A stretch of 38,693 nucleotides of DNA from Lentzea aerocolonigenes (GTDB lineage Bacteria; Actinomycetota; Actinomycetes; Mycobacteriales; Pseudonocardiaceae): contig NZ_JYJG01000244.1 of assembly GCF_000955955.1 (NCBI RefSeq), positions 1-38,693 on the forward strand, given 5' to 3'. This document shows positions 1 through 38,693 of this stretch, one piece after another (position 1 is the stretch's first letter; each line of letters begins with the position of its first letter). The position numbers and the translations under genes are program-made. A model generated the notes under the pieces. It saw only the letters and a program-made list of their open reading frames with translations, searched no databases and was not told the DNA's origin.

Positions 1-586
1 GGTCGCGCAGGTCCCGCAGCAGACCGAGGATCTCGGCCTGCACCGTCACGTCCAGCGCGGTGGTCGGCTCGTCGGCGATCAGCAGCGACGGCTCGTTCGC
101 CACCGCGATGGCGATCACCACGCGTTGCAGCTGACCACCGGACATCTCGTGCGGGAACGCCCTGAACCGCTCCTCGGGCAGTCCGACCAGCCGCAGCAGC
201 TCGAGCGCCCGTGCCTTCGCCGCGGAACGCGAGACCGAACGGTGCACCCGCACCGCCTCCACGATCTGGCTGCCGATCGTGAAGACCGGGTTGAGGGCGC
301 TCATGGGTTCCTGGAACACCATGCCGACCTCGTTGCCCCGCACCGAACGCAGCTCGGCCGGCGACAACGAGTACAGATCGCGCCCGGCCAGCAACGCCTT
401 TCCCGACACGGAAGCGCTCGCGGGAAGCAGGCCCAGCAACGACATCGCGGTCACGGTCTTGCCGGAACCCGACTCGCCGACGACGGCGAGGACCTCCCCG
501 GTGGCCAGCGAGAAGGAGACCTCGCTGACCACCGCGGAGGAACCGAACTCCACCGAGACGTTCTCGACGGACAGCAGGTCACTCAC
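1..586 (-). CDS. Oligopeptide/dipeptide ABC transporter ATP-binding protein (partial, DppD/OppD type)
   Basis: This is the ATPase that powers peptide import by the transporter encoded just upstream on the same strand. Reading leftward from GTG at 586, the protein shows Walker A (GESGSGKT), the Q-loop (FQEPMSALNP, typical of peptide transporters), the signature MSGGQLQR and Walker B (LLIADEPTTALD). The C-terminal part, including the usual Opp/Dpp extension, lies beyond the window edge, so the gene is incomplete only because of the cut. The GTG start overlaps the stop codon of the binding-protein gene by the GTGA arrangement, which implies translational coupling. DppD versus OppD cannot be decided from this fragment. 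Confidence 0.93.
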   Translation of the reverse strand, partial: MSDLLSVENVSVEFGSSAVVSEVSFSLATGEVLAVVGESGSGKTVTAMSLLGLLPASASVSGKALLAGRDLYSLSPAELRSVRGNEVGMVFQEPMSALNPVFTIGSQIVEAVRVHRSVSRSAAKARALELLRLVGLPEERFRAFPHEMSGGQLQRVVIAIAVANEPSLLIADEPTTALDVTVQAEILGLLRDLRD

Positions 587-2247
587 TTGGTGAGGCCCAG
601 CTGCAGGTAGTTCGGGTAGGCCGGGAAGTCGGCGATGAAGAAGTTGCCGACCTTCGAGCCGTGCAGGAACGAGTTGCGGGTGTAGATCAGCGGCACCACC
701 GGCGAGTCCTGCAGGATCCGCTTGTCGATCGCGGCCCACTTCCTGCCGGCCTCAACGGGGTCCACAGTGGACTGCGCTTCCCCGATCAGCTTGTCCACCT
801 CGGCGTTGGAGTACCGGGAGAGGTTGTAGCCGCCCCTGCCGATCTCCGACGAGGCGAAGAGCGGCTGGATGTTCGAGTTGGCGCTGGGGAAGTCCGGCTG
901 CCACGACGCCAGCGTGAGGTCGTATGCCGGGTTCTCCGCGAGGTTCGTCTCGGTCTCGTACGCGTCCGTCTCCAGCGACCGGATGGTGACCTTGATGTTC
1001 GCGCGGGCCAGCGCCGCTTGGATGGCCTCGGACTTGTCGGTGAGGTTGTTGGACTTGTTCAGCACCAGGGTGAGGTTGTCCAGGCCGTTCGGGAAACCGG
1101 CCTCGGCGAGCAGCTGCTTCGCCTTCTCCGGGTCCCCCTCGGGCTTCGTGGGGTAGAGGTCGAACTGCTCGCGGCCCTCGATGCCCTGCGTGATCAACGT
1201 GGAGGCGGTGTCCCCGGCGAGCGCGGCCGAACCGGCGGACGCGACCTGGTAGGCGGCCTTGTTCACCGCGTACTGGAACGCCTGGCGCACCTTGACGTTG
1301 TTCAGCGGCGCCTTCTGGGTGTTGAGGCCGAGGTACGCGACCGCGCCGGACTTCGACGTCACGAGCCGGGACTTGGCCGCGGCGTTGCCCTGCAGCTGCG
1401 CGAGCTGGGCGGGGGAGACGAACGACGCGCCGAACGCGAACTTGTCGTCACCGGAGTCGGCGGCGAGACGCTGCGAGACGACCGAGGCCTCCTGGCCGAG
1501 CTGGATGACGACCTCGTCCGGCAGGCCCGTGCGCACCTGGTCCTTGGCGGCCTCCCAGTGCGGGTTCCGGGAGAGCTTGACCTCGACGCCCTTCTGGTAG
1601 CTCGCGATCTGGTACGGGCCGGACGCGATGGCGTGCTCGGCGTAGTCCGCCTCGGCGCCCTTGCCCTTCGGCACCGGCGCGAACGCGGGCGTGGACGCGA
1701 TCCACGGCCAGTCGCCGTACGGGCGGGTCAGGGTGAAGACGATGGTCTTCTCGTCCGGGGTCTTGATGGAGTCGAGTTCCTTGCCCTCGAACGGTCCTTT
1801 GTAGTCACCGCCGCCGAGCAGGTCCTTGTGGTAGCCGAGACCGCCGCCGAACGCCGGCGCGAACGAGCGCTCGACGCCCCACTTCACGTCGGCGGACGTG
1901 ATCGGCGTGCCGTCGCTGAACTTCAGCCCGTCCTGCAGGGTGAACGTCCAGGTCCTGCCGCCGTCGGTGGTCTTGCCGGTGTCGGCGAGGTCGGGCACGA
2001 CCTTCGCGGGCTGGCCGACGGCGTTCTGCCAGCCGGTCAGCCTGCGGTGCACCAGGGCGAGCTGGGTGATCGCGAGGTTCTGCGACTTGGCAGGGTCGAA
2101 GTTGATCGAGCGCGACTCGGACAGGATGCGCAGCGTGCCGCCCTTCTCGGGCTTGGCGTCACCGGAGGCCTTCTGGTCGTTCGCCCCGCACGCGGAGACC
2201 CCCAGGGCCCCGAGCAGCACGACGGCAAGAAACTTCTTGCGGTACAA
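583..2247 (-). CDS. Extracellular solute-binding lipoprotein, family 5 (peptide transporter)
   Basis: A 554-residue lipoprotein that captures peptides or similar ligands outside the membrane and hands them to the two permeases. The N-terminus MYRKKFLAVV is a lipoprotein signal peptide ending in a lipobox with Cys20 (VSAC). The body has the SBP family 5 marks: the region after the lipobox with ILSESRSINFDPAKSQN, the segment FTLQDGLKFSDGTPITSADVKWGVER and a late region with KVRQAFQYAVNKAAY. I chose the TTG at 2247 because it is preceded by a strong GGGAGGAAA ribosome site and starts exactly at the signal peptide; the frame stays open far upstream through the permease gene, but that part is a shadow. 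Its stop overlaps the ATPase start. Confidence 0.93.
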   Translation of the reverse strand: MYRKKFLAVVLLGALGVSACGANDQKASGDAKPEKGGTLRILSESRSINFDPAKSQNLAITQLALVHRRLTGWQNAVGQPAKVVPDLADTGKTTDGGRTWTFTLQDGLKFSDGTPITSADVKWGVERSFAPAFGGGLGYHKDLLGGGDYKGPFEGKELDSIKTPDEKTIVFTLTRPYGDWPWIASTPAFAPVPKGKGAEADYAEHAIASGPYQIASYQKGVEVKLSRNPHWEAAKDQVRTGLPDEVVIQLGQEASVVSQRLAADSGDDKFAFGASFVSPAQLAQLQGNAAAKSRLVTSKSGAVAYLGLNTQKAPLNNVKVRQAFQYAVNKAAYQVASAGSAALAGDTASTLITQGIEGREQFDLYPTKPEGDPEKAKQLLAEAGFPNGLDNLTLVLNKSNNLTDKSEAIQAALARANIKVTIRSLETDAYETETNLAENPAYDLTLASWQPDFPSANSNIQPLFASSEIGRGGYNLSRYSNAEVDKLIGEAQSTVDPVEAGRKWAAIDKRILQDSPVVPLIYTRNSFLHGSKVGNFFIADFPAYPNYLQLGLTK

Positions 2248-2261
2248 CGGACTTTCCTCCC

Positions 2262-3257
2262 TCAGGTGAGCCGTGCTCGAGGATCGAGCAGGCCGTAGGA
2301 CAGGTCGACGACCGCGTTGGCGACGACAACGAGAAAACCGGCGAACAACGTGCAGCCGAGCAGTGTCGGCAGGTCGCGGGAGTGCACCGCGTCGATCAGC
2401 AGACCGCCCAGGCCCGGCAGGCTGAACACGCGCTCGGTGATCACCGCGCCACCGAGCAGCGACCCGAGCTCGATACCGGTCAGCGTCACGACGGGCAGCA
2501 GCACGTTGCGCAGCGCGTGTTTGCCGACGACCGTCCGCTCGGGCACGCCCTTGGCCCGCGCGGTGCGGATGAAGTCCTCGCTCATCGTCTCGAGCATTTG
2601 AGTGCGGGTGAGCTTGACGTAGAACGCGCCGTGCGCGAACGCCAGCACGAACCACGGCAGCACGAGCCCCCACGCCCACCGCACCGGATCCTCGGAGAGC
2701 TCGGTGTAGTTGCCGACCGGCACCACGTCGAGCTGGAACCCGAGCACGAGGATCCCGAGCAGTCCCACCAGGTACACCGGCGCGGACACCCCGATCACCG
2801 ACCCGGCCACCGCGGCGCGGTCGAACCAGGAGCCCTTGTGCAGCGCGGCGTACACACCCACGGCCACGCCCAGCACCACCCACAGCACCGCGGCGCCGAC
2901 GGCGAGCGAGACCGTGACCGGCAGGCGGCCGCCGATCAGCTCCAGCACGTCGGCGTTCTGCTGGAACGAGTAGCCGAAGCAGGGCGCGGTGCAGTGGATC
3001 GCGGTCGGCCCGGTGCCGAACGTCCGCCCGGTGAAGATCCCGCCGAGGAACGTGAGGAACTGCTGCCACCACGGCTCGTCGAAGCCCATGAACTCCCGTG
3101 CCAGCGCGAGGTTCTCCGGCGTGCACGGCTTGCCGCACGCCATCAGCGCCGGATCCGAGGGCACCAGGTAGAAGACGATGTACGTGCAGAACGCCACGAC
3201 GAGCAGCACGAGCACCGTGCCACCGAGCCGGGCGGCGGCGAACCTGAGCGTTCTCAC
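2262..3257 (-). CDS. ABC transporter permease, DppB/OppB type
   Basis: A 331-residue inner-membrane permease of a peptide transporter. It begins with a cytoplasmic/first membrane segment (FAAARLGGTVLVLLVVAFCTYIVFYLVP), has about six membrane spans, and carries the cytoplasmic coupling loop near residues 230-255 (DFIRTARAKGVPERTVVGKHALRNVLLPV), the EAA-like motif of DppB proteins. The extracytoplasmic loop after span 1 is long and contains four cysteines (ACGKPC, CTAPC), which could form disulfides; this is typical for actinobacterial members. GTG at 3257 overlaps the stop of the second permease (GTGA). The frame is open further upstream but the permease homology begins here. Confidence 0.92.
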   Translation of the reverse strand: MRTLRFAAARLGGTVLVLLVVAFCTYIVFYLVPSDPALMACGKPCTPENLALAREFMGFDEPWWQQFLTFLGGIFTGRTFGTGPTAIHCTAPCFGYSFQQNADVLELIGGRLPVTVSLAVGAAVLWVVLGVAVGVYAALHKGSWFDRAAVAGSVIGVSAPVYLVGLLGILVLGFQLDVVPVGNYTELSEDPVRWAWGLVLPWFVLAFAHGAFYVKLTRTQMLETMSEDFIRTARAKGVPERTVVGKHALRNVLLPVVTLTGIELGSLLGGAVITERVFSLPGLGGLLIDAVHSRDLPTLLGCTLFAGFLVVVANAVVDLSYGLLDPRARLT

Positions 3258-4261
3258 CGGCGCACCCCCGACTTCGGGTCGAGGGCGTCGCGCAGCCCGT
3301 CGCCCAGCGCGTTGAACCCCCAGGTGACCGCGAACAGCGCGAGACCGGGGAACAGCAGGAACGCGGGATCCACGGCGACCCAGTCGATCGCGGCGCTGAT
3401 CGACCGCCCCCAGCTGGGCGTGGGCGGCAGCACGCCGACGCCGAGGAACGACAGCGCGGCCTCCAGCCCGATCTTGCCGGGCACCGACAACGTTGCCATC
3501 ACCAGCACCGGGCCCCAGAGGTTCGGCAGCAGCTCGGTGCGGAACACCTGCCACGGCGACGCCCCGAGCGTGCGGGCGGCCTTCACGAAGTTGCGCTCCT
3601 TGAGGGTGAGCACCTGCGACCGCACGATCCGCGCGGTCGTCGGCCACCCGAAGAACCCGATCACGATGATCAGCAGCAGTGCCCGCGGGAAGTCGGCCGG
3701 CACGACCGCGCCGAGCGCGATCATGAACACCAGGTACGGGAAGCCCAGGAACACGTCGGCGCTCCAGGTGATCACCCGGTCCACCCAGCCGCCGAGGTAG
3801 CCCGCGGCCGCGCCGATCAGCACGCCCAGCCCGATCGACACCAGCGTGGCCGCGAGACCGATCAGGAACGACGTGCGCGCGCCGTGCACGACGATCGCGA
3901 ACAGGTCCCGGCCGGTGAGCGGCTCGACCCCGAACCAGTGCTCACCGCTCACGCCGCCGAACGACCCCGCAGGCAGCCCGTTCGCGGGATCGAGCGCGGT
4001 CGAGTCGTAGGTGTACGGGTCGTGGCCCTCGATGGCGGTGAGGACGTCCGCGAAGATCGCGACCAGGCCGATCACGACGACGGCGACGGTGCCGGCGAGC
4101 GCCCAGCGGTCGCGGGCGAGCACCGATCTGACCGCGGCGGGCACGGACCGCGCGACGGGAGATGACAACTTCGTGACCTGCTTCTTCGGGGCGATCTCGG
4201 GAGATGATCGCTGGCGCTGACACCGTAGGCCGACCAGGTGACATCGAGATGTCGTGTCCAC
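3254..4261 (-). CDS. ABC transporter permease, DppC/OppC type
   Basis: A 335-residue second permease and first gene of the four-gene peptide transporter operon. It has an N-terminal span (LAGTVAVVVIGLVAIFADVL), the DppC-type periplasmic loop ending in HWFGVEPLTGRDLF, and a coupling loop with FVKAARTLGASPWQVFRTELLPNL. The start is uncertain. GTG at 4261 gives a 31-residue N-terminal extension rich in polar residues; TTG at 4168 would give a 304-residue protein that begins close to the first membrane span, as is usual for the family, but it lacks a clear ribosome site. The promoter must lie in the short gap before the methyltransferase gene, where a 10-bp direct repeat sits. Confidence 0.88.
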   Translation of the reverse strand: MDTTSRCHLVGLRCQRQRSSPEIAPKKQVTKLSSPVARSVPAAVRSVLARDRWALAGTVAVVVIGLVAIFADVLTAIEGHDPYTYDSTALDPANGLPAGSFGGVSGEHWFGVEPLTGRDLFAIVVHGARTSFLIGLAATLVSIGLGVLIGAAAGYLGGWVDRVITWSADVFLGFPYLVFMIALGAVVPADFPRALLLIIVIGFFGWPTTARIVRSQVLTLKERNFVKAARTLGASPWQVFRTELLPNLWGPVLVMATLSVPGKIGLEAALSFLGVGVLPPTPSWGRSISAAIDWVAVDPAFLLFPGLALFAVTWGFNALGDGLRDALDPKSGVRR

Positions 4262-4273
4262 AAGGTGAGAATT

Positions 4274-4297
4274 CTTCAGTGCTATTACTTCAGTGCT
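4274..4297. repeat. 10-bp direct repeat in divergent promoter region
   Basis: The sequence CTTCAGTGCT occurs twice, at 4274-4283 and 4288-4297, with a 14-bp period. It lies in the 77-bp gap between the leftward peptide transporter operon and the rightward methyltransferase gene. A direct repeat at this place could be a regulator site or a promoter element for either side. No regulator gene is adjacent, so its owner is unknown. Confidence 0.5.
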
Positions 4298-4338
4298 GAC
4301 AGAAATTAGGTTGCACGAGGGTGGCAGGGTGGATCTTC

Positions 4339-5322
4339 ATGGGGAACGAGAACGACGTGAAGACGCTCCGGGAGATGGCCGGTCTGGTCACGCCGATGGC
4401 ATTGCGGGTCGCGGTGACACTGGGCCTGCCGGATCGTTTGAGGGCCGGCGGGGCCGCGGCCGTCGATCACCTCGCCGAGGAGCTCGGCGTCGACCCAGGA
4501 GCCCTCGAGCTGCTCCTCGGCCACCTCACCACCCTCGGCATCGTTGAACGGGTCGGTGACGGCTACCGGACCACCGGCTTCGGTGCGAACCTCTGCGCGG
4601 ACGCCGGCACCGGCCTGCACAACCTCCTCCATCAGGACACCGCGGCCGGGCGCGCCGATTTGGCCTTCGTCGATCTGCTGCACAGCGTCCGCACCGGCGA
4701 GCCCGCCTACCCGCTGCGCTACGGGCAGGGCTTCTGGGCCGATCTCGACGAGCAGCCGCACCTGCGCGAGGCGTTCGACCGGCAGATGACCTGGCGGATC
4801 CGCCAGCGGGTGCCGAAGTTCGTCGACGCGGTGGACTGGGCGCGGTTCGGGTTGATCGTGGACGTCGGAGGCGGGCCAGGCGACCTGCTCGCGGCCGTGC
4901 TCGCCGCGCACCCGGACGTCCGCGGCCACCTCGTCGACCTGGAGGTCGGTCCGGCCCGGCAGAACCTGGGCGACCGTGCCGAGGTGACGCAGGGCAGCTT
5001 CTTCGACCCGTTGCCCGCGGGCGGTGACGCCTACCTGCTGTTCGACATCCTGCACGACTGGGACGACGACAGCGCCGGTCGGATCCTGGGCCGCTGCGCC
5101 GAGGCCATGCCGGCAAGTGCAAGGCTGGTCGTGGTCGAAGGCATCCGAGGTGTGGGCGCCGCGACCGAGATGGATCTGATCATGCTGGTGCACTTCGGCG
5201 GACGTGAGCGGAGCGTCGAAGAGCTGACGAAGCTGGCAGAACCGCACGGATTGACGCTCGGAGGGGTAACAGAGGTTCCGGGTGACCACTCGGTGCTCGA
5301 ATTCCGCAAACATCCGATCTAA
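4339..5322 (+). CDS. SAM-dependent O-methyltransferase (family 2, winged-helix dimerisation domain)
   Basis: A 327-residue class I methyltransferase that probably methylates a small-molecule hydroxyl group with S-adenosylmethionine. Residues 1-90 form the dimerisation winged helix (LGLPDRLRAGGAAAVDHLAEELG, then LGIVERVGDGYRTT). The SAM site DVGGGPG is at about 175-181, and the family's catalytic region DILHDWDDD at about 236-244 contains the usual His before Asp-Trp. I chose ATG 4339, which has AGGGTGG at correct distance; an in-frame GTG at 4321 would add six residues. It sits alone between divergent and following genes, with a 36-bp gap to the glycosidase, so the two may be co-transcribed. 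The substrate cannot be told from sequence. Confidence 0.88.
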   Translation: MGNENDVKTLREMAGLVTPMALRVAVTLGLPDRLRAGGAAAVDHLAEELGVDPGALELLLGHLTTLGIVERVGDGYRTTGFGANLCADAGTGLHNLLHQDTAAGRADLAFVDLLHSVRTGEPAYPLRYGQGFWADLDEQPHLREAFDRQMTWRIRQRVPKFVDAVDWARFGLIVDVGGGPGDLLAAVLAAHPDVRGHLVDLEVGPARQNLGDRAEVTQGSFFDPLPAGGDAYLLFDILHDWDDDSAGRILGRCAEAMPASARLVVVEGIRGVGAATEMDLIMLVHFGGRERSVEELTKLAEPHGLTLGGVTEVPGDHSVLEFRKHPI

Positions 5323-5358
5323 GGTGAGGACCGCCGCCGCACTGACGAAGGGACTCCC

Positions 5359-6693
5359 ATGCGTCGAGCAGCGGTCGTCGCGGCCCTGTTGATCCTCTTC
5401 ACCGGCACCCCCGCCCAGGCCGCGCCCGGCGTGGGCGTGCGGGTGGATCCCACCAGCAAGAGCAGCGTCGGCAAGGACTTCGCCGGCTTCAGCTACGAGA
5501 AGGACCGGGTCGGGGCGCGGATGTTCAACGCCCGCAACGCCGACCTGGTCCGGCTCTTCCGGCTGCTCGGCCCGAGCCTGCTGCGCATCGGCGGCAACCT
5601 GGTGGACATGACCACCTGGAACCCGTCCGGCACCGGCGGCAAGCCGACCGAGGTGACGGCTTCCGACATCCAGGAGCTCTCGCTGTTCGCGAAGGCCACC
5701 GGGTGGAAGATCGTCTACGGCATCAACCTCAAGACCAACACGCCGGAGGCCGCTGCCGACGAGGCGGCGGCTGCCACGCGGATCCTCGGCAGGGACCTGG
5801 TGGCGTTCGAGATCGGCAACGAGCCCAACGTCTACGTGAAGACGTGGCCGGAGTACGAGGCGCTGTTCGGCAAGTACGCCGACGCGATCAGGGCGAAGGT
5901 GCCGGGCGCGAAGTTCGACGGCCCCGGTCAGGCGAACAGCAGCTCGTGGGCAGAGGACTTCGCCCGCACGCAGAAGGACAGGGGTGCGAGCATCCTGTCC
6001 ACGCACGTCTACATCGCGAAGAACACCGAGGCGAACATCCCCGGCATGCTGGCGTCCAACTCGTCGGGCCGGCTGCCGAACATCTCGGCCGCGATGGAGA
6101 AGGCCTGGTCCGCCAACGGGATCGTGCAGTGGCGCGTCACCGAGGCGAACAACTACTTCCACGGCGGCGCGGACGGCGTGAGCAACGTGCAGGCGGCGGC
6201 GTTGTGGTCGCTGGACTACATGTCGGGCGTCGCGGCGCGGCAGGGTTCGGGCATCAACTTCCACGGCGGCACGTCGACGCAGTTCCCGCTGCACTACTCG
6301 CCGATCCGCTACGACGGGCTCGATCCTGCTGGCGTGCAGGCGGTCTACTACGGCGAGCTGTTGTGGAAGCTGGCCGGGCCCGGTGCCTACCACTCCGCGA
6401 CCGTCTCCGGTGCCACTGACGTCACGGCGTGGGGCGTCGGCGACAACGTGTTCGTCAACAACAAGGGCACGAGCGCGATGACGACGACGATCACGTTGCC
6501 GAAGAAGGCTCACAGCGCCAAGGTCTACGTGCTGACCGCTCCCGCGCTGGACTCCAAGGAGATCACCATCGCGGGGTCGAAGGTCGGGAAGAACGCGAAG
6601 TTCACGCCACGGCCCAAGAACGCGAAGGTGACCGGCACGACGACCACGGTCGACGTGCCGGCCAGCAGCGCGGTCCTGGTCGTCACTCGCTGA
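5359..6693 (+). CDS. Secreted glycoside hydrolase, GH79-like (beta-glucuronidase/heparanase type)
   Basis: A 444-residue exported glycosidase. A Sec signal peptide (MRRAAVVAALLILFTGTPAQA, cut near residue 21) precedes a (beta/alpha)8 barrel. The segment LLRIGGNLVDMTTW and the acid/base motif EIGNEPNVY, with Glu155, are characteristic of clan GH-A enzymes; the likely nucleophile is Glu262 in VTEANNY. A C-terminal beta domain follows from about residue 350. The overall pattern (FAGFSYE near the start, RIGGN, GNEPNVY) is most like GH79, whose members remove glucuronic acid from glycans, but substrate is not proven. AAGGGA precedes the ATG. Its end overlaps the stop of the leftward flavoprotein gene by 11 bp. 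Confidence 0.8.
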   Translation: MRRAAVVAALLILFTGTPAQAAPGVGVRVDPTSKSSVGKDFAGFSYEKDRVGARMFNARNADLVRLFRLLGPSLLRIGGNLVDMTTWNPSGTGGKPTEVTASDIQELSLFAKATGWKIVYGINLKTNTPEAAADEAAAATRILGRDLVAFEIGNEPNVYVKTWPEYEALFGKYADAIRAKVPGAKFDGPGQANSSSWAEDFARTQKDRGASILSTHVYIAKNTEANIPGMLASNSSGRLPNISAAMEKAWSANGIVQWRVTEANNYFHGGADGVSNVQAAALWSLDYMSGVAARQGSGINFHGGTSTQFPLHYSPIRYDGLDPAGVQAVYYGELLWKLAGPGAYHSATVSGATDVTAWGVGDNVFVNNKGTSAMTTTITLPKKAHSAKVYVLTAPALDSKEITIAGSKVGKNAKFTPRPKNAKVTGTTTTVDVPASSAVLVVTR

Positions 6694-7461
6694 GTGCGGC
6701 GATCCGCTCCTGGGCCTCGGCGAGGTCGTCGGCGGTCGGCGCGTCGTCCTGGGTGAGGGCGCGGCGCCAGTAGCCGGAGAACTCGATGTCCTTTTTGGAC
6801 ACGCCGAGTCCGGCGAAGTGCCTCCGCAGTGCGCGCACCGCGGAGGCCTCGCCGCCCAGCCACACCCAGGTCGACGACGGCACGTCCTGGGCCGTCACCA
6901 CCGAGACCAGGTCCTCCCCGGCGCTGCGATGCACCCACCGCACGCCGGGGATGTCCTGTTCCTCGGCCGGATCTTCGATTTCCACGAACACCAGCCGCCT
7001 CTGCCCGGCGGGCAGCAGTTCCAGCAGTGAGGCGATCGCGGGCAAAGCCGTTTCGTCGCCCGCGAACACCAGCAGGCCGGCGTTTCCGAGCGGCCGGGCG
7101 TAGTCGGCGGACGGCCCGAATCGGCCGATGACGTCGCCCGGCTTGGCGTGAGCTGCCCATTTCGAGGCGGGACCGTGGTCGCCGTGCAACACGAAGTCCA
7201 CGGTCAGCACGCCGTCGACCAGCGAGCGGACGGTGAAGCCGCGCATCCACGGCCGTTCGGGCTCGGGCATGGCGAGGTAGGCCTGGTACCAGACGCCGAC
7301 GTCCTCGGAATCCGACACGAAGGCAGGCCCGTTCGGCTTGGGGAACAACAGTTTCAGCTGCTGGTCAGGCCAGCTCCCGACCTCAGCGAGGCCGTCGCCG
7401 GTGAACGTCATCCGGACCATGCGCGGAGTCAGCGGGACGACCGCGGTCACCGTCAGCAGGC

Positions 7462-7465
<4 letters not shown>
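6683..7465 (-). CDS. Siderophore-interacting protein, FAD/NAD(P)H ferric reductase family
   Basis: A 260-residue cytoplasmic flavoprotein of the ViuB/SIP family, which reduces iron bound to siderophores or transfers electrons from NAD(P)H. The N-terminal barrel carries the FAD motif RGFTVRS near residues 75-82 with HGDHGPASKWA downstream; the C-terminal part has GDETALPAI, WVWLGGEASAVRALRRHF and the terminal YWRRALTQDDAP, all family marks. The start ATG overlaps the stop of the UvrA-like gene (ATGA), so the two are coupled and share one promoter under the TetR operator. The pairing of an iron reductase with a drug-resistance-type ATPase is uncommon; the order may reflect defence against a redox-active or iron-binding compound, which is inference. 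Confidence 0.88.
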
Positions 7466-9717
<2,252 letters not shown>

Positions 9718-9735
9718 ACTTCCCCCTGTGATTCT

Positions 9736-9779
9736 TTATGCCGTAAAGTATCGGCCGACCAGGTTACTTTACGGCGTAA
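9736..9779. promoter_or_regulatory. Twin TetR-type operators in the divergent promoter
   Basis: Two 11-bp palindromes, TTATGCCGTAA at 9736-9746 and TTACGGCGTAA at 9769-9779, each fit TTACGnCGTAA (the second perfectly, the first with one mismatch). They also form a larger inverted repeat: 15-base arms at 9736-9750 and 9765-9779 match at 14 positions, around a 14-bp spacer. The region lies between the UvrA-like operon and the tetR gene, so each operator covers the promoter and 5' leader of one gene. The adjacent TetR protein is the obvious binder, repressing both itself and the operon. Confidence 0.8.
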
Positions 9780-9791
9780 GGAGTGGCAACT

Positions 9792-10565
9792 GTGGTCGTC
9801 TACGCAGGTCAGGGTGACCCGCGCCGGTCCATCGAGCTGCTCTGGCGCGGCTCTGTCGTCGAATCCCGTCCTGGCCCGAAGCCCGGTCTGAGCGTGGACG
9901 CGATCGTCGACGCGGGCATCGCGGTCGCCGACGAGCAGGGAATTGCGTTCTCGATGCGCGCGGTGGGGGAGCGCCTCGGCCGGACCGCGATGGCGCTCTA
10001 CACCTACGTGCCGGGCAAGAACGAGCTGGTCGACCTCATGTACGACCGCACGATGTCCGAGCTGCCCGGGGCGTATTCGTTGGACGACGGTTGGCGGCCT
10101 GCGGTGACTCAGTGGGCGCACGACATGTGGGAGTTCTACGGTCGTCACCCGTGGGTGCTGCAGGTGTCGCAGGCCCGTCCGGTGCTCGGCCCGCACGAGT
10201 TCGCGGTGATCGAGGCCCTGGCGGCGATCCTGGTCTCGACCGGCCTGCCGGGACGCCAGCTGCGCGGCATCGTCGGGGCGATCAACTACTTCGTGCGCGG
10301 CGCCGCCCAGACCATCACCGAAGCCCGTGCCGCCGGTGGCGCGACCGGTGAGGCGGACGAGGAGTGGTGGTACGCGCGGTCCGCCGTGCTGATGGAGCTC
10401 GAACCGGAGCTGGACAAGAAGTTCCCGATGCTGCACGTGCTGGAGAACGATCGAGAGCCCATCGATCCTTCGTTGCCGTACCTGGAGAACGACGCGTTGG
10501 AGAACTTCCGCAGTGGTCTGCTCGTCCTTTTGGACGGCATCGAGGCTGCTGTGGCAAAACCGTGA
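9792..10565 (+). CDS. TetR family repressor (TetR_C type)
   Basis: A 257-residue regulator. The N-terminal helix-turn-helix lies at about residues 30-75 (SVDAIVDAGIAVADEQG then MRAVGERLGRTAMALYTYVPGKNELVDLMYD), where RTAMALYTYV is the recognition helix pattern of tetracycline-repressor-like proteins. The rest is the helical ligand-binding and dimerisation domain. GTG 9792 is preferred: AAGGAG stands eight bases before it; an in-frame GTG at 9783 is too close to that site. It is transcribed away from the UvrA-like/SIP operon across the twin operators, so it very likely controls that operon in response to a compound that the operon handles. Confidence 0.9.
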   Translation: MVVYAGQGDPRRSIELLWRGSVVESRPGPKPGLSVDAIVDAGIAVADEQGIAFSMRAVGERLGRTAMALYTYVPGKNELVDLMYDRTMSELPGAYSLDDGWRPAVTQWAHDMWEFYGRHPWVLQVSQARPVLGPHEFAVIEALAAILVSTGLPGRQLRGIVGAINYFVRGAAQTITEARAAGGATGEADEEWWYARSAVLMELEPELDKKFPMLHVLENDREPIDPSLPYLENDALENFRSGLLVLLDGIEAAVAKP

Positions 10566-11085
10566 CAATTTCCGGACCTTCATGGCACATGGACCCGATG
10601 GGATCGTGTCCATGTCGATCGGCAGACTCCTGGTGGCCGTCGCGTGTGCGATGGTGCTGACCGCGCCGAGCACGGCGGCCGCCACCTCGGTGCGGCACCA
10701 CCGGCCCGCCGTCATGACGATGGAGTACTCGGTCGGCGACCTGCGCGCGGTGGTCCACTCGCCCCGCACGCTCGTCGGCACCCGGCCGCTGGTGTTCCAG
10801 TTCCACGGCTACGACGAGGTCGCGGAGTCGTTGGCGCGGCAGGGATCCGTCGTCGTGCTGGTGAGCGACCGGACGGCGGTGGACCGGCATCTGGAGCTGT
10901 GGCGGTCGTTGAGCAAGGCGGAAGGGCCTTTGGCGGAGCGGTTCCGGGGGTTCGCGGGCCACTTCACTGTGGCAGAACCGTGACACGGTCCGCACAAGAC
11001 CCGCAAAAGTGCTCGGTTGGATCACCGCATGGCATTCGGCAAAGCCGCGGCCGCCGTCGCGTGTGCGATGGTGCTGACCGCGCCG
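10551..11085 (+). repeat. Tandem duplication, period about 418 bp
   Basis: GTGGCAAAACCGTGACA at 10551, the tetR end, recurs as GTGGCAGAACCGTGACA at 10969, the end of the truncated copy. From each of these points it is 90 and 89 bp respectively to the shared CGCGTGTGCGATGGTGCTGA in the signal peptide region. Both the tetR 3' end plus gap and the 5' part of the hydrolase gene are thus repeated, which marks the unit boundary of a diverged tandem duplication. Confidence 0.7.
10612..10983 (+). pseudogene. Truncated tandem copy of the secreted alpha/beta hydrolase
   Basis: A 123-codon reading frame homologous to the N-terminal half of the next gene. Shared blocks include VAVACAMVLTAP (signal peptide), MEYSVGD, HSPRTLVG-RPLV, ESLARQG and HLELWRSL. 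Relative to the intact copy it has in-frame internal gaps, and it ends in FAGHFTVAEP just before the position of the catalytic GHSRGG, so the nucleophile Ser and the later Asp and His are missing. Its last codons resemble the last codons of the upstream tetR gene (AVAKP), which suggests a duplication junction. It may still make an exported, inactive small protein, since signal peptide and frame are kept; ATG 10612 fits the signal peptide. Confidence 0.75.
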
Positions 11086-12066
11086 ACCACCTCCGCAGCT
11101 CCGGACAACAGCGTCAGAAGGGTCGAGTACTCGCTCGGTGATCGGGCCTTCCAGGTGCCCGGCTTTCACACCGAACCGGGCGGTCCCGTCGCGGACCTCG
11201 AGCTCACCGCGATCGTGCACGCCCCGCGCACGCTCGTCGGCAAGCGGCCGCTCGTGTTGCTGGCGCACGGTTTCTGGAAGCCCTGCCAGGGCGAGCAGTG
11301 GGCTTGGCCGTGTCCGGCCGGGGACGCGTTCCCGAGCTACCGCGGATACGACTACCTGGGGGAGGAGCTGGCGCGGCAGGGTTTCGTGGCCGTGTCGGTG
11401 AGCGTGAACGGCGTCAACGCCGGTGAGATGGGCGAGATCGCGGACGTCGCGCGAGCCGCGGTGATGAGCAAGCACCTGGAGATGTGGCGTGACCTCAACG
11501 ACGGCAAGGGGCCGCTCACTCGCATGCTCAGCGGTTTCAAGAACCACGTGGACCTGACCAACGTCGGCACGCTCGGCCACTCCCGCGGCGGGCGGGGCGC
11601 GGTCTACCAGGCTTCGGACAAGCACATCGCCGCGCTGCCGCGAGGTGTGCGGATCAGGGCTGTTCTTCCGCTGGCCCCTGCCGGCTACTACGCGCCGGAC
11701 CCGGAGGCGCCGGAGAACCTCGACTACCGCATCACGAAGATCCCGTTCGCGGTTGTGGCCGGCGACTGCGACGCCATCGCCGGGCAGGCTGCCGGGTACG
11801 TGACCAACGCCCAGGGCCGCAACCTGGTCCCGATCCACCTGGTGACACCGAAGCGGGCCAACCACAACTTCTTCAACACCGAGTGGTCCTACGACCACGA
11901 CAACCACTGTGCGGACGGCCCGACGCTGACCCAGGAGGAGCAGCGGAAGGTCGCCACCAGCTACATCCCGGCGTTCTTCCGGCAGTACCTCCTGAATCGG
12001 CGAAACCCGATCGTCAGCGAGGGCTACCAGGGCGTCGACGTCGTGACACATCAACCGATCGGCTAA
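11029..12066 (+). CDS. Secreted alpha/beta hydrolase (lipase/esterase-like)
   Basis: A 345-residue exported serine hydrolase. The signal peptide is MAFGKAAAAVACAMVLTAP, cut near residue 24. The oxyanion-side strand is VLLAHGFW at about 78-85, the nucleophile elbow GHSRGG places Ser185, the acid is probably the Asp in VVAGDCDAIAG, and the His is in KRANHNFF. Two Cys (PCQGEQWAWPC) near the lid may pair. ATG 11029 is chosen over an in-frame TTG at 11017 because it starts the signal peptide. It follows its truncated copy with a 45-bp gap. The natural ester or amide substrate is unknown; related proteins in actinomycetes are annotated as lipases or chlorophyllase-like enzymes. Confidence 0.82.
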   Translation: MAFGKAAAAVACAMVLTAPTTSAAPDNSVRRVEYSLGDRAFQVPGFHTEPGGPVADLELTAIVHAPRTLVGKRPLVLLAHGFWKPCQGEQWAWPCPAGDAFPSYRGYDYLGEELARQGFVAVSVSVNGVNAGEMGEIADVARAAVMSKHLEMWRDLNDGKGPLTRMLSGFKNHVDLTNVGTLGHSRGGRGAVYQASDKHIAALPRGVRIRAVLPLAPAGYYAPDPEAPENLDYRITKIPFAVVAGDCDAIAGQAAGYVTNAQGRNLVPIHLVTPKRANHNFFNTEWSYDHDNHCADGPTLTQEEQRKVATSYIPAFFRQYLLNRRNPIVSEGYQGVDVVTHQPIG

Positions 12067-12073
12067 GCCTGAA

Positions 12074-12132
12074 CGCGACTTTAAGTGGTCGCGGCCCCCT
12101 TCCACCACTGCCAAGGTGGTGGTGGAAGGGGG
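12074..12132 (+). promoter_or_regulatory. Two successive hairpins; the second masks a ribosome site
   Basis: Hairpin one: CGCGAC at 12074-12079 pairs with GTCGCG at 12088-12093. Hairpin two: a perfect 14-bp stem, 12095-12108 (CCCCCTTCCACCAC) with 12119-12132 (GTGGTGGAAGGGGG), 10-nt loop. The right arm of hairpin two is the purine-rich ribosome site of the beta-propeller gene, seven bases before its ATG. It could act as a terminator for the hydrolase gene (no T tract follows) or as a translational switch. Confidence 0.65.
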
Positions 12133-12139
12133 AAATTCC

Positions 12140-13687
12140 ATGCTCAAGACAACTGCGCTGCTCACTGCGGCGCTCATAGTCCTGACCGCCGGACCCGCCA
12201 CCGCCCGCAACAACGGCGACTGGGCCGGATGGCAGAAGGACCTCAACGGTTCGAGGCACAACGCGGCCGAGTGGCGCCTCAACCAGAACAACGCGAGCAA
12301 GCTCAAGCTGAAGTGGGCGTTCGCCTACCCGAAGGGCGAGGTCGAGTTCGTCCGCAGCCAGCCGGCCGTTGTCGGCGACACGATCTACTTCGGCAGCCCG
12401 GACGGCAAGTTCTACGCGCGCAACGCCCGTACCGGTGCCGGCAAGTGGGAGTTCGAGCTCCCGAAGGCGAGCAGGGCCACGTACAACTCCGACGGGCCGA
12501 CGGTCGCGGACGGCAAGGTGATCTTCGGGGACAGCGCGGGCAGGTTGTTCGCGCTCGACCAGCGGACCGGGCGGCAGCGCTGGCAGGCGCAGCTGGACAC
12601 CACCGTCGCGGCGATGACCACCAGCTCGCCGATCGTCTACAACGGACTCGTGTACGTCGGGACCTCCAGCAGCGAGAACGTGTTGCCGCGCGACTTCCCG
12701 TGCTGCACGTTCCGCGGGCACATCGACGCCTACGACGTCGACACGGGTGCGTTGGTGTGGCGGCACTACACGGTGCCGGAGCCCGTCGAGGTGGGGACGT
12801 GGCCCAACGGCGTCAAGCGGTTCGAGCCGTCCGGCGCCGGGGTGTGGAGCTCGCCGGTGATCGACCGCAGGACCGGCACGCTCTACGTCGGCACCGGGCA
12901 GAACTACACCGGCAAGGGCGGCGAGTTCGACTCGTTGCTGGCGCTCGACACCCGCACCGGACGGGTCAAGTGGACCAACCAGGTCACCGACGCCGACACG
13001 TGGCGCGGGGCGTGCAACGAGCCGGATCCCGAGGGATATTGCCCGGGGCTCAAGGACAACACCAACCTCGACTACGACATCGGCTCGATGCCGAACCTGT
13101 TCGAGGTGGGTGGCAGGCAGCTCGTCGGTGTGGGGCAGAAGCTGGGCGTCTACCACGTGTTCGACGCGAAGACCGGCCAGGTCGTGTGGCGGCGGCAGCT
13201 GGGTTCGCCGTGGCCCAGCGGCGGTATCGGCGGCATCCAGTGGGGTGCGAGCTACGACGGCAAGCGGCTCTACATCGCCACCTACGCCGCCGATCCGGGC
13301 AAGCTGTTCGCGGTGGATCCCGCCACGGGCAACGTCCTGTGGGAGACGCCGGCACCCGCTGACGGCTGCGACACGGGTGGTGCGGCCGGGCAGCCGGGAT
13401 GCGGGCCCGCACATGGTGTTCCGGTGACCAGCACGCCCGGTGTGGTGTGGCTGGGCGCGCAGGACGGCAAGTTCCGCGCGTACAACGCGAAGACCGGCAA
13501 GATCCTGTGGACCTACGACACCATCCAGGACGTGAAGGGTGTCAACGGGTTGACCGGAAGCGGCGGCAACCTGGCCGGTCCCGGCACGGGTGCGGTGGTG
13601 TCGGACGGCATGGTCTACGTCCAGTCCGGCTACTTCGCGCCGTACACGAACCCGTACGGGCACGTGCTACTCGCGTTCGGCCTCTAG
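12140..13687 (+). CDS. Secreted PQQ-type beta-propeller protein (quinoprotein dehydrogenase-like)
   Basis: A 515-residue exported protein. A signal peptide (MLKTTALLTAALIVLTAGPATA) is followed by repeated propeller blades with the PQQ-type signature ending in W-strands: ARNARTGAGKWEFELP, ALDQRTGRQRWQAQL, AYDVDTGALVWRHY, ALDTRTGRVKWTNQ, VFDAKTGQVVWRRQL, AVDPATGNVLWETP, AYNAKTGKILWTYD. This is the fold of polyvinyl-alcohol dehydrogenase and related PQQ alcohol dehydrogenases. No haem-binding CxxCH is present in the protein. It has several Cys pairs (DFPCCTF, GACNEPDPEGYCPG). Whether it binds PQQ or is a structural propeller cannot be told. Its ribosome site lies in the hairpin upstream; its stop overlaps the 3' end of the regulator gene by 21 bp. 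Confidence 0.85.
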   Translation: MLKTTALLTAALIVLTAGPATARNNGDWAGWQKDLNGSRHNAAEWRLNQNNASKLKLKWAFAYPKGEVEFVRSQPAVVGDTIYFGSPDGKFYARNARTGAGKWEFELPKASRATYNSDGPTVADGKVIFGDSAGRLFALDQRTGRQRWQAQLDTTVAAMTTSSPIVYNGLVYVGTSSSENVLPRDFPCCTFRGHIDAYDVDTGALVWRHYTVPEPVEVGTWPNGVKRFEPSGAGVWSSPVIDRRTGTLYVGTGQNYTGKGGEFDSLLALDTRTGRVKWTNQVTDADTWRGACNEPDPEGYCPGLKDNTNLDYDIGSMPNLFEVGGRQLVGVGQKLGVYHVFDAKTGQVVWRRQLGSPWPSGGIGGIQWGASYDGKRLYIATYAADPGKLFAVDPATGNVLWETPAPADGCDTGGAAGQPGCGPAHGVPVTSTPGVVWLGAQDGKFRAYNAKTGKILWTYDTIQDVKGVNGLTGSGGNLAGPGTGAVVSDGMVYVQSGYFAPYTNPYGHVLLAFGL

Positions 13688-16285
13688 TTTCGCGCGGACG
13701 GAATCAGCAGAAAGTCCTGCGCCGACTCGCAGTTCGAGCGATTTCTGCCAGGCGAGGCGAGCAGACTCGGCGTCACCCGCGGCCGCGTGGGTGTCGCCGA
13801 GCTGTTCGTAGGCCGCGGCTTCGTGCGGGAGGTCGCCGCCGAGCCGGAAGCACGCGGACGACTGGGTGAACGCGTGCACGGCGCGCGGGAAATCACGCAG
13901 CCCGAGGTAGGCGGTGCCGAGGTTGTCCCACGTCTCGCCCTGGCCGAACAGGTGGCCCATCGCCTGCCACATCGGCATGACGCGCTCGGAGTAGGAGACC
14001 GAGGCGGCGTAGTCGCCGATCTTGCCGTAGCCCCACGCCAGTCCGGTCAGGGCGTTGGCCTGCCCGTACTGGTCGCCGCTCTCCTCGAACAACACGAGCC
14101 CGCGCCGCGTGTACTCCATCGCCTCGTGGATCTGGTCGTCGGTGCACAGCATCGCGATGTTCAGCAGCACACCGGCCTGCCCGGCCGCGTCGCCCTCGTA
14201 CACCTCGAACGCCCGCTCCAGCACGGCCCTGGACTCGCCGAGCCGCTTGAGCCTGCCGAGCCCCCGGCCGACGTTGATCAGCGTGCGGCCGATCCCGTCG
14301 GTGTCGCCGAGTTGTTCGACCGCGGCGAGCGCGAGTTGCTGGGACGTCAGCAGATCCTGGTAGCGCGCCTGCCGGTCGAGGACGTCCGCGAGCGACCAGC
14401 CCATCAGCCACGTCTGCTCCGGCGTGCCGAGGGGCAGCGCGGCCATCAACGTCGGGTGCTCCGCCATGAGCCACCTCAACGCCTCCTCGCGCGTGCCCAT
14501 CGGCGGCACGACCACGCCGGGACCCGGTTCGGGGGTGATCGGGCGGCGGCGGGTCGGGGTGAACGCGACACCCGCCTCGACGCCGGTGAGCGCGAGGTGG
14601 TCGAGCAGCCGGTTCAGCGCCTGCTCGCCCTCGTCGTGCTGGGCCAGTTCGGCCGCGTAGTCGCGCAGCAGGTCGTGGCACGTGAACCGGCCCGGCTCCG
14701 ACTTCTCGATCAGGTTCGCCCTGGCCAGTTCCGCCAGCAGCGTCTCGGTCTCCTGCACCGGAAGCCCGGCCAGGGATGCCGCGCCCGCGAGGCTGATGTC
14801 CGAGCCCGGCATCAGCCCGAGCAACCGGAACAGCCGCAACGCCGCCGGGCTGAGTGCCTTGCAGGAGTGGGAGAACACCGACCGCAGGTCCGCGGTGACG
14901 TCATCGTCGTCGGCGAACGCGTCGAGGTCGGCCAGCTCGTCCGCCAGCGCTGCCAGCGGGAACTCCGGCTGCGTCGCCGCCCGTGCACCAGCGACCGCGA
15001 GGGCCAGCGGCAGGCGGGCGCAGCGGCGGACCACGGTGTCGACGGCCTCCGGTTCGGCCTGCGCGCGGTCGTGACCGATGCGCGCGGCCAGCAGCTCGCG
15101 GGCGTCGTCGGGCGGCAGCAGGCCGAGCGACAGCGACCGCGCCCGGTGCGACGGCTTGAGCGCGGTGCGGCTCGTGACCACCACGTGGGTGTCGGGCGTG
15201 CGCGGCAGCAGAGGTTCGATCTGGTCGGCGTCGGTCGCGTTGTCCAGCAGCATCAGGACTTTCTTGCCGGCCAGCGCGTCCCGCAGCAACGCCGACTGCC
15301 CGGCCAGGTCGTGCGGCACCTTCGCGCGCGGCACGTCCAGCGCCGACAGGAACCGCAGCAGCGCGTCACCGGGGCCCAGCGCCGCACCGGACGGCCCGAA
15401 GCCGTGCAGGTTCACGTACAGCTGGCCGTCCGGGAACCGTTCCGCGGCCCGGTGCGCCCAGTGCACGGCGAGCGAGGTCTTGCCGACGCCGCCGGTGCCG
15501 GTGATCACGACGACGCCGTTCGGCGCCTGGTCCAGCTCGGCCAGCTCCACCGCCCTGCCCGTGAACGGTTTGGGCGCGGCGGGCAGCTGCCGCGGCGCCG
15601 AGGCGGTCTGCAGCCGCCGGTGCAGGGTGGTGAGCTGCCGGGACGGTTCCGCGCCCAGCTCGGTCGCCAGCCTGGCCTTGAGCACGTCGAAGTGGGTCAG
15701 CGCGTCGGACGTGCGACCGCTGCCGTGCAACGCCTCGATCAGCTGGGCCGCGACGCGTTCGTCCAGAGGTCGTTGCGCCGCAAGCGTGTGCAGCTCGGGC
15801 ACCACAGCGCTGTGCTCGCCCGCGCCGAGCCGTGCGTCCACGTGGTCGAGCCGGGCCGCGAGCAGTTCGTCCGCGAAACCGGCACGCTGCCGGCGCGCCC
15901 ACGGAGTGTCCAGAGTGGACAGGAGGTCCTCGCCGGCCAGGGCGAGGGCCTCTGCGGTGCGGCCGGTGCGCACGAGGTGGCGGAACAGGTGCAGATCGAT
16001 CTCCAGCGGATCGACCCGCACCACGTACCCGCCCGCCTCGCGCTCGATCAGGCCGGGCAACGTCTGCCGCAACCGGGTCAGCCACGTCTGCGTCATCGCG
16101 CGGGCACGGGCGGGCGGCGCGTCCCCGAGGACGCGTTCGACCAGCTCGTCGGCGCCGACCACCCGGCCGGCGTCGACCAGCAGCACTCCCAGCAGGGCTC
16201 CCAGCCGCGTCGGGCCGAACTCGGTCGTGCGGTCGCCTGCCCGCGCCGAGACCCCGCCGAACACCGTGAACCGCACGTTGATCAC
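13667..16285 (-). CDS. AfsR/SARP family transcriptional regulator (BTAD, NB-ARC, TPR)
   Basis: An 872-residue multidomain regulator. Residues 1-95 form an OmpR-type winged helix (FTVFGGVSARAGDRTTEFGPTRLGALLGVLL), 98-245 the bacterial transcriptional activation domain, 240-530 an NB-ARC ATPase with Walker A GTGGVGKTS near 263-271, Walker B KVLMLLDNA and the RLPLALAVAGA motif, and the C-terminal 300 residues TPR repeats (YGQANALTGLAWGYGKIGDY, GETWDNLGTAYLGLRDF). Such proteins activate secondary-metabolite genes after ATP-dependent sensing; AfsR itself is controlled by Ser/Thr phosphorylation. The gene diverges from a PP2C phosphatase, a suggestive partner. GTG 16285 starts the winged helix; the ribosome site is weak. 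The protein is shorter than AfsR (about 990). Confidence 0.92.
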   Translation of the reverse strand: MINVRFTVFGGVSARAGDRTTEFGPTRLGALLGVLLVDAGRVVGADELVERVLGDAPPARARAMTQTWLTRLRQTLPGLIEREAGGYVVRVDPLEIDLHLFRHLVRTGRTAEALALAGEDLLSTLDTPWARRQRAGFADELLAARLDHVDARLGAGEHSAVVPELHTLAAQRPLDERVAAQLIEALHGSGRTSDALTHFDVLKARLATELGAEPSRQLTTLHRRLQTASAPRQLPAAPKPFTGRAVELAELDQAPNGVVVITGTGGVGKTSLAVHWAHRAAERFPDGQLYVNLHGFGPSGAALGPGDALLRFLSALDVPRAKVPHDLAGQSALLRDALAGKKVLMLLDNATDADQIEPLLPRTPDTHVVVTSRTALKPSHRARSLSLGLLPPDDARELLAARIGHDRAQAEPEAVDTVVRRCARLPLALAVAGARAATQPEFPLAALADELADLDAFADDDDVTADLRSVFSHSCKALSPAALRLFRLLGLMPGSDISLAGAASLAGLPVQETETLLAELARANLIEKSEPGRFTCHDLLRDYAAELAQHDEGEQALNRLLDHLALTGVEAGVAFTPTRRRPITPEPGPGVVVPPMGTREEALRWLMAEHPTLMAALPLGTPEQTWLMGWSLADVLDRQARYQDLLTSQQLALAAVEQLGDTDGIGRTLINVGRGLGRLKRLGESRAVLERAFEVYEGDAAGQAGVLLNIAMLCTDDQIHEAMEYTRRGLVLFEESGDQYGQANALTGLAWGYGKIGDYAASVSYSERVMPMWQAMGHLFGQGETWDNLGTAYLGLRDFPRAVHAFTQSSACFRLGGDLPHEAAAYEQLGDTHAAAGDAESARLAWQKSLELRVGAGLSADSVRAKLEAERE

Positions 16286-16416
16286 CGTATCCGTTCCCGC
16301 GGCCGGTCACACCGCGTGGACCGGTTTCGCCGGGCAGCGAAATTCTAGAGCTTTTCTCAGGGTGCTGACAGCAGACTCCTAGGCACGCGCGGCTTAGTGG
16401 AGTCAGGGAGGTCGCC

Positions 16417-17064
16417 ATGCTGATCGATCGCACCATGCCGCTGGGCACAGCGCTGACAGTCACGTACGCCTCGGAACGCGGCCCGCGCACGCACAACGCC
16501 GACGCCTACGCCACCAACGGCCGCCGCACCTTCGTGGTCGCCGACGGGGTGGGCGACTCGCAGGCCGCCGCCGAGGCTGCTTGGGCCGCCGCTCAAGCCG
16601 CAGCCCTGCTCACCGACCCGGTCGCCGCGATCCTGGCCGCGCACGACGCGCTGCAGGTGCACAGCGGCGACGCCGTGATCGTGGTCGCGGTGGCCCGGCC
16701 GGACGGGGGCTTCGACATCGCGTGGGCAGGAGACGCCCGCGCGTACGCCTCGGCCGGCGACGACCTCGTGCAGCTCACGAGCGACCACACGGTGGCCGAG
16801 TACTTCCGCGAGCGCGGGGTGGTGCCGGAGCCGCGGCTGGAGCACGTCGTGACGAACACGGTCCGGCACGCCACCGCGGAGAACATCGGGCGGGCGGCGA
16901 CACGGGCCGCGCGGCTCGTGCTCGCGTCCGATGGCGTCTACGGGCCGTTGGGGCACGACGGGATCGAGGCGATCATGGCCGGACACGCGTCGGCGGAGCG
17001 GCTCGTGCGCGCGGCTTTGTACGCGGGCGGGACGGACAACGCGACGGCGCTGGTCGTCAGCTGA
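16417..17064 (+). CDS. PP2C-family serine/threonine protein phosphatase
   Basis: A 215-residue cytoplasmic phosphatase that removes phosphate from Ser/Thr of proteins using two metal ions. Visible PP2C motifs are RGPRTHNADAY (motif 1, metal-binding Asp), FVVADGVG (motif 2), IAWAGDARAY, LVLASDGVYGPL and the C-terminal GGTDNATALVV with the metal Asp-Asn pair. GGGAGG stands five bases before ATG. It has no membrane segment or extra domain and is at the short end for bacterial PP2C. The 131-bp gap to the divergent AfsR-like gene holds both promoters; I see no clear operator there. The pair suggests that it acts on the regulator or on its kinase, which is inference. Confidence 0.9.
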   Translation: MLIDRTMPLGTALTVTYASERGPRTHNADAYATNGRRTFVVADGVGDSQAAAEAAWAAAQAAALLTDPVAAILAAHDALQVHSGDAVIVVAVARPDGGFDIAWAGDARAYASAGDDLVQLTSDHTVAEYFRERGVVPEPRLEHVVTNTVRHATAENIGRAATRAARLVLASDGVYGPLGHDGIEAIMAGHASAERLVRAALYAGGTDNATALVVS

Positions 17065-17067
17065 CCG

Positions 17068-17871
17068 TCAGCCTGCCTTCTTCTTGCCCCGCTTGCTCTT
17101 GCTCGCCTCGACGCTGCGCTGCAACGCCTCCATGAGGTCCACGACCCCCGTGGCCTCGGGAGGCTCGGCCTCGACGACGACCTCACGGCCCTTCTGCTTG
17201 GCCTTGATCAGCTTGTTCACGCGCTCGGTGTACGTGTCGCGGTAGTCCTTCGGGTTCCAGTCGTCGGCCATGGACTCGACCAGCGACACGGCCATGTCGA
17301 GCTCCTTGCCGCGCGGCGCCCGGCCCTCTGGCATCTCCAGCACGTCCTTCGGCTCGCGGATCTCGTCCGCGAAGAAGAGCGTGTGCACGGCGAGGATCCC
17401 GTTGTCCTCCTTGAGCGCGGTCAGGTACTGCTTGCCGCGCATGACGAACACCGCGATCCCGGCCCTGTTCGTCTTCTTCATCGCCTGCGCCAGCAACAGG
17501 TACGGGCGGGAGAACTCCGGCTTGGCCGGGCCGAGCCAGTAGGTCTTCTGGAAGAACACCGGGTCGATCTCGTCGAGGTCCACGAACGCCTCGATGTCGA
17601 GCGTCCGGGACCGGCCCGGCGCGATGTCGTCCAGCTCCTCGGGTTCCACGATCACGTACTCGCCGTCGCCGGCCTCGTGGCCCTTCACGATCTTGTCGTA
17701 GGGCACCTCGCGACCGGTGCGCTCGTTGACGCGCTTGTACCGGATGCGGTCGGACGTGCCGCGCTGGAACTGGTTGAAGTGCACCGTGTGGTCCGTGGTG
17801 GCGCTGTACAGCTCCACCGGGATGCTCACCAGCCCGAAACTGACCGACCCGCTCCAGATCGCTCGTGCCAT
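17068..17871 (-). CDS. ku: Ku protein, DNA end-binding factor of non-homologous end joining
   Basis: A 267-residue bacterial Ku. It forms a homodimeric ring on DNA double-strand ends and recruits the ligase LigD. The whole chain shows the family: MARAIWSGSVSFGLVSIPVELYSAT at the N-terminus, then EVPYDKIVKGHE, KTYWLGP, LTALKEDNGILAVHTLFFADEIR and DYRDTYTERVNKLIKAKQKGR, followed by a lysine-rich C-terminal tail (SKSKRGKKKAG) that in mycobacterial and Streptomyces homologues contacts DNA. The length is normal. No ligD is next to it. It is convergent with the PP2C gene with a 3-bp gap and lies close downstream of the SGNH hydrolase gene on the same strand order. Confidence 0.95.
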   Translation of the reverse strand: MARAIWSGSVSFGLVSIPVELYSATTDHTVHFNQFQRGTSDRIRYKRVNERTGREVPYDKIVKGHEAGDGEYVIVEPEELDDIAPGRSRTLDIEAFVDLDEIDPVFFQKTYWLGPAKPEFSRPYLLLAQAMKKTNRAGIAVFVMRGKQYLTALKEDNGILAVHTLFFADEIREPKDVLEMPEGRAPRGKELDMAVSLVESMADDWNPKDYRDTYTERVNKLIKAKQKGREVVVEAEPPEATGVVDLMEALQRSVEASKSKRGKKKAG

Positions 17872-17876
17872 GCGGG

Positions 17877-19412
17877 TCAGGTACCCGCTTTCACCCGCAC
17901 CGAATCACGGGCTTCGTGCAGCCTGCCGTCCACCACGACGCGCGGCAGGTGCGGCCCGCTCGTGGTGTACGTGTGGGTGACCTGCCGGCCGCCCGCGGCA
18001 CTGGTTCCGTCGCCGAAGTACCAGCGGAAGTCGCTGCCCGCAGGTGCCTGCAACGTGACGGTGTCGCCGCTGCGCTCGACGCCGATCGTGGCCTGCGCGG
18101 AGTCGAGCCCGAACCACGCCCGCAGTTGCTGGTTGCGCAGGAAGTTCTCGGCGTACTGCCGCGAGCCGGTGGTGTCGGGATGGGCGACGGCCGCGGTCAG
18201 GCATTGCACCGCCGTGGCGCTGTACCGGGGGCATGCCTGCTGTCGCAACGAGAACTGCTCGTCCTCGTGCGGCAGCTGCCAGACCTTGCGATCCGCCGCG
18301 AACGCCGCGTTGTCCAGCGTGAACAACCCGTCGCCCACCACGGCGAACGGCCCGTCGGCCGAAGCAGCGTTCGCCTCCGCGACGGCCGTCCGGTAGGCCT
18401 CGGCCGACTCGCGGGTGAACTGCTCGAACCGCTGCGGGGCCCGGCCGATGTTCTGCAGGCACAGCTGTTCGTTCCGGGCGGAGAACCCGCGGTCCGTGCA
18501 GAACCAGCGCGGTACGAAGCTCGCCCGGCTGAGCGCGTAGTAGAAGTCGACCACCAGCACCTTCGGCCGGCCAGGCAGGGAATGCGCTTTCTCGATCGCG
18601 TCCCGCATGCCCCGCCCGCCGTAGCCGACCTTGGCGCCACTGAAGTAGGGGACGTCGCGCGCGGGGTTCGTGGGCGCCGCACCGACACCGCCGCACTCGC
18701 GCCGCACCGCCGCCGGGACGTCCTCGGTGCCGGGCGTGATGCCCAGCGGGATGCCGAGCAACGGGTCCATGTCGTTGATGCAGCCGTTGATGATCACCAG
18801 GTCGGTCTTGGCCTGAGCAGCCTCGTCCAGCTGGCAGAACACGTCCGGCAGCTGCGCGGTGACCTCGCCGAGCTCCATCTCGCCGTCACCGTCGGGGTCC
18901 TGGACGTACTCGCCGGGGCAGGCCACGTCCGGGGCGTCGAGCACGGCGCCCGAGATCGAGTAGTCGCGGTGCACGAACCCGCGCCCGGTCGCCTTGCCGA
19001 GCAACGACGCGGTCAGCCGCGGGAACTTCTGGTGCTGGTCGACGCCCTGGTTCCACACCACGGAGTCGCCCACCGACACGACCCGCACGGGGTCGCAGCC
19101 GTCCGGGACCTCGTCGTGCCACACCTTTCCGTACGCACGGCCCGGTTCGCGCGCGTCCACCAGGAACTCGCCGCGGCCGGGCAGCGCGAAGTCCGTGCCG
19201 GTGCCGGTGATCACCGCGCCGTTCTGTCGAATCCGCCATTCGACGTTCTTGTTGGCAGGGTTGAAAAACGTGACTCGTCCCGTTGACGGTTGACCGCACA
19301 CGGCCGTCACGTCGACGTCGAGGATCAGCGGGTAGTCAGGAGAAACTGCTGCTACGGCGGGGGTTGAGCCGGAGATCAGGACCGCGGCAACCACTGCGGG
19401 GAACGCCCTCAT
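17877..19412 (-). CDS. Secreted SGNH/GDSL hydrolase with C-terminal PKD-like domain
   Basis: A 511-residue exported hydrolase. The signal peptide MRAFPAVVAAVLISGSTPAVA is followed by a beta-rich N-domain (to about 100), then the SGNH fold: SVGDSVVW with nucleophile Ser117, a Gly in the ISG segment, NGCIND with the Asn block, and the late HPDTTGSRQYAENF giving the Asp-x-x-His-like end (here H before PD). The C-terminal 75 residues (FRWYFGDGTSAAGGRQVTHTYTTSGPHL) are a PKD-like beta domain with FGDGT. It probably hydrolyses ester bonds of lipids or acetylated glycans outside the cell. Its stop is six bp from the Ku start, so Ku could be read through from it. Confidence 0.82.
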   Translation of the reverse strand: MRAFPAVVAAVLISGSTPAVAAVSPDYPLILDVDVTAVCGQPSTGRVTFFNPANKNVEWRIRQNGAVITGTGTDFALPGRGEFLVDAREPGRAYGKVWHDEVPDGCDPVRVVSVGDSVVWNQGVDQHQKFPRLTASLLGKATGRGFVHRDYSISGAVLDAPDVACPGEYVQDPDGDGEMELGEVTAQLPDVFCQLDEAAQAKTDLVIINGCINDMDPLLGIPLGITPGTEDVPAAVRRECGGVGAAPTNPARDVPYFSGAKVGYGGRGMRDAIEKAHSLPGRPKVLVVDFYYALSRASFVPRWFCTDRGFSARNEQLCLQNIGRAPQRFEQFTRESAEAYRTAVAEANAASADGPFAVVGDGLFTLDNAAFAADRKVWQLPHEDEQFSLRQQACPRYSATAVQCLTAAVAHPDTTGSRQYAENFLRNQQLRAWFGLDSAQATIGVERSGDTVTLQAPAGSDFRWYFGDGTSAAGGRQVTHTYTTSGPHLPRVVVDGRLHEARDSVRVKAGT

Positions 19413-19519
19413 GGGCCGTCAGTTTACGGTACGGCAGCGTCTCGTTAGTCGGTCGTGCAACCCCAAATGTGTGAGGTGCGTTTCCTGCCCATGATCGACG
19501 AACCACTGGGAGGACGTAC

Positions 19520-19873
19520 ATGAGATTCGTACTGGGGATGCTGCTCTCCGCGGCCGCGCTGGTCGCGGGATCCGGTGTGGCACTGGCAGATGTGCCGTTG
19601 CCGCCGTACCCGACGGTGACGACGTGGGCCGACGTGAACGTCCGCACCTGTGAGGCCACGTCCTGCCCGATCGCGTGGACGCTTCCGCCCGAGACCAGCA
19701 CCATCGGCATCTGCTGGACGCGTGGGGAGACCGTCCACGCCTACGGCATCTACAACAACATCTGGATCAAGGTGAGCTCGATGGACGGTGGCCGCTACAT
19801 GGCCAGCGCCATCTTCTTCAAGGGCAACGAACGCGCGAACCTGCCGTACGAGAACGACTGCGGCGGCCTCTAG
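19520..19873 (+). CDS. Small secreted protein with SH3-like fold
   Basis: A 117-residue exported protein. The signal peptide MRFVLGMLLSAAALVAGSGVALA is cut near residue 23. The mature part is about 94 residues with the pattern of bacterial SH3-like domains (ADVNVRTCEATSCPIAWTL, then GICWTRGETVHAYGIYNNIWIKVSS), with four Cys that could make two disulfides. Such proteins often bind peptidoglycan or act as secreted modulators. GGGAGGAC precedes ATG with the correct spacing. It lies divergent to the SGNH hydrolase gene across a 107-bp gap that contains no obvious operator. Confidence 0.75.
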   Translation: MRFVLGMLLSAAALVAGSGVALADVPLPPYPTVTTWADVNVRTCEATSCPIAWTLPPETSTIGICWTRGETVHAYGIYNNIWIKVSSMDGGRYMASAIFFKGNERANLPYENDCGGL

Positions 19874-19934
19874 GGGCACGGGGCGTGGCCGCCTGCGCAT
19901 GCACGGCGGCCACACCCCGAGTTACCGTCTGGGT

Positions 19935-20426
19935 GTGAGAGTCGTCGTGCTGTCCGACACCCACGCGCCGCGGTTCTGGAAGCGGTGCCCACCGGCCGTG
20001 GCCGCGCATCTGCGGTCCGCCGACCTGATCCTGCACGGCGGTGACGTGTGCGTCGCTCCTGTGCTGGACGAGCTGGCTGAGTACGCGCCCGTGGTCGCGG
20101 TGTGCGGCAACAACGACGGGCCCGACGTGGTGGCGTGGGGTGCGCCGGAGACGGTCGAGCTCGAGATCGAGGGGCTGCCGGTCGCGATGATCCACGACAG
20201 CGGTCAGAAGACCGGCCGGCTCGCTCGGATGCGCCGCCGGTTCCCGGCTTCCCGGCTCGTCGTGTTCGGGCACTCGCACATCCCGTGGGACGAGGAGCAG
20301 GACGGGTTCCGCGTCTTCAACCCCGGTTCGCCCACGGACAAGCGTCGTCAGCCGCAGGGCACGATCGGGCTGCTGGACGTTGTGGACGGTGTCCTGCTGG
20401 ACGCGCGGATCGTGCCGGTCTCCTGA
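19935..20426 (+). CDS. Metallophosphoesterase, YfcE/MJ0936-like
   Basis: A 163-residue calcineurin-like phosphoesterase with two-metal active site. All motifs are seen: LSDTH near residue 7, LHGGDVC, CGNNDG, MIHDSG and FGHSHIP. The length matches the YfcE family of single-domain phosphodiesterases, which hydrolyse artificial phosphodiesters in vitro and have unclear natural substrates. I chose GTG 19935 since it starts the first strand (VRVVVLSDTH); upstream codons in frame belong to the preceding SH3-like gene end and a gap. Its 3' end overlaps the convergent hydrolase gene by 79 bp. Confidence 0.86.
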   Translation: MRVVVLSDTHAPRFWKRCPPAVAAHLRSADLILHGGDVCVAPVLDELAEYAPVVAVCGNNDGPDVVAWGAPETVELEIEGLPVAMIHDSGQKTGRLARMRRRFPASRLVVFGHSHIPWDEEQDGFRVFNPGSPTDKRRQPQGTIGLLDVVDGVLLDARIVPVS

Positions 20427-21148
20427 GCCCATTCAGCGAGTCGCGGCCCCAGCAGCTCGTAGACCAGCGGGTCGAAACCCATGCCGGTGTGCGTGCTGTG
20501 CACCTCGACGCACTCGGCGTACGGGTCCTGGCACAGCTGCCACGGCACGATGGCGTCCACTTTGGAGAAGACCGAGATCGCGGGTACCCGCAACGGTTCG
20601 GCGAGCGTCTTCACGTGCTCGTCGAAGCACGGTCCCCGCATGCAGTCGTCGTCGAGCAGCCCCGGCACTCCGGCGGCGGCGAGCCGGGTGAGGAACCGGG
20701 CGATGCGCATGACGTTGGGGTGCGCGCCCATCGGGTCGAGCACCGGACTGCCCAGCATCACCAGGCCGTGCACGAGCTCGGGATGCCGGGCGGCGGCGAG
20801 GCGCGCGATGCCGCCGCCACGGCTCTGGCCGAGCAGCACCACCGGACGACCGGTGCGCTCGACGTGCTTCTCGGTGGTGCGCAAGACCTTTGCCAGCAGT
20901 TCCGCGGTGCAGCCGACGGTGAACCCGACACCGGCGGCGGCCGGCCGGTAGCCGCGTGCCCGCAGCCACGAGGCGGCCGGTGACAGACTCATCTCGCCCG
21001 CGCCGAAGCCCGGCACGAGCACGACGCCCAGACCGTTGCCCTGTCCCGGATCGGCGGTTCGCCACACCGGATGACGCAGCAGCCTCGGCACGTCCCACAA
21101 CGCCCTGACCACGCTTTCGCGTGCAGTGGATCGCAGCCCGTCGAACAT
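20348..21148 (-). CDS. Alpha/beta hydrolase
   Basis: A 266-residue cytoplasmic alpha/beta hydrolase. It has the strand VVLVPGFGAGE, the nucleophile elbow LLGQSRGGG with Ser at about 114, the acid in FSKVDAIVPW and the His in VHSTHTGMG. This resembles triacylglycerol-lipase-like proteins of actinomycetes. The last 19 residues (RASSRTPSTTSSSPIVPCG) are low-complexity, unlike the rest, and lie wholly within the antisense strand of the metallophosphoesterase gene, so the tail may be a late extension gained when an original stop was lost. The start codon is ATG; the 5' gap to the next gene is 27 bp, so it may be read together with the GH97-GH105 operon. Confidence 0.82.
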   Translation of the reverse strand: MFDGLRSTARESVVRALWDVPRLLRHPVWRTADPGQGNGLGVVLVPGFGAGEMSLSPAASWLRARGYRPAAAGVGFTVGCTAELLAKVLRTTEKHVERTGRPVVLLGQSRGGGIARLAAARHPELVHGLVMLGSPVLDPMGAHPNVMRIARFLTRLAAAGVPGLLDDDCMRGPCFDEHVKTLAEPLRVPAISVFSKVDAIVPWQLCQDPYAECVEVHSTHTGMGFDPLVYELLGPRLAEWAQETGTIRASSRTPSTTSSSPIVPCG

Positions 21149-21175
21149 GCCATTGGTTTGCCAACTATTCAGGCG

Positions 21176-22630
21176 CTAAACCATCTCCTCGTTCATCAGC
21201 AGGAACGCACCCAGGCCGTGGAAGTCGTTCACCGCACGGGGCCGGCGCAGGTAGTAGGCTTCGTCGCCCACGCTGGTGCCGACGCTGATGTCAGTGATGG
21301 CGGTCCGTCCGTCAGACCCGATCGAGACGTTGCCGAGCACTCCCCGATAGCCGCGACGGGCGACCGGCAGGTACGACGGGCTCAGCACGTGTTGTTTGAC
21401 CGCCCGCGAGATCGTGTACGCGTACATGCTCGAACACGACGTCTCCAGCCAGTTGCCGGACACCTGCGGCTTGAGGGGAAGCTGGAACCACAGACCGCTC
21501 GCGTCCTGGAACCGCCGGTACCCGTCCGCGAGGTGCCGGACGATCTCCACGAGTGTGGCGCGGTCCGGGTGGTCGCGCGGCACGAGCCGCAGCACGTCCA
21601 CGGTGGCCATGCCGAACCAGCCGACCGCGCGGCACCAGACCTCTGGCGACTGTCCGGTCCGCTCGTTGTAGGCGTGCCGCAGCAGGCCTTCCGGGTTCTT
21701 CAGGTGCTGGTAGTACAGGGAGAGTTGGTGGGTGGCGGTGTCGACGTCGCCCGCACGCGCGAGGAACGGCTGAGCCATGAACACCCCGTCGGCCCAGAGT
21801 TGGCCGGTGAGTGCGACGTTGTGGATCAGGCCGCCGTCGGACGTGCGCGGGTAGGTGGCGATGCGGTCGCGGATGCGCTGGGCGGCCAGGCGGTAGCGTT
21901 GTTCGCCGGTCGCCTGGGCGAGGTCGAGGAAGATGTTGCCCGCCAGCATGCTGTCGAGGTCGTTGTACGGGTTGCCGGTGCTGCCGTCGGCCCGCACCCG
22001 CGCGTCGCCCCACGCCTTGAGGTAGTCGAGGTAACGGCCTGTGCGTTGGTGCACCAGGTACACGCTGTGCAGGAACAGCGTGTCGGTGTAGCCCAGGCCG
22101 AGCGAGGTCGCCGGACGGGTCGCGATCGCCGAGTCGACGACGGCCGTCGACCAGTCGCGCGGGCTCGGGGCGTTGATGGAGTTCACGACGGTCAGGGAGT
22201 CGAGGTTCGGGCCGCCCTCGGCCGTCGTGGCGGTGGCGCGGATCGTGTGGGTTCCTTGCGGCAGCTCGAGACTGAGTGTCCTGGTCGCCCACGTCGTCCA
22301 CGCGCCGGTGCTCTCGAACGAGACAGTGGCGGGCGTGCCGTCGACGGTGATCTCCAGCGGCCGGTCGGCTGTCGTTCCGTTGGCGTAGCGGAAGACCAGG
22401 TCGTGCGCAGCGGTGTGCGCGGTGTAGGCGGTGAACTCGACCGAGCTGCCGATCACGTTGTCGTAGTTGACGAAACCTGTTCCGGTGTAGCCGTCGTGGT
22501 TGGACTCGACGACTCCGCTTGTCCGTGCGGCGTGTTCGGCTTCGTAGATGGTGGTCGCGGCATTGGCCACCGGTGTGGCGAGGGCGGTCAGGGTGAGCGC
22601 GACCAGCCACACGGCTTTCTTGTCAGCCAA
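21176..22630 (-). CDS. Secreted unsaturated glucuronyl/galacturonyl hydrolase, GH105, with CBM35
   Basis: A 484-residue exported enzyme. Signal peptide to about residue 24; residues 25-150 are a CBM35-type domain (TTIYEAEHAA, GYTGTGFVNYDN, GTHTIRATATTAEGGPNLDSLTV), and 155-484 the (alpha/alpha)6 barrel of GH105/GH88. Barrel marks are NPYNDLDSMLAGN, QLWADGVFMAQPFLAR with catalytic Asp281, EVWCRAVGW and GNWLETSCSSM. Such enzymes hydrate unsaturated uronides left by polysaccharide lyases. TTG 22630 is used: AAGGGGAT stands before it, it begins the signal peptide, and it overlaps the stop of the upstream gene by 8 bp. It is the last gene of a three-gene coupled operon. Confidence 0.85.
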   Translation of the reverse strand: MADKKAVWLVALTLTALATPVANAATTIYEAEHAARTSGVVESNHDGYTGTGFVNYDNVIGSSVEFTAYTAHTAAHDLVFRYANGTTADRPLEITVDGTPATVSFESTGAWTTWATRTLSLELPQGTHTIRATATTAEGGPNLDSLTVVNSINAPSPRDWSTAVVDSAIATRPATSLGLGYTDTLFLHSVYLVHQRTGRYLDYLKAWGDARVRADGSTGNPYNDLDSMLAGNIFLDLAQATGEQRYRLAAQRIRDRIATYPRTSDGGLIHNVALTGQLWADGVFMAQPFLARAGDVDTATHQLSLYYQHLKNPEGLLRHAYNERTGQSPEVWCRAVGWFGMATVDVLRLVPRDHPDRATLVEIVRHLADGYRRFQDASGLWFQLPLKPQVSGNWLETSCSSMYAYTISRAVKQHVLSPSYLPVARRGYRGVLGNVSIGSDGRTAITDISVGTSVGDEAYYLRRPRAVNDFHGLGAFLLMNEEMV

Positions 22631-25505
22631 CGGGATCCCCTTCGGTCACCGAGATGCTCTTGAGCGACGCCTGTCCTGGCCGCCATCCGGTCGAGACCGC
22701 CACGTACCTGGCGGTTGTGGCCGGTCCGTAGGTCCTGCCGTCTGCGCTGTACGTGACGGTGTGCGGCGGCACGGGTCCTTCTGTCCACTTCAGACTGACC
22801 TTGGCGCGGCGCACCGCGCCGAGGTCGACGACCATCCGGCCGTTGCGCCCTGGAGTCCAGGCGGTCTGCGGCGAACCGTCGACCGCCGCGGCCGGATCGC
22901 TCATACCGGGTGGCAGGACCGAGTTCGGGAACGTGACGCGGCCGAGCGCGAGGTCGTTGAACGGAAATGCCTGCGCGCCGGGCATGGTCACCGTGCGTTC
23001 GGAGCGCCCGAGCACGATCGCCAGCGTGGCGCCGTCGCGATGGGTCAGGGTGAACCGGGCAGGGCCGCCGCGGAACGTGACCCGTCGTGCGTCGTGCACC
23101 ACGGCCGTGATGCCTGCTGGGATGCCTTGGGCGGTGAACCACGGCGCCTCGACCCTGGCGGTGGCGGCGGGCAGGGTGAGCGCGTACTCCGTGCCGTCGG
23201 ACGTGGTGACCTGGGTGCCCCGGTACAGCCGGGTGCCGCGCAGCCGGACCGTTCCGGTGACATCGGTGTCCGACAGGTTGAAGAGGCTGAGGAAGCCGTC
23301 CGCGGTGCTCGCCCGCACCCGGGGCGGGCATTCCGGTACCGGTTGCGACGAGATCGACCGCAGGTCGGCCCGCACATAACCCTCGACGACTCCCGGCGGC
23401 AGGATGATCGTGTCACCCTGCACCGTGATCGGCTCGGACGAGCGGGCGACGAACCCCGCCCGTCCGTCGACGTCGAGCCAGCCCGCCGTGCTGAGGTCCG
23501 GCCGCGGGTACTCGGCCACCGTCGTCCACGTGGTGCCGTCGTTCGACGTCTGGATCCGATACGCGCCCGCTGCCGCAGTCTCCCAGCGCAACCGCGCTCG
23601 GCCCACCTTCGTGGACGTGCCCAGGTCGACCGCGAGCCAGCTGTCCGCACGGCCGCGTTCGGCGCGTGCGACCGCCCAGCGCGTGGCCGGATCGCCGTCC
23701 GTGGCCTTGGCCGGTTCGTAGCCGGTGTCGAACGACGACGCCGTGGTCCGCACACCGCGTGAGCCGTCCACTTCGAAGTCGAACAACGAGTAGCCGTAGG
23801 TGGGATGCGGCCGCACCCCGACCATCCGGACGTGCCGTGCATTCACCGCCGGAAACGTCAGCTCGTCGACCCGGAACGCCTCGCGCGCCTTGACCACGAC
23901 CCTGCCCGCGGCACCCGTGTACGTGCGAGCACCCGTCAGTCCGGACATCCCGGCCATCGCGAGGTTGTGCACGTCCACCCGTCCAGGCCGGGGGAGGGCG
24001 CACACGACCGTGCCGGTCGGCAGGGTGGCGGTGCCGGCGAACCCGTCCGCGAACGCCAGCAGGCTCGCCGTGCCGTCAAAGCCGTCTCGAACCCCTTGGT
24101 ACACAACGACGTTGCGACCGGTGACAGCAGCGGACGGCAGCAGCATCGGCGTGGACCCGCTGATCTTGAACAGCCAGTCGTCGTGCGCGGGCTGCCACGC
24201 GAACTTCGTGAACCCCGGCTTGGTCACCGTGCCCGCCCACGCGGCGGCGGACTGGTGGGCCAGCAGACCGGGCTCGGCGCCGTGGTCGATCGCCAGCGCC
24301 GCCCGTGCGAAGAAGTCCGGCGCAGGAGCGACCGGCGGGCGCAGTTCGTGCAGGAGATAACTGATCGCGAGCTCCGCGCGGGCTTCCGGCTCGTACTTGG
24401 CCTCGCCGGAGAACTTCGCGAGCCGGTACTGCGGCGGATGTGCCTGGTAGGCGAGCAGCCGGGACGCCAGTGCCGCCTCGGCCCACGCGGCCATCGGGTC
24501 CCGCAGCACGGTCGAGCGGAACGCGAGCGGGATGACGTCGCGGCCGTACAGGTGCTCGCGGTCGTCGACCATCGGCATCAGCGGCTCACCGGCGTCGCTC
24601 ATCGTCGCGAGGATGGTGCGCCACAGCAGTTCCCCGTTGGGCTGCTTGATGAGCACCTCGGGCAGAGGACGACCCGCGAGCAGGAAGTGGATGGCGTTGC
24701 GGCCGGACGTGCGCCACAGTTCCGACTGGTAGTGCGGGCCGAACGAGCCGTGGTTCTCGACGATGAACGTGCCGTGGAGGTTGGCCGCGGTGTTGACCGA
24801 GATCGGCACACCGTCCACTGTGGATGGGTTGGCGAGGTCGGCTGCCGGCAGCCCGGCCTCGTTGCGGCTCCAGCGGCCGAACGCCTCGCGCCAGCCTGGT
24901 CCGTCGCCGTGCCAGGCGAGACCCGGTGCGAGCGACTGGGCGTAGACACCCATCTCCTCCAGCTTGGTGTCGCCGCGATAGCCGCCGGCCAGGCCGTTCG
25001 GGGTCCAACTGCCCGAACGCGGGTCGTTGCCGGTGCCGAGCGACGTCGTGTAGTCGGCCTGGCCACGCGCGATCGCCTCGACGTTCGAGCGGGTCGCCGC
25101 GTCCAGTTCGGTCCAGAGCAGGCGAGCGGCGAGCACGAAGTAGGACTGGAAAGTGGTGTCCCAGAACAGGGTTTTGCCCCACTCGGTGCCGCCGGCCAGC
25201 ACGTTGCTCGCGGCGTAGTGCTTGATCGTCGCGAGGGTGTGCTGACGCAGCACGTCTTTCTCGACGCCCGCCAGCGTCGCGTCGTAGGTGCCGCGCGTGA
25301 GCAGGACGGCGTTGCCGAGCACGACCGCGAACCCGAAGTCGGTGCGCCGGTACCGGCCCGCGACCGGGTCGTACTGCGTCTCGGCCCACCTCGTGTGCCG
25401 CAGCAGCACCTCGTAGTAGGTGTCCTTCACCTGAGCGAGCGCGATGCTCGGTGCGGCGGCCAGCAAACCCGTGGCGTACAGGAACTGCCTGCGGTTGATC
25501 AGCAC
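22623..25505 (-). CDS. Large exported protein with discoidin-like domains, catalytic family not recognised
   Basis: A 960-residue protein with a twin-arginine-type signal (NRRQFLYATGLLAAAPSIA). Residues 30-430 are rich in helix patterns with Trp/Tyr-heavy motifs (GTEWGKTLFWDTTFQSYFVLAARLLW, SVNTAANLHGTFIVENHGSFGPHY, where N251-H252 stand out) and resemble an alpha/alpha toroid such as in polysaccharide lyases. A beta region follows, then an F5/8 type C domain at about 550-670 (SSFDTGYEPAKATDGDPATRW) and a second discoidin-like domain at the C-terminus (DPAAAVDGSPQTAWTPGRN). I do not recognise the catalytic family. GTG 25505 overlaps the stop of the GH97 gene and the stop overlaps the GH105 start, so it is fixed between two glycan enzymes. 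Confidence 0.8.
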   Translation of the reverse strand: MLINRRQFLYATGLLAAAPSIALAQVKDTYYEVLLRHTRWAETQYDPVAGRYRRTDFGFAVVLGNAVLLTRGTYDATLAGVEKDVLRQHTLATIKHYAASNVLAGGTEWGKTLFWDTTFQSYFVLAARLLWTELDAATRSNVEAIARGQADYTTSLGTGNDPRSGSWTPNGLAGGYRGDTKLEEMGVYAQSLAPGLAWHGDGPGWREAFGRWSRNEAGLPAADLANPSTVDGVPISVNTAANLHGTFIVENHGSFGPHYQSELWRTSGRNAIHFLLAGRPLPEVLIKQPNGELLWRTILATMSDAGEPLMPMVDDREHLYGRDVIPLAFRSTVLRDPMAAWAEAALASRLLAYQAHPPQYRLAKFSGEAKYEPEARAELAISYLLHELRPPVAPAPDFFARAALAIDHGAEPGLLAHQSAAAWAGTVTKPGFTKFAWQPAHDDWLFKISGSTPMLLPSAAVTGRNVVVYQGVRDGFDGTASLLAFADGFAGTATLPTGTVVCALPRPGRVDVHNLAMAGMSGLTGARTYTGAAGRVVVKAREAFRVDELTFPAVNARHVRMVGVRPHPTYGYSLFDFEVDGSRGVRTTASSFDTGYEPAKATDGDPATRWAVARAERGRADSWLAVDLGTSTKVGRARLRWETAAAGAYRIQTSNDGTTWTTVAEYPRPDLSTAGWLDVDGRAGFVARSSEPITVQGDTIILPPGVVEGYVRADLRSISSQPVPECPPRVRASTADGFLSLFNLSDTDVTGTVRLRGTRLYRGTQVTTSDGTEYALTLPAATARVEAPWFTAQGIPAGITAVVHDARRVTFRGGPARFTLTHRDGATLAIVLGRSERTVTMPGAQAFPFNDLALGRVTFPNSVLPPGMSDPAAAVDGSPQTAWTPGRNGRMVVDLGAVRRAKVSLKWTEGPVPPHTVTYSADGRTYGPATTARYVAVSTGWRPGQASLKSISVTEGDPVG

Positions 25506-28039
25506 GTCAGCGCCGCCTCCGCCCAGTCCGCGTGGTCGAAGTTCCGACCGTCCCCGCCGTCGGTGACACGCAGGCTCAGCATCCGGACTCCCGTCACGTC
25601 CACGTCGATCGGCGCCGCCGCGCCCTTGCCATGCAGCACACCGCTGTCGTACAACGGTTTGTCGTCGCCGAACACCTGGAACGCCACCGAGCCCGGCTCC
25701 CTGGTCTCGTCGTCGAGGCCGATCCTCGCGCTGAACCGCGCGCAGTCGCGGCCGAGGTAGACCGAGACCTCGGACGGCGCGTGCACGCCGAGTCCCTTGG
25801 CATACGTGACACCACCGATGGACAGCGCCGTGCCATCGCCACCGGAGTTCTCGCCGTTGGAGCGGTCACGTTCGACCGGTCCCCACCCGTTGGTCTCGCT
25901 CATGAACGGCAGGTCGCTGACCCGCGCGCCATCAGCCGGGACCGGGGGAGGCACGAACGCCTTGACGGCCTGCTCCACGTGCACGCCTTGGCCGAAGGTC
26001 GCGACGATCGGCACGTCGACCGGCCCGGTCGGACCGTCGGCCGTGAGCTGCCAGCTGCCGTTGATCGACTCGCCCGGCGCGAGCTTGCGCCGCTGCACCG
26101 CCGGTCCGGTCACCGTCCAGCCCGTGGGCGCGATGGCGGTCAGCTCGACGTCACGGATTTCGGTGTCCCCGTTGGTGAACGTGCCGGACACGTCGACGGC
26201 CGAGCCGGGCGGGACGTCGGCGGAGGCTGGTGTGACGGTCAGCGTCGTCTTCGGGACCTGGCGGATCGGCTGGTCGCACGTCGGCCCGTTGCGGCAGATG
26301 ATCGCCGCGAACCCGCCGTTGCGCCGGACGGGAACGCTGAGGGTGTCGGTGTTGCGCAGGACCTGCCGGTCACGCACGACGTCGGCGCGGGTGGCCGGGT
26401 CGCGGACCGTCTCGACCAGCCACTGCCCGCCGCCGAGGAAACCGAGCTGTGCCTTGAGAGTGCGCTCGTCGGTGGCGATGCCGCCGACGAACCACCGGTC
26501 GCCGCTGCGCCGGGCGACGACGGCGTGCGTGTCCGGGTCGCCGTCGAGCAGCCGCGTCTCGTCCCAGACCGTCGGCAGCTGGTCGAGATAGCGCAGCGCT
26601 TGCGGATGCCGTTCGTACGCCTCGGGTTTGTCCGCGAAGTGCGTCCAGCCCGACTCGTACACGACCGGCAGTGCGGTCTCGTGCGCGATCGAGGCTTCCC
26701 TCGTCCCGACTTCCAGGGACACCGGCGTGTAGTCCATCGAGCCGGCGACGTTGCGGGTGAAGAACTGCACCGGGTTGTTGGCGGCGGGCGGCATGTTCTC
26801 GGCTCCGCGCACACCCTCCATCGTCATCACGTGCGGCCAGGTGCGGGCCAGGCCGTGCGGGATCGTGGAGCCGTGGAAGTTGACCATCAGCTGCAGATCG
26901 GCCGTCTTGCGCAGAACCGCGTCGTACCAACGGTAACGGTCCTGCGAGTCGGACTCCATGAAGTCGAGCTTCACGCCCTTCGCACCCCACTGCTTGATCC
27001 TGGGCAGCACGGTGTCGCGTTCCTGCGGCGTGTCGAGGTCGCTCCACCGCAGCCACAACAGGATGTCCACGCCCCGCGCGCGGGCGTACCGGATCAGCTC
27101 CGGCACCCACTGCGCGCTCCAGCCCTCGTCGACCAGCGCGTACTCCCAGCCGTTGCGCGCGGCGAAGTCCACGTACTGCTTCTGCCGCGCGAAATCACCC
27201 GGGCTGGAGTGCTCGCTCAGCCACGACCACGCGACCTTGCCCGGTTTGATCCACGACCTGTCGCTCAGCAGCGCGGGCGTCGCCAGGTCGTCGACCAGCG
27301 TGGACGTGCTGACGGTGGCCAGGTCGCCGACGATCGCCGTGCGCCACGGCGTGGTCCCGGTCGACTCGGCCCGCGCGTCGGCCAGCACGACCTGGAACCC
27401 GTTGCCGTTCTTGCGCAACCTGCTGCCGGAGTACCTGCCGTCCACATCGGACTCGGTGAGCAGCGCGAAGTCGCCACCGGTCTGGAAGAGCGACGGGTAG
27501 CCGAACTCACCGCTCGCCGCACCCGCCGTCGTGCGCACGCGGTTGGCCTCGTACCAGGCGTTGTAGGGGAGCAGCCACGCCTTCGAGTCGGCGGGGAGGA
27601 TGAACGACGACGCCTCCCCGGTGACGGTGGCGGCGTCCGGCAGCACGTAGCGGTAGGCGACACCGTCCGGAGCCGCGCGCACGACCAGGTCGAACGTTCC
27701 GGTGGAGTTGCGGAAGCCCAGCCGTGTCTCGGTCATCCGGGTGGAGCGGTGCAGCCGTTTGCCGGTCGACATCTCGTAGCGCTCGATGACAACGCGGTCA
27801 GAGCGCCCGGTGAACGTCAGGCCCTTCGTGAGGTCGGCGGTGGACGTCGTGAGGCCGACGGGAGCGGGCTGCAGGACGGTTCTGCCATGACGCAACACGG
27901 CCAGCGTCACGTTTCCGCTGCTCAAGGCAACTTTGGCGGTGACCTGGCCTGGTCCGGCGACGGTCCAGGCCGATGGTGCGGCAGTAGCGGGCACGGCGGG
28001 CAACAGCAGGGCGAGCACGATCGCGAGCAGTCGTGACAT
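25499..28039 (-). CDS. Secreted GH97 alpha-glycosidase with NEW3 and NPCBM domains
   Basis: An 846-residue exported enzyme, first of the coupled operon. Signal peptide MSRLLAIVLALLLPAVPATA. The GH97 N-terminal beta-sandwich spans about 25-270, the barrel 270-560 (PGKVAWSWLSE, YALVDEGWSAQW, GAKGVKLDFMESD with Asp359, MTMEGVRGAE, GSMDYTP) and the C-terminal all-beta domain to about 620. Then come a NEW3-type domain and an NPCBM-like domain at the end (ISGG-type GVTYAKGLGVHAPSE, FDHADWAEA). GH97 enzymes cleave alpha-glucosides or alpha-galactosides. The LDF context points to the retaining (alpha-galactosidase-like) branch, but I cannot settle it. ATG 28039 begins the signal peptide, with GGGAG nearby. 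Confidence 0.9.
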   Translation of the reverse strand: MSRLLAIVLALLLPAVPATAAPSAWTVAGPGQVTAKVALSSGNVTLAVLRHGRTVLQPAPVGLTTSTADLTKGLTFTGRSDRVVIERYEMSTGKRLHRSTRMTETRLGFRNSTGTFDLVVRAAPDGVAYRYVLPDAATVTGEASSFILPADSKAWLLPYNAWYEANRVRTTAGAASGEFGYPSLFQTGGDFALLTESDVDGRYSGSRLRKNGNGFQVVLADARAESTGTTPWRTAIVGDLATVSTSTLVDDLATPALLSDRSWIKPGKVAWSWLSEHSSPGDFARQKQYVDFAARNGWEYALVDEGWSAQWVPELIRYARARGVDILLWLRWSDLDTPQERDTVLPRIKQWGAKGVKLDFMESDSQDRYRWYDAVLRKTADLQLMVNFHGSTIPHGLARTWPHVMTMEGVRGAENMPPAANNPVQFFTRNVAGSMDYTPVSLEVGTREASIAHETALPVVYESGWTHFADKPEAYERHPQALRYLDQLPTVWDETRLLDGDPDTHAVVARRSGDRWFVGGIATDERTLKAQLGFLGGGQWLVETVRDPATRADVVRDRQVLRNTDTLSVPVRRNGGFAAIICRNGPTCDQPIRQVPKTTLTVTPASADVPPGSAVDVSGTFTNGDTEIRDVELTAIAPTGWTVTGPAVQRRKLAPGESINGSWQLTADGPTGPVDVPIVATFGQGVHVEQAVKAFVPPPVPADGARVSDLPFMSETNGWGPVERDRSNGENSGGDGTALSIGGVTYAKGLGVHAPSEVSVYLGRDCARFSARIGLDDETREPGSVAFQVFGDDKPLYDSGVLHGKGAAAPIDVDVTGVRMLSLRVTDGGDGRNFDHADWAEAALTC

Positions 28040-28100
28040 CGTTGTCAGCTCCCAGTGTGAGACCGCTCCCATGGTCTGAGGGCCGAGCGACGCCGGTCAA

Positions 28101-28122
28101 GGGGCTGATATTTATCAGTCCC
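28101..28122. promoter_or_regulatory. AT-rich palindrome upstream of the glycan operon
   Basis: CTGATA at 28105-28110 and TATCAG at 28113-28118 form a perfect inverted repeat with a 2-bp centre, extended by GGG at 28101-28103 and CCC at 28120-28122 with one mismatch. It lies 62 bp before the GH97 start and 20 bp after the stop of the next gene on the same strand. The AT core in GC-rich DNA fits an operator; a terminator for the upstream gene is the other reading, though no T tract follows. Confidence 0.55.
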
Positions 28123-28137
28123 GTTGCGGACATCCGG

Positions 28138-28752
28138 TCACATCACGACGATCTCGATCTCCGGGCCGAGCTTCGCGCCCTCCAGCAGCTCCAGGTCGTC
28201 GCCGCTCCAGAACTTGCCGGGGTCGTACCAGTTGGGCCGGCGCTTGGGCAGCAGTCCCATCTCCTCGTACGTCACGGCGACGATCTCGGCGCAGAAGGCG
28301 CTCTCCAGCGACGCATCACCCTTGGGACGCAACGGAACCCGCCCGCGCAGCCACCGCGAGGCGAGCTTCGCGGTCGAGGGGAACGGCGTGCCGTCCAGCC
28401 GCGCCACCGTCCTCAGCGCGGCGTCCTCCATCTCGCGCGTCACGGCGTGGTCGAGCTGCCGCAACCACGCCCGCTGCCCGTACTTGTCGTGCCACGTCAC
28501 CACCGCGTCACGCAGGTCGTGCAGCTGCGCGCCGCGCTGGTGCGTGCCGCTCCACATGTCCTTGAGCGACTTGCCGAGCTCGGCGTGCCACATCAGCGGC
28601 GGCAGGTCGTCGATGACGACGGCCATGCCCACGTGGTTGACCGGGCTGTTCGTCATGGCCTGGATGGCCCGGTCCGCGGGGCTGCGGCCGCGGAACACCC
28701 ACACGTCACCGGTGCGGGTCATCTCGACGGCTCGGTCCAGGGAAGTCGGCAT
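28138..28752 (-). CDS. Permuted NlpC/P60-like (YiiX-type) cysteine hydrolase
   Basis: A 204-residue cytoplasmic protein. The order of likely catalytic residues is His first, in NHVGMAV (His40), then Cys late, in SAFCAEIVAVTYEEMGLL (Cys154). This His-before-Cys order marks the circularly permuted NlpC/P60 or LRAT-like papain fold seen in YiiX proteins, which act on amide or ester bonds of lipids or cell-wall peptides. GDVWVFRG at 15-22 is the usual first strand. There is no signal peptide. Its start lies only 19 bp from the divergent small gene, with a shared promoter, so both are probably expressed from one site. Confidence 0.78.
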   Translation of the reverse strand: MPTSLDRAVEMTRTGDVWVFRGRSPADRAIQAMTNSPVNHVGMAVVIDDLPPLMWHAELGKSLKDMWSGTHQRGAQLHDLRDAVVTWHDKYGQRAWLRQLDHAVTREMEDAALRTVARLDGTPFPSTAKLASRWLRGRVPLRPKGDASLESAFCAEIVAVTYEEMGLLPKRRPNWYDPGKFWSGDDLELLEGAKLGPEIEIVVM

Positions 28753-28756
28753 AACT

Positions 28757-28771
28757 CGCTAGCCTAGGCAC
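28757..28771. promoter_or_regulatory. Overlapping bidirectional promoter
   Basis: The gap between two divergent start codons is only 19 bp. It contains TAGCCT at 28760-28765 on the plus strand and TAGGCT on the minus strand at 28766-28761, two -10 boxes (TAnnnT) that share five bases. Each stands 6-8 bases before its own ATG, so both mRNAs would be leaderless or nearly so. No clear -35 box is seen on either side. Confidence 0.5.
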
Positions 28772-28930
28772 ATGAAGCTGTGGAAGGTGATCGGTCTGGC
28801 CGCATTCGCGGGTGTCGCGGCGAGCGGCGTGGCCGTGGCCCGCAACCAGCGCCGCCGCGCCGCCTACACCCCGGACCAGGTCAGGGAGCGTCTGCACGAA
28901 CGGCTCGCCGAGGCTCAGCGCCTGCCGTAG
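28772..28930 (+). CDS. Small membrane-anchored protein, actinobacterial type
   Basis: A 52-residue protein: an N-terminal membrane segment (KLWKVIGLAAFAGVAASGVAVA) followed by a basic stretch (RNQRRRAA) and a short amphipathic tail (YTPDQVRERLHERLAEAQRLP). Similar short proteins with the YTPDxVRxRLHxR tail occur widely in actinomycetes and have no known function. The codon use is the high-GC third-position pattern of neighbouring genes, which supports it as real despite its size. It has no ribosome site, which fits a leaderless mRNA from the overlapping promoter. Its stop overlaps the end of the tetR gene by 16 bp. Confidence 0.7.
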   Translation: MKLWKVIGLAAFAGVAASGVAVARNQRRRAAYTPDQVRERLHERLAEAQRLP

Positions 28931-29556
28931 TCGCCGATGCCCCCGCCCACCATGGCCCCGGCCTCGGTGAGCCACCGGCTGAACGCCGCGCGGCGGCCGG
29001 TCTCGGGATGCGCGTGCAGGTAGGCCATCACCTCGGGTGAGGCCATGGTGCGGTAGATCATCACGAGCTGGGCCGCGGCGATGCGCGGGCGGGGCGAGTG
29101 CGCCGGTTCGCCGGTCTCCTCGGCCAGTTCTGCCGCGACGGCCACCTCGAAGCGTTCCCACATCAAGCGCATTCGCGCCTTGAGGCTCGCGCTGTCGCTG
29201 ACCGTGCGGTGCAGGCGTTCCAAGTCGGCGACGGGGCCCGCGGGGCTCGCGGTCATCGTCTCTCTCAGCATGCTCACGACCGCGTCGAGCGGCGTCTGGC
29301 CTGCCGCGCGGTCGCGGATGTGGCCGACCAGGCTGCGCAGCACCTCGTCCTCGTCGTGGAAGACGAGGTCCTCCTTGGTGGGGAAGTAGACGAACACGGT
29401 CTTGGCCGCGATGTTCACCGCGTCGGCGATCTCCGCGACGGTGACGTTGTCGAACCCCCGCGCCGCGAACATGGCCTCCGACGCGTCCACGAGCGCTTGC
29501 CGGGTGAGCAGCTTCTTGCGCTCTCGCAGGCTCGGCCGCGCGTCGTCACCTGGCAT
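28915..29556 (-). CDS. TetR family transcriptional regulator
   Basis: A 213-residue TetR-type regulator. The N-terminal helix-turn-helix is clear: LLTRQALVDASEAMFAARGF, then TVAEIADAVNIAAKTVFVYFPTKEDLVFHDED, ending near residue 65. The remainder is a helical ligand-binding domain of a kind often found beside efflux or detoxification genes (AQLVMIYRTMASPEVMAYLHAHP). It is transcribed away from the SDR and monooxygenase genes, and the 71-bp gap holds a perfect palindrome, so it very probably represses that pair and itself. Confidence 0.9.
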   Translation of the reverse strand: MPGDDARPSLRERKKLLTRQALVDASEAMFAARGFDNVTVAEIADAVNIAAKTVFVYFPTKEDLVFHDEDEVLRSLVGHIRDRAAGQTPLDAVVSMLRETMTASPAGPVADLERLHRTVSDSASLKARMRLMWERFEVAVAAELAEETGEPAHSPRPRIAAAQLVMIYRTMASPEVMAYLHAHPETGRRAAFSRWLTEAGAMVGGGIGDYGRR

Positions 29557-29590
29557 TCCGGCACCGTAACACGGGACGAATCTCAGTAAG

Positions 29591-29611
29591 AAAAGTAACT
29601 CAGTTACTTTT
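29591..29611. promoter_or_regulatory. Perfect TetR-type operator
   Basis: A 21-bp palindrome with arms AAAAGTAACT (29591-29600) and AGTTACTTTT (29602-29611) around a single C. It lies 17 bp before the SDR start and 35 bp before the tetR start on the other strand, so a bound repressor would cover both promoters. Perfect arms of this length in a 71-bp gap are very unlikely by chance. Confidence 0.85.
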
Positions 29612-29627
29612 GTGGTTCACTGTAGTC

Positions 29628-30380
29628 ATGACGCAGAACGGGACGGGGCAGGTCGCGGTGGTGACGGGCGGGAGCAGCGGGATCGGCCTGGCCACCGCTG
29701 CCGAGCTCGTGCGGAGCGGCTACGAGGTGGTGATCGTCGGCCGTGACGCCGGAAAGCTGAGGTCGGCCGCGAATCGGATCGGTGGTGCGGTGCACGCGGT
29801 GGCGGCGGATCTCGCGACCGTCGCGGGCGCCGAGCGGGTGGCGGCCGAGGTGCGCGACAGGTTCGGCCAGGCCGACCTGCTGTTCGCCAATGCAGGGCGC
29901 TCCGACGCACCGCCGATCCTCGAAACCCTCGAGCACGACTACGAGCTCATGATGGCGACGAACGTCAAGAGCGTGTTCTTCGTGGTGGTCAAGTTGTTGC
30001 CGCTGCTGCGCGCGGGCGCATCGGTGGTCGTCACCAGTTCGGTGGCGGAAGCCAAGGGGCGGCCGGGGGATCCGCTGTACGCGGCGAGCAAGGCCGCCGT
30101 GCGCAGCCTCGTGCGCACGCTCGCGCTCGACGAGGCGGTGCTGAGCAGGGGAGTGCGCGTCAACGCCGTCACGCCCGGCTGCATCGCCACACCGCTCACC
30201 GCGCAGGCGGACCCGGAGATGCAGGCCGCGATCGACGACTACGTGACCGGCACCGTGCCGATGGCGCGCTGGGGCCGGCCGGAGGACGTCGCGCACGCGG
30301 TGCTGTTCCTCGCGGGTGCCGGCGCCTCGTACATCACCGGCTCGGAAATCGTCGTCGACGGCGGCCTCGCCCAGATCTGA
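29628..30380 (+). CDS. Short-chain dehydrogenase/reductase (SDR)
   Basis: A 250-residue classical SDR that oxidises or reduces an alcohol/ketone with NAD(P). It has the cofactor motif TGGSSGIG near residues 12-19, the structural NAG (FANAGRSD), the catalytic Ser in VVVTSSVAE, the YAASK motif (Tyr and Lys), and the C-terminal SEIVVDGGLAQI common to this family. Arg-Asp at the end of strand 2 (GRDAGK) favours NADP. ATG 29628 has no clear ribosome site and may be leaderless. A 12-bp gap separates it from the monooxygenase gene, which has a strong AAGGAGA site, so they form one operon under the TetR operator. Confidence 0.9.
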   Translation: MTQNGTGQVAVVTGGSSGIGLATAAELVRSGYEVVIVGRDAGKLRSAANRIGGAVHAVAADLATVAGAERVAAEVRDRFGQADLLFANAGRSDAPPILETLEHDYELMMATNVKSVFFVVVKLLPLLRAGASVVVTSSVAEAKGRPGDPLYAASKAAVRSLVRTLALDEAVLSRGVRVNAVTPGCIATPLTAQADPEMQAAIDDYVTGTVPMARWGRPEDVAHAVLFLAGAGASYITGSEIVVDGGLAQI

Positions 30381-30392
30381 AGGAGAAGAACC

Positions 30393-31528
30393 ATGTCTGG
30401 ACTGTCCACTGCGGACATCGTCATCCTCGGCGGCGGGCCTGCCGGGCTCGCCGTCGCGCGGCTGCTGCACCTGCGCGGCCTGTCACCGCGCGTGCTGGAA
30501 CGCGACGCAGGACCGCACGCCCGTTCCCAGGGCGGCAGCCTCGACCTCGGCGAGCACGGAGGGCAGCTGGCGTTGCGGGAGATGGGGCTCGGCGAGAAGT
30601 TCGAGGAGCTCGCCCGCCCGCTCGGCCAGCGCCTGTGCCTCATGGACCCGGACGGCACGGTGCGGCAGGTGGTCGACGAGGGGAAGGCGAGTACCGGCCG
30701 GAGATCGACCGCCTGCAGCTCCGGCAGCTTCTGCTCGACTCGCTGCCGCCCGGCACGATCACCTGGGGCGCTGACATCGCCGGGGTGTCGCCGTTGCCGG
30801 ACGGCCGGCACCGCGTGAGCCTCACCGGCGGCGGCCACCTCGACGCGGACCTCGTGATCGCCTGCGACGGCGTCCGCTCGAAGGCCCGCCCGCTCGTCAC
30901 CGACGTGCAGCCCGCCTACTGCGGCATCACGTTCGTCCACGGCGACGTCACCGGACCTGAGTCGTTCGTGGCCCGGCACACCGGCGAGGGCATCCTGCAC
31001 GCACTCGGCGACAACAGGGCGATCCTCGCCCAGCGCGCCGCCGACCGGTCCATCCGCGTCTACTTCGCGGTCCGCACGCCGGAAGATCCGTCCAGGTCGC
31101 AGGGTGCGTGGTTCGAGGACTCGGCCGCGATCCGCCGGCGCCTGCGCACGACCTTCGACGGGTGGAACCCCGACCTGCTGGCGGTCCTCGACGAGATCGA
31201 CACCTTCGCCTACTGGCCGCTCTACGGCATGCCCGCGCACCAGCGATGGGCGCCGCACTCCGCGCTCACGCTGCTCGGCGACGCCGCGCACGTCATGCCA
31301 CCGTTCGGCGGGGAGGGCGTGAACATGGCGCTGCTCGACAGCGTCGAACTGGTTCGCGCGCTGTTCGCTCCGGAGCACGGCACCCTCGATGAGGCGATCG
31401 CGGCGTTCGAACGCTCGATGCTCGACCGCATGACCGGCGTGATCGAGCAGGCGAACGCCGGTGGTGAACTGCTGCTGAGCGCGGAGGGCGCACAACCGCT
31501 GCTGGACCACTTCACGGGAGCCGTGTAG
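30393..31528 (+). pseudogene. TetX-like FAD-dependent monooxygenase, interrupted by a -1 frameshift
   Basis: Two overlapping frames together give a normal 378-residue flavoprotein hydroxylase. The first has ILGGGPAGLAVARLLHLRG (FAD-binding) and LERDAGPHARSQGGSLDL; the second, in a different frame, has EYRPEIDRLQLRQLLLDSLP, LVIACDGVRSKARP and the second FAD motif LLGDAAHVMPPFGGEGVNMALLD. The break is in a G run at 30680-30683; one more G there would join the frames exactly (GAG-GGG-GAA-GGC-GAG-TAC). The class resembles TetX, which inactivates tetracyclines by hydroxylation. Either a recent loss of function, a sequencing slip in a homopolymer, or frameshifting. AAGGAGA stands before ATG. The second part is otherwise undamaged, which argues for a recent event. 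Confidence 0.82.
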
Positions 31529-31745
31529 CGGCGTGGTGCCCGGAGAACAGCGCAAATGCGTCCCGCACTCGCCGTGAAGTGATCGAGGCAGCCGCGCGCA
31601 CCCGTGACCTGCTGCTGAAGCTCACCGAGCAGCCGGGGCCACTCGTCTGAGGTTGTCCACAGAACGTTGTCAAGTGGAACAACACTGACACCGGACAACG
31701 AGATCTGCGTACCTTCGGAAGTGGTAGTACTCCGGGGGGAGCCAA
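31529..31745. promoter_or_regulatory. Regulatory gap with four GTTGT half-sites
   Basis: This 217-bp gap precedes the winged-helix gene. GTTGT occurs at 31652-31656 and 31666-31670, and its complement ACAAC at 31679-31683 and 31695-31699. The outer and inner pairs share nearly the same centre (about 31675), forming nested inverted repeats. They lie 47-94 bp upstream of the start codon and probably bind a dimer pair, perhaps the gene's own product. The left part holds an open frame ending at 31650 (EVIEAAARTRDLLLKLTEQPG), a possible gene remnant without a credible start. Confidence 0.5.
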
Positions 31746-32666
31746 ATGCCGATCGTGTTGTCGGAACCCGCGCCCAAAGGCCGCGGACTGACGATTCTCT
31801 TCGAGTTGGAAGATCTCGCGCGAACCCGGTTCGCACCGGCGCCGCTGCCGATGTACGAGCTGGTGTTCACGGTGCACAGCGGGACCTGGGACCGCCTGCT
31901 GCTGCCGCAGATCCGGCCGCTCGCCGAACTGGTCAGACCGGGCCGGTTCATCCCGGACTTCTTCAACTCCGCGCGCCCCGACTTCGACGAGGCCGTGCGC
32001 CAGGTGCTCGACACGCCTTCCACGAGGGTGCGCGACCAGATCGCGAGCATGCTGGGCACGACGTCGCCGTGGCTGCGGTCGTTCGCGGCCGGCACCCCGA
32101 CCTCGCGCCACGACCTGCGTTCCGCGTTGAACACGGGCTTCCGCGACCTGCTCGGCAGCAACTGGCCGGAGACGCGCCAGGCGTTCGACGCCGAGGTGCG
32201 GCTGCGGTCGTCGCAGGCGGTGTCGCGCGGGCTGGGGGACCTGCTCGGCAACCTGCACCCGTCGATCTCGTGGACCTCGCCCGCGCTGCACGTCGAGCTG
32301 GGCTGGGACACCGAGATCTCGTTGCGCGGCACCGGGATGCTGATCGTGCCGGTGCTGAACGGCCTGACCCGCCCGGCGGTGTCGATGTTCGCAGAGCCGC
32401 AGCCGCTGCTGTTCTACCCGGTGGCGGCACCGCAGCCGAGCGGCGCGAGCCTGGAGCTGGCTCTCGGGCGCACCCGCACGTTGGTGCTGCGGGCGCTGAC
32501 CTCCGAGCGCACCACGACCGAGCTCGCCAAGCACGTGGGCATCAGCCTGCCCACCGCGTCACAGCACGCGACGGCCCTGCGCACCGCGGGGTTCGTGTCC
32601 ACCCACCGCAACGGCCGGTCGGTCCGCCACCGCCTGACCAGACGCGGCTGGGAACTGCTGAATTGA
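31746..32666 (+). CDS. Winged-helix transcription regulator, ArsR-like with N-terminal domain
   Basis: A 306-residue protein. The C-terminal 70 residues form an ArsR-like winged helix (LGRTRTLVLRALTSERTTTELAKHVGISLPTASQHATALRTAGFVSTHRNGRSVRHRLT). The N-terminal 220 residues are a helical domain of unknown ligand; the pattern YELVFTVHSGTWDRLLLPQIRPLAEL is shared in outline with the second such regulator at 36937-37911. The family is common in actinomycetes and mostly uncharacterised. ATG follows GGGGGGAG. The gap upstream has symmetrical GTTGT half-sites. It is followed at 17 bp by the TPR protein gene, so an operon is likely. Confidence 0.82.
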   Translation: MPIVLSEPAPKGRGLTILFELEDLARTRFAPAPLPMYELVFTVHSGTWDRLLLPQIRPLAELVRPGRFIPDFFNSARPDFDEAVRQVLDTPSTRVRDQIASMLGTTSPWLRSFAAGTPTSRHDLRSALNTGFRDLLGSNWPETRQAFDAEVRLRSSQAVSRGLGDLLGNLHPSISWTSPALHVELGWDTEISLRGTGMLIVPVLNGLTRPAVSMFAEPQPLLFYPVAAPQPSGASLELALGRTRTLVLRALTSERTTTELAKHVGISLPTASQHATALRTAGFVSTHRNGRSVRHRLTRRGWELLN

Positions 32667-32683
32667 TCCTCTCGGAGGCCCGC

Positions 32684-34024
32684 ATGACCGCACTGCCGCG
32701 GTACCGCACCGACCCGAGTCCCCGCGCGCTGGCTGCTCGGCTGCGCGCCCTGCTCACGGCCCAGGTCCCCGTCGCCTGTGGTGTCTACGCGGGCCTTGCC
32801 GCTCCTGTTGTCACGTCTGCTCTGCACGCCCGGATCACGCACGCGATGGCTGTGGCGTTCGTTTCCGGTACTTCCGCCGGGGTGCCCCGGTTCGAACCGC
32901 CGCCGTCCGCCCAGCTGCGGTTGCTGACCGCGGCCAGCTGGGGACGGCTCGACGGCGTGGGTGCGGACATGACGACCTTCCCGGTCGACCTCGCCTCCGA
33001 GCTGTGGTGGCGGGTGCACGAACGCGCTGGTGGTCCGCTGCGCACGGCCGAGCGCCGGGTCGCCTGCGATCTGTTGCTGCGCCTGGGATATCCGCAGCGC
33101 GCGGCCTCGGCGATCGGGCTCTCCGTCATCGACGCCCGCCACCACGTGCTCTCCCCGGAGCTGGCGATGGAGCAGCTCGCGGTGCTGCGCTGCCACGTGC
33201 CGGCCTCCGTGGTGGAGGCGATCGCCCTGCGCGGCGCGCGGTCAGGGCTCCCTGCTCCGGTGCGGCGGGAGCTGGCGTTGTTCGTGGTGTTCCGCAACGC
33301 CGCCCGCGGCGCCGACTCCACCTCGATGCAGGCGGCCGCCGCGCTGGCGGTGAAGGCGTCCTCGGAGCTGCCGGCGAAGGGTTTCGCCGGGATGCTGCAG
33401 CGCGCCCGGCTGCACCGGGCGCTCGCGGCGGTTCCCTTCGTGCGGCGCGACATCGGGGAGACTCACCGGCTGCTCGGCCGCGCGCTGGAGTGCCTGACGT
33501 CGGTCGCGCCGGACCCCTCCTCGGAGCTCGACCAGCTGGCGTGGGCCGACGAGGCCTACGCGCTGTACTGCTTCCTCGTGCAGACCCACCTGACGATCGG
33601 CCTCGGCGAGCGCGCGGTCGGGTACACCGACGAACTGGTGTCCTTGAGTCCCGGCGACGATCGGACGTGGGCGTTGCGCGGCGACGCGTTGGTGGCGTGC
33701 GGCCGGCTGGACGACGCGCTGGATGCCTACGCGCACGGCATGTCACTGGGTGGTTGGGGTGCGGCCCGGGCCGCACACCTCCGCGGGTTCGTGCTGGAAA
33801 AGCTCGGACGCGCGGCCGAGGCCGCTGCGGACTACGTGCTCTCGCACCGCATCGACCCGACCGCCTCGATCTCGGCGGGCATCGGGCAGGTGCGTGCACC
33901 TGCCCGTGACGCAGGCCGCCGCCGTGCGCAGGCCCGTGAGGTGCAGGTGCTCGCCGACCTCGCACGGGCCGGCGAGCAGGCTGTCCGTGAGGTCGTGCAG
34001 GCCTCGATGCGCCGCATCAGCTGA
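32684..34024 (+). CDS. Large helical TPR-like protein, function unknown
   Basis: A 446-residue cytoplasmic protein, nearly all helix, with TPR-like repeats in its C-terminal half (ALYCFLVQTHLTIGLGERAVGYTDELVSLSPGDDRTWALRGDALVACGRLDDALDAYAHGMSLGG, and AAHLRGFVLEKLGRAAEAAADYVLSHRIDP). I do not recognise the N-terminal half. A CGGAGG site precedes ATG 32684; the frame is open much further upstream through the regulator gene, but that is a shadow since the ribosome site and the protein-like composition start here. It ends convergent with the alpha-glucosidase gene, seven bp apart. Being downstream of the ArsR-like gene suggests joint expression. Confidence 0.72.
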   Translation: MTALPRYRTDPSPRALAARLRALLTAQVPVACGVYAGLAAPVVTSALHARITHAMAVAFVSGTSAGVPRFEPPPSAQLRLLTAASWGRLDGVGADMTTFPVDLASELWWRVHERAGGPLRTAERRVACDLLLRLGYPQRAASAIGLSVIDARHHVLSPELAMEQLAVLRCHVPASVVEAIALRGARSGLPAPVRRELALFVVFRNAARGADSTSMQAAAALAVKASSELPAKGFAGMLQRARLHRALAAVPFVRRDIGETHRLLGRALECLTSVAPDPSSELDQLAWADEAYALYCFLVQTHLTIGLGERAVGYTDELVSLSPGDDRTWALRGDALVACGRLDDALDAYAHGMSLGGWGAARAAHLRGFVLEKLGRAAEAAADYVLSHRIDPTASISAGIGQVRAPARDAGRRRAQAREVQVLADLARAGEQAVREVVQASMRRIS

Positions 34025-34031
34025 ACGCTGG

Positions 34032-35579
34032 TCAGACCTCCCACCACAGGGCGGTGTCCGGCGGGAGGAGCAGCTGCCCGTCCCGCACGCCGTAGTACGA
34101 CGACGCCAGCAGCACCGCACCCGGATCCGGCAGTGCGACGACCTCACCGGACAGGTTCACCGCGCACACGAAGTCGCCGCGCTGGAACCACAGCACGTCC
34201 GCGGGCCCGTCGACCCACTCGACACCGTCACCCGCACCGAGCGCCGGGTGCTCGCGACGGACGCGCAAAGCGTTGCGGTAGAAGGACAACATCGAGTCCT
34301 GGTCGCCCGCCTGCGCCTCCACGCTGAGCTTCGCCCAGTCGGCAGGCTGCGGCAGCCACGACCCGCCCGATCCGAACCCGAGCGACGGCCCGGAAGCCGC
34401 CCACGGCAACGGAACGCGGCAGCCGTCACGACCGCGCTCGGTGTGTCCGGAACGTTCCCACATCGGGTCCTGCAGCACCTCGTCCGGCAGATCGAGCACC
34501 TCGGGCAGCCCGAGCTCCTCACCCTGGTACAGGTACACCGACCCCGGCAACGCCAGCATCAACGCGAGAGCAGCGCGCGCCCGCCGCACACCGGTCTCGC
34601 CGCCGCCGTACCGCGTCACGTGCCGTTGCACGTCGTGGTTGGACAGCACCCAAGTAGTAGGCGCACCAACAGGAGCCACGGCGGCCAACGACGAGTCGAT
34701 CACCGCGCGCAACGCCTCGGACGTCCACTCGGCGGTGAGGTAGTGGAAGTTGAACGCCTGGTGCATCTCGTCGTCGCGCAGGTACAGCGCGGTGCGTTCG
34801 GCGGAAGGCGTCCACGCCTCCGCCACGAGAACCCGTTCGCCCTCGTAGGAATCCACCACCGCACGCCACTCGCGGTGGATCTCGTGCACACCGTCCTGGT
34901 CGAAGAACGGCAACGCCTCGGTGCCCAGCAGCTTCAGCTGATCGGCGTGCCCGATGTCCGGCAGCCCCGGCGCCTTGATCATCCCGTGCGCCACGTCCAC
35001 CCGGAACCCGTCGACCCCGAGGTCCAGCCAGAACCGCAGCACGTCGCGGAACTCCGCGCGCACCTCGGGCAGCTCCCAGTTGAGGTCCGGCTGCTCCGGG
35101 GCGAACAGGTGCAGGTACCAGGACCCGTCGGCCACTCGGGTCCACGCCGGGCCGCCGAACACCGACTCCCAGTCGTTCGGCGGCTGGTCGCCCACGCCGT
35201 CGCGGAAGATGTAGCGCTCGCGGCCACGCCCGGCCAGCGCCTCCTGGAACCACTCGTGCTGGTCGGAGCTGTGGTTCGGCACGATGTCGACGATCACCCG
35301 GATGCCGAGTTCGTGCGCGTCGGCGACCAGGGCGCGCACGTCGTCGAGCCCGCCGAACAACGGGTCGACCGCGCGGTAGTCCGCCACGTCGTACCCACCG
35401 TCGGCCATCGGCGACGCGTAGAACGGCGTGATCCACACCGCGTCGACGCCCAGGTCGCGGAGGTAGGGCAGGCGTGAGCGGATGCCGGGCAGGTCACCGA
35501 CGCCGTCGCCGTTCGAGTCGGCGAAGCTGCGCACGTAGACCTGGTAGATGACGGCGTGCCGCCACCAGTCCTGGGACAT
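34032..35579 (-). CDS. GH13 alpha-glucosidase (oligo-1,6-glucosidase type)
   Basis: A 515-residue cytoplasmic alpha-amylase-family enzyme that releases glucose from short alpha-glucans. The start WWRHAVIYQVYVRSFADSNGDGVGDL and the GH13 regions are plain: IVDIVPNHSS (region I), GFRVDVAHGM (region II, nucleophile Asp), VLVAEAW (region III, acid Glu) and VLSNHDVQRH (region IV, Asp). No signal peptide. ATG 35579 has AAGGA close upstream; codons before it in frame (with a Met at 35729) lie in the operator region and are not protein-like. Two LacI-type palindromes upstream suggest control by a maltose-type regulator, not present in the window. Confidence 0.92.
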   Translation of the reverse strand: MSQDWWRHAVIYQVYVRSFADSNGDGVGDLPGIRSRLPYLRDLGVDAVWITPFYASPMADGGYDVADYRAVDPLFGGLDDVRALVADAHELGIRVIVDIVPNHSSDQHEWFQEALAGRGRERYIFRDGVGDQPPNDWESVFGGPAWTRVADGSWYLHLFAPEQPDLNWELPEVRAEFRDVLRFWLDLGVDGFRVDVAHGMIKAPGLPDIGHADQLKLLGTEALPFFDQDGVHEIHREWRAVVDSYEGERVLVAEAWTPSAERTALYLRDDEMHQAFNFHYLTAEWTSEALRAVIDSSLAAVAPVGAPTTWVLSNHDVQRHVTRYGGGETGVRRARAALALMLALPGSVYLYQGEELGLPEVLDLPDEVLQDPMWERSGHTERGRDGCRVPLPWAASGPSLGFGSGGSWLPQPADWAKLSVEAQAGDQDSMLSFYRNALRVRREHPALGAGDGVEWVDGPADVLWFQRGDFVCAVNLSGEVVALPDPGAVLLASSYYGVRDGQLLLPPDTALWWEV

Positions 35580-35625
35580 GTCCTTGCCTTCCGGGTGGGG
35601 TGTGTCAGCGGTCCAGGAAAGACGC

Positions 35626-35694
35626 TGCAAAAGTTTTCCGCAAGTCAACATGAGGTTTTCCGCGAAATTCGGAGCTGGTCTGCAAACTTTTGCA
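35626..35694. promoter_or_regulatory. LacI-type operators upstream of the alpha-glucosidase
   Basis: A perfect palindrome TGCAAA-CT-TTTGCA at 35681-35694, and a related imperfect site at 35626-35642 (TGCAAAAGTTTTCCGCA). A further direct repeat of GTTTTCCGC occurs at 35633-35641 and 35655-35663, 22 bp apart. All lie 47-115 bp upstream of the leftward alpha-glucosidase start. The centre and arms fit LacI/MalR-family sites that control maltose and alpha-glucoside genes in actinomycetes. Confidence 0.65.
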
Positions 35695-35709
35695 AGCCGC
35701 GTAAATGCG

Positions 35710-35739
35710 TTGCGGCACTCCTGGGTCATCCGTCAGAGT
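35710..35739 (+). promoter_or_regulatory. Candidate promoter of the leader-tRNA transcript
   Basis: TTGCGG at 35710-35715 and CAGAGT at 35734-35739, with 18 bp between, are a weak fit to a housekeeping promoter and would start transcription about 26 bp before the leader start. It is the best of several poor candidates in 35690-35760. Confidence 0.28.
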
Positions 35740-35771
35740 GGATCTCGACGAACCGGAGAAGGGAGCCAGCC

Positions 35772-35819
35772 GTGATCCAGCACATGTGTCATCAGCACGA
35801 CTGGTGCTCCTCGGCATGA
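35772..35819 (+). CDS. Leader peptide of the tRNA array (QHMC leader)
   Basis: A 15-codon frame, GTG start, reading (M)IQHMCHQHDWCSSA then TGA. GGGAG at 35761-35765 stands six bases before the GTG, a good ribosome site. Residues 3-6 are Gln-His-Met-Cys, the same four amino acids in the same order as the four tRNA genes that follow. In all, eight of the 15 codons are Gln (CAG twice), His (CAC, CAT, CAC), Met or Cys (TGT, TGC), which are among the rarest residues in actinomycete proteins. A slow supply of any of these tRNAs would stall the ribosome here. The peptide itself is probably not the product that matters. It has no other domain or signal. Confidence 0.75.
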   Translation: MIQHMCHQHDWCSSA

Positions 35820-35841
35820 GCTGACTCATGTCCCGGGGAGC
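35806..35841 (+). promoter_or_regulatory. Antiterminator stem between leader and terminator
   Basis: GCTCCTCGG at 35806-35814, inside the leader frame's end, pairs with CCGGGGAGC at 35833-35841 over nine bases (one U-G). Nested within is ATGAG-CTGA-CTCAT at 35816-35829. The pairing uses A35839-C35841, the base of the terminator stem, so the two exclude each other at that point. A competing upstream hairpin, AGCAC (35794-35798) with GTGCT (35804-35808), involves the same left arm. This is the 1:2, 2:3, 3:4 layout of classical attenuators. Confidence 0.65.
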
Positions 35842-35875
35842 CGTCCCGTCGCCGATGCGACGAGGCGGCTTTTTT
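35839..35875 (+). terminator. Intrinsic terminator (attenuator) before the tRNA array
   Basis: Stem 35839-35852 pairs with 35857-35870 around a CGAT tetraloop, with one C-A mismatch and one U-G pair, and is followed by T35870-35875. It points in the plus direction and lies 20 bp after the leader stop and directly before tRNA-Gln, so it ends the leader transcript unless opened. Confidence 0.88.
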
Positions 35876-35877
35876 GT

Positions 35878-35950
35878 TGCCCGTTGGTCCAATTGGCACG
35901 GACGCCGCGCTCTGGACGCGGAGATCGAGGTTCGAGTCCTCGACGGGCAG
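35878..35950 (+). tRNA. tRNA-Gln (anticodon CTG)
   Basis: A full canonical cloverleaf of 73 nt. Acceptor TGCCCGT with ACGGGCA, discriminator G35950. D stem GTCC/GGAC with loop AATTGGCAC (has the GG pair), anticodon stem CCGCG/CGCGG with loop CTCTGGA giving anticodon CTG at 35912-35914, variable region AGAT, T stem CGAGG/CCTCG with loop TTCGAGT. It reads CAG codons, which occur twice in the leader. No CCA is encoded. It begins two bases after the T tract of the terminator. G73 agrees with glutamine identity in other bacteria. Confidence 0.9.
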
Positions 35951-35952
35951 CT

Positions 35953-36026
35953 GTGACCGAAGCCGAAGCAGTCGAGGCGCCAGGTTGTGGTCCTGGTCGA
36001 AGCCGGTGCGAGTCCGGTCGGTCACC
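35953..36026 (+). tRNA. tRNA-His-like (anticodon GTG), unusual elbow
   Basis: Acceptor GTGACCG with CGGTCAC, discriminator C36026, and CCA encoded at 36027-36029. Anticodon stem CCAGG/CCTGG with loop TTGTGGT, anticodon GTG at 35987-35989. T stem GCCGG/CCGGT, but loop TGCGAGT has G at position 55 instead of U, and the D loop (GAAGCAGTCGA) has no GG pair, so the usual G18-U55 and G19 contact of the elbow is lost on both sides. Position 8 is A, not U. The base before the acceptor (T35952) is not the G-1 that histidyl-tRNA synthetase needs. It starts two bases after tRNA-Gln. Confidence 0.75.
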
Positions 36027-36030
36027 CCAT

Positions 36031-36099
36031 CGCGCGTGATCCGGTGATCACTTGGGTCTCATAAGCCCGAGGTGCCTGGTTCAACACCAGGACGCGCGA
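36031..36099 (+). tRNA. tRNA-Met-like (anticodon CAT), reduced D arm
   Basis: Acceptor CGCGCGT (36031-36037) with ACGCGCG (36092-36098) and discriminator A36099; an outer T36030-A36099 pair is possible. The D stem GATC/GATC starts directly after the acceptor, with no positions 8-9, and has a loop of only four bases, CGGT. The anticodon stem TGGGT/GCCCG holds loop CTCATAA with CAT at 36060-36062. T stem CCTGG/CCAGG with a normal loop TTCAACA. CAT could also be an isoleucine tRNA precursor (lysidine-modified), but A73 and the Met in the leader favour Met. Starts at most one base after the CCA of tRNA-His. Confidence 0.75.
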
Positions 36100-36102
36100 T
36101 AC

Positions 36103-36172
36103 GACCCACGTCACGACGGTCGTGTGACGGTCTGCAAAGCCGGAGGACTGGGTTCGACTCCCAGGTGGGTCT
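36103..36172 (+). tRNA. tRNA-Cys (anticodon GCA), short D arm
   Basis: A 70-nt cloverleaf. Acceptor GACCCAC with GTGGGTC, discriminator T36172, the cysteine identity base, then encoded CCA at 36173-36175. D stem CACG/CGTG with a five-base loop ACGGT. The anticodon loop CTGCAAA gives GCA at 36134-36136; its stem has four pairs with an A-G at the bottom. Variable region AGGA, T stem CTGGG/CCCAG with loop TTCGACT. Position 8 is G, not U. It reads TGT and TGC, both present in the leader. It lies over the antisense 3' end of the IMPase-like gene. Confidence 0.85.
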
Positions 36173-36878
36173 CCAGGTGATCGAGGAGCACGTCGTGCAG
36201 GACGTCGTTGGTGGCCAGCACGACGCCCTCCTCGATCACCGTCACGCGCCCACCCGCCTCCCGCACGAGCACCGCCAGGCACGCCAGGTCGAACCGGTCC
36301 ACGCCCGAGGCGAACACCGCGTCCACCTCGCCGGTCACCAGTTGCAGCACCGACACGTCGCCGTCGACGACGACGCATGTCCTCAACACCGGTTTCCTCT
36401 TGCCGTGCAGGCACACCCTGGCTCCGTCCAGAGCGTCTCGCGTGGACACCCGGCCCTCGGTCTCCCGTCCGTTCGCGATCACCCGGCACCCGATCCCGCG
36501 CCCGGCCGCCATCGTGATGCCCATCGACGGCAACGCGGACACCGCGAGCGCCGGTCCGTGTTCGTCCTCCATCGCCAGGTCCACCGAGTAGGTCGGCTTC
36601 CCGGCCACGAAGCGGGCGGTGCCGCTGATCGGGTCGATCAGCCAGCGCCGTCCCGAAGTCCCCGTCCGCTCCGGGCGTTCCTCGCCGGCGACACCGTCGC
36701 CCGGCACCGCCTCGGCCAGCCGTCTGCGCACCAGGTCCTCGACCGCCAGATCGGTCGACGTGACCACGCTGCCGTCGTGCTTGTACCGCACGTGAACGGT
36801 GTCCGAGCCGAACGCCTGCTCTGCCATCTCTCCTGCCTGGCGAACGATGTCCAACGCCAGGCGCATGTCGGTCCACAT
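36111..36878 (-). CDS. Inositol monophosphatase family protein with altered metal site
   Basis: A 255-residue protein of the IMPase/FBPase superfamily, which dephosphorylates sugar or inositol phosphates with Mg. Visible are the TSTDLAVED segment, AGEERPE (the Glu of the first metal site, about 66-67), and WLIDPISGTARF at about 79-90. The family motif there is DPIDGT; here the second Asp is Ser85. The second motif, usually WDxAAG, appears as FDLACLAVLVREAGG. A missing metal ligand suggests loss or change of activity. The last 19 residues (HLGVEPSPPALQTVTRPS) are encoded on the strand opposite tRNA-Cys and look unlike the family, so the gene end was probably remodelled when the array arrived. 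ATG 36878 or 36866 may start it. Confidence 0.78.
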   Translation of the reverse strand: MWTDMRLALDIVRQAGEMAEQAFGSDTVHVRYKHDGSVVTSTDLAVEDLVRRRLAEAVPGDGVAGEERPERTGTSGRRWLIDPISGTARFVAGKPTYSVDLAMEDEHGPALAVSALPSMGITMAAGRGIGCRVIANGRETEGRVSTRDALDGARVCLHGKRKPVLRTCVVVDGDVSVLQLVTGEVDAVFASGVDRFDLACLAVLVREAGGRVTVIEEGVVLATNDVLHDVLLDHLETHLGVEPSPPALQTVTRPS

Positions 36879-36919
36879 GGTCCGGAAGCTTGGCGCCGGG
36901 TGCTCGCCGCCGGTAACTG

Positions 36920-36938
36920 ATGTAGCGTTGTGCTACAT
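36920..36938. promoter_or_regulatory. Palindromic operator over a leaderless promoter
   Basis: ATGTAGC at 36920-36926 and GCTACAT at 36932-36938 form a perfect 7-bp inverted repeat with a 5-bp centre. Its right arm includes the first two bases of the regulator's ATG. TAGCGT at 36923-36928 fits a -10 box eight bases before the ATG, so the mRNA should be leaderless and the operator would lie on the promoter itself. Confidence 0.7.
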
Positions 36939-37911
36939 GATCGAGTTCGTGCTCGGTGAGTCCGACCTGGTCGACGTGCGGTTCGCCGTCTCACCGCTGA
37001 ACGAGCTCACGCTCAGCCTGCGCGTGCTCAAGAACCCGGCCCGCCACCCGCTGCACCTGCCGTTCGCCCGCCGGATCCGGGACGTCGACACCGAGGTCCT
37101 GCTGGCGCTGTCCAACGAGCGCGGCTGGACACCGGACTTCCTCAGCCCCCGCCCGCACAGCCCGTTCACGCGGATCGAGGACGAGTTCGCCGCGCTCCGC
37201 GAGGTCTCCACGCGCACGATGCGACGCGACCTCCGCGCGGTGCTCGGCGACGTGCCCACCGTGCTGCGGGACCGCGACCGGATGCTCACGGCACTGGAGA
37301 ACTACTGGCAGGTGGCACTGGCCGGGCAGTGGGACCGGATGCGCGCGATCCTCGAAGCGGACATCGCGCACCGGGGCCGCGAGATGGTCCAGCACGGCCT
37401 CGCGGCGATGTTCTCCGGCATCTCCGAACGGATCACCTTCGTCAGTCCCGTCGTCCGGGTGCTCATCAAGGGCGCCGAGCCGCGGCGGGTGGAGGCAGGG
37501 GGACAGGGGATCACGCTGGTTCCCAGCCTGTTCGCGCTGCGCACGGCGGTACCCGTGGATCCGGGCGCGCGTCCGTTGCTGATCTACGCGGCTCGCGGAG
37601 CCGGCACGGTGTGGGAGTCCGGCCGCGCCCGTGGTCCCGCGGCACTGGCGGGCGTGCTCGGCCGGGTTCGTGCCGACCTGCTCGCCGAACTGGGCGAACC
37701 GCGGTCCTCCACCGACATCGCCCGGCACGCCGGCGTCACGACCTCCGCGGTGAACCAGCACCTGCGCGCGTTGCGCGATGCCGGTCTGCTCGCCTCCCAA
37801 CGACATGGCCGCAGCGTCGTCTACCTGCGCACCGAACTCGGGGAGGCCCTCGTTTCCCATTCACTGGGACGGGGAAGCAGTGCACCGGACCCGTCGTTTC
37901 ACCGGACATGA
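36937..37911 (+). CDS. Winged-helix transcription regulator, ArsR-like with N-terminal domain
   Basis: A 324-residue relative of the regulator at 31746-32666. The N-terminal part (IEFVLGESDLVDVRFAVSPLNELTLSLRVL, then HLPFARRIRDV) and the middle are the helical domain of this actinobacterial family; the C-terminal 75 residues form the winged helix (ADLLAELGEPRSSTDIARHAGVTTSAVNQHLRALRDAGLLASQRHGRSVVYLRT). ATG 36937 sits inside the right arm of a perfect palindrome and close to a -10 box, so it is likely leaderless and autoregulated. Its stop overlaps the start of the DUF1684 gene (ATGA), a tight pair. Confidence 0.85.
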   Translation: MIEFVLGESDLVDVRFAVSPLNELTLSLRVLKNPARHPLHLPFARRIRDVDTEVLLALSNERGWTPDFLSPRPHSPFTRIEDEFAALREVSTRTMRRDLRAVLGDVPTVLRDRDRMLTALENYWQVALAGQWDRMRAILEADIAHRGREMVQHGLAAMFSGISERITFVSPVVRVLIKGAEPRRVEAGGQGITLVPSLFALRTAVPVDPGARPLLIYAARGAGTVWESGRARGPAALAGVLGRVRADLLAELGEPRSSTDIARHAGVTTSAVNQHLRALRDAGLLASQRHGRSVVYLRTELGEALVSHSLGRGSSAPDPSFHRT

Positions 37912-38648
37912 GCTTCGCGGACGACTGGCAGACCTGGAAGACCGACCGGGAGAAGAGTCTGGCCGACCCGTACGGGTGGCTCGCGCTCGTCTCGCTCGAC
38001 TGGCTGGAGACGGCCCCACGCAGCTATGACGGCCTACCGGGCGAGTGGTGGCAAGACGACGACGCGGCGTACTGGCGAGACGGCGCGGGCACGCAGCGGT
38101 TCGAGCTCGTGCAGAGCGGCCCCGGTGAACGTGTCTCCGTGGGGGACGTTGAGGTCGAGATCGCGCGCCGCGGCGGCTATCTGATCCGCGTCCACGACCC
38201 GAAGGCCGAGGTGTTGCGGAACTTCCGCGGCGTGCCGTCGTACGAGCCGCAGCAGCAGTGGGTGCTCGAGGGTGTGTACGAACCGTTCGACACTCCGATC
38301 CCCACGACCGTCGGCGCGGTCGTTGAAGGCCTTAGCCACGTGTACGAGGCACCAGGCCGTGTGCGGTTCACGCACAACGGCACCGAGCACACGCTGACGG
38401 CGTTCAACGGACGCAACGGCGGCCTGAACATCCTCTTCACCGACGCCACGAGCGGCGTGACCACCTACGCGGCGAACCGATCTCTGAACGCGACCCCGAC
38501 CGGCGGCAAGGTCCTCCTCGACTTCAACCGCGCGACGAACCTGCCGTGCGCGTTCACCGACTTCGCCACCTGCCCGCTACCTCCCGCCGGCAACCACCTG
38601 CCGTTCGAGGTCGAGGCGGGCGAGAAGATTCCTCACGAGCGCTACTAG
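37908..38648 (+). CDS. DUF1684 family protein
   Basis: A 246-residue cytoplasmic protein of the DUF1684 family, recognised by the C-terminal stretch DFNRATNLPCAFTDFATCPLPPAGN and VEAGEKI, and by the N-terminal WLALVSLDWLE. No function is known; members are widespread in actinomycetes and Bacteroidetes. The start ATG overlaps the regulator's stop (ATGA), so it is translationally coupled and likely controlled by that regulator. The remaining 45 bp of the window to 38693 show no feature. Confidence 0.85.
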   Translation: MSFADDWQTWKTDREKSLADPYGWLALVSLDWLETAPRSYDGLPGEWWQDDDAAYWRDGAGTQRFELVQSGPGERVSVGDVEVEIARRGGYLIRVHDPKAEVLRNFRGVPSYEPQQQWVLEGVYEPFDTPIPTTVGAVVEGLSHVYEAPGRVRFTHNGTEHTLTAFNGRNGGLNILFTDATSGVTTYAANRSLNATPTGGKVLLDFNRATNLPCAFTDFATCPLPPAGNHLPFEVEAGEKIPHERY

Positions 38649-38693
38649 CGGCGCGACCCAGAACGTCGGCGGGTGATTCACGCTCAGTGGGAC

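Follow-up and report, generated by a model that had tools for sequence, protein, structure and literature searches.

What is the purpose of a short reading frame that stands in front of a tRNA array and contains codons for the amino acids of that array's own tRNAs? The question is raised by a stretch of 38,693 nucleotides of Lentzea aerocolonigenes DNA (hereafter the window), taken from a genome assembly of 10.2 Mb in 648 contigs. The attenuators of amino-acid operons (trp, his, leu and ilv type) act by ribosome-mediated transcription attenuation, and the locus resembles them in its leader rich in the codons that would be sensed and in its alternative antiterminator and terminator; unlike in these operons, the controlled genes would be tRNA arrays, one leader would deal with many amino acids and the product would be the sensed species. 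T-box riboswitches react to the charging state of tRNA and can act on transcription termination. They share with the locus the response to tRNA, but the T-box RNA binds the tRNA directly, whereas here a leader frame would do the sensing; no T-box was matched among 4227 Rfam families in the window, nor around the leader at a relaxed threshold. The non-tRNA Rfam matches obtained around the leader at that threshold were taken as chance, several of them being microRNA models lying on a palindrome. Judging from its sequence, the window leader very probably controls the array by ribosome-mediated transcription attenuation, sensing a shortage of the array's own tRNAs. The switch is a known one and its target, tRNA arrays, is new; the loop would be one that senses its own product.

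The leader and the tRNA array of the window

The original prediction described a frame of 15 codons with a ribosome site and with Gln-His-Met-Cys as residues 3-6, followed by genes for the Gln(CTG), His(GTG), Met(CAT) and Cys(GCA) tRNAs in that order. Both are present: the frame reads GTG ATC CAG CAC ATG TGT CAT CAG CAC GAC TGG TGC TCC TCG GCA TGA (35772-35819), and the four tRNAs behind it were called by ARAGORN or Rfam. The features of the locus are the following:

35710..35739, forward strand: predicted promoter, TTGCGG (35710-35715), 18 nt, CAGAGT (35734-35739), from the hexamer letters; weak hexamers
35760..35765, forward strand: ribosome-binding site AGGGAG, from the sequence
35772..35819, forward strand: leader peptide MIQHMCHQHDWCSSA (M-I-Q-H-M-C-H-Q-H-D-W-C-S-S-A), 15 codons, from sequence, population statistics and ribosome-position folding
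within 35772..35819, forward strand: predicted sensing codons Q3, H4, M5, C6, H7 and Q8, from population statistics and folding
35794..35808, forward strand: predicted protector hairpin AGCAC/GTGCT (strands 1:2), from folding, -6.6 kcal/mol
35806..35841, forward strand: predicted antiterminator hairpin GCTCCTCGGCATGAG/CTCATGTCCCGGGGAGC, from folding, -23.8 kcal/mol for 35801-35842
35839..35875, forward strand: predicted intrinsic terminator AGCCGTCCCGTCGC/GCGACGAGGCGGCT followed by T6, from folding, -22.4 kcal/mol, and -15.4 without AGC
35878..35951, forward strand: tRNA-Gln(CTG), ARAGORN; Rfam 57.8 bits
35953..36029, forward strand: tRNA-His(GTG) with unusual D and T loops and encoded CCA, Rfam 41.8 bits; ARAGORN at a relaxed threshold
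36030..36100, forward strand: tRNA-Met(CAT), ARAGORN
36103..36173, forward strand: tRNA-Cys(GCA), divergent, Rfam 30.6 bits (cut-off 29); ARAGORN at a relaxed threshold

The array is a tRNA cluster beyond the normal set. Its tRNAs are mostly extra copies, as separate normal genes for Gln(CTG), His and Met tRNAs lie elsewhere in the same genome; normal Cys, Gly(GCC) and Lys(CTT) tRNA genes were not found in this fragmented assembly. The Gln and His tRNAs are phage-like. The region matches 106 phage records, including 60 Mycobacterium phages and 42 Gordonia phages, and the His tRNA has long stretches in common with the His tRNA of phage Sixama. By eye, the D loop of the array His tRNA lacks GG and its T loop reads TGCGAG; in its acceptor and D arms it is nearly the same as the His tRNA of the Gordonia phage Sixama. 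Immediately 3' of the Cys tRNA lies a long inverted repeat (36176-36240), at the end of an opposite-strand frame of the inositol monophosphatase family, and this repeat may be the end of the array transcript.

Occurrence of the element and match between leaders and arrays

A terminator pattern (GGGAGCCGCCC, 8-24 bases, GGGCGGCTT) was searched in 297 genomes of the Pseudonocardiaceae, the family of Lentzea, belonging to 46 genera. It occurs at 78 places in 59 of the genomes and 14 of the genera, and the control pattern, read backwards, gave 8 matches. When 35740-36180 was used as a DNA query, the locus was detected in 23 of 24 Lentzea genomes sampled, the genome of the window included (G193 was without it), and pieces of this stretch precede other tRNA sets in other genera. 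At least one tRNA lies within 420 bases behind 74 of the 78 places (ARAGORN, relaxed threshold). The tRNA sets differ widely: array size in the family ranges from 1 to 23 tRNAs, and a single leader can stand before tRNAs for up to 15 amino acids (L126). No tRNA was found behind the remaining four places (L169, L158, L148 and L129); in L169 what follows the same kind of leader and attenuator (from 530 on the reverse strand) is a frame read as an HNH-type endonuclease, with no tRNAs. Scanning named genomes for the exact pattern yielded 45 loci, in Amycolatopsis, Saccharothrix, Lentzea, Actinophytocola, Kibdelosporangium, Actinocrispum, Allokutzneria, Pseudonocardia and Kutzneria; it adds two records labelled Nocardia and Rhodococcus, names that we suspect to be wrong. 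The genome of the window holds four such elements: the Q-H-M-C array described above, an R-P-F-S-S-R array with the leader MSSRFSSRRPSPRPFSQVSDTGSPP, a lone Asp tRNA whose leader has three GAT codons and a W-G-S-L-A-I-V array with the leader MLAKAQLAGWRILAFLAGCLLVLAWGSRP, the last two leaders having been read by eye.

Leaders were assigned by a rule blind to the tRNAs (a start codon, a ribosome site and a stop 10-27 bases before the motif). What is found at these loci is a short translatable frame, its translation being a prediction, ahead of a predicted terminator. Of the 78 places, 73 gave usable leader/array pairs, the four places lacking tRNAs having been dropped together with L120, because its tRNA is without a clear anticodon; the 73 leaders were thinned to 54 at a pairwise string similarity of at most 0.62. 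Promoter-like pairs lie 25-41 nt upstream of the leader in 51 of these 54 dissimilar loci, and 67% of the 54 reach a promoter score of at least 8, against 1.4% of shuffles. The predicted promoter of the window, 32 nt upstream of the leader, falls within this range. The transcription start that had been supposed upstream of 35772 is therefore predicted from the population of loci, the window's own hexamer pair being weak.

The relationship between the leaders and their arrays was evaluated on the 54 dissimilar pairs, the readability of codons being decided by plain wobble rules. A fraction of 0.263 of the leader codons is readable by the own array, against 0.145 with shuffled pairings (0/5000 shuffles), and 0.916 of the array tRNAs have a codon in their own leader, against 0.652. 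In other words, the leaders are enriched in codons linked to what the downstream genes produce. Forty-four of 50 codons are more frequent in leaders whose array has the matching tRNA, including TAT, GAT and AGT, which are rare in other leaders; in the same set, Asn codons are not enriched and Thr codons hardly. The U-ending codons TAT, TGT, GAT and AGT are the most enriched when Tyr, Cys, Asp and Ser(AGY) tRNAs are in the array, and the U-ending codon is not the most enriched one for Ile, Val and His in these 54 loci.

The match is unevenly distributed along the leader. Among the codons before the last six, 0.296 are readable by the own array against 0.150 in shuffled pairings (0/3000, z 13.3), whereas no match is seen in the last six sense codons (0.136 against 0.118, with 293/3000 shuffles as high); it is missing where the ribosome would cover the antiterminator arm. 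It is also specific to the leader frame, five out of six control readings being flat and the sixth, a reverse frame, reaching z 3.4, and it persists when one locus per genus is retained (14 genera, 200 draws, median z 5.6, minimum 3.7). Moreover, the readable fraction of 0.296 for the own array drops to 0.154 for the arrays of other loci of the same genus and to 0.146 for those of other genera. Taken by itself, the window could owe its four residues in a 15-codon frame to luck, and their order is luck. Yet an explanation by chance or composition bias, in which the leader would be an ordinary small protein or untranslated, is hardly credible when no shuffle equals the match, when the match depends on the frame and survives the reduction to one locus per genus, and when the absence of a tRNA is accompanied by the absence of its codon. 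The original idea that the leader spells the amino acids of its array is consequently sustained for their content (29.6% against 15.0% over the 54 dissimilar pairs) and not for their order. In 32 loci, codon order bears no relation to tRNA order (mean tau -0.07, null 0.008), so that the in-order Q-H-M-C of the window is a coincidence.

A closer comparison is offered by the Cys tRNA within Lentzea, where 23 loci are available. A Cys codon occupies the sensing site in all eight loci that have a Cys tRNA and in one of the 15 that lack it. In the former the codon is TGT, at codon 6 in seven loci and at codon 7 in L039; the exception among the latter is L038, which has no Cys tRNA and yet keeps TGC at the sensing site. 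Ten other loci without the Cys tRNA (L040-L049) have an Arg codon at the sensing site, and L050-L053 have other leaders, with no Cys ahead of the antiterminator arm (L051-L053 translated by eye). The later Cys codon, inside the antiterminator arm, is kept in 11 of the 15 loci without Cys tRNA. In L051 the inner Met codon has been lost and tRNA-Met is still present. On a tree of 1.18 kb of upstream DNA, parsimony requires three changes of the Cys tRNA (bootstrap 2-4), while the well-supported branches alone force just one. The comparison that the original prediction called for, whether the leaders of relatives follow their tRNA sets, thus comes out in its favor over the 54 dissimilar pairs, in the Cys codons of Lentzea and in two more families described below.

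Alternative hairpins and the position of the ribosome

Between the leader and the array of the window there are two hairpins and a T6 run (z -3.6, with 0/200 shuffles as stable). The predicted antiterminator contains the stop codon of the leader and shares AGC (35839-35841) with the terminator stem. A protector hairpin is predicted in the window and in some further folds. A simple terminator scan of the window reported no terminator, probably because of a mismatch in its stem. Alignment of 60 attenuators gives a consensus in which GGCTCCC is paired with GGGAGCC, and the AGCC of the antiterminator doubles as the base of the terminator AGCCGCCC/GGGCGGCT. The two predicted structures are mutually exclusive, during transcription only. 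Since GGCTCCCCGCCATGA provides leader codons, stop and antiterminator arm at once, the leaders end in GSPP or similar.

The complete antiterminator arm of seven pairs is found in 33 of the 60 relatives, against 3.1% of shuffled upstream stretches. The presence of at least five of the seven pairs, which holds in 60/60 loci, was rejected as evidence for the antiterminator, about 92% of shuffles also reaching five or more. Double changes that keep the pairing amount to 22 cells in the antiterminator against 9.1 in shuffles, all in the inner stem, with two of five covariation measures no higher than in shuffles; in the terminator there are 20 against 4.9, all in the upper stem. The GGCTCCC/GGGAGCC helix has zero double changes and its 3' arm is nearly invariant. 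The outer stems are so close to invariant that covariation is uninformative about them. RNAalifold alone did not recover the antiterminator, and the T-runs are interrupted in loci outside Lentzea.

The behavior of these hairpins was modelled with a ribosome at successive positions, assuming footprints of 11 and 14 bases past the A-site codon. In a growing RNA with the ribosome stalled 12 codons upstream of the stop, AGCC is predicted in the antiterminator in 54/54 loci until six bases short of the complete terminator stem, in 47/54 at three bases short and in 13/54 at the completed stem. With the ribosome at the stop, it is in the antiterminator in at most 14/54 loci at the earlier lengths and in 0/54 at the completed stem, the mean terminator then being 1.00 over the 54 loci. 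At full-length equilibrium the terminator is preferred even with a stalled ribosome: the mean antiterminator is 0.12-0.22 from codon 9 upstream, and the highest values in the window are 0.58 (A of AGCC) and 0.29 (G of AGCC). When no ribosome is present, the antiterminator is the favored fold in 11/54 loci. It follows that the decision of the switch must fall during transcription, and this is, in the models, the weakest step of the proposed switch. In the window, for an RNA that stops at 35866, the A and G of AGCC are engaged upstream with a probability of at least 0.81 as long as the A-site codon is one of codons 1-8, and of at most 0.30 once it is codon 9 or a later one, where the two C's still have other upstream partners. 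This suggests that codons Q3 to Q8 are at positions where sensing is possible and C12 is not, and the Lentzea comparison agrees.

Several scenarios may be confronted with these folds. The preference of the full-length RNA for the terminator in most loci, whatever an upstream ribosome does, could be expected if the logic were reversed, that is, if a completed leader opened the array and stalling closed it. Nevertheless, with a ribosome at the stop no locus keeps the antiterminator at the complete stem and the terminator is full, and in the stalled state the antiterminator wins while the RNA grows, which makes this reversal very improbable. Another scenario takes the leader for a sensor of slow translation in general, as caused by antibiotics, cold or translation toxins, and regards the codon match as a by-product. 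Any stall well upstream of the stop would indeed let the antiterminator form in the growing RNA; yet such a sensor has no need of the codons of its own array, and the match to other arrays of the same genus is no better than to those of other genera, so that we consider it improbable, if somewhat less so than the reversal. The codon match and the alternative folds support instead the logic originally put forward, that of a ribosome-mediated attenuator whose output is the tRNA array. The transcript would begin upstream of the leader, at the promoter-like hexamers, and a ribosome would start the leader at its start codon and ribosome site. A ribosome that arrives at the stop codon would cover the antiterminator's 5' arm, leaving the full terminator free to form and to end transcription before the tRNAs. 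One that lacks Gln-, His-, Met- or Cys-tRNA would stall at codons 3-8 and, according to the folding, the antiterminator would form first; by keeping AGC away from the terminator stem, whose base it is, until RNA polymerase is past the T-run, it would allow the array to be transcribed.

Possible role and occurrence beyond the family

Since the array tRNAs are divergent and mostly extra copies, their likely role is that of a reserve for working tRNAs that are cut, damaged or limiting. A reserve released on a shortage of the matching tRNAs fits the data, and starvation alone fits less well because more tRNA would be no cure for it and because isoacceptors are matched. Among loci with the same amino acid, 358 of 516 codons match the isoacceptor of the array, against 328 expected (sd 7.6, 0/2000), mostly through Arg (13/2000) and Leu (56/2000), the rest being weaker or flat. 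This leans toward tRNAs over amino-acid starvation as the signal. The leaders could instead be ordinary sensors of amino-acid starvation, the arrays being expressed for another purpose such as feeding tRNA-dependent enzymes. Stalling is the same for an uncharged and a missing tRNA, and actinobacteria have known or predicted attenuators for amino-acid and synthetase genes: that of trp has been studied and those of ilvB, leuS and trpS were predicted, while mutants of the candidate leaders of ilvB and leuA in Streptomyces coelicolor did not behave like those of a classical attenuator (PMC1262725). Yet a missing amino acid cannot be made good by extra tRNA, a single leader would have to sense as many as 15 amino acids (L126) and the match reaches isoacceptors, although clearly so only for Arg and Leu; on balance we regard pure starvation sensing as unlikely.

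The reserve hypothesis can be extended, more tentatively. Actinobacteria may keep divergent, phage-like tRNAs as a reserve spread over several groups, each of them locked by a leader that samples just those species which the group can replace. Attack on any tRNA by anticodon nucleases of toxins, competitors or phage defence would then release the matching substitutes, and some phages would carry the same lock; we hold this broader picture to be possible, a little short of probable. The dense tRNA clusters of mycobacteria and actinophages (PMC5966550; PMC10264068) resemble the array, whose Gln and His tRNAs are phage-like, and resistance to host anticodon nucleases has been proposed for phage tRNAs (PMC10264068). 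The study of the mycobacterial arrays contains none of the words leader, attenuat and promoter (PMC5966550). The glyV-X-Y operon of Escherichia coli (PMC10950094) is similar in having a partial terminator or attenuator in a tRNA operon; unlike here, it lies behind the tRNA genes, and the term leader peptide is absent from that paper. As the original prediction had supposed, no described system of attenuated tRNA arrays was recognised in searches of the open-licence PMC literature. If the proposal is true, tRNA clusters, long of unclear purpose, gain a logic that can be read from sequence, the leader telling what is sensed and the array what is supplied; extra tRNAs as an answer to a tRNA-cleaving attack become directly testable in soil bacteria that are harmless, and the leader codons become natural reporters of single tRNA species.

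The element also extends beyond the family. A covariance model built from the 60 attenuators was searched in 394 genomes of the class, with stricter filters in the long searches that may miss weak relatives, and gave 21 places: four in the genome of the window, one (L172) in another genome of the same family (G045) and 16 further ones, of which L178 is also of the family. Three of these 16 (L174, L179 and L188), all outside the family, have a leader and an array, and 13 do not. Two of the three, used as queries, led to two more families, one of the same order (f3) and one of the same class (f19). In f3, 27 of the 30 best loci gave a pair, 19 of them dissimilar at 0.75; the earlier codons match the own array at 0.286 against 0.233 (19 pairs, z 3.9, 4/5000) and the last six are flat, and a stricter extraction pattern leaves 6 dissimilar pairs with z 3.2. 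One f3 array, P-T-I-R-P-V-H, stands behind the leader MITTRRVTVVPTPRPHTIPVIRPTGRWRG. In f19, 9 of 30 loci were examined and 8 pairs obtained (z 3.0, 1/5000; last six flat). Both sets were found through leader DNA and include the query's own locus, their leaders are related and the shuffles behind these values were made within each set only.

Among mobile elements, no such leader was seen at the plasmid tRNA arrays of Curtobacterium (H1) and Prescottella (H3), nor, by eye, upstream of the first tRNA of the array of phage Sixama. Two of the ten IMG/VR contigs with the pattern have an attenuator ahead of tRNA arrays according to the pattern scan, and they constitute a lead and no test:

L315, 3520: attenuator ahead of a tRNA array
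L316, 4573, reverse strand: attenuator ahead of a tRNA array

Read by eye, both have a frame MT(F/S)RRATESRGHGYPCS... without a ribosome site and, immediately upstream of its start, a promoter-like TATGAT or TATCCT, so that the leader seems to begin at its own transcription start. The L315 leader is without a Gln codon though its array has a tRNA-Gln. L316 carries HNH-endonuclease genes and a weak match to a tail protein.
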